In this document: piece after piece, positions 1 through 64,000 of the stretch
Layout of the letters: the number at the start of each line of letters is the position of its first letter
How positions within the stretch are numbered: the first letter of the stretch is position 1
Assembly (NCBI RefSeq): GCF_014839805.1
Contig: NC_051124.1
Span: forward strand, 7,130,001 to 7,194,000
Length of the DNA: 64,000 nt
From: Manduca sexta
Lineage: Eukaryota > Arthropoda > Insecta > Lepidoptera > Sphingidae
Direction: 5' to 3'
Program-made: the position numbers and the translations under genes
The notes under the pieces: model-generated
What the model was told of the DNA's origin: nothing
Database searches by the model: none
Seen by the model: only the letters and a program-made list of their open reading frames with translations

Positions 1-275
1 CGCACGGTTGCAATGCTGATACTAAATACACTACAGAAAAACTGTGAACGTTGTATATAGAAACATAGCGGCCCGATCTGGCTTCGCACAGGTATAACAT
101 AACAAAATAACAGTATTTCTCCACTATTTAATGGATGTTATTATACATATAAACCTTCCTCTTGAATCACTCTATCTATTAAAAAAAACCGCATCAAAAT
201 CCGTTGCGTAGTTTTAAAGTTTTAAGCATACAAAGGGACAGAGAAAGCGACTTTGTTTTATACTATGTAGTGACT
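1..275 (+). repeat. Dispersed non-LTR-like repeat, 3' portion
   Basis: The stretch from the window edge to about 275 has the wording of a very common lepidopteran repeat: a degenerate 'cccg..ctggcttcgcac' start near 72-93, then 'aaaatccgttgcgtagtttt' near 196-215, and an end near 'actatgtagtga'. Related ends occur near 28200-28290, 31180-31710 and 60590-60670. It is probably the 3' region of an RTE-type non-LTR element or a derivative. The family call is from recall of wording, not from a search. The left end lies outside the window. Confidence 0.5.
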
Positions 276-2767
276 TGTAAATATGATGGAAAATATATGA
301 CCAATATTTATCAGATAATCGATACCTATGTTTATTTACGTCCCGGCATGACTGTGGCAAGGGCGGATTTATTGCTATTTTAGGATCTTACGCAAACAAA
401 TTGGAAAGCTTTTCATAGTAGGAAACTCTCAAACCTTCGCTTTTCTTTGATATGCAAATAAAAATAAAATACTTCCAATTTGCACTAGCAAGGGGATTTG
501 GAGCTTTACTATATTCTTCAATATCTGTTTCAGCCATTTAACAGGGTCTAAATGAAAAGATGATTTGTCCAAATACAATATCGTTAACAGGCAACTTTTT
601 GTAATTTATTTTATGTTTTTTGCTCTTATATTATATATTTTTAGGGGGTGCAGTGGGGTCGTTTTACCGAGCATGAGCACAGTAACTGCACTGCACCTGA
701 TAGTAAGTGGTTTGGAGTGCAATAGAATGTCAACTAACGAGACATGATTACCCTTCAGCAGTCGACACAATTATGCCGGCTTGTTGGAACCGACTACACA
801 GGCTGATACTGGACCGCGATACACTTACGTGGGCTACTAGGGCGAGTTTTAACCTTGTATACGGTGGTCGCTATCCGGGCGGATTTAAAATATATCCAAC
901 CACCAGCACGTTTAACATGTCCTATAATAGTCAGCAGTAAATGTCCTTCAAACCGGAATATAATAGTATATACATTCTTCATTCATATCTCCACCAGCTA
1001 AATTTAGTATCATTTACCCATGACTCTATAGAATGTTTTCCTACGTTGCTAGATGTAATTCAGGTTCGGCACTTACGTACTTTTATACCACCCATATCGT
1101 TTCCATATTTGAACGGAATTAACTGGGACCGACGGTGTGCTCTCGGTAAGACAAAATAATAACTCAAAAGAATGTTCGTACACGTCACGTCAAGCCGGCA
1201 AATCGATTAAAACATATTACTTAACGTCGTAAAAAGCGTACATACATTCTCACGAGAGTTTCGACAATTGAATTCCCACAGGACTTAATTAGGTGCCAAA
1301 ACGAGACCCGGACACGCGTGAACATCATCAATTAACTGGCAATTAACTCAATTAATAGCCAGACGAGTATCGGAAACGTCAATAGGATCAACATAATACG
1401 ACGGACGGTCGGCAATAAAGAAATCAATCAGCGGATTAGGTATTTCAAATCAATAAAAATCAGAAAAGGCCATAATATTGGACGTATATACATATTGTTT
1501 GCTGGATGTGTCTTGGTTTTACTTGAGATGCATGATTTTTATGCCAATAAATAATAAAATAGTTTATTTTATAATCACAAGTTATTATTATTAGTTTAGA
1601 AGAAATAGATAATAACTTGATTAAAATATATAATGCGTAAACCAGAAGTGGTGTAATTCTGGCAAGTCTCTTATTCTGCAGCGAACAAAATACAAGCCGA
1701 TGAATGTATAGGTAGAGGGATAAGATTCTAGCATTGATTATTGCAGAGCAACAAATAAATTGTTGACATACGAGATTGAAATGTAATATCATTTACGAAT
1801 TTTTTCCCATATATTATTAATACTAAACTTAAAGGCGCCTAACAATCTGAGTAAACTTAACTGCAGCTACAATTAACAACAAAATAACTTTTATCTGCCA
1901 AGCACGCTTCAAACCTCCTTCAAACAACGCTCTTGCTGCATCCAGCGCGTCTGTGAGTCTAGCCGGTCGCGTTTAGTTCTCATGGGAGTATGCGAGGCGG
2001 CTCGTGTGATGCGCGGGAGGAGGGGGGAGCCTGTGGAGGGAGGTGCGGCGTGTTTGAAGCACAGGTGTGAGACCAACTCCGCCGCACAGCGTTATTAAAC
2101 TATGGTTAATTTTTATTGGAATCGCCACATTAGGCCATCTATTGTTCAACTATTAGTTGATAATATGGTTTTCGTGTATTTGATGTTTTGTTGCATTTGA
2201 ATGCTCATTACGAACTTGAGTATGATAATTAGTGAAATATTATTATATACAATATATGTATTGGATTAGCTACAGGAAACTTTTAGGCATTTATAAAAAT
2301 TGGAGTCAATATATATTTGGGCAAATTTCTTTCTGAAGTAGGTATCTGTCAGTTTGGCATCTCACATTTTCTCCTAATTTATAAGTCAGTATCGCGAGGT
2401 TAGCTGAAGGTAAGTGACGGCAGTCAGCCAGATAAATAGATAGAGAGCAGATTCTACAATATCAGATCCATGGATAAGCTTTCGACCTTCAAAGAAAAGA
2501 ATAAGATTAAAAAAATAGAGAGGGTGGTTTAGGCTTCCAGAAATCTGATATTACATACAAAAAAATAGCAAGCCGCCCATTTAAACTTTGGTATAATGAT
2601 GAATAATTTCCAACAAATTGCAATGTATACGCAAATCGTATTTGATTCCCAAGAGCAATTACTGTTAACCAGCAAGAGGCGTCATAAGTATCATAGGCAA
2701 GAAATCGTTATAGTCCTAAATTGGTTATATACGAAAATAACGTCGAAAAATTATATTGTGCTTCACA
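276..2767. other. Intergenic, no gene recognised
   Basis: Mostly AT-rich sequence. A 77-codon open frame at 707-940 has no recognisable family, and its end runs into a fragment (about 925-965) of the dispersed repeat called family B here. A CpG- and GC-rich patch at about 1930-2095 stands out and is listed separately. Nothing else is supportable. Confidence 0.6.
1930..2095. other. GC/CpG-rich island in AT-rich DNA
   Basis: About 165 bases with many CG dinucleotides and G-runs (for example 'gcgggaggaggggggagcc' near 2011) inside sequence that is otherwise strongly AT-rich. No long open frame and no repeat family is recognised. It could be a promoter or non-coding first exon of a gene whose body lies outside the window, or an unrecognised repeat. 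Confidence 0.3.
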
Positions 2768-3030
2768 ACAACATCACGCGTGTATCCCCAAAGGGGTATG
2801 CAGAAGCGCAACCAGGGTATCCACTTTTCGCTAAGTGTGTTCCGACCCATGATGTGATAGTAGACGAGCCTATCGCCATATTGAGTACAAATTCCAGACT
2901 GCGGGTTGATACTGAGCAGAAAAACCCAAATATCACTTTGCCCGACCCAGGATTCGAACCCAGGACCTTAGAGCGCTATCATACCAACTACCGCGCATGT
3001 AGTACAACTATGCCACCGAGGCGGTCATCA
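2768..3030 (-). repeat. tRNA-headed SINE, family A
   Basis: Read on the minus strand the element starts at about 3030 with 'cgcctcggtggcatagttgt' (A-box-like), followed by 'gggttcgaatcctgggtcgg' (RNA polymerase III B box), and ends near 2780 with a segment around 'tacccctttggggata'. The same organisation recurs at 7656-8195, 9775-10013, 38655-38925 and 54800-55075. The 180-codon open frame running over it is not a gene. Confidence 0.75.
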
Positions 3031-4734
3031 GTCGGTTCATATGTGATTACTAAAAACGAATATATCCCAAAATCTTTATTTTATTATATTTTCTTATTTC
3101 CTTTGGCTATTGGAATAATTTTTACACGAAAACATTAATTCGGCTTTCGAATAAAGATAACTTATATCAATGTGACCATGACATTGATAGTAAAAAAATA
3201 AATAATCAACACAATATTCGAAATAATTTTTTTTTCTTTAAAATCGTTTCGAGCTGTAAACCAGTTCGTATTGTTATGTTCGTATAACACGTAAACCTAA
3301 CTCAAGACATATCGGGCCCGTTAATTTAATGGGGAACCTTAATGTGTGGCCGACACGATTGAATTTTTGGAACAATTCTCTTTAGCGATATAACCAATTG
3401 AGGGTATTTTGTTACGACCATGGTATAAAGTATATCAATAGAACAATATCAAGGTTGAATATTATGAAATTTGTGATTCGTTTCACATTAAGTTGTTCTC
3501 ATTTCATTATTAAGGTATCGAAGGAATCTTTCGGTTTTATGGAAGTTTGAAGCAAATACCGTGAAAAGCCGGCGTGGAGTATCTCTTAGAAAAATATTGG
3601 AATATGTCCAAATAAAACTATTTTTGGATTTCATCGCGGTTTTTTTTACTACAATTTTCTTCCGAAGCGACGCGACGTTTATAACTTTGCAGCCATCATG
3701 GTCACGGGGTGGACTAAGGGTCCTCCGAAATGTCAACGATACAATATCTACCTACATTTTACAAAAGCATAAAATGTTAAATGTTGCTGATGACGGTCCG
3801 ACCTACTTAGAATGGAATTGGAATATGTTATATTTGAAATAATATTTAGTCATTATAATATATCTTTATAGAATCTACAATCGTTCATTACTGCATATTA
3901 AACCTACTAACGGAAACTTTACACAACTTATTCTGGATATCAAATCATAATTCATTATAAGCAATAGTCTTTTAACTGACATTTCCCGTAAGCAATTCGC
4001 TAGAATCCATCAACAAGAAAAAATAAAAGTTCATTGAAGTGAAAGCGATACTTTAGAAAACAAACTGTTTATTGTTTGGCACAGGATAAGAGGCTTTGGG
4101 AACGTCATGTTGACTATCCAATTTACGTCTTACCACCCTCAAACTAAAGGAAAGTGAGAATAAGGTATGCAACAATAAACAAACAAGATAAGTAGATAAG
4201 ACCACCACTTGTGAAATGAAATTGACAAAATATTTTGCAGATTGTCATGTTTGTTGACAGCAAATCTCTTCAAAGGGATTAACAATGCTTTGTTCAATTT
4301 TTTACAATGGATATAAAGGAGATTAAGTGTGAGGGAGGATTGTCTATTCATCTATATTATATTAATAGTACGGTTATGTGTTCTATGGTGATGGTAAATA
4401 TTAAATTAGTAAGGAAGGGATAATTGATATTAACGTAAGTAGGTCGCGCTCCAGGATCAACCTGTGTGTATCCGGTTTTAAACAGACCGACATAATTGTT
4501 ACTACTGGTGAAAGGGGGGTAATAATCTCTCTTAAATTGTCAGTCTTTCTGGACCCTACTTCACTTATTACCTAGCACTAGGTGCAATGTGCTGCTTGAT
4601 GATGCATGGTGAGCCAGTTTAAAAAAAACTAGAGATTCTTACGAATTCTACCCAACGATAACCGTATGATGGCTCCACTAATAATACCACATTAAATAAA
4701 AATGTTTTATAGCACGAGTAAAACATTATGTTTT
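3031..4734. other. Intergenic, nothing recognised
   Basis: AT-rich sequence with short random open frames on both strands (longest about 93 codons). No recognisable coding signature, RNA gene or repeat family. Confidence 0.5.
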
Positions 4735-5340
4735 TATTTATAATAATAGTGACTACGTTTATTCATCTTACTGGTAGTAGGCCTCTCAAATATGAGAGTC
4801 CACCTGGGTGGGTACCACCGCAATGTCCATTTCTGCCGCCAAGCAGCAGTGTGTAGTAATTGTCGTGTTCCAGCTTGAAGGCCATTGTAGCCAGTTTAAC
4901 TACTGGACATAATAAGAAATAACATCCCACGTCTCAGGATGGCGAGCGCAGTGGAATACCAAACAACTCTTTGTAATTCAAAGTGTACGATGGTGTTCCT
5001 ACTATTTATGGGCGTTTGTATCGCTTACCATCAGGCGAACCGCGGGCTCGTCTTACCATTTAAAGCAATAAAAAACTTAAAAATTAGTCAGTCGTAGCTT
5101 GGAGTCAGGAAGTTGGCGGTGTAATACCCCTGTGCCTCGAAAAGCATGTAAAAGTCGTTGGTCCTGCGCCTGATCTCATTCCGGTCATGTCGGTATGCCG
5201 TGCCAGACTATTACAATGAAGGACCAATGAATGTACCTGTGTATTTCGTACAAATTTATGCTCTGTAATATCTTTTGCGTTCCTGGCTGATCCGTTAAGG
5301 TTGGCCGCCATGACCAAATTTCGGCTAGATGGGATTTCAA
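4735..5340 (+). repeat. Composite: SINE A2 split by family B insertion
   Basis: Bases about 4741-4768 ('aataatagtgactacgttta') match the middle of the A2 SINE seen intact at 30696-31060. The match resumes at about 5075 ('agtcagtcgtagcttggag') and continues to about 5340. Between them lies a 300-base family B element (about 4769-5070) starting 'ctggtagtaggcctctcaaa' and ending in an A-rich tail. B therefore inserted into an existing A2 copy. Confidence 0.65.
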
Positions 5341-6149
5341 TTATTACGTAAATATTATATTTACAATTCTTCTCAATTGTGGACAATATGAGACATAGCA
5401 TAAAAAACACTGTACAAGGATGATAAGCGCAGTTCAAAGCCATGTGAGGTTTTTAATTTAAAGTTCTAAGGTTCCTAACACTTGGAAGCTGTAAACCGCC
5501 GCGGTTTGAAAATATTGCGACCGCAAACTTAGGCTATAAAATAAGCGTAAGGACAATTTTGAGGGTGGACATCCAAACTATGTGTGAGTTCGAAACTGCA
5601 AAAGGTCACCTAAACTATCATCTAAGTTAACATGGGACAGAAATTTATGATCGGAAAGCGTGGGTGCAGTAAATGTACTTCTGCCTACCCCTTTTGAGAT
5701 AAAGTGACCTATAAATAAAAAAAGACAATATTATTCGCAAAATCTACATAAAAGGCAACGCTGATTTCCATATTTTTTATTCGCAAAATAACCGTTTTTT
5801 ATGATTAACCCACAAGGCTCATTACTTACTTTATTTACGAAGAAAACAATATAGATAAGTCCAATGTATGCGAGCTCATGCATAGAATAATTAACACATA
5901 GCCATCCATAAAGTGTCAGAGCAAACGGCGTCTAAAACAAATATATGAATATTAAACGGGAAAATTGTCTGGCGCTCATGTAGTTTGTAGTTAAATGTGA
6001 TAAGTGATTGGGCAAAGTAGGTATGTAGTGATTTTAGAAGTTATATGCATGTACTTTAAATAATTATAATAGTAGAAGTTCATTTATGTACGTGAAATAT
6101 CACCGGTAAAAGACTATTCTGTTTACATAGGTACCAACCACTGTAGGCA
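5341..6149. other. Intergenic with a SINE A tail fragment
   Basis: A family A tail fragment lies near 5620-5715 ('tctgcctacccctttt'). The rest is AT-rich with no recognised feature. Confidence 0.45.
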
Positions 6150-6445
6150 GCTTAGTTAGGAGCGGAAAGTACTGCTGAGACGAATATTTTTTCAAGTTGG
6201 GTGTGTATTCTTATTACCTTTTGCTTTAACGGTGAAGGAAAACATCGTGAGGTAACGTGCAGACCGGAGAATTTACCTTTAAGTTTTTTTAAGTTATGTA
6301 AAATCTGTGAATTCGCACTAGGCCAGTGTGGTGGACTAAGGCTTAATTCCTCTTAGTAGAAGAGAAGGCCCGTGCCCAACAGTGGGATAGTAGAAACTTA
6401 TATATTATACTATTAGATTGATATTATTATTATTATATTCTGTAT
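6150..6445 (+). repeat. SINE family C, degraded copy
   Basis: Matches the family C copies at 10412-10758 and 29407-29735: 'gctttaacggtgaaggaaaa' near 6222, 'gcactaggccagtgtggtgg' near 6315, 'aggcccgtgcccaacagtgg' near 6365 and a 'gatattattattatta' tail. The tRNA-like head is heavily decayed. Confidence 0.7.
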
Positions 6446-7655
6446 TATTAGATATATAAAATAATGATATCTTTTAATTAGCCTTTTTAAAGCACTATTA
6501 AACGTCATGAATTTACTACCACAAATCTTCTATAGTGGCACGTTTTAAACTGACTACATCTGGACTCAGCTGGTATACGCTCAATAAGACATAAAACATA
6601 ATTTGATCAGAGAAAATCTCTCATCGAGCCTACAGCATTCTCAGGTGCAGTTATTTAAAGTACACATAGGAATATTACAAAAAAAATATACTTAACCATA
6701 TGTCTAGAAAGATGAAAATATACTGTCCCACAGCTGGGCAGGTGCATTGAAATATCGCTGTGAAAAAATCTCTCAAAAATACAATCAGTCTTAGTAAAAA
6801 ATATCACAAAATGTTAAAGTGCCGACGTATCATAAATAAGAAAAAATCGATATAACATTATAAACACTGTCTAATAATGTAACATATTGTGTGAATCTAA
6901 GAAATAAAGAAAAAACACTGAACTGAACAGGCGCTGGCGTTGTCAACTCATTATACAGAAAGTTACAGTTTGCGAACAACGTCAGTAACAAGTTGTGTCT
7001 ACTTGAAATTTTACGTATAATTTGTTTAATACATGATTGCGAATTAAATAATAGTTTTTTATCACAACATAATGCTATGGTTTGACTACTTTCATTACAG
7101 AATCTATATTGCTTTCAAAAGTGCCTATAATTCATTTCAACAAGAGATTTAACTCATATTAAGCCCAAAAAAAAACATAACTTCGTACTTCCTAACCAAT
7201 TTCAAACAACATTTATAATTCTTGAATAACGAAATACACTTCACGTTGGAATTGTGCTCAGGTGCTCCGAAAAGCAATAGAAACATTCCTGTGTAACACT
7301 AAAACATCTCGACAAGTTACATGCAGAATACTTTAGCTTCTGCAGCGAGCCAAGAATGTTCCTAAAACCGAGGGATGGCAGGTATTTATACTACAGCCAT
7401 AGTCTTAAGGCGGTTTTCTTTAAACTGAATTAACTTAGGATATTTACCTAGGTCCAAGGTAGAGTTTGAAAATCTAGTGCCCGTTTTGAAAATAGTTGCA
7501 AAGTTTAACAATTTATTAAAATAACTATGTTTACGTCTTTATTATTAAAGTAATAGACAGGGGATTGCGTAGTAAAGGTTCTAAGTAAAAACAAATTAAT
7601 AATTATAATTTATGACGTGGTACAAAATTATACTTTTAATGAAAATGGAATGACT
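6446..7655. other. Intergenic, nothing recognised
   Basis: AT-rich sequence with no open frame of interest and no repeat that I recognise. Confidence 0.5.
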
Positions 7656-8195
7656 GCCTCGGTGGCGTTGTTGTATTGCGTGCTCGGTACGACTGTCGCG
7701 CTGAGGTCTCGAGTTGGAATCCCGGGTCGATGAAAGTGATGATTTCTTCTCAGTATCGGCCTGTAGGCTAGAAATGTGCCCAGTAAATGGTGTAAGGCCC
7801 GCTCCCTATTACATTACTGGTGGTAGGTCTCTCACATGTGAGGGGCCGCCTGGGTAAGTACCACCACAATGTTTATTTCTGCCGCCAATCAGCAATGTGC
7901 AGTCACTGTTGTGTGTGTCACTTGTGTGTGTTCACCGGTTTGAAGGACATAATGAGATTTAACATCTCATATCTCAGGATGACAAGCTCAGTGGAATACC
8001 AAACAATACTTTGTGTTTCAAGGTGTCGGATAGTGTGTCTACTGTTAATGGGCGGACGTATCTCTTACCATTAGGCGAACGGCAAGCTGGTCTCGTCATT
8101 CAAAGCAAAAAAAAAAACATGGGATAGCTGGCGAAATCTATACATCTCTGCCCACCCCAAAAGGGAAAAAGGCATGTTATTATGTATGTATGTAA
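7656..8195 (+). repeat. Composite: SINE A split by family B insertion
   Basis: A family A head with A-box and B-box-like sequence ('cctcggtggcgttgttgtat' near 7660; 'gttggaatcccgggtcg' near 7713) runs to about 7808. Family B occupies about 7809-8118 and ends in an A-run. The family A tail resumes at about 8119 ('catgggatagctggc', 'ctgcccaccccaaaag'). A short 'acat' at both junctions could be the target duplication. Confidence 0.7.
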
Positions 8196-9774
8196 TGAAA
8201 GTGAGGAGTTTCAATGATAGCTGTGCTTTAATAGCGTTCGCGAGTTTTATGTGTGTAAAATAAATGCTTGAACTACATTACGGCTACCGGAGCTTGCAAA
8301 GCTTTACATCACAATTTTATCTACTTAATTAAGTTAGGTATAGTTAAAAATTTACCATAGGCTGCGGTGAGAAATAAAAAATATTCAAAACAATTAGGTA
8401 ATCTTCAAATAATGCTCTTATTTAAAACGTTCAATTACAATATAATTTATAATTATATAGGAAATTTTATTTAATGACATATAAAATATTTTATTGATAA
8501 AACTTGCAAAAAATACAGTAAAGTATTTTTTTGTATGTGGGTGTTCACGGGTTGCTGACACAGCCGTCATGTAACGGGAACGGCGCGGCTTTTATCTCGC
8601 GGTGCCTTTTTATACACCGCTTCAGGTTTTCCCTTTGAAGATTTAATGATTTGTTAGCGGTTCCATACTCGTGCATATATAAAATATGGCTGTCGTCTTC
8701 AACGAAATAATATTGTTAGGTGTTTTATATATTAACTAGTTTGAAGGGTAAATGTAGGTTCGCTCAGACATTTTTAAATTATCTGAAAATGTATATAGAT
8801 CTCTGGCAAAGTAGGTATAGTACATGATTTTCTTTTAGTCGTAATAAACTATCAGCTGAATGATACGATTTATACCATAAATATGGGTAGCAAGGTCGAG
8901 ATTTCCCAAGCGTTGTGCAAAAAGTCAATAAAATCATAGCTGTATACAAAGTCGTTTATTAGTATAGTTAGTTATAGACTGGACATTAGGACCAAATGTA
9001 TGCTCGAAAAGTTATCACCAATTACTAATAAGTCGTTTTTTATTTGAAATGTTTGTGCAACAAGATGTCACAGGATCCTTAAATATTAATACAAACATTT
9101 AATATAGCGTTCTTAGATATTAATACAATAATAACATATTTACATAAAATATACTTACATGCGCATTGAAAACTTACAAATCACAACATGAAAAAAATAA
9201 TAAGAATATTAGTGTTTTGCTATTTCACTGCAGATAAAGTAACCATCGTATGAGCGCAAAATTTTTGTATGACAATCTTTCAAATGTTCGCTCTTTATAA
9301 TCTTAGAACTCTTCGCCTGCATTTCATTATTACATAATCTGTTTTAGGTGGAAGTAGCGAGTTAATACGCCTCGGGCCGCGATCATTTTTTGCGGATGCC
9401 CCGAATCAACCACCTTGAGAGCCCGACAAATGTGTGGGCAATCCGGTAATTTATTTTTTTAGTCAATAAATTACTCATACGTCAAAACTTTGGACGTGGC
9501 CGGTTGGGCCGCAGTACAGAGTGATATATTGGGCCTTGTCACAGCGCAGTACCTTTTTCTAACAATTTTAATGTGACCCACGATTAACAAATTGCTCATT
9601 TCACGATGCACCGTTTTACTAATGAGTCGGCGTTGTGCATCAAACATTTGGATATGGGCATCGGTGATCTAAACGATATTTACATTTAGGTGCAGGGGTG
9701 CAAGACCGTGAAGAATTTGTAAAAATTGAAGCTCCCTTCTATACTGATATTTTGACATGATACCTATATATCAC
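8196..9774. other. Intergenic, nothing recognised
   Basis: AT-rich sequence. A moderately GC-richer part near 9355-9540 holds no recognisable frame. No RNA gene seen. Confidence 0.45.
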
Positions 9775-10013
9775 GTCTTTTAACCCCGAAGGGGTAGGCA
9801 GAGGCGCAACTTGCACTTACTTTCCGACATGTGTATTCGACTCAATAATGTGATAGAGAGAGCCTATTGCCATATCAGGCATAAATCCAGTCTCCAAGAT
9901 GATACTGAGTAGAAAAACCCTATATCACTTTGCCCGACCCGTGGACGAACCTGAGACCTCATCATTGCAATGGTGCCGTTATACACTGCTATGCCACCGA
10001 GTCATTTTGACGT
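9775..10013 (-). repeat. tRNA-headed SINE, family A
   Basis: Minus-strand copy: head near 10013 ('tgactcggtggcatagc'), body through the complement of 'tatcactttgcccgaccc' near 9930, tail at the complement of 'taaccccgaaggggtaggc' near 9781. Same organisation as the copy at 2768-3030. Confidence 0.7.
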
Positions 10014-10411
10014 CATATAACTCATATTTTAATGCAGTTTATCTCACTTATAAAACCAGAAGGAAATACTTCATATAGGGATAACTGTCCAGAAACCTTA
10101 TTTTTTTTTTATAAAATGTTTGTTAACATTCTAGTTGAACAAAGAATTATTGTAATTTAAACATCATCGCTGTGTACTAGTTTCTATTTGCGTAACTATG
10201 TCCGGTTAAAATTATATTCATTATAATGATTTCTTATCTTTACGCGAATGTTAGACTTTGAAATAAAACTATTTTTTGAATGACCATACCTCAGTCTGCC
10301 CCGTGACCACAAAGGCTGCAAAGTATTCGAAACATCGGGAGAAAATTATAATATAAACAAAACGCGATAAAATACGTAAAATAGTTTGATTTTAATATAT
10401 TTATTGTCACA

Positions 10412-10758
10412 GTGGCGATAACCTAGTTGGGTGTGGAACGGACTGCCAAGACGAATTTCCGCAGGTTCCAATCTCAAGGGCACACACCTCTGACTTTTCT
10501 AAAAATCATGTGTGTATTCTTTGTGAATTTATCGTTCGCTTTAACGGTGAAGGAAAACATCGTGAGGAAACCTGCACAGCTGAGAAGTTCTCTATAGAAA
10601 TTTCGAAGGTGTGTGAAGTCTACCAATCCGCACTAGGCCAGCGTGGTGGACTAAGGCCTAATTCCTCTCAGTAGTAGAGGAGGCCCTTGCTCAGCAGTGG
10701 CCAAGTATATAATACAGGGCTGATATTATTATATTATTATTATATTATTGTCTTAATA
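10412..10758 (+). repeat. tRNA-headed SINE, family C, near full length
   Basis: Head 'cctagttgggtgtggaacgg' (about 10422-10441), degenerate B box 'caggttccaatctcaagg' near 10461, body 'gctttaacggtgaaggaaaa' and 'gcactaggccagcgtggtgg', then 'cagggctgatattattat' and an ATT-repeat tail. Other copies lie at 6150, 12508 (minus), 29407, 31865 (minus) and 59398. Confidence 0.75.
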
Positions 10759-11824
10759 ATGCGACCTTTTGGATTTTATCAGTATGTGTCTGAATCCCTG
10801 TAGCTCCAGCATAGTGAAAATTACGTGTCGTTGGTTTAATATCAATCACACAGCCAAATGAACTTTGTGATGCGGGATTTATCTCAGTTCTGTTCATTGC
10901 TGGCCCGTATAGAGCTATCTGTCAATTCCATTCAGATTTCGGCAGGGTTAGTGTTCACTGTTCGTGTGAATATATTGTTTCCGAAATTGTTCTCCGCATG
11001 CGAAAAAAACTGTAGGGTTTTATAAAAAAAAAAATACTTACCTCAACTATTTACGCAATCAATGTTTTGTATTTTCGACTCTTAAATTAAATAAGAATGG
11101 CTTTGAGACATTTCAGACCAGAATTCACGATATAATTAAATCAATAGAATGATTTCAACTCAGTCTAAATAATAGTTACCACGGTTACTTTTAGTTAATT
11201 GCAAACTCATAGTCTATGAAGTAGGCACTTGAAATTTCAAATATTTTAAAACTTATATATTTAAGTCCTAATCATTTTTGTATTAACTAGTGCATTATTA
11301 TGCAAAAATATATTTGTGTATTATTTGTGACACGATATTTAAGCGTAAATTTTAGTATGAATATTTTGAACTTTACGATAACTCAAGAAAATGTGATGTG
11401 ACCAGAAAATGTTCAAACAATTATCTGAAAAAAGCTATAAATATAATGTTAGTGGGGCTAACAAGTCATTTAAGAAATGGCTTCTGTGGCTCTGTGGCTA
11501 TATGGCTCTGTGTTTATTGGCACTAATTTCTGTAGTAAAATGTGACCGAATTTAAAAAATCACATCATGTCGGTAATTTAAATTATTGTCATCATTGAAT
11601 CATGTATTTTTTTTCTTTAAATTATTGTCATCTGCCACGTGAAGTCCACTGCCACCCGTAAAGATTACCAGACCAAATCTGCCGAAAGCAGCCTGAATCT
11701 CAACTCATAGTGTCTGTTCACCTTATAGATGGACGTCTAACGCCTTATCATCATTTATTAATAGGTTAGCTTTAATTTGCAGTTCCGATGGAATGTAAGT
11801 ATTCTCCTGGAATGAACATTTGTT

Positions 11825-12125
11825 TTTATTTTTATTTATTTTATTGCGTTATAATAATGAGATGGGCATACTGCTCGCCTGATGGTAAGCGGTACGACTG
11901 CTCATATATAGTAAAACCATTCGGACAGTTAAATTACAAAGTATTGCGTGGCTATGCACAGCGTTCAACACTCTGAGACATAAGATGACTTATAATGCAC
12001 AGTAATTACTTTAGCTACAATGTTCTTCATACCTGAACACAACAGTGCACACCGTTGCTTAGCGGTTGAAATAGGCATTGCGGTGGTTGCTACTCAGACG
12101 GCCTCTCGCATACGAGAGACCTTCC
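11825..12125 (-). repeat. Dispersed repeat family B
   Basis: Minus copy: T-rich end near 11825-11850, 'ctcgcctgatggtaagcg' near 11875, 'acctgaacacaacagtgcac' near 12031 and the palindromic 'cctctcgcatacgagag' near 12102. The open frames at 11788 and 12020 lie over this element and are not genes. Confidence 0.65.
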
Positions 12126-12507
12126 GTAGACTACTTTTTGAATTTATCAGAAAGCGAAAAAGGAACTGGAAAGTGGGAAATATAACTATTTTAATGAACT
12201 ACCTAATCATTTTTTCAATCTCATCTGCTAATGAACCTATTATACTGCTTATACAGATAGAGTACAATTTACTTGGAAGCATTATTGAGTTTCAAATTTC
12301 AGTGTTATTGAAATGGGTGCTTTTGTCGATTCTGGCTGAATAAAAGTTACAGTGGCTAGCGTATTAATAAGCAATGAACCCATCCCATTGTCTCTGTTAG
12401 CATTCGTGCATAGTATGAGGCTTCTTACGATCAGGTGACTTACTCTTAAGAGGATCTCCTTCTATAAAAATGTTATTTTTATTAAATTAGACAATGTATG
12501 GCCTGCC

Positions 12508-12820
12508 TGCAGCCCTGTATTATATACTTGCCCACTGCTGAGCTCGGGTCTCCTCTACTACTGAGAGGGATTAGGCCTTAATCCACCACGCTGGCCTAGT
12601 GCGGATTGGTAGACATAACACACCTTCAAAATTCCTATAGAGAACTTCTCAGATGTGCAGGTTTCCTCACGATGTTTTCCTTTACTGTTAAAGCGAACGA
12701 TAAAGAATACACACATGATTTTTTTTAAAGAAGTCAGAGGTGTGTGCCCTTGGGATTTGAACACACGGACATTCGTCTTGGCAGTCCGTTCCACACCCAA
12801 CTAGGCTATCGCCGCTATTC
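12508..12820 (-). repeat. tRNA-headed SINE, family C
   Basis: Minus-strand, near full-length copy. Its head is the complement of 'ccgttccacacccaactagg' near 12786 and its 3' end is near 12510 (complement of 'cagccctgtattatatac'). The open frame 12558-12800 follows this SINE and is not a gene. Confidence 0.75.
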
Positions 12821-15759
12821 CAACTATGCTATCCCCGTTGGCTAGCCTACAGATAATTAATTAAACAGTAATCTACCAACATGATTCGATTTTCAGGGAT
12901 TTCAGGTGATGCATACCTTAAAATAAACCCTTCTTCTACAAGCCTGCCTTGAATTATCTAGCTCGTAGCGTGTAAAGTTATTTAATTTTTCAAATTCCCT
13001 GTTTACATACGAACTTTACCTATATAATGTCATTTATGAAATGAGAGCAAACAAGAATACGGCTCACCTGATGTTAAGTGATCACCGCCTTCTGTAAAGA
13101 GATGCGTTTTCGGCCTTTTAGGTGAAAATACGCTATTTTTAACGTCACTTCATATTTATATTAATATTAAATGCTGTCATATTTATTTTATTAGTGATGA
13201 TGGATGTGTTAAAAATAGAATCATCACTCATTTATAAAAGTAAATGGATCAGTAGGTATCAGTAAAATTTTAATAACAATACGCTCAGTATTTCTAAGTT
13301 CTTAAAGGGATAATGCTTCGCTGTTACTCAAATTGAAAATTTTACGTCTCATAATGCTTTATACTTTAACTACACACTATCTAAAATATCCTTGTCTTTT
13401 TATACAACAATAAATTAACGAAAGTAAATTTAAGCTCGTTGTATGGAGACTACTCCATCTACTACGCACACTAGTGAATGGACTGTATACTTACGTTATT
13501 TGTGATTATTTTCGCTTATCTATGTGCGTGTATGTATTGTGTTTGCATCGTACATTATATCAGTATCATACATTTTATTCTAGAAGCTGATACAACAATG
13601 TTTATTTCCAGGTCACGTTTTATTTATTTAAGACAGCCAGTAGTTGTTACAATGTTGCTTACACTAAATAAAAGAAAAACAATATTGTAAAATATAAGAG
13701 TAACACCTTCTTAAGGCAGTCACAGCATGCACTATTTGTGATAAAAAAATATAATTTGCAAAATGATACACATACATACTAATCGTAATTAAAATAATAG
13801 ACAAATATAAGTACTATTATTTAAAACAGTTAAGGTTCAAAGAAATGTAGAAATTTAAATCTAAAAATAACATAAAAAAATTCCCAAACTTAAATTGGAA
13901 TGAACTGTATAAAATACGTTTTTTGTATAAAATACGTAGTTTTGAAATCGTAATTGTGGCATATATATCTGAATATCGACCACAGAAGGTTCCTCTTGCC
14001 AGTAACTGAGTGGATTTGGTTCTGGCGCACGGATTCTATCTAATGATCCTCTTAGCTTTCCTTTCGACAAGTCCTGGCTAGCTTGGCCTTAGGACGTTGA
14101 CAACTTCTTCAAATATATTTCGATTGACCAGAAGTCTGTGCCTGAAGTTGTTGTTCCATATAATGTATAAACTGATGTTCCATTTTTAAAAAGTTTAAAT
14201 TAATTACGTTTCTATTTTGCTCTCTATTGACCGTAACAATGTATCAGTCATGCTGCAAATCTATTTGTGTTTGACTTTTTTTTACAAATAGTGCCATCAT
14301 AACAATTTTGTTATTATTTCACGTCAAGAAGAAACAAATTAGATTTATCGTTAATAAAATAGTTAATTATGTTTGTATGACAAAAGAATGGGTGAAAAGA
14401 TTATTCACCAATTGACATGATGAGAAATAATTAAGTTTACTCCGTCCCATAATATTTGCAAATGTTTGTATCATAAAACAGAAGACATTGAAAACTTAAT
14501 AAAATTTTTATTATGAATAATCTGATTTCGTGGTTTTAATGTACCTATATATTTGTAATGATCTATATTATTTAATTATTGTTTATCGATACGGTATCAG
14601 CCCGAAATATATTCTTTATCACAAAGATTACCAATTTTTTATACCTTTTCTAGTGAAATGGAAGACTTTGGGAAGGTAAGAAACACAGAATTATTGTTTA
14701 TCGTTAGTCTAGCAGCAAAATTGATCAGCAATATTGATCAACAACATTGATGCGTAGGGCAGAAAAAATCTCTAGTAAGGTAAGTTTTTAATGTGTTTTG
14801 CCCAAAATTGGATTGGCCAGAAAGTTTAATCTAATCGAGGTAGACAAATGGGCAACTTGTATGTAACATAAATATACCGTAGCCATCATGATTAGCAGGT
14901 ACCAACTACCTGAAGAAATTTCAATGATATATTAAATTGTATTTAACCAAATTTGATGCATGCAAATAAATCAGAGGGAAATCAACATGTAAAGCAAAAC
15001 TTTTGTACCCTTTTCATGAATATTGCGTTGACGGAGGAGTATGAAGTTAATACAGTTAAAGTTTATACGGAAAGGCGTGCGGAATAAAAATGTATATCTG
15101 TTACAAATATATCAAATTAGATGATGAATTGTCGACCACTAAACACCCATTAGTAAGTATAAAAATTGTAATTTTAGATAAAAAACCGATCCAGTGCATA
15201 TTCGACAAACACACTGAATTTCCTTTACCGACGTTATTTTTATGCATTGAAATATCATAATAACACTGTAATATATTCTGCAAATGTTTAAACACTATTA
15301 TTAGATAAATCATACAGTTTTTAAAAGTCGCATAGACTGACGACATAGCGTTAGTTACTGGCTTCCGTTGCAACTTCCTCTGTACGCCCCGCTAAGGCAA
15401 TAGGGTACCGGACTCATTTTCGTTCTTTACTATTATCAAATATTTACATAATATAACACAGAAGGAATTATTAAAATTCGGTAAAAAATCAACAAGTTAT
15501 AAGTCTTTGAATTTCGGTGGAAGGGATAATTAACAAGAAACAGAAAAGAGACGAAATACCCACATGTGACGTCATCGGGAATTACGACGCGTGCGAAAGA
15601 AAGAGATGAAGCGATATCCCCAAATCGCGCTCACTTCTGCAAATTACAATATTTTAAATATGAATTACTTGCTCATTTATTAAACAATTTTTATGCAGTT
15701 TTCGCAGTAGTGCTTCTTTTTCGTAATATTAACCATTACATATCGAATAATGTACAAAA
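12821..15759. other. Intergenic, nothing recognised
   Basis: About 2.9 kb of AT-rich DNA. Open frames at 13478-13690, 13861-14070 and 15101-15373 are short, low in complexity and show no family signature. No repeat or RNA gene recognised. Confidence 0.45.
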
Positions 15760-16090
15760 TCAAGCATAGGCCGGTCCCCTATTCTTGTGCGCTCCGTCTC
15801 ATAACCGAATGCGCACCCATGCACGGGAGGACATTTGGCGGTCCTAGGCACATAGTTATGCGTACATTCTTCATTGTTGCAAAATTCACATTAAGGCCTA
15901 TGAGGACTTGCAAACATTTCCTAGCCTTCTCCCCTCCTCCAATCCTAAGATGGTTCCTTGTCCTTCCCCCACATTTCCTTCTTCGGATATCCCCTCCCAA
16001 CTTCCCTCTAAGACCCTATGGTCGCTAAACCGGGGGATTTCAGTATCCCATTCGCAGCTTCCGTAGTGCTGACTGCGGGATCCGACACTC
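15760..16090 (+). repeat. Dispersed repeat fragment, C/T-rich, possibly from a LINE
   Basis: A pyrimidine-rich block ('cttctcccctcctccaatc' near 15928, 'gatatcccctcccaacttcc' near 15988) lies between 'tctcataaccgaatgcgcac' and 'tagtgctgactgcgggatcc'. The wording resembles a common lepidopteran retroelement leader, by recall only. Overlapping frames on both strands (15750, 15779, 15898) reflect the base bias. Confidence 0.35.
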
Positions 16091-17453
16091 AAATAAGAAC
16101 ACCTTCTGCACGAAACCCTAAACATAACTTTTGTTAAAACAATATTACTAAAAATTACTTTTCGTAATAATTTATTTTTAACCGCTGTGAAAAGGTACAC
16201 ATGCAGCAAAATTCACCAAAAAAGTTTTCAAATAACGACTACTTAATAGGCGATTCCCTATATGAAATTTTCAAGCTATTCGAGTTTCGGCAACTGTTGG
16301 GATTACCCGGGATTAGCTGTTCAAATTCCTCAAATTTCGATAAAATTTTCGGACTTACAGTTATAACATAGTTCAAAATCAAATATGTAAGTGATTTGAT
16401 AAGATATTTAATTAAAGCTAGTTGAAGACTAATTTATAGTAGAGTATTATATGAACAGGCAGCTTGATGACTAAGCCGCTTATCAAATGGTGTACGGCAA
16501 AATTTTAATAAAGGTGATTCTATTCCGGCGGCAAGGTAGATCAATCAATGTTCAGTAATATGAACTAAATAATATTATGTATTATTCGGATGTCACTAGA
16601 CAAGGTAGTAGGAAATTGCATATTTTATCGCGATCTAAGTTAATACTGATGGTAAATATATTATGGAGCTTAACACCTATATCAGATGAGCCTCGGCGGT
16701 CGTCAGGATTGTGGTGACATTTTTATACGTCGTATAACCAGAATGTTTGACCTCAGGACGTGGCGGCATTTCAATAGAACGTCTTTTTATCAGGTATAAA
16801 GTTGTGGCTTTATAGTACAAAATAAAGTAGGTATTCTACCAATATCTTGAATAAGAGGTTTATATAGGTCACTAAAGATGACAATTAACGCCCTCTAGAT
16901 TTATTACACGTAAAAATACAACGCCATCTATGTTACTAAGTATTTAACTCTTGCTTAGGGTTGCACCTAGGGAAGAGAATAGCAAATTAAGTCATCAGGT
17001 TGCATTGCTACAACAGAAATATTTTTTAAATTCCAACTAGATGGCGCTAGTTACTAGTTTAAGTCGCACAACTAAAATAGGCTATTTAACTACGTTCGTA
17101 TTTATTCCATTGATTATTTTTTACTAATAATGGATTTGGATAGAGAATATAATTAAAGCATATGTATAATAATTTATGTTAATGCCTTTAGCCTCGTAGG
17201 GTTGGACAAAAAGGCAATGAGTGGATTTACACTTTGCACAGCGCGGCGTATGAAAAGATTGTACACTGCGAGTCTGTCGCCACATTCAATAAAAATTCCA
17301 ATCCGTTACAACTTAGCTACATTTTTATTTCGAAAAACTTACTTAACTTAACCAATTATCCTCGTAGAATCGAACTCAGAATTCACAACCCAACGACACT
17401 CTGGAGTCTAGACCAATCGGGTAAAAAAAACATGAGGTAGTTATTTTTATACA
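16091..17453. other. Intergenic, decayed repeat wording
   Basis: Contains 'actagatggcgctag' near 17037 and related 'ccatctatgt' wording near 16924, motifs that often mark old transposon ends in moths. No gene recognised. Confidence 0.35.
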
Positions 17454-17700
17454 ATACTGGTGGTAGGACTCTGATATTATGCGAGAATCCGCCTGGGACC
17501 ACTGCAATGTCTAGTTTTGTGTAGTCACTGTTGTGTTCGGGTTTGAAGGATATTGTAACCAGTGTAACTATTGGACATAATAAGCCTTAACATCTAAGGT
17601 CTCAGGATGGCGAGCGCAATGGAATACCAAACAATACCGTAATTCAAGGTTTATCAGGCGATTTGGGAAGCTGGTCTAGTCAATTAAAGCAATAAAAAAA
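17454..17700 (+). repeat. Dispersed repeat family B, shortened
   Basis: Starts 'ctggtggtaggactctg' and shares 'tctcaggatggcgagcgcaa' (near 17602) and 'ggaataccaaacaatac' with the longer copies. Ends with 'aattaaagcaataaaaaaa'. Confidence 0.65.
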
Positions 17701-18375
17701 AATGCAATAAGAATAGAGTTTATCAATATGTATTTTTATACAGGTCCATAATTGTTTAATTCTAAAATCCCAATTGGTGTAAAATAGATTTGCTTAATAT
17801 TTTCATTTTGGTTTATAATTAAATTAACGCAGAATACAAATCATACGAAATTACAAATTTTGATGAATATAAGCAGAAATCACATTTCAACATAATATTT
17901 TATTTTTTATTAGGATGTGAATGAGAGCGGATGTATAGATAAACAAACTGCAGAAAGATAATAAGGTGCAAGCGAAAGTCATCTTCATAAGTATTGAACT
18001 TTGACCTGTGTCGAAACGGAATGGATTGCACCGTTTATTTAAATTATCACGTAAACGTGGAGGTGGGAGAAACGTTAATAATTGTTATCAGTAAATATAA
18101 GTTGTTTTAAATCTAATATTAGACAAGCTTTCTTGGTCTTGCATCATGAACTACATCGGTAGAGCCTACATTGCTTACTAAGTTATTTGGGTTTGTGGGG
18201 AGATATTTCCCGAATAAAATAAAACGTTCGCACACAATTGCAGTAAATATAATGAATAAAATAATTAATGTAAAAATAACAATCATTTTCGATTCACTTT
18301 GAATTATTTTAAATATTTGAATACTTTTATAACCAGCCAGGGCTTTATGAAAACAGAGCGCTGCCTCAAAAAAAA

Positions 18376-18895
18376 CCGGCCACGTGCGAGTCGGACTCGC
18401 GCACCGACGGTTCCGTACAAACTTTTAGGCAACTAAAAGATCACTCATCGCGACAATCGAGTGATAGTTATGGTATTTTTATTGTAAAATGCAATACATA
18501 TTACAATATGGAAAGCTGGAGGAGTATAAATTAAAGACATAGGTCTAAAAATTTAAGGTTTTTGGAATTTTTCCTTTATGTGTGCTATCCTTGCTTCATG
18601 TCAAGTTTCAAGACTTAGGTCGACTGAAAGTACCCTTTAGGTTTTGATTCCCTTGCGAGTAGTTGCGAGTTTGAAAATATGCGGCTTAAATTGCTGTTTC
18701 TTTTGATTGCGTTGATATAGAAGTTTGATTTTGTTATAGCGTACAGGTATTATAGACTTAAGTATTTGATATAAATTTCAGCTTAATACCTCCTCGCGTT
18801 CCTGAGAAAAAGGGTCTTGACAGCCGGACGGACGGACGGACAACAAAATGATCCTATAAGGGTTCCGTATTTCCTTTTGAGGTACGGAACCCCAA
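18376..18895 (+). repeat. Dispersed element bounded by GGTTCCGTAC inverted ends
   Basis: Opens with 'ccggccacgtgcgagtcgga' (about 18377) and has 'ggttccgtac' at 18409-18418. It closes with 'gaggtacggaacccc', giving a 10-base inverted match about 470 bases apart, preceded by a GGAC-repeat (near 18823-18840) and 'gggttccgtatttcc'. This wording is common in moth genomes; I cannot assign a class. The head of the 101-codon frame at 18817 lies inside it. Confidence 0.55.
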
Positions 18896-18984
18896 AAACA
18901 ATCTATTCCCCATGCGTTGTTTGTATCAGATATCCAAATACTATGATGTTTTCTGAGAGAAAATTTTATATTCCTAATACTTCA

Positions 18985-19140
18985 AGTCGTCGTCGACCTG
19001 CAAGGTGGACACACGACTTGATAAAGGTCGTAGGAACACGCTGGATTCAGGCTGCTTTCGACAGGTCCGTCTGGAATTCTTTAGGGGAGGCCTGTGTTCA
19101 GCAGTGGACTTTGTGTGCTTGATGATGATTATAATGATGA
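18985..19140 (+). repeat. LINE 3' end relic (reverse transcriptase C-terminus)
   Basis: The plus-strand frame ending at 19122 reads RWTHDLIKVVGTRWIQAAF, then LGEACVQQWTLCA and a stop. This is the typical C-terminal wording of endonuclease/reverse-transcriptase ORFs of lepidopteran non-LTR elements. A GAT/ATG-rich tail follows to about 19140, as expected for such a 3' end. Only about 45 codons of the ORF survive; it is a dead 5'-truncated copy. Confidence 0.65.
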
Positions 19141-19281
19141 TGGACACTTCAGTACCGTGGAATACTGTGACCTCAAGTCGGTGTGACATTATAGTATTTA
19201 TATAATTTCGACGGTATTTGTATTTGTAATCTTCCAGGGCTCTTTTAACCTCACTTTTCAAACAGAAGATATTTGATTACT

Positions 19282-19650
19282 TGACTGCCTTGGTGGCGTA
19301 GTTGTAATAAGTACGCGGTACGGGTATAACTACTGTGCTGTGGTCCTGGGTTTGAATTCTGGGTTGGGCCAAAAATAATTGTGATTAGGTTTTTCTATGT
19401 TAAAAATTACTTAGTCACAGTTTAGAGTCAGGAAGTTGACTGTATGTTACCCCCATGCCTCGGAAAGCACGTAAAGATCCTGTGCCTGATTACTCTCCGG
19501 TTATGTCGAATTGCTGTCTGATCGCATTATAAGAGTGAAGGAATAGACAGTGCACTTTTGTATTGCACACTTGTGCACAATAATATTTCTTCGTTACCTG
19601 TCTAATATCCGCGAAATTGGCCGCCGTGGCAAAATTTGGATAGAAGTGAT
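19282..19650 (+). repeat. tRNA-headed SINE, family A2
   Basis: Head 'ttggtggcgtagttgtaata' (A-box-like), degenerate B box 'gggtttgaattctgggttgg', then a body different from family A: 'gagtcaggaagttgac', 'cggaaagcacgtaaa', 'ggttatgtcgaattgc'. Shares the body with 4735-5340 and 30696-31060. Confidence 0.7.
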
Positions 19651-20619
19651 TCATTTGATAATCCAAGTTCTTTGAAAAATATGCCCGACTCTTTAAATAA
19701 CATCTAAATCGAATACCTATGTTTTTTTTTGCTGCCACTGAACAGCGAGCTTCGTTCGTCGCTTCGTAAGCTTACTTCACCAATATCTTTAAGTCACAAT
19801 ATCTCTGAACTTTGGATAACAATTATACGGCATATAATCAACTAAAATACAAGGCCGTAGCCTAGATACCTTCTAACAATCGTTAACGGTAACCTTAAGT
19901 ATGGGAATGACATATCCTAGCGAAACACTTACCTATCGATCAGATGTCATTCACTTTTTTTTTGTTTTATACTAGCATTAACGATTGTAAAAGACATCTT
20001 GTCTCTTCTTGCACTCTGCCACACTCTGCTTGGCGGCAGAAGTAAGATTAATATAGGCTACTTTTTATTCTAAATATTCACAGTGACAATAATATTGATA
20101 TCGACGGCGCCACGAGCATAATCTAGTATTACATACTTATTATTGTGAATTTGGAACCTATCCAGATTCTATGCTTTAAATGTAATAGAATCAGAAATAT
20201 TCTCGTTACATCACATTCAACTGTAATGAACGTTTTAGTTATTGATCGCATCTTGTAATAGCAGCGTAGGTTGGGAACCGTGAGGATCTTGCTGATATCC
20301 GGAAGAATAAAAATGTTTGTGTGAATTTTTTTAACCAAACATTTTAACAAGGAAAACATCACCAAGAGATGTGATAACGACCTGCACAATTATGCTGGCT
20401 TGGTTCATTGCTTCTTCACGAATCGCATCTATGGGTGTTTATTGTATCTATAACACACAAGCTACTGTGAAAAAGAATATCGTGCCGCATAGACCACTGG
20501 TAATGGCACGAAATACAAAATAGTACTATGCAGTTACGGCATTCCTCACATCTAGACGTAAATACGCAGATAAACCCACCCCAGTTTATTTTATTCTTGT
20601 CATAGATTCATTCAGGATT
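19651..20619. other. Intergenic, nothing recognised
   Basis: AT-rich; short open frames on the minus strand (19490-19738, 20129-20389) without family signature. Confidence 0.45.
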
Positions 20620-20915
20620 TTTTTTATTGCTTTGAATGACGAGACGAGCTTGCCGTTCGTCTGATGGTAAGTGATTCGACCGCCCATAAAGAGAAGAAAC
20701 ACCTTGAATTACAAAGTATTGTTTGGTATTCCACCGCGCTCGCCATCCTGACACATGAGACGTTAGGTCTTATTATGTTTAGTGTTTACACTGGTTACAA
20801 TGCCCTTCAAACCGGAACACAACAGTGACTTAACACTGCTGCTTGGCGGTACAAATAGACAGTGGCGGTACTTACCTAGACGGACTCTCACATATGAGAG
20901 ACCTACCACCATTGA
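20620..20915 (-). repeat. Dispersed repeat family B, near full length
   Basis: Minus copy with 'gacgagacgagcttgccgtt' near 20639, 'tattccaccgcgctcgccat' near 20728, 'cttcaaaccggaacacaaca' near 20805 and the palindromic block 'ctctcacatatgagag' near 20885. The two overlapping frames at 20782 and 20843 lie over this element. Confidence 0.7.
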
Positions 20916-21820
20916 ATTTATGGTGGTCAGTAGCTGCTTTTACGGGCTGTGGACTAGGTTTGGTTTCCCTGACCAGGCAACATCGCAAGATTACCTTTTA
21001 TCTTACTATACGCAAACTTAATCTTGTGCTCTAATGTGATACGAATGCCCACTGTCAAATTAATGTATCGGTTTTTGGAGTCGAAGAACTTGTACGAATG
21101 CCGATTGCTTGATTTGGGTGGTAAACACAAAGCTTTAAAGATTTCGCTAGTTTTTTTTACAAATAAATGACGGATAAACATATCACAAGCTTGATGGTAA
21201 GTGTCACTGTACTGGCAGTACAGTGGGCTCGTTTGCGTTATGAAACGCTAGAACTTCTTTTTGTGACGTTTTAATACCATAACCTATGATATCTCCCGTA
21301 TTAGGCGAATAAGTAAATTAGGTATGATCAGGAATACAAACCGATGAACTCTTATTTACAATTATTTTTTGTAAATATGTGTTTTTAATATTGCAACCGT
21401 TCCTAACCGTTTCTGTCTTTTCTTACTACAGTATAGTGAACCTTATGCTGGTTAACGAGACACTGCGTCTTCGATTGTCATTAACGCTTCATTTGTACTA
21501 ACAACGACAAATCTAGCGTCTAGTCTATCTTCAGAAAGAGTCGCTGTGGTTTCTTTTTCAATTACATCTATGCTTTCGACTACGATAATATAAATCTATG
21601 CTATCGAGTCCAAAACATACCCTGTACACTCCAATGTTGGCTACAGTAAATAGATTTCGTATATTTAACATTTAAATCTCTACTGTGTATACAAACACTA
21701 TCATATACACAATACGTAAACAATCGTCGATTTACCTACAGACCACGCAATTTGGAACTGATTAAAATTCACGGACACCTCATATCAAACTTTTATTCAA
21801 CGATGGATCAGGAAAGGTCA
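20916..21820. other. 5' flank of arylphorin alpha
   Basis: AT-rich upstream region with no recognised repeat or gene. Any distal enhancer of the downstream arylphorin gene would be expected here, but only the proximal block at 21823-21861 can be supported by comparison. Confidence 0.4.
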
Positions 21821-21822
21821 CG

Positions 21823-21926
21823 ACTGATAGTGATAAAGAAAGCAAAACAATATGTCGCTAGGGGATCGATAACGTGGGAATTGGATAGTATAAATTCACA
21901 AGCCCGGACAGAGGGAGGCACAGTTG
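21823..21926 (+). promoter_or_regulatory. Arylphorin alpha proximal promoter
   Basis: A block at 21823-21861 ('actgatagtgataaagaaag' onward) is closely matched upstream of arylphorin beta at 32317-32359. It contains TGATAA (21831-21836), a GATA-factor type site known in insect fat-body genes. TATAAAT lies at 21889-21895, and an initiator-like ACAGTTGG at 21920-21927 is about 31 bases downstream, so transcription probably starts near 21920-21922. The leader would be about 30 bases before the ATG at 21952. Confidence 0.8.
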
Positions 21927-21951
21927 GTTTGTGGATTGGGCAACGGGCAAT

Positions 21952-24900
21952 ATGAAAACTGTCGTAATCCTAGCGGGGCTGGTGGCCCTGGCACTCAGCA
22001 GTGCTGTACCACCTCCCAAGTATCAGCACCATTATAAGACCAGTCCGGGTAAGAATAACGATTTTTTTTTCATTCTATTAAAATTTGTTCGCATTCCCAA
22101 AAAATAACTACTTCTTTTCTTGGTCATGATAATTTGTTCTCAGGCAGTGCTTCGATTGTGCTTGACAAGACTTTACATCTTACAATCTTGGACATCATTC
22201 AACCCCCCATCGGATTCGGTATCAATTATGCTCTAATAAAGCAAAGATTTAATGTAATTTGTTTTTATTTTCAGTGGACGCCATATTTGTAGAAAAACAA
22301 AAGAAAGTTTTTTCTCTTTTCAAAAATGTAAACCAACTCGACTACGAGGCTGAGTATTACAAAATCGGCAAGGACTATGACGTTGAAGCTAACATTGACA
22401 ACTACTCGGTAAGTTTTAATTCAATACACGAAGGACTAATAAAACATAAAAAATATATACTTTAATATTAATCCATTTTGCAGAACAAGAAAGTAGTCGA
22501 AGACTTCTTGCTGCTATACAGAACTGGCTTCATGCCGAAGGGCTTTGAATTCTCTATTTTCTACGAAAGAATGAGGGAGGAAGCCATCGCTCTTTTCGAG
22601 TTGTTCTACTACGCTAAGGACTTCGAAACTTTCTACAAGACAGCTAGCTTCGCCCGTGTTCACGTTAACGAGGGCATGTTCTTGTATGCATACTACATTG
22701 CGGTCATCCAACGTATGGACACTAATGGTTTAGTTCTCCCAGCGCCTTACGAAGTCTACCCACAATACTTCACCAACATGGAAGTCCTATTCAAGGTCGA
22801 CCGTATAAAGATGCAGGACGGTTTCCTTAACAAGGATCTCGCCGCGTACTACGGCATGTATCATGAAAATGACAACTATGTATTTTATGCCAATTACTCC
22901 AACTCTCTCAGCTACCCCAACGAGGAGGAAAGGATTGCATACTTCTACGAGGACATTGGTCTAAACTCGTACTACTACTACTTCCACATGCACTTGCCTT
23001 TCTGGTGGAACTCGGAGAAATACGGCCCATTCAAGGAACGTCGTGGTGAAATCTACTACTACTTCTATCAGCAATTGATCGCCCGTTACTACCTGGAGCG
23101 TCTTACTAACGGCTTGGGTGAAATTCCTGAATTCTCCTGGTACTCTCCAGTGAAGACCGGCTACTACCCCATGCTCTACGGTTCCTACTATCCATTTGCT
23201 CAAAGGCCCAACTATTACGATATTCACAATGACAAGAACTACGAGCAAATCCGTTTCTTAGACATGTTTGAAATGACCTTCTTGCAATACCTGCAGAAGG
23301 GACACTTCAAGGCTGTGAGTATTATATGTACAAGCTGCAATTATAAAACATTCTATTATATTTATGTAACATTGGCCACAGCTTGTAATTTCTTTGTATT
23401 TTTTAGTTCGACAAAGAAATTAACTTCCATGACGTAAAGGCTGTTAACTTCGTGGGCAACTACTGGCAGGCTAATGCTGACTTATACAACGAAGAAGTTA
23501 CCAAACTCTACCAACGTTCCTATGAAATCAATGCTCGTCATGTACTTGGTGCTGCTCCTAAACCTTTCAACAAGTAAGAATATCCTTAATAAATTTATTA
23601 ACAGTTATTTACATAAATACTATATAATATTCTTACAAAATAATCATGATGCAATAAAGGATCTTAGTTCATATATTATGTAAAAATCCTATCCTATCGG
23701 TGATTCATAATTATGTTTATGTTATCCAATTGGGAAAATAAGTAACAATTAAATGAGGCGAATATTATGGAAATCTAATTTAATTCAGTACTAGAAATGT
23801 ATGTTTTAAATTGTATTAATAGTGATATTCATTTTTCGATTTTTTTATTGTTTTAAATGACGCGACGATTTTGCTGTTCGCCTCATGAGGCGAACTTACC
23901 ATGGTAAGCGACACTACTGCCCATAAACAGTAGAAACACCATCCAACAACTTGAATTACAAAGTATTGTTTGGTATTCCACTGCGCTCGCCATCCTGAGA
24001 CATTAGGTGTTAAGTCGTATTATCTCCAGTAGTCATACTGGCTGGATTTTAACGGATACATGCTTAAATAGAATCGGACAGGTTTTTTTGTATATATTGT
24101 TCATTATACCTTTATCTTTTTAACGTCTGGTTATAATAATAGATAGAACACAATATTTGAATATATTAAATTTGTAATCATTTTGTTACAGGTATAGCTT
24201 CATTCCAAGTGCACTTGACTTCTACCAAACTTCGCTGCGTGACCCTGTCTTCTACCAGCTCTACGACAGGATCATTAACTACATCAACGAATTCAAACAA
24301 TACTTACAGCCCTACAACCAAAACGATTTGCACTTCGTTGGTGTAAAGATTAGCGACGTCAAAGTAGACAAATTGGCCACATACTTCGAATATTACGACT
24401 TTGACGTCAGCAACAGCGTATTTGTAAGCAAGAAGGACATCAAGAACTTCCCCTACGGTTACAAGGTCCGTCAGCCCCGCCTTAATCACAAACCATTCTC
24501 TGTCTCCATCGGCGTCAAATCTGATGTTGCTGTTGATGCAGTTTTCAAGATTTTCTTAGGTCCTAAATACGACAGCAATGGCTTCCCAATTCCATTGGCT
24601 AAGAACTGGAATAAATTCTACGAACTGGATTGGTTCGTGCACAAGGTCATGCCTGGGCAGAACCACATCGTCCGCCAGTCCAGTGACTTCCTATTCTTTA
24701 AGGAGGACTCTCTGCCCATGTCTGAGATCTACAAACTGCTTGACGAAGGCAAAATACCCTCTGACATGTCAAACTCATCCGACACGCTGCCTCAGAGATT
24801 GATGCTGCCAAGAGGTACCAAGGACGGTTATCCATTCCAATTGTTCGTGTTCGTGTACCCGTACCAGGCTGTGCCTAAGGAGATGGAGCCATTCAAGTCG

Positions 24901-25071
24901 ATTGTGCCAGACAGCAAGCCTTTCGGATATCCGTTCGACCGCCCCGTCCACCCTGAATACTTCAAGCAGCCCAACATGCACTTCGAGGATGTGCACGTTT
25001 ACCACGAGGGAGAACAGTTCCCGTACAAGTTCAACGTTCCTTTTTACGTTCCGCAAAAGGTTGAGGTTTGA
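21952..25071 (+). CDS. Arylphorin subunit, alpha type (hexamerin storage protein)
   Basis: Secreted larval storage hexamerin: made by fat body, carried in hemolymph as a hexamer, later reabsorbed as an amino-acid source for metamorphosis (family knowledge). Five coding exons by GT/AG junctions and frame: 21952-22048, 22275-22408, 22484-23314, 23407-23573, 24192-25071, giving 702 residues and intron phases 1, 0, 0, 2. [16 protein letters not shown] is a signal peptide. N, M and C hemocyanin-type domains follow. Phe and Tyr are very abundant, as in [13 protein letters not shown] near residue 240. Two of the three CuA-type histidines are replaced, so no copper binding is expected. NYS sequons occur (IDNYS, ANYSNS). 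Intron 4 carries a family B fragment. The length and the tandem partner match Manduca arylphorin alpha; the subunit name is from recall. Confidence 0.96.
23836..24050 (-). repeat. Family B fragment inside arylphorin alpha intron 4
   Basis: Minus-oriented copy: 'ttttattgttttaaatgacg' near 23843, 'cttaccatggtaagcg', 'attccactgcgctcgccatc' near 23975, then decay. It accounts for much of the length of this 618-base intron; the equivalent beta intron is 147 bases. Confidence 0.65.
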
Positions 25072-25354
25072 ACGTTAATTTAGAATAGCTTGAAAGTATC
25101 GTGTCTTTTAATTACAACTTGGATATGTATATAATTTAAATGGACAAAGAAATATATGTATAATTTATGAACACCTATGTTTTTCTTCTTTTTCCCTCTT
25201 ACACATACAGTACTAACAAAGAAAAAAATATAATATTTATACCTGCAATATATTGTCAGAGGTTCACTATCCAATAGATATACAAACTACATATTTTTTT
25301 AATTCCAGTTGTGACATTCATTTCCTTAATTATACTTGAAATTAATTAACATAA

Positions 25355-25360
25355 AATAAA
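25355..25360 (+). terminator. Possible polyadenylation signal, arylphorin alpha
   Basis: First canonical AATAAA after the stop codon, about 285 bases downstream. A nearer non-canonical signal may be used instead. Confidence 0.3.
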
Positions 25361-27269
25361 TTAGAAATTGCACTTACTACTAGTTTCAAATAATATGTGT
25401 AAATTTTAACTGAGGAATGATAAAATTCATAAGTAGTTCGGAATTGTTGTGTTATTATAAATATGTATGTCATGAAGATCCTTCATCATAGAAAGGATTC
25501 ACCTACTTGCGTAGTTCCAAAATTTTACCCTTCATTCACAGTCCAATTAGTCGCCATGCCATCCAATAAAAACAGACAATAGTAAAACAAAAACACGAGT
25601 TTTCTTCTAGTAACCAGTATAATATAACTGCAAATTAAAAACACTTAAGTGAGAAGGCCACGCTTTAAGAATTATGATTTGGATACTTCAATAATACCTT
25701 TGTTAATAAAATATACACATTATATTAGGTACGTATTATAAGAACTCAATTAAATAAATAGTATCTCGTGAGGTAATGAGATGTCATACGTTCTGCACTT
25801 GAACAATGAAACAAGACCTAACAACCGCGGCAGCAAACTATCTGTCGGTTTGACATACATAGCTAATACAAGTACCTCTTAGTTTTTTTATACGTCATGG
25901 ACTTTTTAATCCCGAAGGGGTGGCAAAGGAACAATTAGGGTTACTTACATTTCGTTGAATTTATTTCTTTCTGTACCATGTTGATTTACTATAAACCAGT
26001 ATAAACAGACTGCAAGCTTTTTGCGTCTGAAGGTATTTGCAGACATAGTAATTATATTATATTATATCATACACACAAAGGGATCAATGAACTCCCTATG
26101 AGATGACAAAAGTGCATAGATGACAATGGTGCCTACTTTGATTAATTAATTATATTTAAAAAAAAATCTACTTTATATACCTCACATACGAAACGCGATT
26201 TCATATGTAAGGTACCCAATATTAGGTATTATAGGATCGAGTGCCCCAGCGGAGCATGGATAATTTCTTCATATTTTTTGCTTTGTGTCTTCTTTACTAT
26301 ATATTTGGCCTTTTTCTACCACAATGGCCTAATTAATGTTGGGAAGAAAGTACCTATATTATTATGGAGAACTAATACTTACTTTTTTACTGCCTCACCT
26401 GCATGGAAAATGAAACCTATATACGAATGATTGTGAAAATGATTTTATATTTGTTAGAAGAAGTAAAAAGTAACTCCTGAACGGATTAAGATGAAATTTT
26501 GCACACGGATATATCATGCCCTTATTTATTTTCTAGGCTTCTTATCCCAGTAGTTGCCCGTGGGATATATTTTTTTTTTATTTAATGTTTTAAGTAGATG
26601 GCGCTAGCATCGTACAGATGGCGCTAGCATTGTACAGATGGCGCTATGGATAGCTATAGTGATTTAGGGATGCTTTAATGGGAAAGGCTTCTGACTCGGA
26701 CGAAGTCGCGGGCAATACTTAGTAGCTCATGAATGAATTTCCAGGACTTTATCACAGTTGTGTACCAAAATTCATCCAAATACATTCAGCGTCTTATGAG
26801 TTTATGGATAACATATTTCCAAAAATCTTAGTTATACTGTAGGCAATAGGATAGTTTAAAGGATTTTCGGTATGCACGTCGATGAATTATTCAAATTTAT
26901 TAACATGAAGCTTTACATAACAGAAGAAATGTAGGTTATAAGTTATAACGATTGTAATGTGGTCCTTTGAGGAGGGATATATGATGATTTGAGGTCGTTG
27001 CTAAATAAAGACATAGATTTTTTTATTTTAATTTAGTTTTTCATCTCTGTAGCTTCCTTACCAAATTTAAAAAATATTTGTATAATTAAAAATCACATTA
27101 TCGTTGAGAACTTTAGGCTAGATTCCAATAACGAGTATAGGGTAAGTATATACTAAAAATTCCATTTAATGCATACATATTAAGTTACCATATTACATTC
27201 CAAAAATATAATAAAACATGAGTAAGTCGTGAGTTACCGAACAACCTGTAAGACGTTCTTTGACAATTT
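25361..27269. other. Intergenic between the arylphorin genes, proximal half
   Basis: AT-rich. Contains a family A tail fragment near 25900-25935 ('taatcccgaaggggtggc') and a transposon-like stretch at about 26455-26720 with 'gaacggattaagatgaaa' and 'gcccgtgggata' wording plus a short tandem repeat (listed separately). No gene recognised. Confidence 0.45.
26597..26648 (+). repeat. Short tandem repeat, three units of 'gatggcgcta'
   Basis: Three near-identical 20-base units built on 'agatggcgctagcatcgtac' follow each other, the last decaying after 'agatggcgctatgg'. The same 'gatggcgct' core appears singly near 17040 and 61475. Confidence 0.7.
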
Positions 27270-27560
27270 TTTTTAAATTTTTTGAATGACGAGACGAGCT
27301 TGATGGTAAGCGATACGACTGTCCATACACAGTAGAACACCATCCAACACCTTGAATTACGAAGTATTGTTTGGTATTGCACTGCACTCGCCATCATGAG
27401 ACGTGAGATGTTAAGTCTCATTATGTCCAGTATTTACACTGGCTACAATGTCTTTAAACCGGAACACAACAGTGACTACACACTGCTGCTTGGCGTCATA
27501 AATACACATTGCGGTGGTACCTACCCACGCGGAATCTCCCATATGAGAGACTATGTTAGT
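27270..27560 (-). repeat. Dispersed repeat family B
   Basis: Minus copy with 'gacgagacgagcttgatggt' near 27288, 'tttaaaccggaacacaacag' near 27452 and palindromic 'tctcccatatgagaga' near 27535. Frames at 27185, 27193 and 27396 lie over it. Confidence 0.7.
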
Positions 27561-27959
27561 AACTTGATCATGTTTGCCTATTTCTAACTAATTTGATGGT
27601 CCAAGAATTGCTGTTTAAAGTACCCTATTTACAGTATTGATCATCATCGAGGTTGGTAATGCCTTATTTATGTAAAGACATGAACAGAGATTTTCCAGGG
27701 TGGCACTACACTGCAATAACCTTAGCCTTGAATAAAGTATAAAAAAAAAACAAATCGCGTGGTAGATGCATACTTATTTACAAATAATTGTATATCTATA
27801 CTCTACATTATCATAACAATAACAAAAAATATATATATTATGCCGAATATTATTCTATGCGTTATCTTATTAAGCTCCGTAGTGATTATTTGATAAATAA
27901 TTATTGTTTGTATACCGGCCAATTGTCACAAGGTCGAAGCATAAAAGTTCTAGACGTTA

Positions 27960-28290
27960 AATGTTAGGGTTCCGTAGAAAAAAAGAAGTGATTTTGCAGA
28001 TTGCGCGTTCACACGTGCTATCTATCTTCATAAAGTAATAGGCTAAATGCTGTAAGCCCCAATAGTGACCTCTTAAGATAGGCAGGGGACGCCGTGGCAT
28101 AATTCCCTAGACGCACCCGAGCTACGGGGCGCTTTATACTCTTCATAGCACCACCTGCTATACAAATAGATACGCCATATTTAAAAACCAAATTTCATCC
28201 AAATCCGCTCGGTTGTTTCTGTGTTTACTTCCAACAAACATCCAAACATTTACGCAAACTTCTGCATTTATAACATTAGTGAGATTTTAG
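27960..28290 (+). repeat. Transposon debris with RTE-like 3' end
   Basis: 'gttagggttccgtagaaaa' near 27961 resembles the bounded element at 18376. 'aaatttcatccaaatccgct' to 'catttataacattagtgaga' (about 28190-28290) is a typical non-LTR 3' ending. A complementary 'tgcggaaccctaat' near 28833 could be the far end of the first element. Confidence 0.45.
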
Positions 28291-29084
28291 TAGTGTGAGT
28301 ATTTGCATGCATGTTGTGTTTACCTACTCAGCACCGAATTTAGATAATGGTTTTTTGTTGTTTGATTTGTTATTGAGCATCTTCTATTCGCAATTTTAAA
28401 ATAAAATCAGTAATCCACCTTAGTTCCATCTCTATTTATATTTTTTCTCATTATATGTTTCCAAATGATAGCTGATATTGATAATATAAGACTGCGAAAT
28501 TGAAATACTACCAGTTTCATAGCTTAATTAACCAAAGGAGCAGACTGAATAGTAAGTCAGACTATACAAATTGACGGCGCCATGGATCGTTTTATTGAAT
28601 TATATTGAGACTGGTTAAGATGTTTGTATGAAACGATTAAAAAAAATCCTGTACGTTTAACAATCTCACTAATAATTATTTGCGGAGCAGCGAAGGTGGT
28701 GGTGCATATCTCATCTTTTCTCTGTATGATGCCACATCCACCCTACAGATAAAACCAGCTGACATGGCTCATCCAGTTATAAACTTTGTATAGCATTGAA
28801 ATTTAAAAAATATTTTAGTTGTACAAATTTGTGCGGAACCCTAATCATTATAATACACGCAGGCGATTTTTATTTAATTAGAGGTGAACAATTTTATCGT
28901 GGTTCAACCTAAAAAATGACCTCTACGTTCTGATGGAAAGTTTTAATATAACCAAACAACACGCGCTTCTATCTTGCTCTGGTCTAATTTGAATTTATTT
29001 GAATCTGAATGAGAAACAAAAAAAAAAATAAGGCTAGGGTACCACCATAGTTTCACAAGAACCCAACATTTATTTATGTAAATT
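28291..29084. other. Intergenic, nothing recognised
   Basis: AT-rich sequence without gene or clear repeat, apart from the possible element end near 28833. Confidence 0.4.
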
Positions 29085-29312
29085 AAGGGGCGAGTTGCAA
29101 TTCCCTGATGATTAGCATCACAAGTACCCATAAACAGTGACAATACCAATATTGCCCTGCTATGCCCTGAGATCTTTGAAGTAAAGTCTCATAATGCCTA
29201 CCAATTATTACACCTCAAAAACCGAACACTTCAGTGGATGCCCACTTGGCAGCAGAAATAGACATAGCCGTGGTACCTACCCAGCCGGACCCTCACACAC
29301 GAGAGTTCTAGA
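29085..29312 (-). repeat. Family B-like copy, diverged
   Basis: Keeps the order of family B in minus orientation: 'acccataaacagtgacaat', 'aagtctcataatgcc', 'cttggcagcagaaatagac', 'gtggtacctacccagccgga', 'cctcacacacgagag'. More diverged than the other copies. Confidence 0.55.
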
Positions 29313-29406
29313 AATACGTAAAATGGCAGCTTTATTCTAACTTTCGTAGATACGTGGAGTAAGATTTCCGAAAACTTCCTCTTTCGTTTTTTTACTCGTA
29401 TTCTTG

Positions 29407-29735
29407 AGTGGCGCTAGCCTAGTTGGGTGTGGAACGGACTGCTGAGACGAATGTCCGCAGTTTTAAATCATAGGGGCACACACCTCTGACTTTTCTGAAA
29501 TGATGTGTGTATTCTTTGTGAGTTATCGTTTAGGTACTTTAATGGTGAAGAAAAACATCGTGAGAAAACTTACATACCTGAGAAATTCTCTATAGGAATC
29601 GGTAGTAGTGGGTGTGTGAAGTCTCCGCACAAGGCTAGCGATGTGGACTAAAGCCTAATCCCTTTCAGCAAGGGAGGAGGCCCGTGCCCAGCCGTGGGAC
29701 AGTATATAATTTAGGGCTGATATTATTATTATATA
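29407..29735 (+). repeat. tRNA-headed SINE, family C
   Basis: Head 'cctagttgggtgtggaacgg' near 29419, then 'gggcacacacctctgacttt' near 29474, 'aggcccgtgcccagccgtgg' near 29678 and a 'gggctgatattattatta' tail. Confidence 0.75.
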
Positions 29736-30695
29736 CCTATATTCATTTATTTTTCCGGATACAATTCCAATATTATGGATATTTGCGGGGATTGGAGATC
29801 ATTGATCGACTTGCACCCTGTCACGATTGTGCCACTATCTTACTATTACTACTTTTACATATCGTAAAAATATTTGTTATTAGGAATACAACACTAAATA
29901 TCAGGTACATGTTTGTACATAAAAACTTTATTAAATTTTTTGGCAAAAAACAATGCAAATAAACTTGAAAATATATCTATTAGAATCCAAGACGTAATAT
30001 TATGTTTAAAATATACGTTTTATCTTTTAGTCACAAATATAATAGTCATATAATTTAGAATGGATTAGAAGAGATTAAACATTTCAGTTGTGTATTTAAA
30101 AGTGTCATGAAAAAGAAAAAAACAAATTAAAATTCACCGCTGTTATATATTTTACTATTCTTATATCTCGATCTATTAGGAAATATTTTATTTTGTTTAA
30201 AATTCTTACTAACATACGATATGAGACAAAGATTATTTCTTCCAAATAGTTGGAAATCGTTGCCGGTTCACAGTTTTCATTTAAAGTATTTATTTAATAA
30301 AAAGTAAATACTAATATGTTACAAGAGCTGTACATAAATATTGAACATAACATCAAATAATTTCCTATTCAGGAGGCTGAATTGAGACATACCGCACCCA
30401 TCTTCGCCATTTAGCCCCATAGATTACAAAGCAGCTGGACCTTTTGCGATTTAGCGGACATTATTTCAGACTTTAGCCGGAATTGATGATTTTAATATAA
30501 CTACCCAAACAATCCGAGACCGCACCACGGTAGTCGTATTGCGTACACAATACACCTCATCCACCGATGTAGTCTATAATCATTTCTGATTATCTACTTT
30601 TTCATGGAAATGCAATAAGCCATACTTAATGGTAATATTGACATTGGACAATAGTTAAATTAAGTGTACTTTAACTATATTGTTTATTGCTTGGA
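29736..30695. other. Intergenic, nothing recognised
   Basis: AT-rich; the frame at 29684-29962 starts in SINE sequence and has no family signature. Confidence 0.45.
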
Positions 30696-31060
30696 ATACT
30701 GCTTCAGTGGCGTAGTTGTAATTATACATGGTACGAGTACAACTACCACGCTGAAGTCCTGGGTTCGAATCCCGGGCTAGCCAAAATAATAGTGACTGGG
30801 TTTTTCTTCTGGGATCTTAAAAAATAGTCGGTTGCAGCTTGAATTCAGGAAGTTGGCACCTACGCAGGTAAATCCGTAGGTCCTGGGCCTGATTTCTTTC
30901 CGGTCATGTCGAATTGCCGTCTCACCGGACTATTAGATAGAAGGAACACAGAGTGCATCTTTGTATTGCGCACACAGTTGTGCACTATATGTCCTGCGTA
31001 CTTGGCTGATCTCCGTTAAGAAGAAATTAAATTAAAAAAAAAACCTTTTTGGTTGGTTTC
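30696..31060 (+). repeat. tRNA-headed SINE, family A2, best-preserved copy
   Basis: A-box-like 'tggcgtagttgta' near 30709 and an intact B box GGTTCGAATCC at 30762-30772, then the A2 body ('gaattcaggaagttggc', 'ggtcatgtcgaattgccgtc', 'tgtattgcgcacac') to about 31020 and an A-rich tail. Confidence 0.75.
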
Positions 31061-31830
31061 ATTTAACCGAATACCAAAAACAAGCGAGCCGCTCACCTGA
31101 TAGTAAGGAACAGAATTACCCATACAGAGTAATAACAATATTGTACTGCGGTTATCATACTGAAATATTAAATACTAGCTTCCGCCCGCAGTTTCGCCTG
31201 CGTGGATTTCGGACTTCAAAAAGTAGACAAATATAATGAGAAAGCTTCGAACTGCTTAGCTATCGGGAGTTACACGTGTTATTGTGAGTTAACCATAAAA
31301 GATAGACATATGCTGTCGTGGGATATTTTTTATATAATTTTAAGGAGAACATTTCCGTCATACATGATTTCTGTGTAGCTTTAACCATTAAGGTTGCACA
31401 CGCGACGGAAGCTTAAAAAATGGAGTAACTTCTCCCGTTTTCCCAACATTTTCCATCACTGCTCTGCTCCTATTAATTGTAGCGTGATGAAAAGTATACT
31501 ATAACCAGCTCAGGAGTATGAAAAATAATTGTACCAAGTTTCGTTAAAATCCGTCGAGTAGTTTTTGTTTCTATAACGGTTGTACAGACAGACAAAAATT
31601 TTACTAATTGCATTTTTGGCTTTAATATCGATCGCTAATCACCCCCTGATAGTTATTTTGGAAATATATTTCATGTACAGAATTGACCTCTCTACGGATT
31701 TATTATAAGTATAGATTAAGTCTCAAAATGCCCTGTTATTACATCTTCAAGCTAGAATATGACAGTGCACGCACACTACTGCTAGACAGCAAATATAGAA
31801 ATTAAGTTATCATCACCTTCCAAGGATGAG
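31061..31830 (-). repeat. Family B copy split by an RTE-like element
   Basis: A minus family B copy begins near 31080 ('gcgagccgctcacctgatag') and stops at about 31175. Plus-oriented sequence 'ctagcttccgcccgcagttt' to 'tataagtata' (about 31177-31710) has the form of a complete short non-LTR-derived insert. Family B then resumes with 'agattaagtctcaaaatgcc' near 31713 and 'gctagacagcaaatatag' near 31781. The repeated 'attaa' at the junctions may be a target duplication. Confidence 0.55.
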
Positions 31831-31864
31831 GAATCTGTTACCATAAAATAATGATTAACTCAGG

Positions 31865-32000
31865 TTTATATATCATCAGCCCTGTATTACATACTGTCCT
31901 ACTATTGGGCACGGGCCTCCTCTACTACGGAGAGGGATTAGGCCTTAGTCCACCACGTTGATCTAGTGCGGATTGGTAGACTTCACAACTTTTTCAACTC
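31865..32000 (-). repeat. SINE family C, 3' part
   Basis: Complement of the 3' third of family C: 'cagccctgtattacatactg' near 31880, 'gcacgggcctcctctactac' near 31910 and 'tagtgcggattggtagactt' near 31965. The tRNA-like head is absent. Confidence 0.7.
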
Positions 32001-32316
32001 AGGTTTGGATTATTTAAATTATTGATTTCAGGTAGATAGTAGCAACACAAGAGGACCATCGCACAGAGTAGCTTAAAGAACTGATGAAATATGTGTAAGA
32101 AGTAAATGGCTATTAGAGTTAGGTGGTTCAATATCTGGACACTTTTTGAGAATAAGTTAAGATCAATTACACAAATAGATTGTCTACCATTATGCAACAC
32201 CGAAATCGAAAGTGATATGATAAGTAATAAAACAATAAACTTCAGACAAAAGCATTACACTAGTATGACCTCTAAATTATCGCTTACCTACAGTTAATGA
32301 GATGAAGAAGGGGTCA

Positions 32317-32426
32317 ACTGATAAGATGATAAAGAAAGCATAATATTTTGTCACTAAGGAATTGTAGACGATAAGCTCGTCGATCGAGGTATAAATTGTC
32401 GAATCGGCGATGCTGAGGTACAGTTG
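32317..32426 (+). promoter_or_regulatory. Arylphorin beta proximal promoter
   Basis: Block 32317-32359 ('actgataagatgataaagaa' onward) matches 21823-21861 upstream of arylphorin alpha and has two TGATAA motifs (32319-32324, 32327-32332). TATAAAT is at 32390-32396 and initiator-like ACAGTTGG at 32420-32427, about 30 bases downstream. The leader would be about 23 bases. Shared architecture suggests the two subunits are switched on together. Confidence 0.8.
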
Positions 32427-32444
32427 GCTTGTGGACTGGCAATT

Positions 32445-35362
32445 ATGAAGACTGTCATAATCCTAGCGGGGTTGGTGGCCCTGGCCCTCGGCAGCGAAGT
32501 GCCTGTCAAGCACTCCTTCAAAGTTAAGGATGGTAATATTAAAATTTTATATTTTTTCTTTAAATTCAATCAAAATATATTTATGATAATTAAAAATGTT
32601 ATTTGAAAATTATAGTTTTCTATTTGATTGTCTGGTAACCACCTCACGTTCGACTGTAAAACAGCCCAAGTTGTTCTTTTGGGTAATGATAAAAAAAACA
32701 TGGATAAAAAATTATTTGTGTGACAATCAGCTAAAGATTTTGTTCTACGATAGTAATCGTCGTGACTGCCCATAAACTGGCAACATTTTCAGAACTGTGA
32801 ATTACAAATCACCGCATGCATTGTAATATTTTGCCCAATTCAATGACAATACATTCCTAATATAATTTTTGTCATCATAGTTGATGCGGCTTTCGTCGAA
32901 CGTCAAAAGAAGGTCTTAGATCTTTTCCAAGATGTCGACCAAGTAAATCCTAACGATGAGTACTACAAGATTGGCAAGGAATACAACATCGAGGCTAACA
33001 TCGACAATTACTCGGTAAGAAAATAGAAAAGAAACATATTGATTTCATAATTAATTATTGAGGAAAAGTAATATGTGTGCAATTTCACTTTGGCAGTCAT
33101 TTTATTGCGAACTAGACTATCCGAATAGGTCCATTTAATATCAAAAATACTATATAATAATATCTGGAAAGATTCCTTTTATTATCCACAATTATAATAA
33201 TCATTATTGTGTATTCAATATTCATATCATTTTTATTTTCTTTTACAGAACAAGAAGGCCGTCGAAGAATTCTTGCAGTTATACAGGACAGGTTTCTTGC
33301 CTAAGTACTATGAATTTTCACCCTTCTATGACAGACTAAGGGACGAGGCCATTGGTGTTTTCCACCTCTTTTACTACGCTAAAGATTTTGATACGTTCTA
33401 CAAATCTGCCGCATGGGCGCGTGTGTACCTCAACGAAGGACAGTTCTTATACGCCTACTACATTGCTGTGATTCAGCGTAAAGATACTCAGGGCTTCGTT
33501 GTACCAGCACCGTATGAAGTCTACCCTCAATTCTTCGCAAACTTGAACACTATGCTCAAAGTCTACCGTACCAAAATGCAGGATGGAGTTGTTAGTGCCG
33601 ATTTAGCTGCACAACACGGCATCGTAAAGGAGAACAACTACTACGTATACTATGCCAATTACTCCAACTCATTAGTGTACAACAACGAGGAACAGAGACT
33701 GTCGTACTTCACTGAGGACATCGGCTTGAATTCGTACTACTACTACTTCCACTCTCACTTGCCTTTCTGGTGGAATTCTGAGAGATACGGAGCACTAAAA
33801 TCGCGCCGTGGTGAAATCTACTATTACTTCTATCAGCAATTAATGGCACGTTATTACTTTGAACGTCTCTCGAACGGCCTGGGTGACATTCCCGAATTCT
33901 CATGGTACTCACCAGTCAAGTCTGGCTACTATCCACTGATGTCTTCTTATTACTACCCCTTCGCTCAAAGACCCAACTACTGGAACGTGCACAGTGAAGA
34001 AAACTACGAGAAAGTACGATTCTTGGACACGTATGAAATGTCATTCCTTCAGTTCCTCCAAAACGGACACTTCAAAGCGGTATGTATAACAAAATGTATG
34101 TTTTATTTCTCAGTATACAAGATTCAGTTTAATAACGACATGTCATTTATTTTCAGTTTGACCAGAAGATTGACTTCCACGATTTCAAAGCTATCAACTT
34201 TGTTGGAAACTACTGGCAAGATAATGCTGACCTGTACGGTGAGGAAGTTACCAAGAACTACCAACGTTCATATGAAATTATAGCCCGCCAAGTGCTTGGT
34301 GCTGCACCTAAACCATTCGACAAGTAAGTGTACATGATTTATATTTATGTCCTATCACAGTATAGTAAAGAACACAATTATGATCGTTTTATTAAACTAT
34401 GCCTAGTTTTACTATGCTAATATATGTCTCAATTTTGATATAACATATACTTATTTTTTTTTTGTTACAGGTACACATTCATGCCCAGTGCTTTAGACTT
34501 CTACCAGACGTCTCTGCGTGACCCAATGTTCTACCAACTTTACAACAGAATTCTGAAGTACATATATGAGTACAAGCAGTACCTGCAACCGTACTCTTCA
34601 GAAAAACTGGCATTCAAGGGTGTCAAGGTGGTCGATGTTGTAGTAGACAAACTGGTTACCTTCTTCGAGTACTACGACTTTGATGCGTCCAACAGCGTTT
34701 TCTGGAGCAAAGAGGAGGTTAAATCTAGCTACCCCCATGATTTCAAGATCCGTCAGCCACGCCTTAACCACAAGCCATTCTCTGTCTCTATCGACATCAA
34801 ATCTGAAGCTGCCGTTGATGCCGTTGTCAAGATATTCATGGCACCTAAATACGACGATAATGGATTCCCTCTGAAATTAGAAAACAACTGGAACAAATTC
34901 TTCGAGCTGGACTGGTTCACATACAAATTTGTTGCTGGTGACAACAAAATCGTGAGGAACTCAAACGACTTCTTGATCTTCAAGGACGACTCTGTTCCCA
35001 TGACTGAGTTGTACAAATTATTAGAACAAAATAAGGTTCCACACGACATGTCCGAGGATTACGGCTACCTGCCTAAAAGACTGATGCTGCCAAGAGGTAC
35101 TGAGGGTGGCTTCCCATTCCAGTTCTTCGTTTTCGTATATCCATTCAACGCTGACAGCAAAGATCTTGCACCGTTCGAGGCCTTCATCCAGGACAACAAA
35201 CCTTTGGGCTATCCATTCGACCGTCCCGTTGTTGACGCTTACTTCAAGCAACACAACATGTTCTTCAAGGACGTCTTCGTATACCATGACGGCGAGTACT
35301 TCCCGTACAAGTTCAATGTTCCTTCCCATGTGATGCACTCAAACGTTGTTCCTAAACACTGA
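32445..35362 (+). CDS. Arylphorin subunit, beta type (hexamerin storage protein)
   Basis: Second larval serum arylphorin subunit, expected to co-assemble with or parallel the alpha type. Exons 32445-32532, 32881-33014, 33249-34079, 34157-34323, 34471-35362 give 703 residues, with junction phases 1, 0, 0, 2 as in alpha; exons 2, 3 and 4 have exactly the same lengths (134, 831, 167). [17 protein letters not shown] is the signal peptide; the N-terminal linker is shorter than in alpha. It has the same Tyr/Phe-rich core ([21 protein letters not shown]) and the [12 protein letters not shown] start of the C domain region. The ATG was chosen over an upstream in-frame TTG because it heads the signal peptide and follows the initiator. 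Length and tandem position match the Manduca beta subunit from recall. Confidence 0.96.
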
Positions 35363-35855
35363 AAAGGAATTTGCTTAAATAGCATAGATCACATTATATT
35401 GTATTGAAATGTGTGCAAAGTAACTTAAATAAAACAGATTCATATTATAATGTTATTTTTTTTAGTTTATGAATAACAAAACCTTAACAATTTTTTAACA
35501 TTATTTTTTGGTAACTTGAGCATTTTAAATATACCTCTACTTTTTACACATAACTTTAGCATATCGTCAACGAAATTATATGATTTGCGATTTAAATGCT
35601 ATTTTAACGTTAGTATTATGATAAACTATTTTTAATGAACTTAATCTGTTCAGAATTTACTCTAATCATATTCAAATAGAACATATTATACTATTTAGCT
35701 TAGCTTCTTGCATGCGCTATTTTTTCTTTCCTAAAAAGTACTTAATATTTTTAAATTTCACGCTCTTGGAATTTCGCCCACGATACTTAGACGCATTATC
35801 TTAGGTAGCTATTGATTTAAACACCTACATGTATTTATACAAAAATATTATGATG
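35363..35855. other. Convergent 3' intergenic between arylphorin beta and the divergent hexamerin
   Basis: 493 bases between two stop codons on opposite strands. Holds the beta polyadenylation signal at 35428-35433; the rest is AT-rich and unremarkable. Confidence 0.6.
35428..35433 (+). terminator. Polyadenylation signal, arylphorin beta
   Basis: AATAAA 66 bases after the beta stop codon, in AT-rich sequence. Confidence 0.7.
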
Positions 35856-38800
35856 TCAATACAAGTGAGGGGAAAAGCTACCGCTTTCATCAATATAATG
35901 GCGTTTATGATATATAGTAACATCATAAAATTTATAATTATTTGCGTTATTATTATATCCAGTGGCTCGCCTGTGGAAAGGAAACCCTAATGGTTTTGAA
36001 TCTACTTCATATGATACTTGCTTATAATAGTTTACATCTGGTGCATGATCCATTAGAGATATATCATCAGCATGTGTAAGCATAACAAATAGTTTTAAAT
36101 CTAATCCGTTTTCGATTCCTTTAGGTATTAATAAATTTCCAGGGAATTTATACATGTTGTATTTAGGTTTCTTTTGTGACGATTGCTTACTGTGTGGGTT
36201 GTAATAATCGTATAAATTTTCGTCGGTAAAGAATGAGTACTTTGATGATTTTTCCGGAGACCAAATAATATCGTTGATTCCTCCTTGTAGGCTATAATGG
36301 AAGGAGTCTAGTTCATAGAATTTAGAGTACTCGCTCCAACAATCGTAATCACATTTGGGACCCAAAAATAATCTCACAATTACATTTTGTTCCATTGAGG
36401 ATTGTACAGTAATATTTAGAGAGAAAGGCAAATGCTTCAAGCGTCTTTGTCGTGCAAATATTGGCCACTTTTTCGACAGGTAATAGTTATTTTGATCCGT
36501 TGTTACTTTGTTTATAGAAAACTGATAATAGTCAAAATATGTTACAATTTTTGTAAAATTATTTCCAATGATCGTAAAGTCTTCTGTTTCATATTCAGAT
36601 AAATCGAATGGTTCCATAGTGTCTTTTAATTCTGTGAAATATCCCAAAACATATTGTATCATCTGCCAGTAAATAGGGTCCCGAAGTGTTGTTTCAGGAT
36701 GGTGCAATATCGAAGGGGCTGGATTGTACCTGCGAAACATTACAATTATTATTGTCAATTGCTTTTACTGTTATATTATTGATTTAACAGCACTTTATCG
36801 CCACTTACTCATTCGTATTACATCTATTACCACCAGCTCCGAATAAGGACCGGATTGTTTTAGTCATTCTGACACTTTCCAGATTAGCTCTGATTAACTT
36901 TGCTAGCATATTTACATAATTGTCATCGATCATGTTAACTGTGGTCCCATTGTCCTGAAAAAAGAAAATAAATTTATTTGCAATGTAAATATAGATAGAA
37001 AAGGTTTTTTGTTCTTGTTAATAACTGTGTATTTTTTACTCACCATAATAATAAATCCACGAGCTATACACTCACGTATTGCGATGTCTATAGATTTTAT
37101 TTTAGCTTTCTCATCAGACCATTCGGTTTGGACGGACGGTCTAAAGGGAAACGCTAGACCATTGTCATAAATCAAATGGGGATTATAATAAGACTTGTCA
37201 GTGTTCTTTTTGCACTTTTCGGAATCCAATTCTTGTTTTAAATGTTCCTTCTCTAGCTGATATCGAGCAACTAATTGTTGGTGAGTGTAATAGTAGTGCT
37301 CAGCATGTCTTGGATTTATTACATCCAACTCCTCATTGGACATCCAAAACGGATGCAGAAGGTGTACTCCAAGATAATAACAGTTGAGAGCAATGTCTTC
37401 TCTAAAGTAATTAATTTCTTCATCCCCACCGTTATGGGCTAAATTCCATCCGGAATAGTTTGTGTTTATTACAATGAAACCATGTGACTGATAATATTGA
37501 TTGACTGTCGATTCCTCAGGCAGGTCTCCGCGGTAGTTCATGATTCCGCGGAGTCCCAAAGCCTTTACGATCGTTTCAGAGTTGACAAAGAAATTTGGTT
37601 TTTCAATATAGCATGGCACTTGAGTTATAAGCTTTCTATTTAATTTAAGACTGTATAAATAATTTACTTTAATAGCGTAGTTTAACATGTCTTTGTTAAT
37701 ATTGTTTTTTGCCCAATCCACGAATGTTTCATAGTCACTATGCTCTATGTTTTGAAGAAATCGAAAGAGTGCAATCGTAGCTTCTCTCATGTCATCGTCG
37801 TATATGTTGAATGTGAGACCTTTTTGAGTGATACCTTTTTCTATATAACTATTAAATGCCTTGAAGTATTCATTATTCTAGAATAAAAAAGTCCACTTTA
37901 TCTCTACTGTGTTAAATTAATGACATCATATAAGCACAAATCTATTAATATATTTTAATATTTATGATGATGTTATAATACACCAGATAATTCAATTAAG
38001 ATAACTATATGTTAAAAAGAAGGAAAGATCCTTACAGTCTTAAATATCTTTTACATTAGAGTTAATTTTCTTCAGCAGATACTGATGTGTACTTACGTCA
38101 TTTGCTACATCCGGCAGCAATTTAATATTGTTCTGTGTTTGTGGTGAGAATCCTGAGGGAACGATATGCATAATATATTTAGCCTCGTCGACGGATAGTT
38201 CTGCAATTTAATATCATTAAATTTTATTTTTTGGCATAACGTTAGCTCGAAGATCATCAGTGTTTAGTAATACTTTTCAACAAAAGCAGTGCCCAAGAAT
38301 ACACAAGAGTTGCTGATTCTAGTAATAGAAAAATTCTTTGAGTAATAATTTCATCAAAAAGATCGTTATTTATTACGATTATATTATGTTACAACGTTTT
38401 TTTCGTAGTTATTACACTGTAGGAATTTTATTCTGAGAACGACTTTCATGCCAGCGATTGGAAACTAATATCTCATATCCGTAACGCTAATAGTAAATCA
38501 ATAAAAAATAAGAACTCTCGCCATGTTGTAGAAAAATATGGAATTAATTTAATGATAACGGTAACTTAAAAAAGTAAAGTGGTGCCCCTAAGGCAGTTTT
38601 GTTTTCCTGGTCAGGCTATCAGAATTTTTTGAGTTTTCTATGATGAGTATAGACTGCACACACAAACATACACACACACACACACACCATCATGTGTGTG
38701 TGCATGCAGAGGCAACCAGGGCACCCTCTTTTTGCCAAGTGTGTTCCGTCCCGTGATATGTTAGGGGGCGACCCTATCGTCATATTCGGCACAAATTCCA

Positions 38801-39757
38801 GACTCCGGGCTGATACAGCGTAGAAAATCCCAGATATCACTTTGCCCGTACCCGGAATTCGAACCCAGGACCTCAGAGCGCTGTCGTACTGCGCATGCAG
38901 TACAACTACGCCACCGAGGCAGAGTATAAACTACCTAATCTTATTTAAAGATCCTCTATAAATTTACATTTCCTTTACCATTGTGGACAATCGGAATTCG
39001 TGATTAATGTAATGTGATCTACATACTCGTAAGACCTTGAGATGAAAAATATACTTCATAAACTAGGACGAACGACTTGACTATCGACAGCAATTACCAC
39101 CAGCAGATGGAATATGAGACGGGATGTATTAAAATAGCACTACCTTTATATGAAAATGTTCACAGTTAATACTCTAATATGCTCGAGACGATACAGTACG
39201 ATGAGACAATCTTTGTAAAGATTATTTATTTACCTATGTTGTTTATTGAATATTAGATTTCGTTCACGCCTTCACCCACATGTAAAAAAAATCCGATATA
39301 TTAATCCAACTGTGTAAATGGTATATCTGGTATACCTTTTATCAATATCCATTCAGCGGTTTCAACGTTTACATTAAACAAAGTGTTTATTGGTCAGAAA
39401 AATAGTTGACGCTCCTGAGTACCTACGCCAGTTTATACCTTATATCATAGTTGTAAAGACAATACTGGCCTACTCTGACATATATATGGCGTTTGTATAT
39501 GGTAAAAGATAAAACGAGCTTTATTATCCATTCGTGGATCAAAAAAACTTGTTCTTTCCATGATAAGATAGCATTAGCCTTGAAAAGTGTAAACATATGG
39601 AATCAAACAGGAGTCTAAAAACTGCACTGTCTATATACGGTCTCTAATAACATATAAGGCTCAACTTACCTCCTTCGTTGATGAAAGCACGGAATTCGTC
39701 CGAGGGCGCCGCTGCGGCGGCTCCTAGGAGTAGCCATATTATCTGTACCACTAGCAT
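35856..39757 (-). CDS. Divergent hexamerin-family protein
   Basis: Exons on the minus strand, in transcript order: 39757-39670, 38200-38097, 37877-37044, 36954-36809, 36729-35856; 681 residues, all GT/AG, phases 1, 0, 0, 2 as in the arylphorins. MLVVQIIWLLLGAAAA is a signal peptide. Exon 2 is 30 nt and exon 4 is 21 nt shorter than in arylphorin; exon 3 is 3 nt longer. Hexamerin marks include LNCYYLGVHLLHPFW, YYYTHQQLVARYQLE and TTLRDPIYWQMIQY. His236 and His263 sit at two of the three CuA-ligand positions of hemocyanin; the CuB-side RLHKY histidine is lost (QMIQY). It is much less Tyr/Phe-rich than arylphorin. No obvious TATA box was seen upstream. Role beyond storage unknown. It belongs to no named subclass that I can assign. 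Confidence 0.85.
38655..38925 (-). repeat. SINE family A in intron 1 of the divergent hexamerin, with CA microsatellite
   Basis: Minus copy: head near 38925 ('ctgcctcggtggcgtagttg'), B box complement 'ggaattcgaacccaggacc' near 38852, body to 38705. The 3' end runs into a CA/TG simple repeat (38657-38703). The 1.47-kb intron 1 (38201-39669) hosts it. Confidence 0.75.
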
Positions 39758-41372
39758 GGTGTTGCCTAAATGCAGGTCGACTAGCTTCTAATAGCAAACG
39801 AGTGTCGCATATGCACCAGACGTCATGACTTTGTTTCTCTGGAGCCAATTGAGGTCCTCGGGTCGGTTTAATGGGAATAATTTTCATGTACATTCGTTGT
39901 CATAAAGTTTTCATTTTTTATTTACGGACGTACCTACTAATAGGCAAAGATTTTTTTATGATTGACGCCAAAATATATTCTTGCTTCCTACTTTAAGTAT
40001 AACACTAAAAATTACTTTTAATAATGGTTCAAAGTTGCATTGAACAGTTTTAGTGTTCTTTTGATATATAGGTATACTTATTACCTATACATATTTTTTT
40101 ATATGTGTTCGTCATTAAATGTCATTAAATGTTAAGAGAAGATAGGTGGAAATAGGTCTACCTTATTGTAAATCTAGTTGACACTAGCTGTAAGCAAATA
40201 TTCATTTTCATTTAGATCGATAATCGTTTGAAGTTCATTCAAATATGTAGTAAGTACTTGAACCTATACCTCTTTTACTTCTAAGATAATCACATTTTTT
40301 CAACCATAGATAATGGACGCAGAAAGTCTTAGTATATTTAACTACCGATTAAGAATGTTATATTTTATTTTACTTTATAAGGTACTTAATCGAATAACTG
40401 AATTATATAAATGGCATGAAGTAAAAAAACAAAAAATAAGAAGTTGAATAAAAGTATCACAAAACATTTGTAGACGACAGGCTTAGAAATTAATAAAAAA
40501 ATCAATAAAGGCTAGCCACGAGAAAATAAATCTTAGTTTACGAGAAAGTCTAATTATTATTATAAAATTCGATCAAAGAAACAAAAAAGATTTTTTTTTA
40601 TAAATTTTCACAAAGTAACTAAATAATGTACATGGAATCTCTAGCTAGAAAAAATATTATTTATTAACACAATACACAAAAGAACACAAAAAATTCAAAA
40701 TAACAACACCCTCGTCACCTGTACGCAAGTGTACAATATACAAAGGAAGTGTATGAAATTGGATAATTTTCCAATTGTTAGTCCTTGGTAGATGGCTAAT
40801 TTTGGTCAAGAGGCAATTTATTACTTTCAAGCGCTATTACAGCATTTGCTAGAAACACACAATAATGATCTCGTGGAAATATTTAGAGATGCGCTTACAT
40901 AACAGCTACTCAGACCGTGTATCGTTATAAATCACAGTCCGTTGCTATTCTTGGACGCACAATCACCAATACTGTAAGTGTAACATACTGCTCCAGGTAT
41001 AATCCAGGGAATGTTATGATTAAAACAAACATTAAAAACTATTGTTTATATTGTAGTTGTTTTCATAGAATAATATTCAAAAATAAATTGCAATGCGTTA
41101 TAGATATTAGCATATAATTGTTTACAATGCAGAATACGTTACGAGTGAATTATTCCGGAAATAATTCTTTGGAACGAATTCAAAAAGATCCCTGGCCCAC
41201 GTTGCAAGTAATAAATCATATTAACAAGTGCCTATCTATAAGATAGATGAAATGGTACATTAGATTACATTCCACAACCATGCTAATACCGCATTTGATT
41301 TTGTACTAGTAACCAAGTCTTAACTTTAAATGTACTACATTATGGTAATAATACTATAATAATAACAATAAT
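39758..41372. other. Intergenic between the divergent hexamerin and troponin C
   Basis: Contains the 5' flank of the divergent hexamerin and the 3' flank of troponin C. AT-rich with many homopolymers; no gene, RNA or repeat recognised. The frame at 39666-39893 runs through exon 1 of the hexamerin in the wrong phase. Confidence 0.5.
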
Positions 41373-44300
41373 TTAGTCTCCAGTCATCATCTCCATGAAT
41401 TCTGAAACAAAAAGAATTTATGTTTAGTACAAGTATTCGCTATTTTAACTGAAGGACAGTTTACAACGGTGATTCCATTTAAGAATATTTATAACCTTAC
41501 AAATAGCGGACAAGCAAATGACGACATGTCCAAGTGTAAACAGTGAGATGTTTTGACACTGGTGCGAAGAATTATACCGAGTAATCCTTTGATCTTCATC
41601 CAAAATGAGAGCTGGGGAATGCAAACTCATTGAAAGTTCATGTGTTGTACATGTAAATCACACATCGCGCGCAATCATAGGAATTTTAACATCTATCATA
41701 ATGTTTTATTATTATTATTGTTTATTTCAATACAGATATTGTTGCTTGCGATTTTAGATGGTCTAAAAATAACTGAACAAAAGGAAAATGCTTTTATATG
41801 GAAGTGGTAGGAGTGACCGAAATTATGTGAAGAACCGTTATACTCAGATTTTAAATGGATTACCTACTGTCTTACAGAAAACAATCGTCAAATGGCAAAT
41901 TGGTTGATGTATGATCAGTGAAATTGCCGGATGTCCAATAAATCTTCTCCCCACTTATAATATCACTGCTTCTTCAAGGTCGATATCGCGCAATAACTTT
42001 AGTAGTATTATTGTTCATTGTGGTCACCACCTGCTTGTTTTACTACCCTTTGTTATAAAAGTTTACACTGTATGTGCCATAAAACCAGTGAAAATACTAA
42101 GGTTGAGTCACTTAGCACAATAAAAACTGGTAGCCTCATAAAGACACAAATTGAATCTTTCTGGGTAAATTATTCACTTTAGATCGGCAGAGGCAGATAA
42201 GTGGCGTAATATTAATATCATTGAGAGGTTCTTGACCTATATGCAATTTTGTTAGCTGATGCAATCACAGTAATAGACGAGTGTAAGATCTATTTACAGG
42301 AATTTATACCTGTTTATCTGGATCCAGAATTTGAGGGGTAATATTATAAATTATTTAATAAGAAATTTAACAAGATCAATAAAATCAATTACAACGAGCT
42401 TTATGGGCAAGAAGCGCATAGATTTTCGGATTTTATTTTTAATTTTGATTCGACAAAACAATATTAATTGATGTAATATGAAGCTTATTGCATAATTTGC
42501 TGAGAATTACATGATTACTACATTTGCTGAGAATTTTGTTATCATGTAAAAAAATAACATCGGAACCGTCTTCTTTGTTGAACACTGATGTCAGTTTAAT
42601 AATTAATAGCTATTAAGATAAATTATCATCTAATATAACTCTTTCTCTGATTTTCTTTTCTCTCTCTGTGTAACGACTACAATGTTATTCTAAATTCTAT
42701 TCTGTTGCTATTATCTAATATTCGTAGCGCCTACCATGAGCCCTCTCTCATCTGTCAACACTTTATTTAAATCCTACTTCACATGCCATCAGGTGCAATG
42801 GGTCTCTTTGTGCACAACTTGTTCGTTCCTTCGTTTAGTTGAAAATAAAAAGAAAGCAAATTGATTAAAGTGATTTGTAAAATATAATTACCATCGAAGT
42901 CGACGGTTCCGGAGCCGTCAGTGTCGATTTCAGCGATGATGCCGTCCAGGTCAGCGTTGCTGAGCTTGTCGTCGAGCGCGGCCAGGATCTCCTTCAGGGT
43001 GGAGGTGGTGATGTAACCGTTACCTTCACGGTCGTACAACCTATGGACAATTAAATGATTTTAGTGTACTTTTCGGTGATCAACAGTGTAATAAAATCTA
43101 TGAAAGGGGTCACTGACACAATAGGTGCGAGCATCATGAAATCGGGTACTAATTCCAAACTTGAGTTATTTTTATTTATGTTTATGAAAAACAATACATA
43201 TTTTTCGTTGCCTGACCTCAGGACCGCACCTAGTCTATGTATGCTGTCGTTAAACTTCCACCTGTTAATTTTTTTCTATGTTGGATTCATACTCTTTGTC
43301 GAGCATGTTACAAAAAGGACTTGGATTTAATTATGGACCATCTGCTCATCCTATCTAGTTTAGTGTCAGATAAATACCGTTCGAAAAAAAATTGTGTTTT
43401 CAGATATGGGAATTGAACCCAGGACCTCCTAGTTCACAGCGCATAAACGGTACCACCAGATAGATGCGGCATTATCGTAGTCCATATTACCGATTAGTAA
43501 AATAAAAATACCGAATTCTAAATAATTAAACACGCAAGAGAGTTTATTAAAACTGGACGTAAACCAATCAATATCTGAGAAGAAACGGAAGTAGCTGTTA
43601 ATCTTATTCAGCGTTTGTTATTTCTAAAATTACCACATTTTCACAAAGATGTTTAAGTTCCCGTAGACTTCATTATAACGTAGACTAAACATGATTTCTC
43701 AAAGCGTTTGTTGTGCGTCCGCAGACAATTAATTACACCTTTGTTTGTTGTACTTACTAGAAACATTTGTATAGTGTATTTGCATTAGCGGATGAAGTAA
43801 TTGTTAGACTTACACCGTAGTTACTGTTTGTATTTTTAATAAAATATTTGGATGATGTGGTGAAAAGTGCAGAGTTTGCAGTTTTTATCACATTGCGAAC
43901 AGATATTGTGTTAACACATTCCATCCAGTTCGTGTTCAGCCCACGCAAAACTTTTCACCAAAAATAAAATTTGTTCTCTAGTAGCGAATTTAAAAATGCA
44001 TAAAATATTATTTTTATTACATGTTATTTTGAAGGTGGTAACGAAGTCAGGAGATATCGATTGGATTGATAAATAAAAACAACTGTTTTAAGTTTTTTCT
44101 TCATTAAGTAATGTTTTGAAACCTTCTTAATAATAGAGGAAGCCTGAGCTCAACAGTGAGCACTACATACTATAAGGTTAAATTAGCATTTACTCAGAAA
44201 CATGCCCTAATAACATCGTGGTGAGTACTGATACTCATACTATCTGACATCATTGTTTTGTACTTAATTAGTATAGCTAGTGACACAACAAATGAATGGA

Positions 44301-46698
44301 ATTAATCAAGCTTAAATACTGCGCGTGTGTAATGCATTATCAGTATTGTCCAGTAAGTTTGTAATTTCATATTTTCTCTTATTGTGAGCTATTGTTTACC
44401 TGAAAGCTTCTTTCAGTTCTTGCTGCATGGCTTCAGCGTCCTCTTCCTCAAGGAAGTGGGAGGCAATATTGCAGAAACCATCGAAGTTGATCTTGCCAGA
44501 GTCTGAAATAAGAAAGAATCCAAATGTTATGATGTGATTTGATTTACGTGTTTAAACAAACGAATGTTAATGTGCTATTTCTCAGAACGTATAGCATTGA
44601 ACTATTTCAATGTTTAATTTTTAACACAAATCCGCGATTTTCTAAAGTAAATATCAACTGAGAGTCAGAACATTATTTATCTGTCATCACGCATAATGCC
44701 GCGCCAGTAAGTATTCTCAACGTTATTGGCACTGCTAAGATACCTAGATTTACAGATATCACAAAATAGATAATTCCACTCTACTTTATTTCTGAAGATC
44801 CTTTCGGTGTTATGATATCAAAAAAATGACCTAGATTCATCGGTATTTTACTATCCTCCCATGTTGATTTTTGACAGAATGTGTATCCGAATATGTCAAG
44901 TCCGACAAGCTCAAAGAGGATTTCTTAAAAGAATCTGTCTACGGAAATAGCTTCGTCAGTTTCGTGCACGTGTAAAAATATTCGAGAGTATATCGAGGAG
45001 GAGCGTCGCCGTGTCCCTGCTCCGATGATTGATCATCGCTCATTGTACTATTTACGACGACAGAGAATTCTGAACAGTAATTAGCACTCCTCTCATGTAA
45101 ATCATTACTTATAGTTGTTTAGAAAGCTTCTATTTGCATATGACGTTTGATATATCTGCATTAGGCTGTTATTATTATTAGACAGATTTAATAACTGCTG
45201 AGTGTTACTCAATGATGAGTAAATTTTAGTAGATATTTCGACAATTGTTATAATTATGGATAATTTTTTTTTTCTGGATGTTCTCTTAGTATTTGGCACT
45301 AAAGGCTTGTATAAAAGTAAAAGCTTCATAAACACGCGTAACCTATTAATAAACCTGTGAACGGTTCAGTGAGTATTTCTTACATAATTCCACAATGATA
45401 ATGAAAGCAGCATCGTAAACCTAATCGACATATATTTTTATTTTAAATCATTTTTTGTTTTCCAATTTCATATTAAATTCTGCTCCACAGGTTTCGTTTT
45501 CTATATTTTCACAGTACTTTCAAATTTAGAGTTAAACTAATCATTCGATACATTGTTTTATAGATGAAGGTCCTGTCTCACAGCTTCTGAATAAATGCTA
45601 CTGATCACTGAAACGTATAAGCCGACCAAATACAAAAGCCACACTTCGATCTATGCTTCCAAATACATGGTTATTAAATGAGCACTATCTGACCTATTTA
45701 ATATGATAACTGTCAAATCAAATATACTTGAAATCGAAGCTTTTATGCAAAATTTAATTCAATTGCAATTGAAATCTATTGCAGCCAATTAGAAAATGGT
45801 TTGAATCGCAGAATGAATGAATCGAGATTATTTTGTTGTGGAAAGTGCGCCTTATATTAAATTCATTCAATAACTAGATCTCATTTCATCAATGAATGCA
45901 TTGAATATAGCTTTCAATTATTTTTGTGCCTTGGAAACTAATTATGGCCTCTAAATCCAAGGTCTTATCGGTATTTGGAACCACGTCATCCAGTTTTATG
46001 TCTAAGCAATCACCGGAATTTCTATGACGAACATAATTTTGTCAAAATATTTCTCACTATATTAATTTATTGGCTTTCGGCAACAGCATTTTGTTTACTA
46101 AAAATGTGTTTTTTTTTTTTATAATGCTCACTTTCTGGGTCGTTTTCATCAATGAGAGCCTGCAGTTCAGAGTCGTCGAAGAGCTGGCCCATGGTGTTCA
46201 GGATGGTGGAGATTTTGAGGACATCGATGTATCCAGACTTGGTGGTGTCGAACATCTGGAATGCCTTGCGGAGCATGGCCATTTTCTGGTCATCGTCAGT
46301 GTCCTGTAAAGAAGAAGAAAATGTTATTAAAGAACCGAATGAAATAGGTAACTTTGTAGAGCTTATGTTGCGGTTTACTACATATCTTTGTCGTATCAAT
46401 GACATTATAGGCCAAAATTTTATTCCATAATTATTGGTAATAACTGTAGTTTATAATCAATGGCTAAAATAATACGATAAGTAAAATATAACATAAAGCT
46501 TCATCGAAAGTTCCATTCTGGATTTCGAACTCGTTAATCTCAACATAAAATAGTAACAAAACTATTTTATTCCACAATTGTTTCAAACATTCCAAAAATA
46601 TCACTGAATATCCAAATTCCGCATTGCAATTTCCGAAAAATATGTCGTTTATCACTTTCACTCATCACAACACTTGTTAAATGTTAAATCCTCACCAT
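41373..46698 (-). CDS. TpnC: Troponin C, probably single-site (F1-like) isoform
   Basis: Ca2+ sensor of the thin-filament troponin complex in muscle. Exons in transcript order: 46698-46696 (the ATG alone), 46303-46132, 44502-44400, 43040-42892, 41401-41373; 151 residues, ending FMEMMTGD. Four EF-hands are visible. Loop I ([12 protein letters not shown]) ends in K; loop II ([12 protein letters not shown]) ends in G; loop III ([12 protein letters not shown]) ends in T; loop IV ([12 protein letters not shown]) is fully canonical with Glu at position 12. Only site IV should bind Ca2+ well, the pattern known for insect F1-type (TpnC4-like) isoforms linked to stretch activation; F2 types also use site II. 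The isolated-ATG first exon is known in insect troponin C genes. The large introns hold no recognised gene. Confidence 0.93.
43385..43470 (-). repeat. tRNA-like SINE head in a troponin C intron
   Basis: On the minus strand 'atctggtggtaccgtttatg' (A-box-like) is followed by 'cctgggttcaattcccatat' (B-box-like GGTTCAATTCC). The spacing is tRNA-like but the stems are imperfect and no anticodon arm is convincing, so a SINE head or tRNA pseudogene is more likely than a functional tRNA. Confidence 0.45.
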
Positions 46699-46786
46699 TT
46701 TGTTTTAGAAGTGTTTGTGGTTGTAACAAGAACTGAATCCGAGTGCGAGTGTTGTTACACTAGACTTTACGTTCGTGCCCTACCCT

Positions 46787-46796
46787 TATTTATAGC
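46787..46796 (-). promoter_or_regulatory. TATA box of troponin C
   Basis: Minus-strand CTATAAATAA lies about 90 bases before the ATG. Transcription would start near 46760, giving a leader of roughly 60 bases. Confidence 0.65.
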
Positions 46797-49322
46797 ATTT
46801 CATCAGACTGAAAATACAAAAATAAGTGAAAAACTGTCCATCTCTCTCATACGCGTGTAACACTGCGTGGTTATTATGTTTGGGGTGAAATATATCTACG
46901 TCATGCGATGAAAATGCACGTTCCACATTTGAGCCGCAGGAAACGATTTGTCAGGTTTACTGTTTATTCATTTACTGTTTATTTAGTATTATTTCCATTT
47001 CGATTATAGAATTTCCGTTGTTTTTTTTTATTTATAGTTCCAATTATAGCTTGCCCTAGTTATTTTTCTACGTTTCGTTCGGTTAAATCCGAAAGTCAAC
47101 TGTTTGTTTCAAATCCATATGTAGAATGTCCCCTGTGACTATTTTGGTTGATCATGTATTTATAAATTTACAGTTGTTTACGTTCGTGTTATCGAATATT
47201 GCATTTTGTTACTTTTGTTTCATAGAGATTCATGTATTATCTAGTGCCTATATACATAACGACGAGTTTTATAGATTACACTTTAATGCCAATATGTTTT
47301 ACTACTCTAGTGGTCTCCGAGTTATTAAATTTTATTGTATATTTAAAGATAATGCAATTTGTCAGGCTCATTCAAAATTCACGAGCATTTTTACGACTAC
47401 TCAAACTATTTGCTAAATATAAAAAAGCCTAATAGTGTTTATATTCATATTTTAGATTTTTGCTTTGACGTTCTTAAAAGCTTTTTAAATAGCGAAATTG
47501 TTACAAAAAAGTATCTAATGCGTATTAATAAGAAACTATATATTTTTATTACTGTATAATAGAAGTACTAAGAAAATAATATACAGGTATTTTATTATTC
47601 TTGCAATATCTAAATTAAAATGACTAATAAATATTTCAATTAATCAAAAATAAAGTTTAAATGTGAAGGACAAATGAGTTTTACTCAAACACTAAAACGA
47701 TTAAATATATTCTTTATATTCCTGAAATCACATGTCATTAACTGTTTCAGTAATAAGCTGCATCTGTGCTAAAGCTCATCGCTGCTATAATTAGAGTCTG
47801 TATTGGATAATGTTTTGGTCGTAAGTGGATTTTACCACGTCAATATCCAGATTAAAGTGTACCAGAGCCCGGCGCTTATGAAGCGCTTCCTTGATTAAGA
47901 ACAGGAAATTCCTTTGAACCAGCCGCCGATTCACAACAATCCCAATGAAATTATTACGCGTAGCGACGTCACATGCAGGGGTTGTAAACATATTTTAACT
48001 GATTATACATTGAAGACTGAAATTTGTCTAATAATCTTATTGAAAAATAATATCTACATAGTTTTTTCGTATATAATGATTTAATAGACTAGGTATAATG
48101 AGAGTATCGAAACAAAATTATATTGTCATAAAATTATTTGTAGCTTACGTCTTACCTGATCTTCAGCAACAAAATATAGGTCAAACTACTCAATCATAAA
48201 ATATCATTTACTTTTTAAAATGATACTAACTAAACGAGCTGGATACGTTCTTTGATCAGTGAATTAATAAAAATGCATCGGCAGTCATAAATGTAACATA
48301 AATCTCTTTATTTTAGCAATAAAAATGCGTTTATTATGATCAACAAATATACCTTCTTTGATTTATTAATAAATATTTATTGAATACAACTGAAAGTGGA
48401 GATAATTTCCTGTTTTCAGCGAAGCCGATGATTGGCGACCACTAGCGCGTGAAACGGGTTATACTGAGTCGGCGTCGGCGGATATACATAGACTGTCGGT
48501 GATCGACTATAATTTTTGTGTTCTCATGTGAATGCCACAATGAGAGAAACATCTAATCTGAGTCGAGCTTTAGTGTTTCGGACACGTGTTTATTGTATAA
48601 CAACAATAGAATCCAATTTTAGATAGCTAGGTCGGGTTTCACCTTTGTGGAGGCTATCATCAAAATGTAAAGCTTAATCGTTTTGAGCTAAGACCAAATT
48701 TCCTTTGGACCTTGCTGTTACGACGGGTGTGAATATATATACAGCAATTTGTCTGGTCGCCTTATGAAAATAGATGAGATGATTTATAATTTTTTCTATC
48801 GCTATTATAGCTAATTGGACGTCAGTGTAAATTTTATTAGTGACAATGCCAGGTCGTAATTTTAATAAGGTTTATTACACAGTGTAATTATTGTTGTTTT
48901 GTCTTCCTTGCTAAACGGTAATGGTGCCAAGACAATCCATTCAAAAGGGTTTTGATGAATGATATACATACTTTTGGTTTCACTTTTATATTTATATGTA
49001 GAGCGGTTTGTTTTTGATACATTTATATTATAGTTTTTTACGCAAGTATGAAATAATAAAAACTTAAGTATTGTCAATAATGATTTATTACTTGAAATCT
49101 TAAACTATATCATCTTAACTAAAGAAATATTTGGATAATAAGACTGTACAAAACATATGGACATATTAAATAACAACATATTAAACTTCATAGTTTTAAC
49201 AAAATAAATCAATGCAAATGACAAAGAAAGGATGGATACTAAAATTTAAATAAATGAACCAACAGTGTTAAAACATACACAAGTAATTAAAAATAATTCC
49301 AATACTTGCTTAAAACAGCTTC
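46797..49322. other. Intergenic upstream of troponin C
   Basis: AT-rich. Two GC-richer patches stand out: about 47840-47970 (a 66-codon minus frame without recognised family) and about 48418-48515 (CG-rich, 'gagtcggcgtcggcggat'). Neither can be assigned. They may include troponin C enhancers or unrecognised repeats. Confidence 0.4.
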
Positions 49323-49540
49323 TTAAATTTTGTATTCGATCCGTAACGGACAGGTGAAATATTCGGCGTGTCTTAACATTCCATAATCAAAATAATTGGC
49401 TGTCACAGCCAAATGCAACGCGGATAGGTCAGCGTCGCACTTGCGCTGGACCCTGAATCATTGGTGTCAATGGAGTGGAAATATAACTTCATTTTGGCAC
49501 GGAACATCGCGTTTTCCTTGCAGAAATCGCCGTTGATATC
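49323..49540 (-). pseudogene. Possible coding relic or orphan terminal exon
   Basis: A locally GC-richer segment reads like protein in two overlapping minus frames. From 49540 one frame gives DINGDFCKENAMFRAKMKLY and FHSIDTND. From 49451 another gives VQRKCDADLSALHLAVTANY, FDYGMLRHAEYF and TCPLRIEYKI, then a stop at 49323. They are offset by one base, so either a frameshift has occurred or 'gattcag' at 49454-49460 is a splice acceptor. AG acceptors are possible at both starts (49541-49540 and 49455-49454). I do not recognise the family and find no upstream exons. Confidence 0.3.
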
Positions 49541-50396
49541 TGGGCGCCAAATGTAAATATGTAAATAATTCTTAAAATAGTAACATAGATTCTGTCTCCT
49601 ATTTACTTTTAATACATTGTTGCAAAGCATTTGTCTAAAAATAGCAATTTCGATTTTTCTATTTTATACTATCTAAATCTAAGTACATAATATTTTGTAG
49701 GTATAATGGCCGTAGTTTGCAACAAAAACAATTTTTGAAAACATTATAAATTCGGCAACCGTTAATTTAATTTATTGTGCCGATTTCACCTATGTATAAA
49801 ATAAGCCAAATAAATTACGATTTGTGAGACTTTATATTTATTTTGTACGTTAGAAAACGTATCCACGTTCGACTTTACGACATACCGTAAAATTTATTTA
49901 AATGTAATCCCAGTGTGTTACTATTAGTGAGACTAACGAATTTTGTTTATTCTTTATTTAGGTACTGTAGATTAGATTAATATTTTTTTTTTATAAATAT
50001 ATTTCCTAGAAAATAATTCAAATATTTAATTTACAATGGACATCAATAGTTATCAGTTTCTATAGTTATAATCAGCTATAAAAGTATTTCTATTTGTTTC
50101 TAGCTGTTGTCACACGAGTGACCGATGGTTTTTAAATTTTCCACGATGAAAATAGGGAAAGCGTAACAGCGTTGTAAAACGTTTGGACCATTTCCAAAAA
50201 TAATGATAGAAAACTACGTGAAATAGCAATAACTTGCATTGGTTTGCCTTGTTTTATGTACACATACATTTCATTAACACGCCAATAAAACTAGATATCG
50301 AATAATACAATTTTGAATGATGATCTCTTGTCTTCCTTGGGCAGTCTTTTGGTATAAAATATTTTCAAATAACAATATTTTTTGCATATCAAAGAA
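49541..50396. other. 3' flank of the repeat-tailed hexamerin
   Basis: AT-rich sequence downstream (in gene orientation) of the hexamerin stop at 50397. No canonical polyadenylation signal is clear close to the stop. Nothing else recognised. Confidence 0.4.
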
Positions 50397-53300
50397 CTAC
50401 TCATAAACTTTTTCTTCTGAACTATCATCATTGAATACATGAATAATGTAATCGTAAATACTATAATGCTTTTTCGGTGTCACTGGCGAAAAAACTGGCT
50501 CGGTAATGTTATAGTTATAATTTTGTGGATCGTCGTGCGCTGCTGAATATACTTCTTGGTCATTAAAGGGATTATTATTAATTATTTCCTCGCTTAATTC
50601 ATCTTTCTCTAATATAACTTTACCTACTTTTGGATCTATGTTTTCTACTGACACTTGAGCTTCAGTAGTAGAAGTAAATTCTTTTCGAGAATAATCTTTC
50701 CGGTAAATATTTTTATTCTGCGTGAAGTTTCCTTTTTTTCCGTATTGTGCTTTTTTTGCTTTATAGTCAAAAGGTGGCTTTCTTTTTGCGGCATAGTCAA
50801 AACTCGAAGAACCTAGTTTGAACATTGAACCCTGTTGAAATTTTAGGTCATCGATGTCTTTATTATACAGGGCTTCTTCACTGACGATATCTCTCTGCAA
50901 TACTTCTTTATTAACTTCCATTTCTAATTTTTTCACTGGAACTTCCACTATAGCAGTAGAAGTATATTCATTTTGAGAAAACTCCTTGGGGTAAACATTT
51001 TTATTTTGATCAAAGCTATCTTTCTTTTCATATAGATTCTTCTTTGCTTTGTAATCAAAAGGTGTCTTTCTTTTTGCAGCATAGTCAAATTTCGAAGATC
51101 CAAGTTTGAATATTGAAGCCTCTTGAAATTTTACGTCATCATCATCATTATTATATAGAGCTTCGTCACTAATGTCATCTTTCTCTAATACTCCTTTATT
51201 AAATTTCATTTCTAATTTTTCCCTTGGATCTTCAACTTTAGCAGTAGAAGTAAATTCATTTTGATAAAATTCCTTGGGGTAAATATTTTTATTTTGATTA
51301 AAGCTATCTTTCTTTTCATATTGATTCTTCTTTGCTTTATAATCAAAAGGTTGCTTTCTTTTGTAGCATAGTCAAAACTAGTAGAACCTAATTTAAATAT
51401 TAAATCCTCGTCATCGTTTAAGTCATAATTTTCCTCAAAACTATCCATAAAACCTTCTCGTTCTTTTGATTCATATTCTTTGAATTCTGTAGAATCTTCT
51501 TTTTTTCCATACTGGCCTTTTTTTGCACTGTAATCAAAAGGTTTCTTTCTATTTCCATCATAGTTTGGTTTCGAAGACGGATCATAAGTGTCCGTTCCAT
51601 ACCACTTTTTGGTGACACCAGGTCCACCATAGTTTTCAACTTTACCTTCCCCTTTATGTGTGACAACAATTTCTTTAACCATCGCATTTGGCAATTCAAA
51701 TAATTGTTTATCCTGCACAACTAAGTCAAGAGGGTATCCGGGACTCATTATAGCTTTATTAAATTCCATACTCTTCAGAGAATGCATTACACCGGTAGAA
51801 TATTTAGCATACGGTGCAACAAATACAAAAATTTGGAGTGGTACACCTTTCATTGTGCCTCTTGGGAGTATCAATCTTGCTGGGTATCCGATTTGTGAGT
51901 CGACGGTTTTAAGAGGCAAAGAGTCTAAACCAAATTCAGCGTCTTCAACTTTCTTGCGTAAATTTCTTAAAGACATAAAATCTTCAGAGAAATGTTTCAT
52001 GTCGTCGGATGTTCTTGAAATAATATTTGAACCAATTTTGAAGCGGTACTCAAATCTGTCAAGCAGAACAAATGAATTTTTCTTTTTTGCTAGTTCTCCG
52101 GGCAATATTTTCGGACCCAGATAAACTTTAACCACACCTCTTTGTGTTACTAATGACGAGACGTTGATTTTAATTGAGAATGGTCTGTGATTTAACCTAG
52201 GTTGTGCAATTTTGATTTGGTACGTAGAATTGTCGGCAGCGCTTTTCAATGCATCCGTTGCATCAAACTCAAAGTAATCGTAAAACGTCATAACTTTTTT
52301 AACATCCACATTGATCACTTCTACCCCAGGGAAATAAAGTTCATTTCTTGCGTATGAAGGTAATAATTTAAGCGCCTCGTCCACCATGTCAACTATTTTT
52401 TTGTTCATTTTCCAAAATATTGGATCCCTTAGCGATGTCATATAATGTTCTAAAACCGAAGGACACCTAGAAAAAAAAATTACATAATTTTATTAATTTA
52501 GTAAATAAGTTTATGAAAATTCATCACATTGTACAATTTTATGCATTCTTAAATTACCCGTTATCGCTGTGAGCTTTGCCAAGGAGCTGCCGTGCCAAAG
52601 TCTCATAACTTCTGTCACCCGTTACAAGGATTTCCATTAAGTGATTCAATATTTGAGTTTTATTGTACCCAGCATCTCTCTGCAAGTATTTCAACTTAAA
52701 TAAATCATTATTGCTCTCCACGCGCTCATGGACGTTTATGACACGTTGAGCATAAATATAAATGTTAGTTTTATTACTTTAATGCTTACCATATGGCTTA
52801 CAACCGTTCCAATGTTGTTCTCAATGGTCTGTAACAATGCAACGTCTTCATTGTCTGGCAACTGTACAGGTGACGGTCTAGAAATAAATTCGTTTCCGTT
52901 TGTATATATTAACATCGGATCGTAAGGAACATCAAACAAAGTGGGATCGTTCCAGGCCCAACTTTCAAGCTCTGGCAATCCATTAGCATATCTCTCTAAA
53001 TTATATCTGGCCATGAATTGCTTCATCATTTGATATACGTCCTCTCCGTATCGTCCATCAATGCCTATATTGAACCAAGGTGCTTGTTTAAGTTTTCTAA
53101 TAAAATAATAAGAATTTAAACCGATATCTTCACGGAAATACGCCAGTTTCGATTCATCGTTATTGTCATAGAAGATTGATGTGTAATTAGCATCCAGTTG
53201 GTACGCGTTGCCTTCGACGTGGACGCCCTCAGACAGTTCTATGTTTACACCGCCAGCTAATTTGGTTCCTTCCAATATAACATCCTTACGTATGAAATAG

Positions 53301-54570
53301 TTGGGTAATAATTCATATGGAGCAGGTACTACTAATCTTTCAGTATCTTTCCTATTTGCGATTGCCAAGTAAATGGCATCTAGGTATAAACCACAATTTA
53401 AATTTTGTCTTGCCCATGCTGCTCCCTTGAAGAAAATATCAAAGTTTTTGGCATAGTATAAAATATCATATATTACTTCAAGTTCACTAAGGTGATCAAT
53501 ATTATATTCAGTAAATATTTCTCCTTTCGGTAAAAATCCTTTTCCGTTTTTCAATTTCTGGAAGTTAGGTAACGCGTCTGGTTTCTGAAAATATCCACAA
53601 AATTATTTATAAATTTTGAAATAATCCAGCTTCCCAAGTATATTTGAAATGTGTTTTTTTATTTATTTTACCCAATAATTTTCAGTTGTTAACTCCGATG
53701 TAAATTCTTGTGCTGTTCTAATAATAACCGGGTCGCTGCTGTCTTCACATACGTTTTCAAATAATGGAAGAACTAGTTTCTGTAAATGCATCCATTGTGG
53801 TGGAGCTGTAAATATATTGTAAAAATATATTGTATTAGCAAAAATACATGAGCAAAAGAGATACTTTCTCTAGCCATTTTTGTTTATTGTAAAAGAGATG
53901 TAACAGATAAGTGTCACTTTAACGTACGTAGAAATTAAATTAATTTATTTGTACAGGTATAATTATAATGGCATCAAGAAAAATATTTGTTTAAAATCTG
54001 TTCTAGTCACACTTTGATGCCATCGTTTAGATTAAACACTTTCCGACGTGTTCTATCTGATCTCATCTGATCTGATAAGCGAAAGTGTGTCTTATTATCT
54101 AAATAGCGCACGGTTTTTTTTTGCTTTGTATGAAAAGACGAGCTTGCCGTTCGCTGGATGGTGAGCGATACGACGATATACAGTAGAGACACCATCCAAC
54201 ACATTGAATTACAAAGTATTGTTTGGTATTCCAATGCGTTCGCCATCCTGAGATATGAGATGTTAAGTCTTATTATGTCTAGTAGTTACACGGGCTACAA
54301 TGTTCTTCAAACAGGAACACAACACTGACTACAGACTCTTGCTTGGCGGCAGAAGGAAATTATATTTTTTATATTTTTCGTTTAAAGAATTAAATATTAA
54401 ATAGTATAAGGGTATTTCTACTTCAGGCTTTCGATATGGTACAGTCATTGAATAATAAAAACGAATTATGATTAGGACTTACCATTATTTGACGATGGTC
54501 CAGTAGGAACTTTAATTAAATACCCTGAAGTCCCGACCAGGAACGTTACAACTATTGTTAATGCTTTCAT
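50397..54570 (-). CDS. Divergent hexamerin with tandem-repeat C-terminal extension, frame broken
   Basis: Exons in transcript order: 54570-54483, 53805-53672, 53584-52790, 52724-52558, then exon 5 from 52466. Exons 1, 2 and 4 are 88, 134 and 167 nt, exactly as in arylphorin beta; phases 1, 0, 0, 2. Signal peptide MKALTIVVTFLVGTSG. The hexamerin core (about 670 residues) shows [47 protein letters not shown] and LRDPIFWKM; all CuA-type His positions are lost. A Lys/Tyr/Asp-rich extension with three 96-residue units follows. As read, exon 5 stops at 51212 (812 residues) because unit 1 has T4 at 51359-51362 where the other units have T5. The other frame is open to 50397, about 1,084 codons in all. 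Either an assembly error or a real truncation. The start of exon 4 uses a weak acceptor (CATGAG) but its length supports it. A TATA box and initiator are present upstream. Confidence 0.8.
50535..51398 (-). repeat. Three tandem 288-bp (96-residue) coding repeats
   Basis: The anchor 'catagtc' (complement of the GACTATG in FDYA) occurs at 51367, 51080 and 50792: spacings of 287 and 288 bases. Each unit reads FKLGSxxFDYAxKRKxPFDY, then KAKK, QNKNxYxKEF, an acidic EALYNxDxDD stretch and KFQ. A degenerate partial unit (KKPFDYSAKKGQYGKKEDS) precedes them near 51490-51560. The one-base deficit in the first spacing is the frameshift noted in the gene entry. Confidence 0.9.
54112..54352 (-). repeat. 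Family B copy in intron 1 of the repeat-tailed hexamerin
   Basis: Minus copy: 'gacgagcttgccgttcgctg' near 54137, 'ggtattccaatgcgttcgcc' near 54224, 'cttcaaacaggaacacaaca' near 54304 and 'cttgcttggcggcagaag' near 54337. The host intron spans 53806-54482. Confidence 0.7.
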
Positions 54571-54582
54571 ATTGTATCGCAA

Positions 54583-54620
54583 ACTGTGTTGTTTGAACTA
54601 AGTTCTCCAATTTATATAAA
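54583..54620 (-). promoter_or_regulatory. TATA and initiator of the repeat-tailed hexamerin
   Basis: TTTATATAAA at 54620-54611 and, about 30 bases downstream on the minus strand, ACAGTTT at 54587-54581, like the ACAGTTGG initiators of the two arylphorin genes. The leader would be about 15 bases before the ATG at 54570. Confidence 0.7.
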
Positions 54621-54799
54621 ACGTTAGAGTTCATAGACATACGAAGACTAAATATTGATAAAGCAGTTGAATGCACTGATGTTATGAACTATTGTGCAGA
54701 ATGACATAAAGGAGATTCGGTCAATAGTCTCAAATCTCTCGGAATTGAAAACGTATTGAATAATGTTTACAATTGTTTACATATCGGTACATAATAGTA

Positions 54800-55075
54800 T
54801 GTCTACATCGGTGGCGTAGTTGTTGTTGTACGACTGCAGTACTCACGTCTCGGGTTTGATGCCTTGGTCGGGCAAAGTCATAGTGGCGTATACTCGGTAT
54901 CAGTGCGTTGTCTGGACGACGTGCCTGATATGGCAATAGGCTCGCCCTCTGTCACATCATGGGATGGAATACAGATAGCTGAAAGTGAGTGCAACAGTTG
55001 CGCACCTGACTACCCATTTGTAGATAAAAATCATGAGTGTGTATGTGAGTGTATAAGCTATAATCCTAAATAGGA
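54800..55075 (+). repeat. tRNA-headed SINE, family A
   Basis: Head 'tcggtggcgtagttgttgtt' near 54810, degenerate B box 'cgggtttgatgccttggtcg', body 'tggcaataggctcgccctct' near 54931 and 'tcacatcatgggatggaata' near 54952, tail to about 55075. The frame at 54864-55073 is this SINE. Confidence 0.7.
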
Positions 55076-56934
55076 CTGGCTGGTATAAGACACTCTTTGT
55101 TTCTTAATAATGTTAGATTCGTAAAAGATACTACTCGATATTTGAAATTCAAAAAGTTACATTGATCAAATTCGATTTTAAACGACGAAGGATATCAGGG
55201 TAAAATAAAACAAATTCTCTTGAGGTATATTGTCTAGTAATTAGCCCGTATAATATATTTTTGTAGGTGTTTTGCAAAAGGCATTAATTATTATCATAGT
55301 TCCAATTAATTCATGTTACGGTGAATAAACTTATTAATATAATACAGGGAGATAAGAATGTGAGAATAATATATTATGATACTTAGTGCATAATAAGATT
55401 ATATAGTAATAGGTAAGTATATTTCAAAAATTAACCTTAATATAAATATGACGTGTCTGGTATTTTAAAATATCTTAAAGGTAATATAGTACTTAAAGAC
55501 ACACATGAAACAATATACTTGACTTAAAACAACACTTTAACATGAGTTATACTCACTATAAATATAAAAGATAGCTGAGTAAGTTTCGGAAAAAATAAAC
55601 AGTATAAAAAAGGAATGTTAATTTTATAAGCCATGAGGCCAATACTAATACATGAAGAGAATTTGTCGGAGCGGCAACATACTTTCAATCAGAAACACAC
55701 TTTAATAATAATAATATGTTGTATTAACTATCAAAATTATAAGTAATCAGAAACCAAAAACCGGGATTTTTGGCGTAAATATTTGCTATTCATGGATGAT
55801 CTTTTGGCACAATGTTAGCAGTGACAAAGATGAATATGTGGTTTCATTTGGTAATGCAATGTAAAAAGACCCTGTTTATGTTACTGAAAAAGCCCGAATG
55901 TCAGTTAATTTTAGATCATGCTGGTACACTATAAAAGGACATTGTCGAAAACGGCCCCAGAACCAACAAAGGTGTGACTAGCACCATAATTATTTATGTA
56001 TTTTTTTATATTATTTGCAAATATGTGTATAAAACGGACAAGCTGCTACATCCAAAATGAATATATAAAAGTATTGTAACGACTTAAAGTCAAAGTCGCC
56101 GACATGTTTACAACTAATTGAGTATAGAGATGTACCGGTTCGACAAAACGATAAATCTAATTACCGATAATTAATTATTGAAACATTTTAAAATATTCGA
56201 TTTGTGAGGCGATATGTTCTTTAATTATTATAATAATATTTAATCGAGCAGTGGATGCGTCTCAAATAAATAAGTAGTTAGTTTTAGAACTAAATTGATT
56301 ATAGATCAAGTCGTCTACGAAAAAAGTTCTTGTTTTAGTTTTTAATTCATATTGATTTACTTTTTTTATTTAGATTCTATATTAGCGACCCGCCCTGTCT
56401 TCGTACAGATAGCAGAGCATAATATATTATGCGAACATTTATTTTTCTGTCGTACAAAATATTTATGAATCATACATATAAAAAGTAGCGTTCTTCTCTC
56501 TTTATCCATCCGGGAGCCTCAAACTCTCTCCATATTAAACTACTATCGGATCCGCCCGTGTGAAAGATTTTCCGGAATAAGGGTCCCTCTAAATATTTTT
56601 CCGAATAAAAATAACCCTATGTTGAATAAAATCGATTTTTGTATAAATGATCGATATAATCGATCCAGAATCTAGTCGAGTAGTATCCCTAATTCTTACT
56701 TCATTGTTCAATTCAATTTAATGTCACTCAAACTTCACTCATCAAAGACAAATAAACTAGACTCTCACTTTCCATATAATATATTATAATTCTCTGACTC
56801 TCACTATATCATTGACGATTCGGATATTATAAAGACTCTGTGCGATTGATTACGATATCGACATACACTGGCTGTGATTTCTGGACTTTGTGAACTGATG
56901 TAACAATTTACCTGGCATTGATAACGGATACGAA
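55076..56934. other. Intergenic
   Basis: AT-rich. A decayed non-LTR-like fragment begins near 56385 ('agcgacccgccctgtcttcg'), the same family as the start of the window. No gene recognised. Confidence 0.45.
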
Positions 56935-57502
56935 ATGGAAATTGCTTTTTGCATTAATTGTGGCTCTGCTGGCGGGTCCATAGTGTTGGAGAACGAGCAG
57001 ATTCGCCATTGTATACAACAATGGACAGCGCCTCGTTTGGTAAGCACTTTTTTCTGTAATCGTACAAGTTTAACTGCCGCCAAACTTCTAGTTCGCTCCT
57101 CAGTTCCTGTTCTTGGTAACTGCGTGGAGACAGCGAACAGTCTGTATACTACCTACTACACACTTTAGCATGTGGCTGTGGCAACTTAAGAGCAAACTAG
57201 CAAGTATATTGTTGATTAAAAAACGTGTGTCATATGCTTGAAGGTTTTTTACATTTAATTCAGCTGGAAGATTTGAATACATAAATCTGCTTTCCGTGTG
57301 ACACAATATTAATATATTGCCATTCTATTTTGAGCATAATGTTTGTTTGTTTTTTTTTCAGGTTGTAGCCCTTGATCTTATATGTACAGCATGTCGGACC
57401 ACGGCCCAAGAGCCTATACATACTTCAGCTGTAACTATGTTAGTAGAAGCTGCGTGCTCTGTAATAGAATGTTGGAACTCCAGACTCGCTCACATCAAAT
57501 AA
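56935..57502 (+). CDS. Small Cys-rich two-exon candidate, possibly a relic
   Basis: Exon 1 56935-57039 begins MEIAFCINCGSAGGSIVLE, then RHCIQQWTAPRL, and ends at a consensus donor (gtaagc). A strong polypyrimidine acceptor (T-run, 'cag' ending at 57361) opens exon 2 at 57362: VVALDLICTACRTTAQE, with a stop at 57502; 81 residues. Two CxxC pairs with an RHxIQQWxxPR spacer look like a zinc-binding module that I have seen in many moth predicted proteins but cannot name. Downstream, another frame gives SCVLCNRMLELQTRSHQI, which reads as the next module, so a frameshift near 57410-57440 may have ended the gene early. Protein-like spelling across a good intron supports past coding; present function is doubtful. 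Confidence 0.4.
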
Positions 57503-59397
57503 TTCCATTAAGGACAAATACTCCACATCATGTTTATAGCAGAAATGTCATTTTAGAAAGACTTGCACCATTGGAGGTACATATAATGAAAGATTATATT
57601 CATTTAACTAATATGGTGATTGGCAAAACTGAATTGATAAATATTACCATAACAACAACCCTCCTGCACAATACTCAGATAATATTTTATAAAACAATGT
57701 AGGTGATGAGGAAATAAATAATATGAACTGAAAATATTTTTTTATTTGTTTAATTTAATCCTACATGCCCTAAGAGTCTACCAAAAGTTTGTTAAATATG
57801 CCATGCCTCTGATGAAGCGTGAATGCTCAACAGTGCGCTCTCTGTCTGTCTCTTCGAGGAATACGTACGTATACATAGAAAATACATAAAATCTGAAGGG
57901 TACTCTTAGAGGATGTAAATACTATAACTACATATTAGGTACCTTTTACTTATAAAAATTATATGAATCAAGTCTTAAAATAGCCTGATTTAAGTAAAAA
58001 TAATCAGATACCTACATAGTGATGAATCTTTAGGGCTTATATATATTAGATAGGTACTTATATCGATAAAAATCATAGTGAAAGCGTAAATGATAGGACT
58101 ATAATCTGTCTTGAACATTGAAAAGCTTTCAATGTTTACTATCAATTATAACCTCAAAATCTCATCATTTTTTTGGATTAATGCGATATCCCAGCTTGTC
58201 CGTTTTATAAATAATATGTCATGAGAATTTATTAATGATTCTAAATATTACAAACATTTTTCCATTGCTGTTGGTTCCAGGGCGAATTATGTATGGGCAC
58301 AGAACAATGTCCTTTACCAATGTGAGATGTAAGGATTCTTATATACAAAAGATTTTTTTTCTGACTTTTACCATTATATTTTGTCTGACTAATTAAATTT
58401 TGGTTCAGGCTCAGATAAGGCAATCTGGGTAAAAGATTGGGCAACGAAACAATGTATTTATTTCTTAATTATTTATTTTAATCAGACCATCAGTCAAGCT
58501 CTTATGTTGCGCCAAATTATTTTTTTATCAAAACAAAAACTTTTTTTACCTATAACGTGCACAAGAGTTTAATGCATAAAATAATTAATATTTTTCTAGA
58601 TACATAGATTCTTACATAAAATTGCTTACAAAATCTTATTATATTGAATACAGAAATAGCTTTATTTGAAATTTATAATATTATACACCATTAACTCCTG
58701 TTAGCACATTTATAAGAGTGTCTAAAACATCAAACAAGAATGATTTGTAACTATCGCTAAGGTAAGTAAATCCTGTAACACATTTCAAATAAATGTTGGC
58801 GCTAATTAATGGGTTTTGTTTATGGACATCGCAGACGTTCTAAAACGGGCAAGGGAAGCATTCCTTATAAATGTCATGGATATCTTTATAATATATTGCA
58901 ACCTAACTTCAAATTGCATTAATTTTTCAAACCAATAAATTTTTACCAATCCGTAGGATCCTTGTTTGTAAAAATTTCGATAACTTTGTCGGTAATTAGG
59001 TAGGTATTATTTGTTGTTTTTGTTTTTAATAAATTGCGTCAAAGTGACCGCGTTGTGGCTGCATGTGGTAAATATAGTACGTTTCAAATCTCGACTTACA
59101 AAAAAAGTGCTATAATTAACGATCTTCAGGACGATGTCGGCATGATAACTTATTTGGAGTGATTTTACCATGCTGCCTCAATTGCACGGTTATATTTTTC
59201 ACCATGAAGGTATCTGGTATAAAATACATAGCGATTACCTCCCGTCACCCATCCGTAAGGTTTAATTGTAATAGATTGCCTGCATACCCTCAAATTGCAA
59301 CCTTATTCCAATTTAATAAATTTGAAAAACAAACACTGTCCCTTTTAAAAGTGTTAGGCGGTTGAGTCGAAACATAATAAATATTCTTGCCTGAAAA
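57503..59397. other. Intergenic, nothing recognised
   Basis: The start (57503-57702) may hold the frameshifted remainder of the Cys-rich candidate. The rest is AT-rich with no gene or clear repeat. Confidence 0.4.
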
Positions 59398-59480
59398 TGG
59401 GATATTGAGTCAGTAGGAGAGGAGGCCCGTGCCCAGCAGTCGGTAGTATATACTACAGGGCTGGTATTATTATATTTTTT
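59398..59480 (+). repeat. SINE family C, 3' end only
   Basis: 'ggaggcccgtgcccagcagt' near 59420, 'tatactacagggctggtatt' and an ATT-rich tail match the last 80 bases of family C. Confidence 0.65.
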
Positions 59481-61118
59481 TCATTAAGCATTAGCTACCC
59501 GACAGACTTTGTCCTGTATTAACTATGAATTTGCAGCGCGCATTCTGTCAATCGCTGACAGTTATCTCAAACCACTGACAATTATGTAAAATGAATATTA
59601 TTAAGCTTTCTTAATTTTTTACTATTACGGTCATATTTCTTTATTTTTTATTTTATAAGAACCTTCTCCTGATAATAATTAACACAATAAAAAAAATGTT
59701 AAAATGTTCCATCCGTTCACGCGTGATGCGATGACCTAAGGAAATTAATAGAGATTCATTTTTATATATATCGACGTTTATAAACTATTTTGCGAGCATA
59801 TAAATGCACTACTCTAAACAACAATAAAAAAACAAATTGTATTTTTTTCCTTTCTCTGTATCAAGTACTGTACTGTTGTTTATACATTAAACAGATTTTG
59901 AAAAGAGCAACACCAGTTTCTTGCCCGTTCTTCTCTGGTAAGAACTGCTATTCGAACTGGTGGTAAATGATGGTAGTAGGTGATCTAAATGATGTATAAT
60001 ATTTTACAGATTCAAATAAATTATTCATTACATTTATTATAGATTTCTGTCCATATCCGGTAGGTATGTTATCATACTTTGCAACAATGTTGCATTCGGA
60101 TACAAGGGAATTTTTTTAATCAGTCAGGTCACGTCTCATTGTTATCGAAAGTGTCTGAAATTGTTGAAAAATATTATTCAACTTTAACCTTTAACGATAA
60201 TGAAAGGTGATTCAATTTTGTTTGTTATGCGTGATAGAGGAGTAATCGCGGGCCCAGCATGCTGATTACAGTCTGCCTAATGTTTTGATTCTAATCATTT
60301 ACTGATTAGTGATGTTTGCAAATAATATTAAAAATACATATTTTAACATGGTATTGTAATGTTTGTATAAATACTAGATAAGCTTTATTTTTGGGCGGAT
60401 TTTCTGTTTTTTTTTTTTATTTTAGTTGTGGGTTGTGGTCATTACAAGTATTTGATAGCTTATAAATTGAAATGTTCCTAGTTAATGAACCTAGAAAAAA
60501 TATGAATCAATAATGTTTTACCAAATCATTTTATATAATAGACTTAAAGCACCCAGGAGTAATACAGCTTCTTAAAAGTGAAAAGAAATCAAAATCGGTA
60601 TAGTAGTTCCCGAGATTAGCACATTCAAACAAACAAGCTCTTCAGTAGGTACATATTATTATAGATTAAAATAGTTCCGAACATGTACTTGCAGTCTGCA
60701 CCTGTCACTATATTATGAACTCAAATAATCTAACTTATGGAAAACGTAGTCTTATAATTTACTTATGTATTTTGTAAATACCAATAAAGTAATAATTAAA
60801 TAATGTTTTTTATTTGACCATTTGGCAACTACAGGCGGACGTTTCATCTACAATACTTTTTTGTTTCATGAAAAGCATGTTTCATCTTAAAATCTTTCGT
60901 AGAGATTTTATACTATGTTGGGCCAAGGTTATACCTTGTACCCGTAATGGCTACATTTGTGTAAAAACCTTTTATAACTATGTAGTAAGTTTTTCGTTAA
61001 ATAATACACTCCGTCACATGAAAATCTGTTAGTAATTTAAATACAACTAAAGTAGATACCATCGAATAACATAGATAATATTATATTTGTTTGTTGATTT
61101 TTCTAAAAATGTAACACG

Positions 61119-61182
<64 letters not shown>

Positions 61183-62019
61183 TTGGCCACCAACAATTGT
61201 TTACACTATTACCTATGAATTAAATATAAAAACTAATACAATTAAGTTGCACAAATGTAACAATTATTTAAAGGTTGGCACAGCATGCAATAAATCCCCA
61301 ATTATGTGTAATTCATAATCCTCCGATGACTTTGGCGTAAATACGTATGCACATTCGTTTAAATGTTGATAACTTGTTTTACTGACACCTAGCGGCCTAT
61401 TGTCAGACTATTAATATAGTGAGTAGAAGCTTACAATTTAGTTTTTTAGAATAGAATATAGGAATAGAATATAGATGGCGCTGCAAGTGTATTTCGGTCG
61501 AAAACAGAGGCGTGTTTTTATAAAATCTAAGTACCCGATGAGAGTCCATCCATAATTATCTTATGCGTATAATGCATAGGTAAATTATTATAAAATTACT
61601 TTTATCACTGAGGAATTTCATAAACTTTGGGATTTATTGGTAATTACTAGGTAAGTATACCTAAGTCTGCATCCAGCAACTTCCTACGACTTTTATCAGG
61701 TTGTCGTCTATATGAAATTAGTTTTGCCCTTGATGAGCTCAGAAACTAGATAAGGTGGGCGAGAACCGAATCACTGCAGAGATATTGAATGCGGACGAAC
61801 CACTGGTATCGAAAATCACGTCTTTTTTGAACACACACACGATTTCATTCCCGAAGTGATAGGCACAACTGATGCACCTACTTTCTGTCCCATGTTGTGA
61901 TAGGAGGCGGGCCTATTCATATCGGATACAAATTGTAGACTATGAGCTGATATCGAAAGAAAAAAATCCTATATCAGTTTGCCCGACCGAATTTTATTTT
62001 TTCAAAATATTAGTATAAC
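59481..62019. other. Intergenic with transposon debris
   Basis: Fragments seen: non-LTR-like 'gctacccgacagactttgtc' near 59492; a non-LTR 3' end at about 60590-60670 ('atcaaaatcggtatagtag'); 'agatggcgctgcaagtg' near 61473; and a minus family A partial at about 61840-61990 ('atttcattcccgaagtgata'). No gene recognised. Confidence 0.4.
61120..61178. repeat. (AT)n microsatellite
   Basis: About 59 bases of uninterrupted AT dinucleotide, the longest simple repeat in the window. Confidence 0.95.
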
Positions 62020-62260
62020 GAGTTCTGAACTTCGGGTCCATGGAAGTTAAGAATTTTGAATTACAAATCACTCCGTTCGTGATCCCGAAACGTTAGATGT
62101 TTTCTTACAATGCCCTATAATGATTACACAAAGTAGTTACAATGTTATTCAGCCCGAAACCCAACAACAATAGTGCTTCTATAGTATTAATTAGTGGTAA
62201 AAATAGACAACAGTATAAAACCACCAGCTGAGCTCTTACATACCTACGAGACCTAGCAGC
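62020..62260 (-). repeat. Family B copy, diverged
   Basis: Minus copy with 'tgaattacaaatcactccgt' near 62058, 'gttattcagcccgaaaccca' near 62143 and 'gctcttacatacctacgaga' near 62232, in the family B order but strongly decayed. Confidence 0.5.
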
Positions 62261-62574
62261 TCCATCTCAATCCATTCTGTTTGAGGATGTGACCTTTCAG
62301 CCACGGAAATAGGATTGAAATAGAACTATTTTTGAAGAAAAAGCATATCGTTAGATCCACACTGAGCCTTGTTTATTAGCATTTTTCAAAGCTTATTGCC
62401 AATTTTTTCGAGCGCAACCTAAATGAACTCCAGTATGCCGAAAAAGTGTCATTATGATACAAATAAGTTTCAAGGTAAATCTACGGATTAGTGAATAATT
62501 AAGTAAAAATACTTTTCTTTGTTTATCGAAAGTTTGAAATAACGTGTAGACCAACTTAGTTTGTGTGCAGTGCG

Positions 62575-62655
62575 AGGTAAAACGTGGTGAAAAAGGAGTG
62601 CACTAATTGCACCTCTGCCTACTTCTTCGGACATAAAAGGCGTGAATGCGTGTTT
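62575..62655 (+). repeat. SINE family A tail fragment
   Basis: 'gcacctctgcctacttcttc' near 62609 corresponds to the 3' part of family A; the head is absent. Confidence 0.5.
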
Positions 62656-62739
62656 AATCTAATTATATAAAGTTGACGAGTTTGTTTGTTTGTTTGACAA
62701 CGCTGATGATGAAAATTGTTTTAGTGTTGGATAGCCTAT

Positions 62740-64000
62740 TTAACCCGGCGAGCGTGTGGCGGGGTATGTCATACCCCCCATGTTAATTACTGGCGTATAT
62801 TTTTTGTGCCTGACTTTCAAACTTATAGTCTCTTTGAGTAGCTGGAGTTATAGGGTTGCGGAAGGTAATAGTGGGGTGATCACAGTGTCGCGGCAACTTG
62901 CATTCGAGTGACACGCTTGCAAACTGAGTTCGGGTACGTGATACCCCCGCCCTCATAGCTGGTGTGACAAAAACTAAAATTGCTTTTTCTGCTATTTTAA
63001 CTTATTTTCTTTGTTTAATTGTAGATTTTAATAGAAAATGGATGTTGAAAATAAAAAAACAACTCCGGTCCATGATAGAAGATGTACTTACTAGAACAGG
63101 GTTTCGCAAACATTTATTTAGTGCGGACCGCTAATGCCACCTTATGCGACCTTTTTTGCGACCAAAGTCGTAATGTTTGGGTTGATGTTGTTCAGTTGGA
63201 TTCTTAAATTTGTTTTTACTAGCAGTTTACTTCTGCATTTATTTTTAGATATACAAGAGTGCAAAAGCGTGCACTTTGTAGTTTTTCTTTTAACTTTTAT
63301 TTTACTTGCGGATCCCCTGAGAGGGGGCCCGCGGGCCCCCTAAGGGTCCTATGTTTCGTGAAAATCAGGACAAAGACACTAAATGGACCGATTTCATCCG
63401 TAACTTAGGCTTGGCTTTAGTTTACGAACACCTGAAGATGTGAAATGACAAAAATATATATTCCGATTTATATACGTCAGAGAATTTCTTCCCAGATCAA
63501 CGAATCACTTTCATCGACTCAAAATGTTCCTGGTCATTTTATTAGATGTAGAGATTACCCCAACAAAAATAATCATAAGACAAAATACTCATGAACAAAC
63601 TGAGGAAAGGCTATTAGTGTGGAACATGCAACGTTTTTTTGCAAAAACTGCACAGATTTTATCTCCAGTTCCTAAGATGTTCCTAAACTTTTTTTGTGTT
63701 TTTTTTTAGTTTATAAAGAAAATTATTTCCTATTCTATCATACGATGACGTAGTTTTTATCATAACACTGGTTTTACTTTAGTTCCTGTTCGTTTTTAAG
63801 AGACTGAAAGTGTTTGTTTGAAATTCAAAGTGACTTATTTCCATCGAGGTAAAAAATAAAATTGTTAAAATGGCGCGATTGTTTTATTTCCAATGCGTTA
63901 TGATGGTATTGTCTTATTATACCAAAAAATAAATAGTATAATACTTCTTCAGAAACAAGTTTTATAGCCAATTTTTTTAAGGGGTATGTCATACCCTGCC
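62740..64000. mobile_element. piggyBac-like element, right end cut by window
   Basis: TTAA at 62740-62743, the piggyBac target site, is followed at once by CCCGGCGAGCGTGTGGC and the subterminal GGGGTATGTCATACCCC (62761-62777). CCCGGCGAGC-type ends are known from moth piggyBac-like elements. The last 20 bases of the window (63981-64000) are, as inverted complement, 18/20 identical to bases 62758-62777, so the right terminal repeat begins inside the window and its outer end lies just beyond. Total length would be about 1.3 kb, too short for an intact transposase. A short frame from 63038 (MDVENKKTTPVH) stops after 18 codons. Probably non-autonomous or internally damaged. Confidence 0.75.
63096..63350. 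repeat. Possible secondary insert with GC palindrome
   Basis: 'cagggtttcgcaaacattta' at 63098 resembles hAT-type terminal wording ('CAGGG..TCNCAAAC'). The segment ends near a perfect 18-base palindrome GGGGGCCCGCGGGCCCCC at 63323-63340. No matching right end is seen, so the class and limits are uncertain. Confidence 0.3.

Follow-up and report, generated by a model that had tools for sequence, protein, structure and literature searches.

We identified in Manduca sexta a hexamerin whose C-terminal extension, an arm built of repeated DYxAKK modules, marks, as judged by sequence comparison, a separate lepidopteran class that we propose here as the DYxAKK-arm hexamerins. The gene lies on the minus strand of the 64,000-nucleotide stretch of DNA analysed (the window), and the proteins of the class carry the module after the C domain, end in a tail of the type (P-T-[VI]-Y-D..VYE) and fall on a single branch of a phylogenetic tree. 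Using as the query residues 560-1084 of the read-through, i.e., the Manduca product continued across a one-base frame break (see below), we found 41 proteins at E <= 0.01 among 7953 candidates, and a profile built from 15 of these 41 proteins recovered 144 proteins at a cutoff of 1e-10 among 7993 scored, the best 120 of which were examined. Full-length members of the class scored at least 980 bits against this profile and class fragments 475-669 bits, and ordinary arylphorins and larval serum proteins scored at most 434 bits. Six long hexamerin models (P0052-P0055, P0057 and P0059) have intermediate scores (530-760 bits) and are not counted as members; five of the six contain two copies of a core motif. 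The two protein searches thus assign at least 58 clusters to the class, namely P0001-P0051 and seven fragments (P0056, P0058 and P0060-P0064), the latter assigned by 54-69% identity alone, and this gene is not alone in having the extension, contrary to what a first, sequence-only reading of the window had supposed.

Judging by species names, the class is present in 12 moth and butterfly families, namely, Sphingidae, Noctuidae, Erebidae, Nymphalidae, Papilionidae, Pieridae, Hesperiidae, Lycaenidae, Pyralidae, Crambidae, Gelechiidae and Tortricidae. No name from Bombycidae, Saturniidae or Plutellidae appears among the class matches listed, which is not proof of absence. Public gene models already include these proteins, labelled as arylphorin-like or hexamerin-like; for instance, Helicoverpa P0004, Spodoptera P0003, Papilio P0021 and Galleria P0047, filed as hexamerin-like or arylphorin subunit alpha-like, belong to the same class as the Manduca gene. 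Such models are 45-69% identical to the Manduca model and most of the complete ones have the tail, but they differ from it in how many copies they carry, in the spacer sequence and in the length of the arm. In a tree of 61 rows, computed by a quick method mostly from core columns and including four long outgroup rows, 39 class rows are set apart by a branch with an SH-aLRT support of 100 and a stem of 1.88 changes per column. A 12-row branch of lepidopteran arylphorins is separate from these 39 rows (supports of 100 and 99), and Manduca is placed beside ten noctuoid rows.

Read literally, the gene has five exons between 54570 and 51212, and its 797-residue product is letter-for-letter identical to the public model P0001, "arylphorin subunit beta-like [Manduca sexta]", to which the exons join. 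Exon 1 (54483..54570, minus strand, as are all features of this gene) contains the start codon and an N-terminus, MKALTIVVTFLVGTSGYLIKVPT, that by eye resembles a secretion signal; it is followed by exon 2 (53672..53805), exon 3 (52790..53584) with the hemocyanin N and M domains (Pfam PF03722 and PF00372), exon 4 (52558..52679), located by tblastn of P0001, and the first part of exon 5 (51656..52466), which encodes the end of the M domain and the Ig-like hemocyanin C domain (PF03723, E = 2.4e-51, ORF residues 46-278). Pfam matches the C domain over its whole length, with no large insert; the domain ends at about 51656 and is followed, within the same last exon, by an A+T-rich stretch (32% G+C) that holds the repeat array. 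The product is therefore a hexamerin of the hemocyanin superfamily, with the N, M and C domains of that family and, judging by a class member (P0014), its predicted fold, and the order first read from the sequence, a hexamerin core and then a repeat array, is borne out. We rejected splicing-out of the arm as an obvious explanation, since its simple form is unlikely when the arm and the C domain share the last exon, and since fragments such as P0002 and P0006 run in frame from the C domain to the tail.

Tandem Repeats Finder reports a 288-bp array at 50667..51409 (minus strand; period 288, 2.6 copies, 82% matches, score 950), and three 288-nt copies were delimited by a repeat finder at 50553-50840, 50841-51128 and 51129-51416, the latter two being 71% and 64% identical to the first, along with an 80-nt sub-repeat that has a fourth, shorter copy at 51498-51577. 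The three 96-residue repeats proposed by the sequence-only reading thus exist as a period, but the elementary repeat is a module of about 36 residues, present in four copies in the Manduca read-through. Each 96-residue unit consists of one module plus its own spacer, and sequence comparison identifies it as Manduca's own multiplication of the shorter module. On the minus strand, the first, divergent module (NRKKPFDYSAKKGQYGKKEDS) is located at 51491..51553 in frame with the core, and the second (PFDYKAKKNQYEKKDSFNQNKNIY, 51279..51350), the third with its FKLGS lead-in (FKLGSSKFDYAAKRKTPFDYKAKKNLYEKK..., 50991..51110) and the fourth (FKLGSSSFDYAAKRKPPFDYKAKKAQYGKK..., 50703..50822) are in another frame, frame B, which closes with the conserved class tail ...KKHYSIYDYIIHVFNDDSSEEKVYE and a stop codon at 50397..50480. 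The motifs pointed out earlier (FKLGS, FDYA, PFDYKAKK, QNKN and EALYN) were all found in the extension.

The core of the module reads FDYKxKKxQYxKKxDYxAKR. Over 101 copies, a set in which both P0001 and the window read-through are counted, the two Asp-Tyr pairs are kept at 94/93% and 84/91%, the Gln at 78%, five Lys at 72-84% and the Arg at 70%. A module profile grown from nine seeds has matches in every one of the 51 main class rows (P0002-P0051 plus the read-through of the window, of which P0001, being a double, was left out), in three of the seven class fragments (P0056, P0058 and P0064; none is detectable in P0060-P0063) and in none of 65 other hemocyanin-family proteins. Copy number ranges from 1 to 6 over the 51 rows, and P0001 itself has one module. 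We counted the hexapeptide DYx[ASTN]K[KR] 110 times, spread over 38 of the 44 arms analysed (the other seven of the 51 rows lack a cutting anchor), compared with a mean of 0.6 and a maximum of 3 in 200 shuffles; outside the arms it was found in one of the 65 non-class proteins and one of the 44 class cores. In noctuids the distance between copies is mostly 73-86 residues, and the first copy is 137-145 residues away in several proteins; a step of 95 residues occurs in one further row, Parnassius P0039. The two Manduca spacers have no close match among the 58 class rows (best E = 0.005, 26% identity). Nor does the extension belong to a free-standing repeat family, as the 324-residue extension ORF matched no protein of 178-567 residues at E <= 0.1 among 2452 candidates; it matched no Pfam family either.

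The Manduca array is interrupted by a one-base frame break at 51350..51359 (minus strand): frame A, coming from the core, reaches FDYATK at 51359, and PFDYKAKK at 51350 is in frame B; P0001 reads the same. Consequently, the continuous reading of about 415 residues suggested at first does not hold, the break being hidden when only the two ends of the region are given. Past the break, frame A adds 48 residues and meets a stop codon at 51212 (51212..51358), giving the tail of the 797-residue P0001, which is unrelated to that of the class. Frame B contains three modules and then KKHYSIYDYIIHVFNDDSSEEKVYE at 50397, an ending with counterparts in Helicoverpa (...PTIYDFLFHAFDHDYSPEIKVYE), Papilio (...PTVYDFLFTNPFDNFDSTEEKVYY) and gelechiids (...PTVYDYILPYYNPEDYYDEVNIDSRVYE), and it is open for 324 codons downstream, compared with a mean of 55 and a maximum of 140 codons for the longest run in the three sense frames of 500 first-order Markov sequences of 970 nt. 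Because other species share both the module and the C-terminal tail, the frame B extension and its ending are protein-coding, and the unusual Lys/Tyr/Asp-rich C-terminal extension noticed in the sequence-only reading is supported. Read literally, however, the Manduca reference cuts the arm after the first module, with the tail and three of the four modules only beyond the break.

Since the sequence after the break still reads as class modules and tail, we take the break to be either a sequence error or a recent event. That it is real, so that Manduca makes a short-armed protein of 797 residues and what remains of the array is decaying, seems to us rather unlikely. The window and P0001 do agree letter for letter, and AATAAA signals occur at 51200 and 51005, soon after the stop at 51212; but such signals are common in an A-rich stretch, the match between the two carries no independent weight if P0001 is a prediction from the same assembly, and the frame past the break has retained 324 open codons with the modules and the class tail. 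Furthermore, the C-terminus of Spodoptera littoralis P0008 also fits a shifted reading of the array, being compatible with it at 12 of 18 positions in the best fit when two shifts, six offsets and two sites were tried (maximum of 10 for 1000 shuffled tails). P0008 is thus likely to contain a second frame break in an A-rich repeat, which fits either a recurrent sequence error or indel-prone A-rich repeats.

The composition of the proteins was examined in the 33 of the 51 rows with usable ends, the other 18 being fragments, fused or cut models, or rows without an anchor. Phe+Tyr averages 10.2% in the class cores (10.5% in that of Manduca) and 10.0% in the arms, and because the extension is not richer in these residues than the core, the earlier suggestion of nutrient supply is weakened. 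Tyr alone makes up 6.4% of the arms versus 5.0% of the cores, and Lys rises from 6.9% in the cores to 13.1% in the arms. Past residue 680, a single Cys occurs in the 32 public rows, in P0042. Arylphorins are defined by a Phe+Tyr content above about 15%, and methionine-rich storage proteins by a Met content above about 4%. As eight arylphorins contain 17.9-21.0% Phe+Tyr (one BJHSP2-like control, 12.2%), the class cores are too low in these residues for membership among the arylphorins, from which they are also separated in the tree; their Met content of 2.5% (33 rows) rules out a methionine-rich storage protein by composition alone. The lepidopteran arylphorins compared (Manduca beta, P0077; Bombyx SP2/SP3, 3wjm; Antheraea, 3gwj; Galleria Cibeles/Demetra, 8po9 and 8ca9) have the same N/M/C architecture and predicted fold as the class, but are only about 30% identical to it, and the arylphorin rows tested are without the module. 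Honey bee HEX 110 is likewise a hexamerin that owes extra length to a stretch of biased composition: within its C domain it is reported to carry 291 residues of Gln/Glu-rich insertion (PMC2861669). That description, as far as it goes, sets it apart from a Lys/Tyr repeat after the C domain, and we rejected a HEX 110-like, Glx-rich identity for our protein as it has no large C-domain insert, its arm follows the domain and Gln makes up 2.5% of the arm. Our search of the open-access literature found no description of a DYxAKK arm, though a closed-access paper may name the gene or the arm.

An AlphaFold2 model of the short-armed relative P0014, computed with 42 aligned sequences, has a pLDDT mostly of 80-95 in the core and below 50 at residues 656-793 and 798-820, with a short, weak helix in the tail. 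In a Foldseek search with the P0014 core, the top solved matches are hexamerins, the best being 8po9 and 3wjm, with E-values of about 1e-45 and TM scores to the target of 0.78-0.82 for the top six. On the model of this relative, the class is predicted to combine a hexamerin core with a disordered arm.

What such an arm might do can be suggested only tentatively, and the possibility that we rank first is that it is a flexible cross-linking tether that fixes the hexamer in clots or cuticle. The disordered, Lys/Tyr-rich DYxAK(K/R) arm would be exposed on the hexamerin core; the conserved Gln and Lys of each module may be transglutaminase sites, and Tyr beside Lys may join quinone or dityrosine links. 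If six subunits assemble, the particle would have six arms with 6 to 36 modules per hexamer, and transglutaminase or oxidised tyrosine would bind it into clots or cuticle. We favour this reading because the arm is predicted to be exposed, holds several copies of the module, and retains a Tyr as well as a Gln with Lys beside it. In Drosophila, a hexamerin is reported as the main protein in transglutaminase-made aggregates on bacteria and is termed a humoral procoagulant (PMC2820530); as transglutaminase targets in the hemolymph, these clot hexamerins share the way of working proposed here. Three Bombyx storage proteins are reported in immune complexes (PMC5310873). The transglutaminase work used ordinary hexamerins, however, so an arm is not needed for cross-linking. 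Further points against a tether are that Phe+Tyr is no higher in the arm than in the core (10.0 versus 10.2%) and Gln just 2.5%, that no module is detectable in four of the seven class fragments, that the hexapeptide is absent from six of the 44 arms, that most of the arm is missing from a literal reading of the Manduca reference, and that constraint is weak within the Manduca array and modules are hardly better kept than spacers in the Galleria/Aphomia pair (values below); the function of the arm may also be dispensable, as Bombycidae, Saturniidae and Plutellidae are absent among the class matches listed. We know of no such arm in the Drosophila clot hexamerins. Our literature search returned no expression, proteomic or biochemical data on the arm-bearing class, and nothing useful on cuticle links or on arylphorin-like tissue expression. 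A bolder form of the tether reading, which we consider doubtful, is that a storage hexamer became a structural cross-linker in the moth and butterfly line, i.e., a six-armed hub whose disordered arms would be built covalently into clots or cuticle and whose module number would be adjusted in each species.

Next to the tether in our ranking, though on the whole unlikely, is a role in packing or uptake, in which basic modules and acidic spacers would make hexamers coacervate in the hemolymph or in fat-body granules, or a receptor would read the tail. The alternation of charge fits such a role, the mean net charge per 100 residues being +14.9 in modules and -7.1 in spacers with 35.6% of arm residues charged (33 rows), as do the predicted disorder of the arm and the short conserved C-terminal tail, whose ending pattern (last residues only) occurs in 27 of the 33 rows, with variants in four more (P0012, P0035, P0044 and P0045), whereas P0028 and P0051 have no such ending. 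Ordinary hexamerins, however, are stored without an arm (no module in 65). We give still less weight to the view that the arm expanded as low-complexity sequence under loose constraint and does no more than supply further amino acids for storage. The number of copies (1 to 6) and the length of the arm (156 to 619 residues in 33 rows) do vary freely, and constraint between the Manduca units is weak: dN/dS is about 0.49 both between units 1 and 2 and between units 2 and 3, of which the second pair is near saturation, hence constraint is modest and located in the motifs. But aromatic residues are not gained over the core, the hexapeptide is about 180 times more frequent than in shuffles, and over 14 pairs of species (two rows served at least twice, one tail value is spoiled by the fused model P0009, and gaps make up 9.2% of the module positions and 9.7% of those in spacers) identity is 74.4% in modules and 71.1% in tails, above the 56.0% of the spacers (cores, 80.5%), although in the Galleria/Aphomia pair the modules are hardly better kept than the spacers (51% versus 46%).

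It is also quite improbable that the arm is a processing substrate, cut at dibasic sites in each module to free short Lys/Tyr peptides or the core. Lys-Arg is indeed found at 1.77 times its expected frequency (111 versus 62.6 in 44 arms), and Arg occupies its module column in 70% of copies; Arg-Lys reaches 1.38 and Lys-Lys just 1.18 times the expectation. Furin-type sites carry an upstream Arg, and the commonest site, AKR, lacks it. Moreover, Asp-Tyr (2.69 times) and Phe-Asp (2.88 times) are more enriched, for which cleavage gives no reason, and the spacers between the sites are poorly conserved. Least probable of all, and by our estimate hardly to be expected, is that the noctuid arm is a cell-adhesion ligand: RGD tripeptides do occur, 1 to 3 per arm, in nine of the 44 rows, six of them named and all noctuid (Spodoptera, Helicoverpa and Mythimna) and three unnamed, but the Manduca arm and the other 34 rows have none, and the tripeptide is not conserved.

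The result defines a hexamerin class that the databases file as arylphorin although it fails the definition of an arylphorin, and whose arm is truncated in the Manduca model at least. It becomes possible to test whether hexamerins have roles beyond amino acid storage, because the arm, conserved and carrying motifs, could be removed with the storage core left intact; if cross-linking is true, the arm would also offer a natural design for a Lys/Tyr polymer.

The window contains several other genes. Two ordinary arylphorin-type genes are located on the plus strand at 22271-25071 and 32445-35362, the latter 88-100% identical by aligned piece to Manduca arylphorin beta (P0077) and the former 66-80%. 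At 37877-35856 on the minus strand is a very divergent hexamerin, 27-30% identical to P0001 and P0077 and 51-54% identical to a Leguminivora relative (the second half of P0043), which perhaps represents another separate hexamerin class. Downstream of the armed hexamerin, the exons of an EF-hand protein, which we take to be troponin C, occupy 46306-42884 on the minus strand and are 94-100% identical to pieces of public models. P0009 (Spodoptera exigua) and P0043 (Leguminivora) are models that fuse a hexamerin with this EF-hand gene; given these fusions and the gene order in Manduca, the two genes are neighbours in all three species seen. The plus strand also has a 189-codon open frame at 2569-3138 with no Pfam match, and a 20-bp unit (AGATGGCGCTAGCATCGTAC) is repeated 2.5 times at 96% at 26596-26646.
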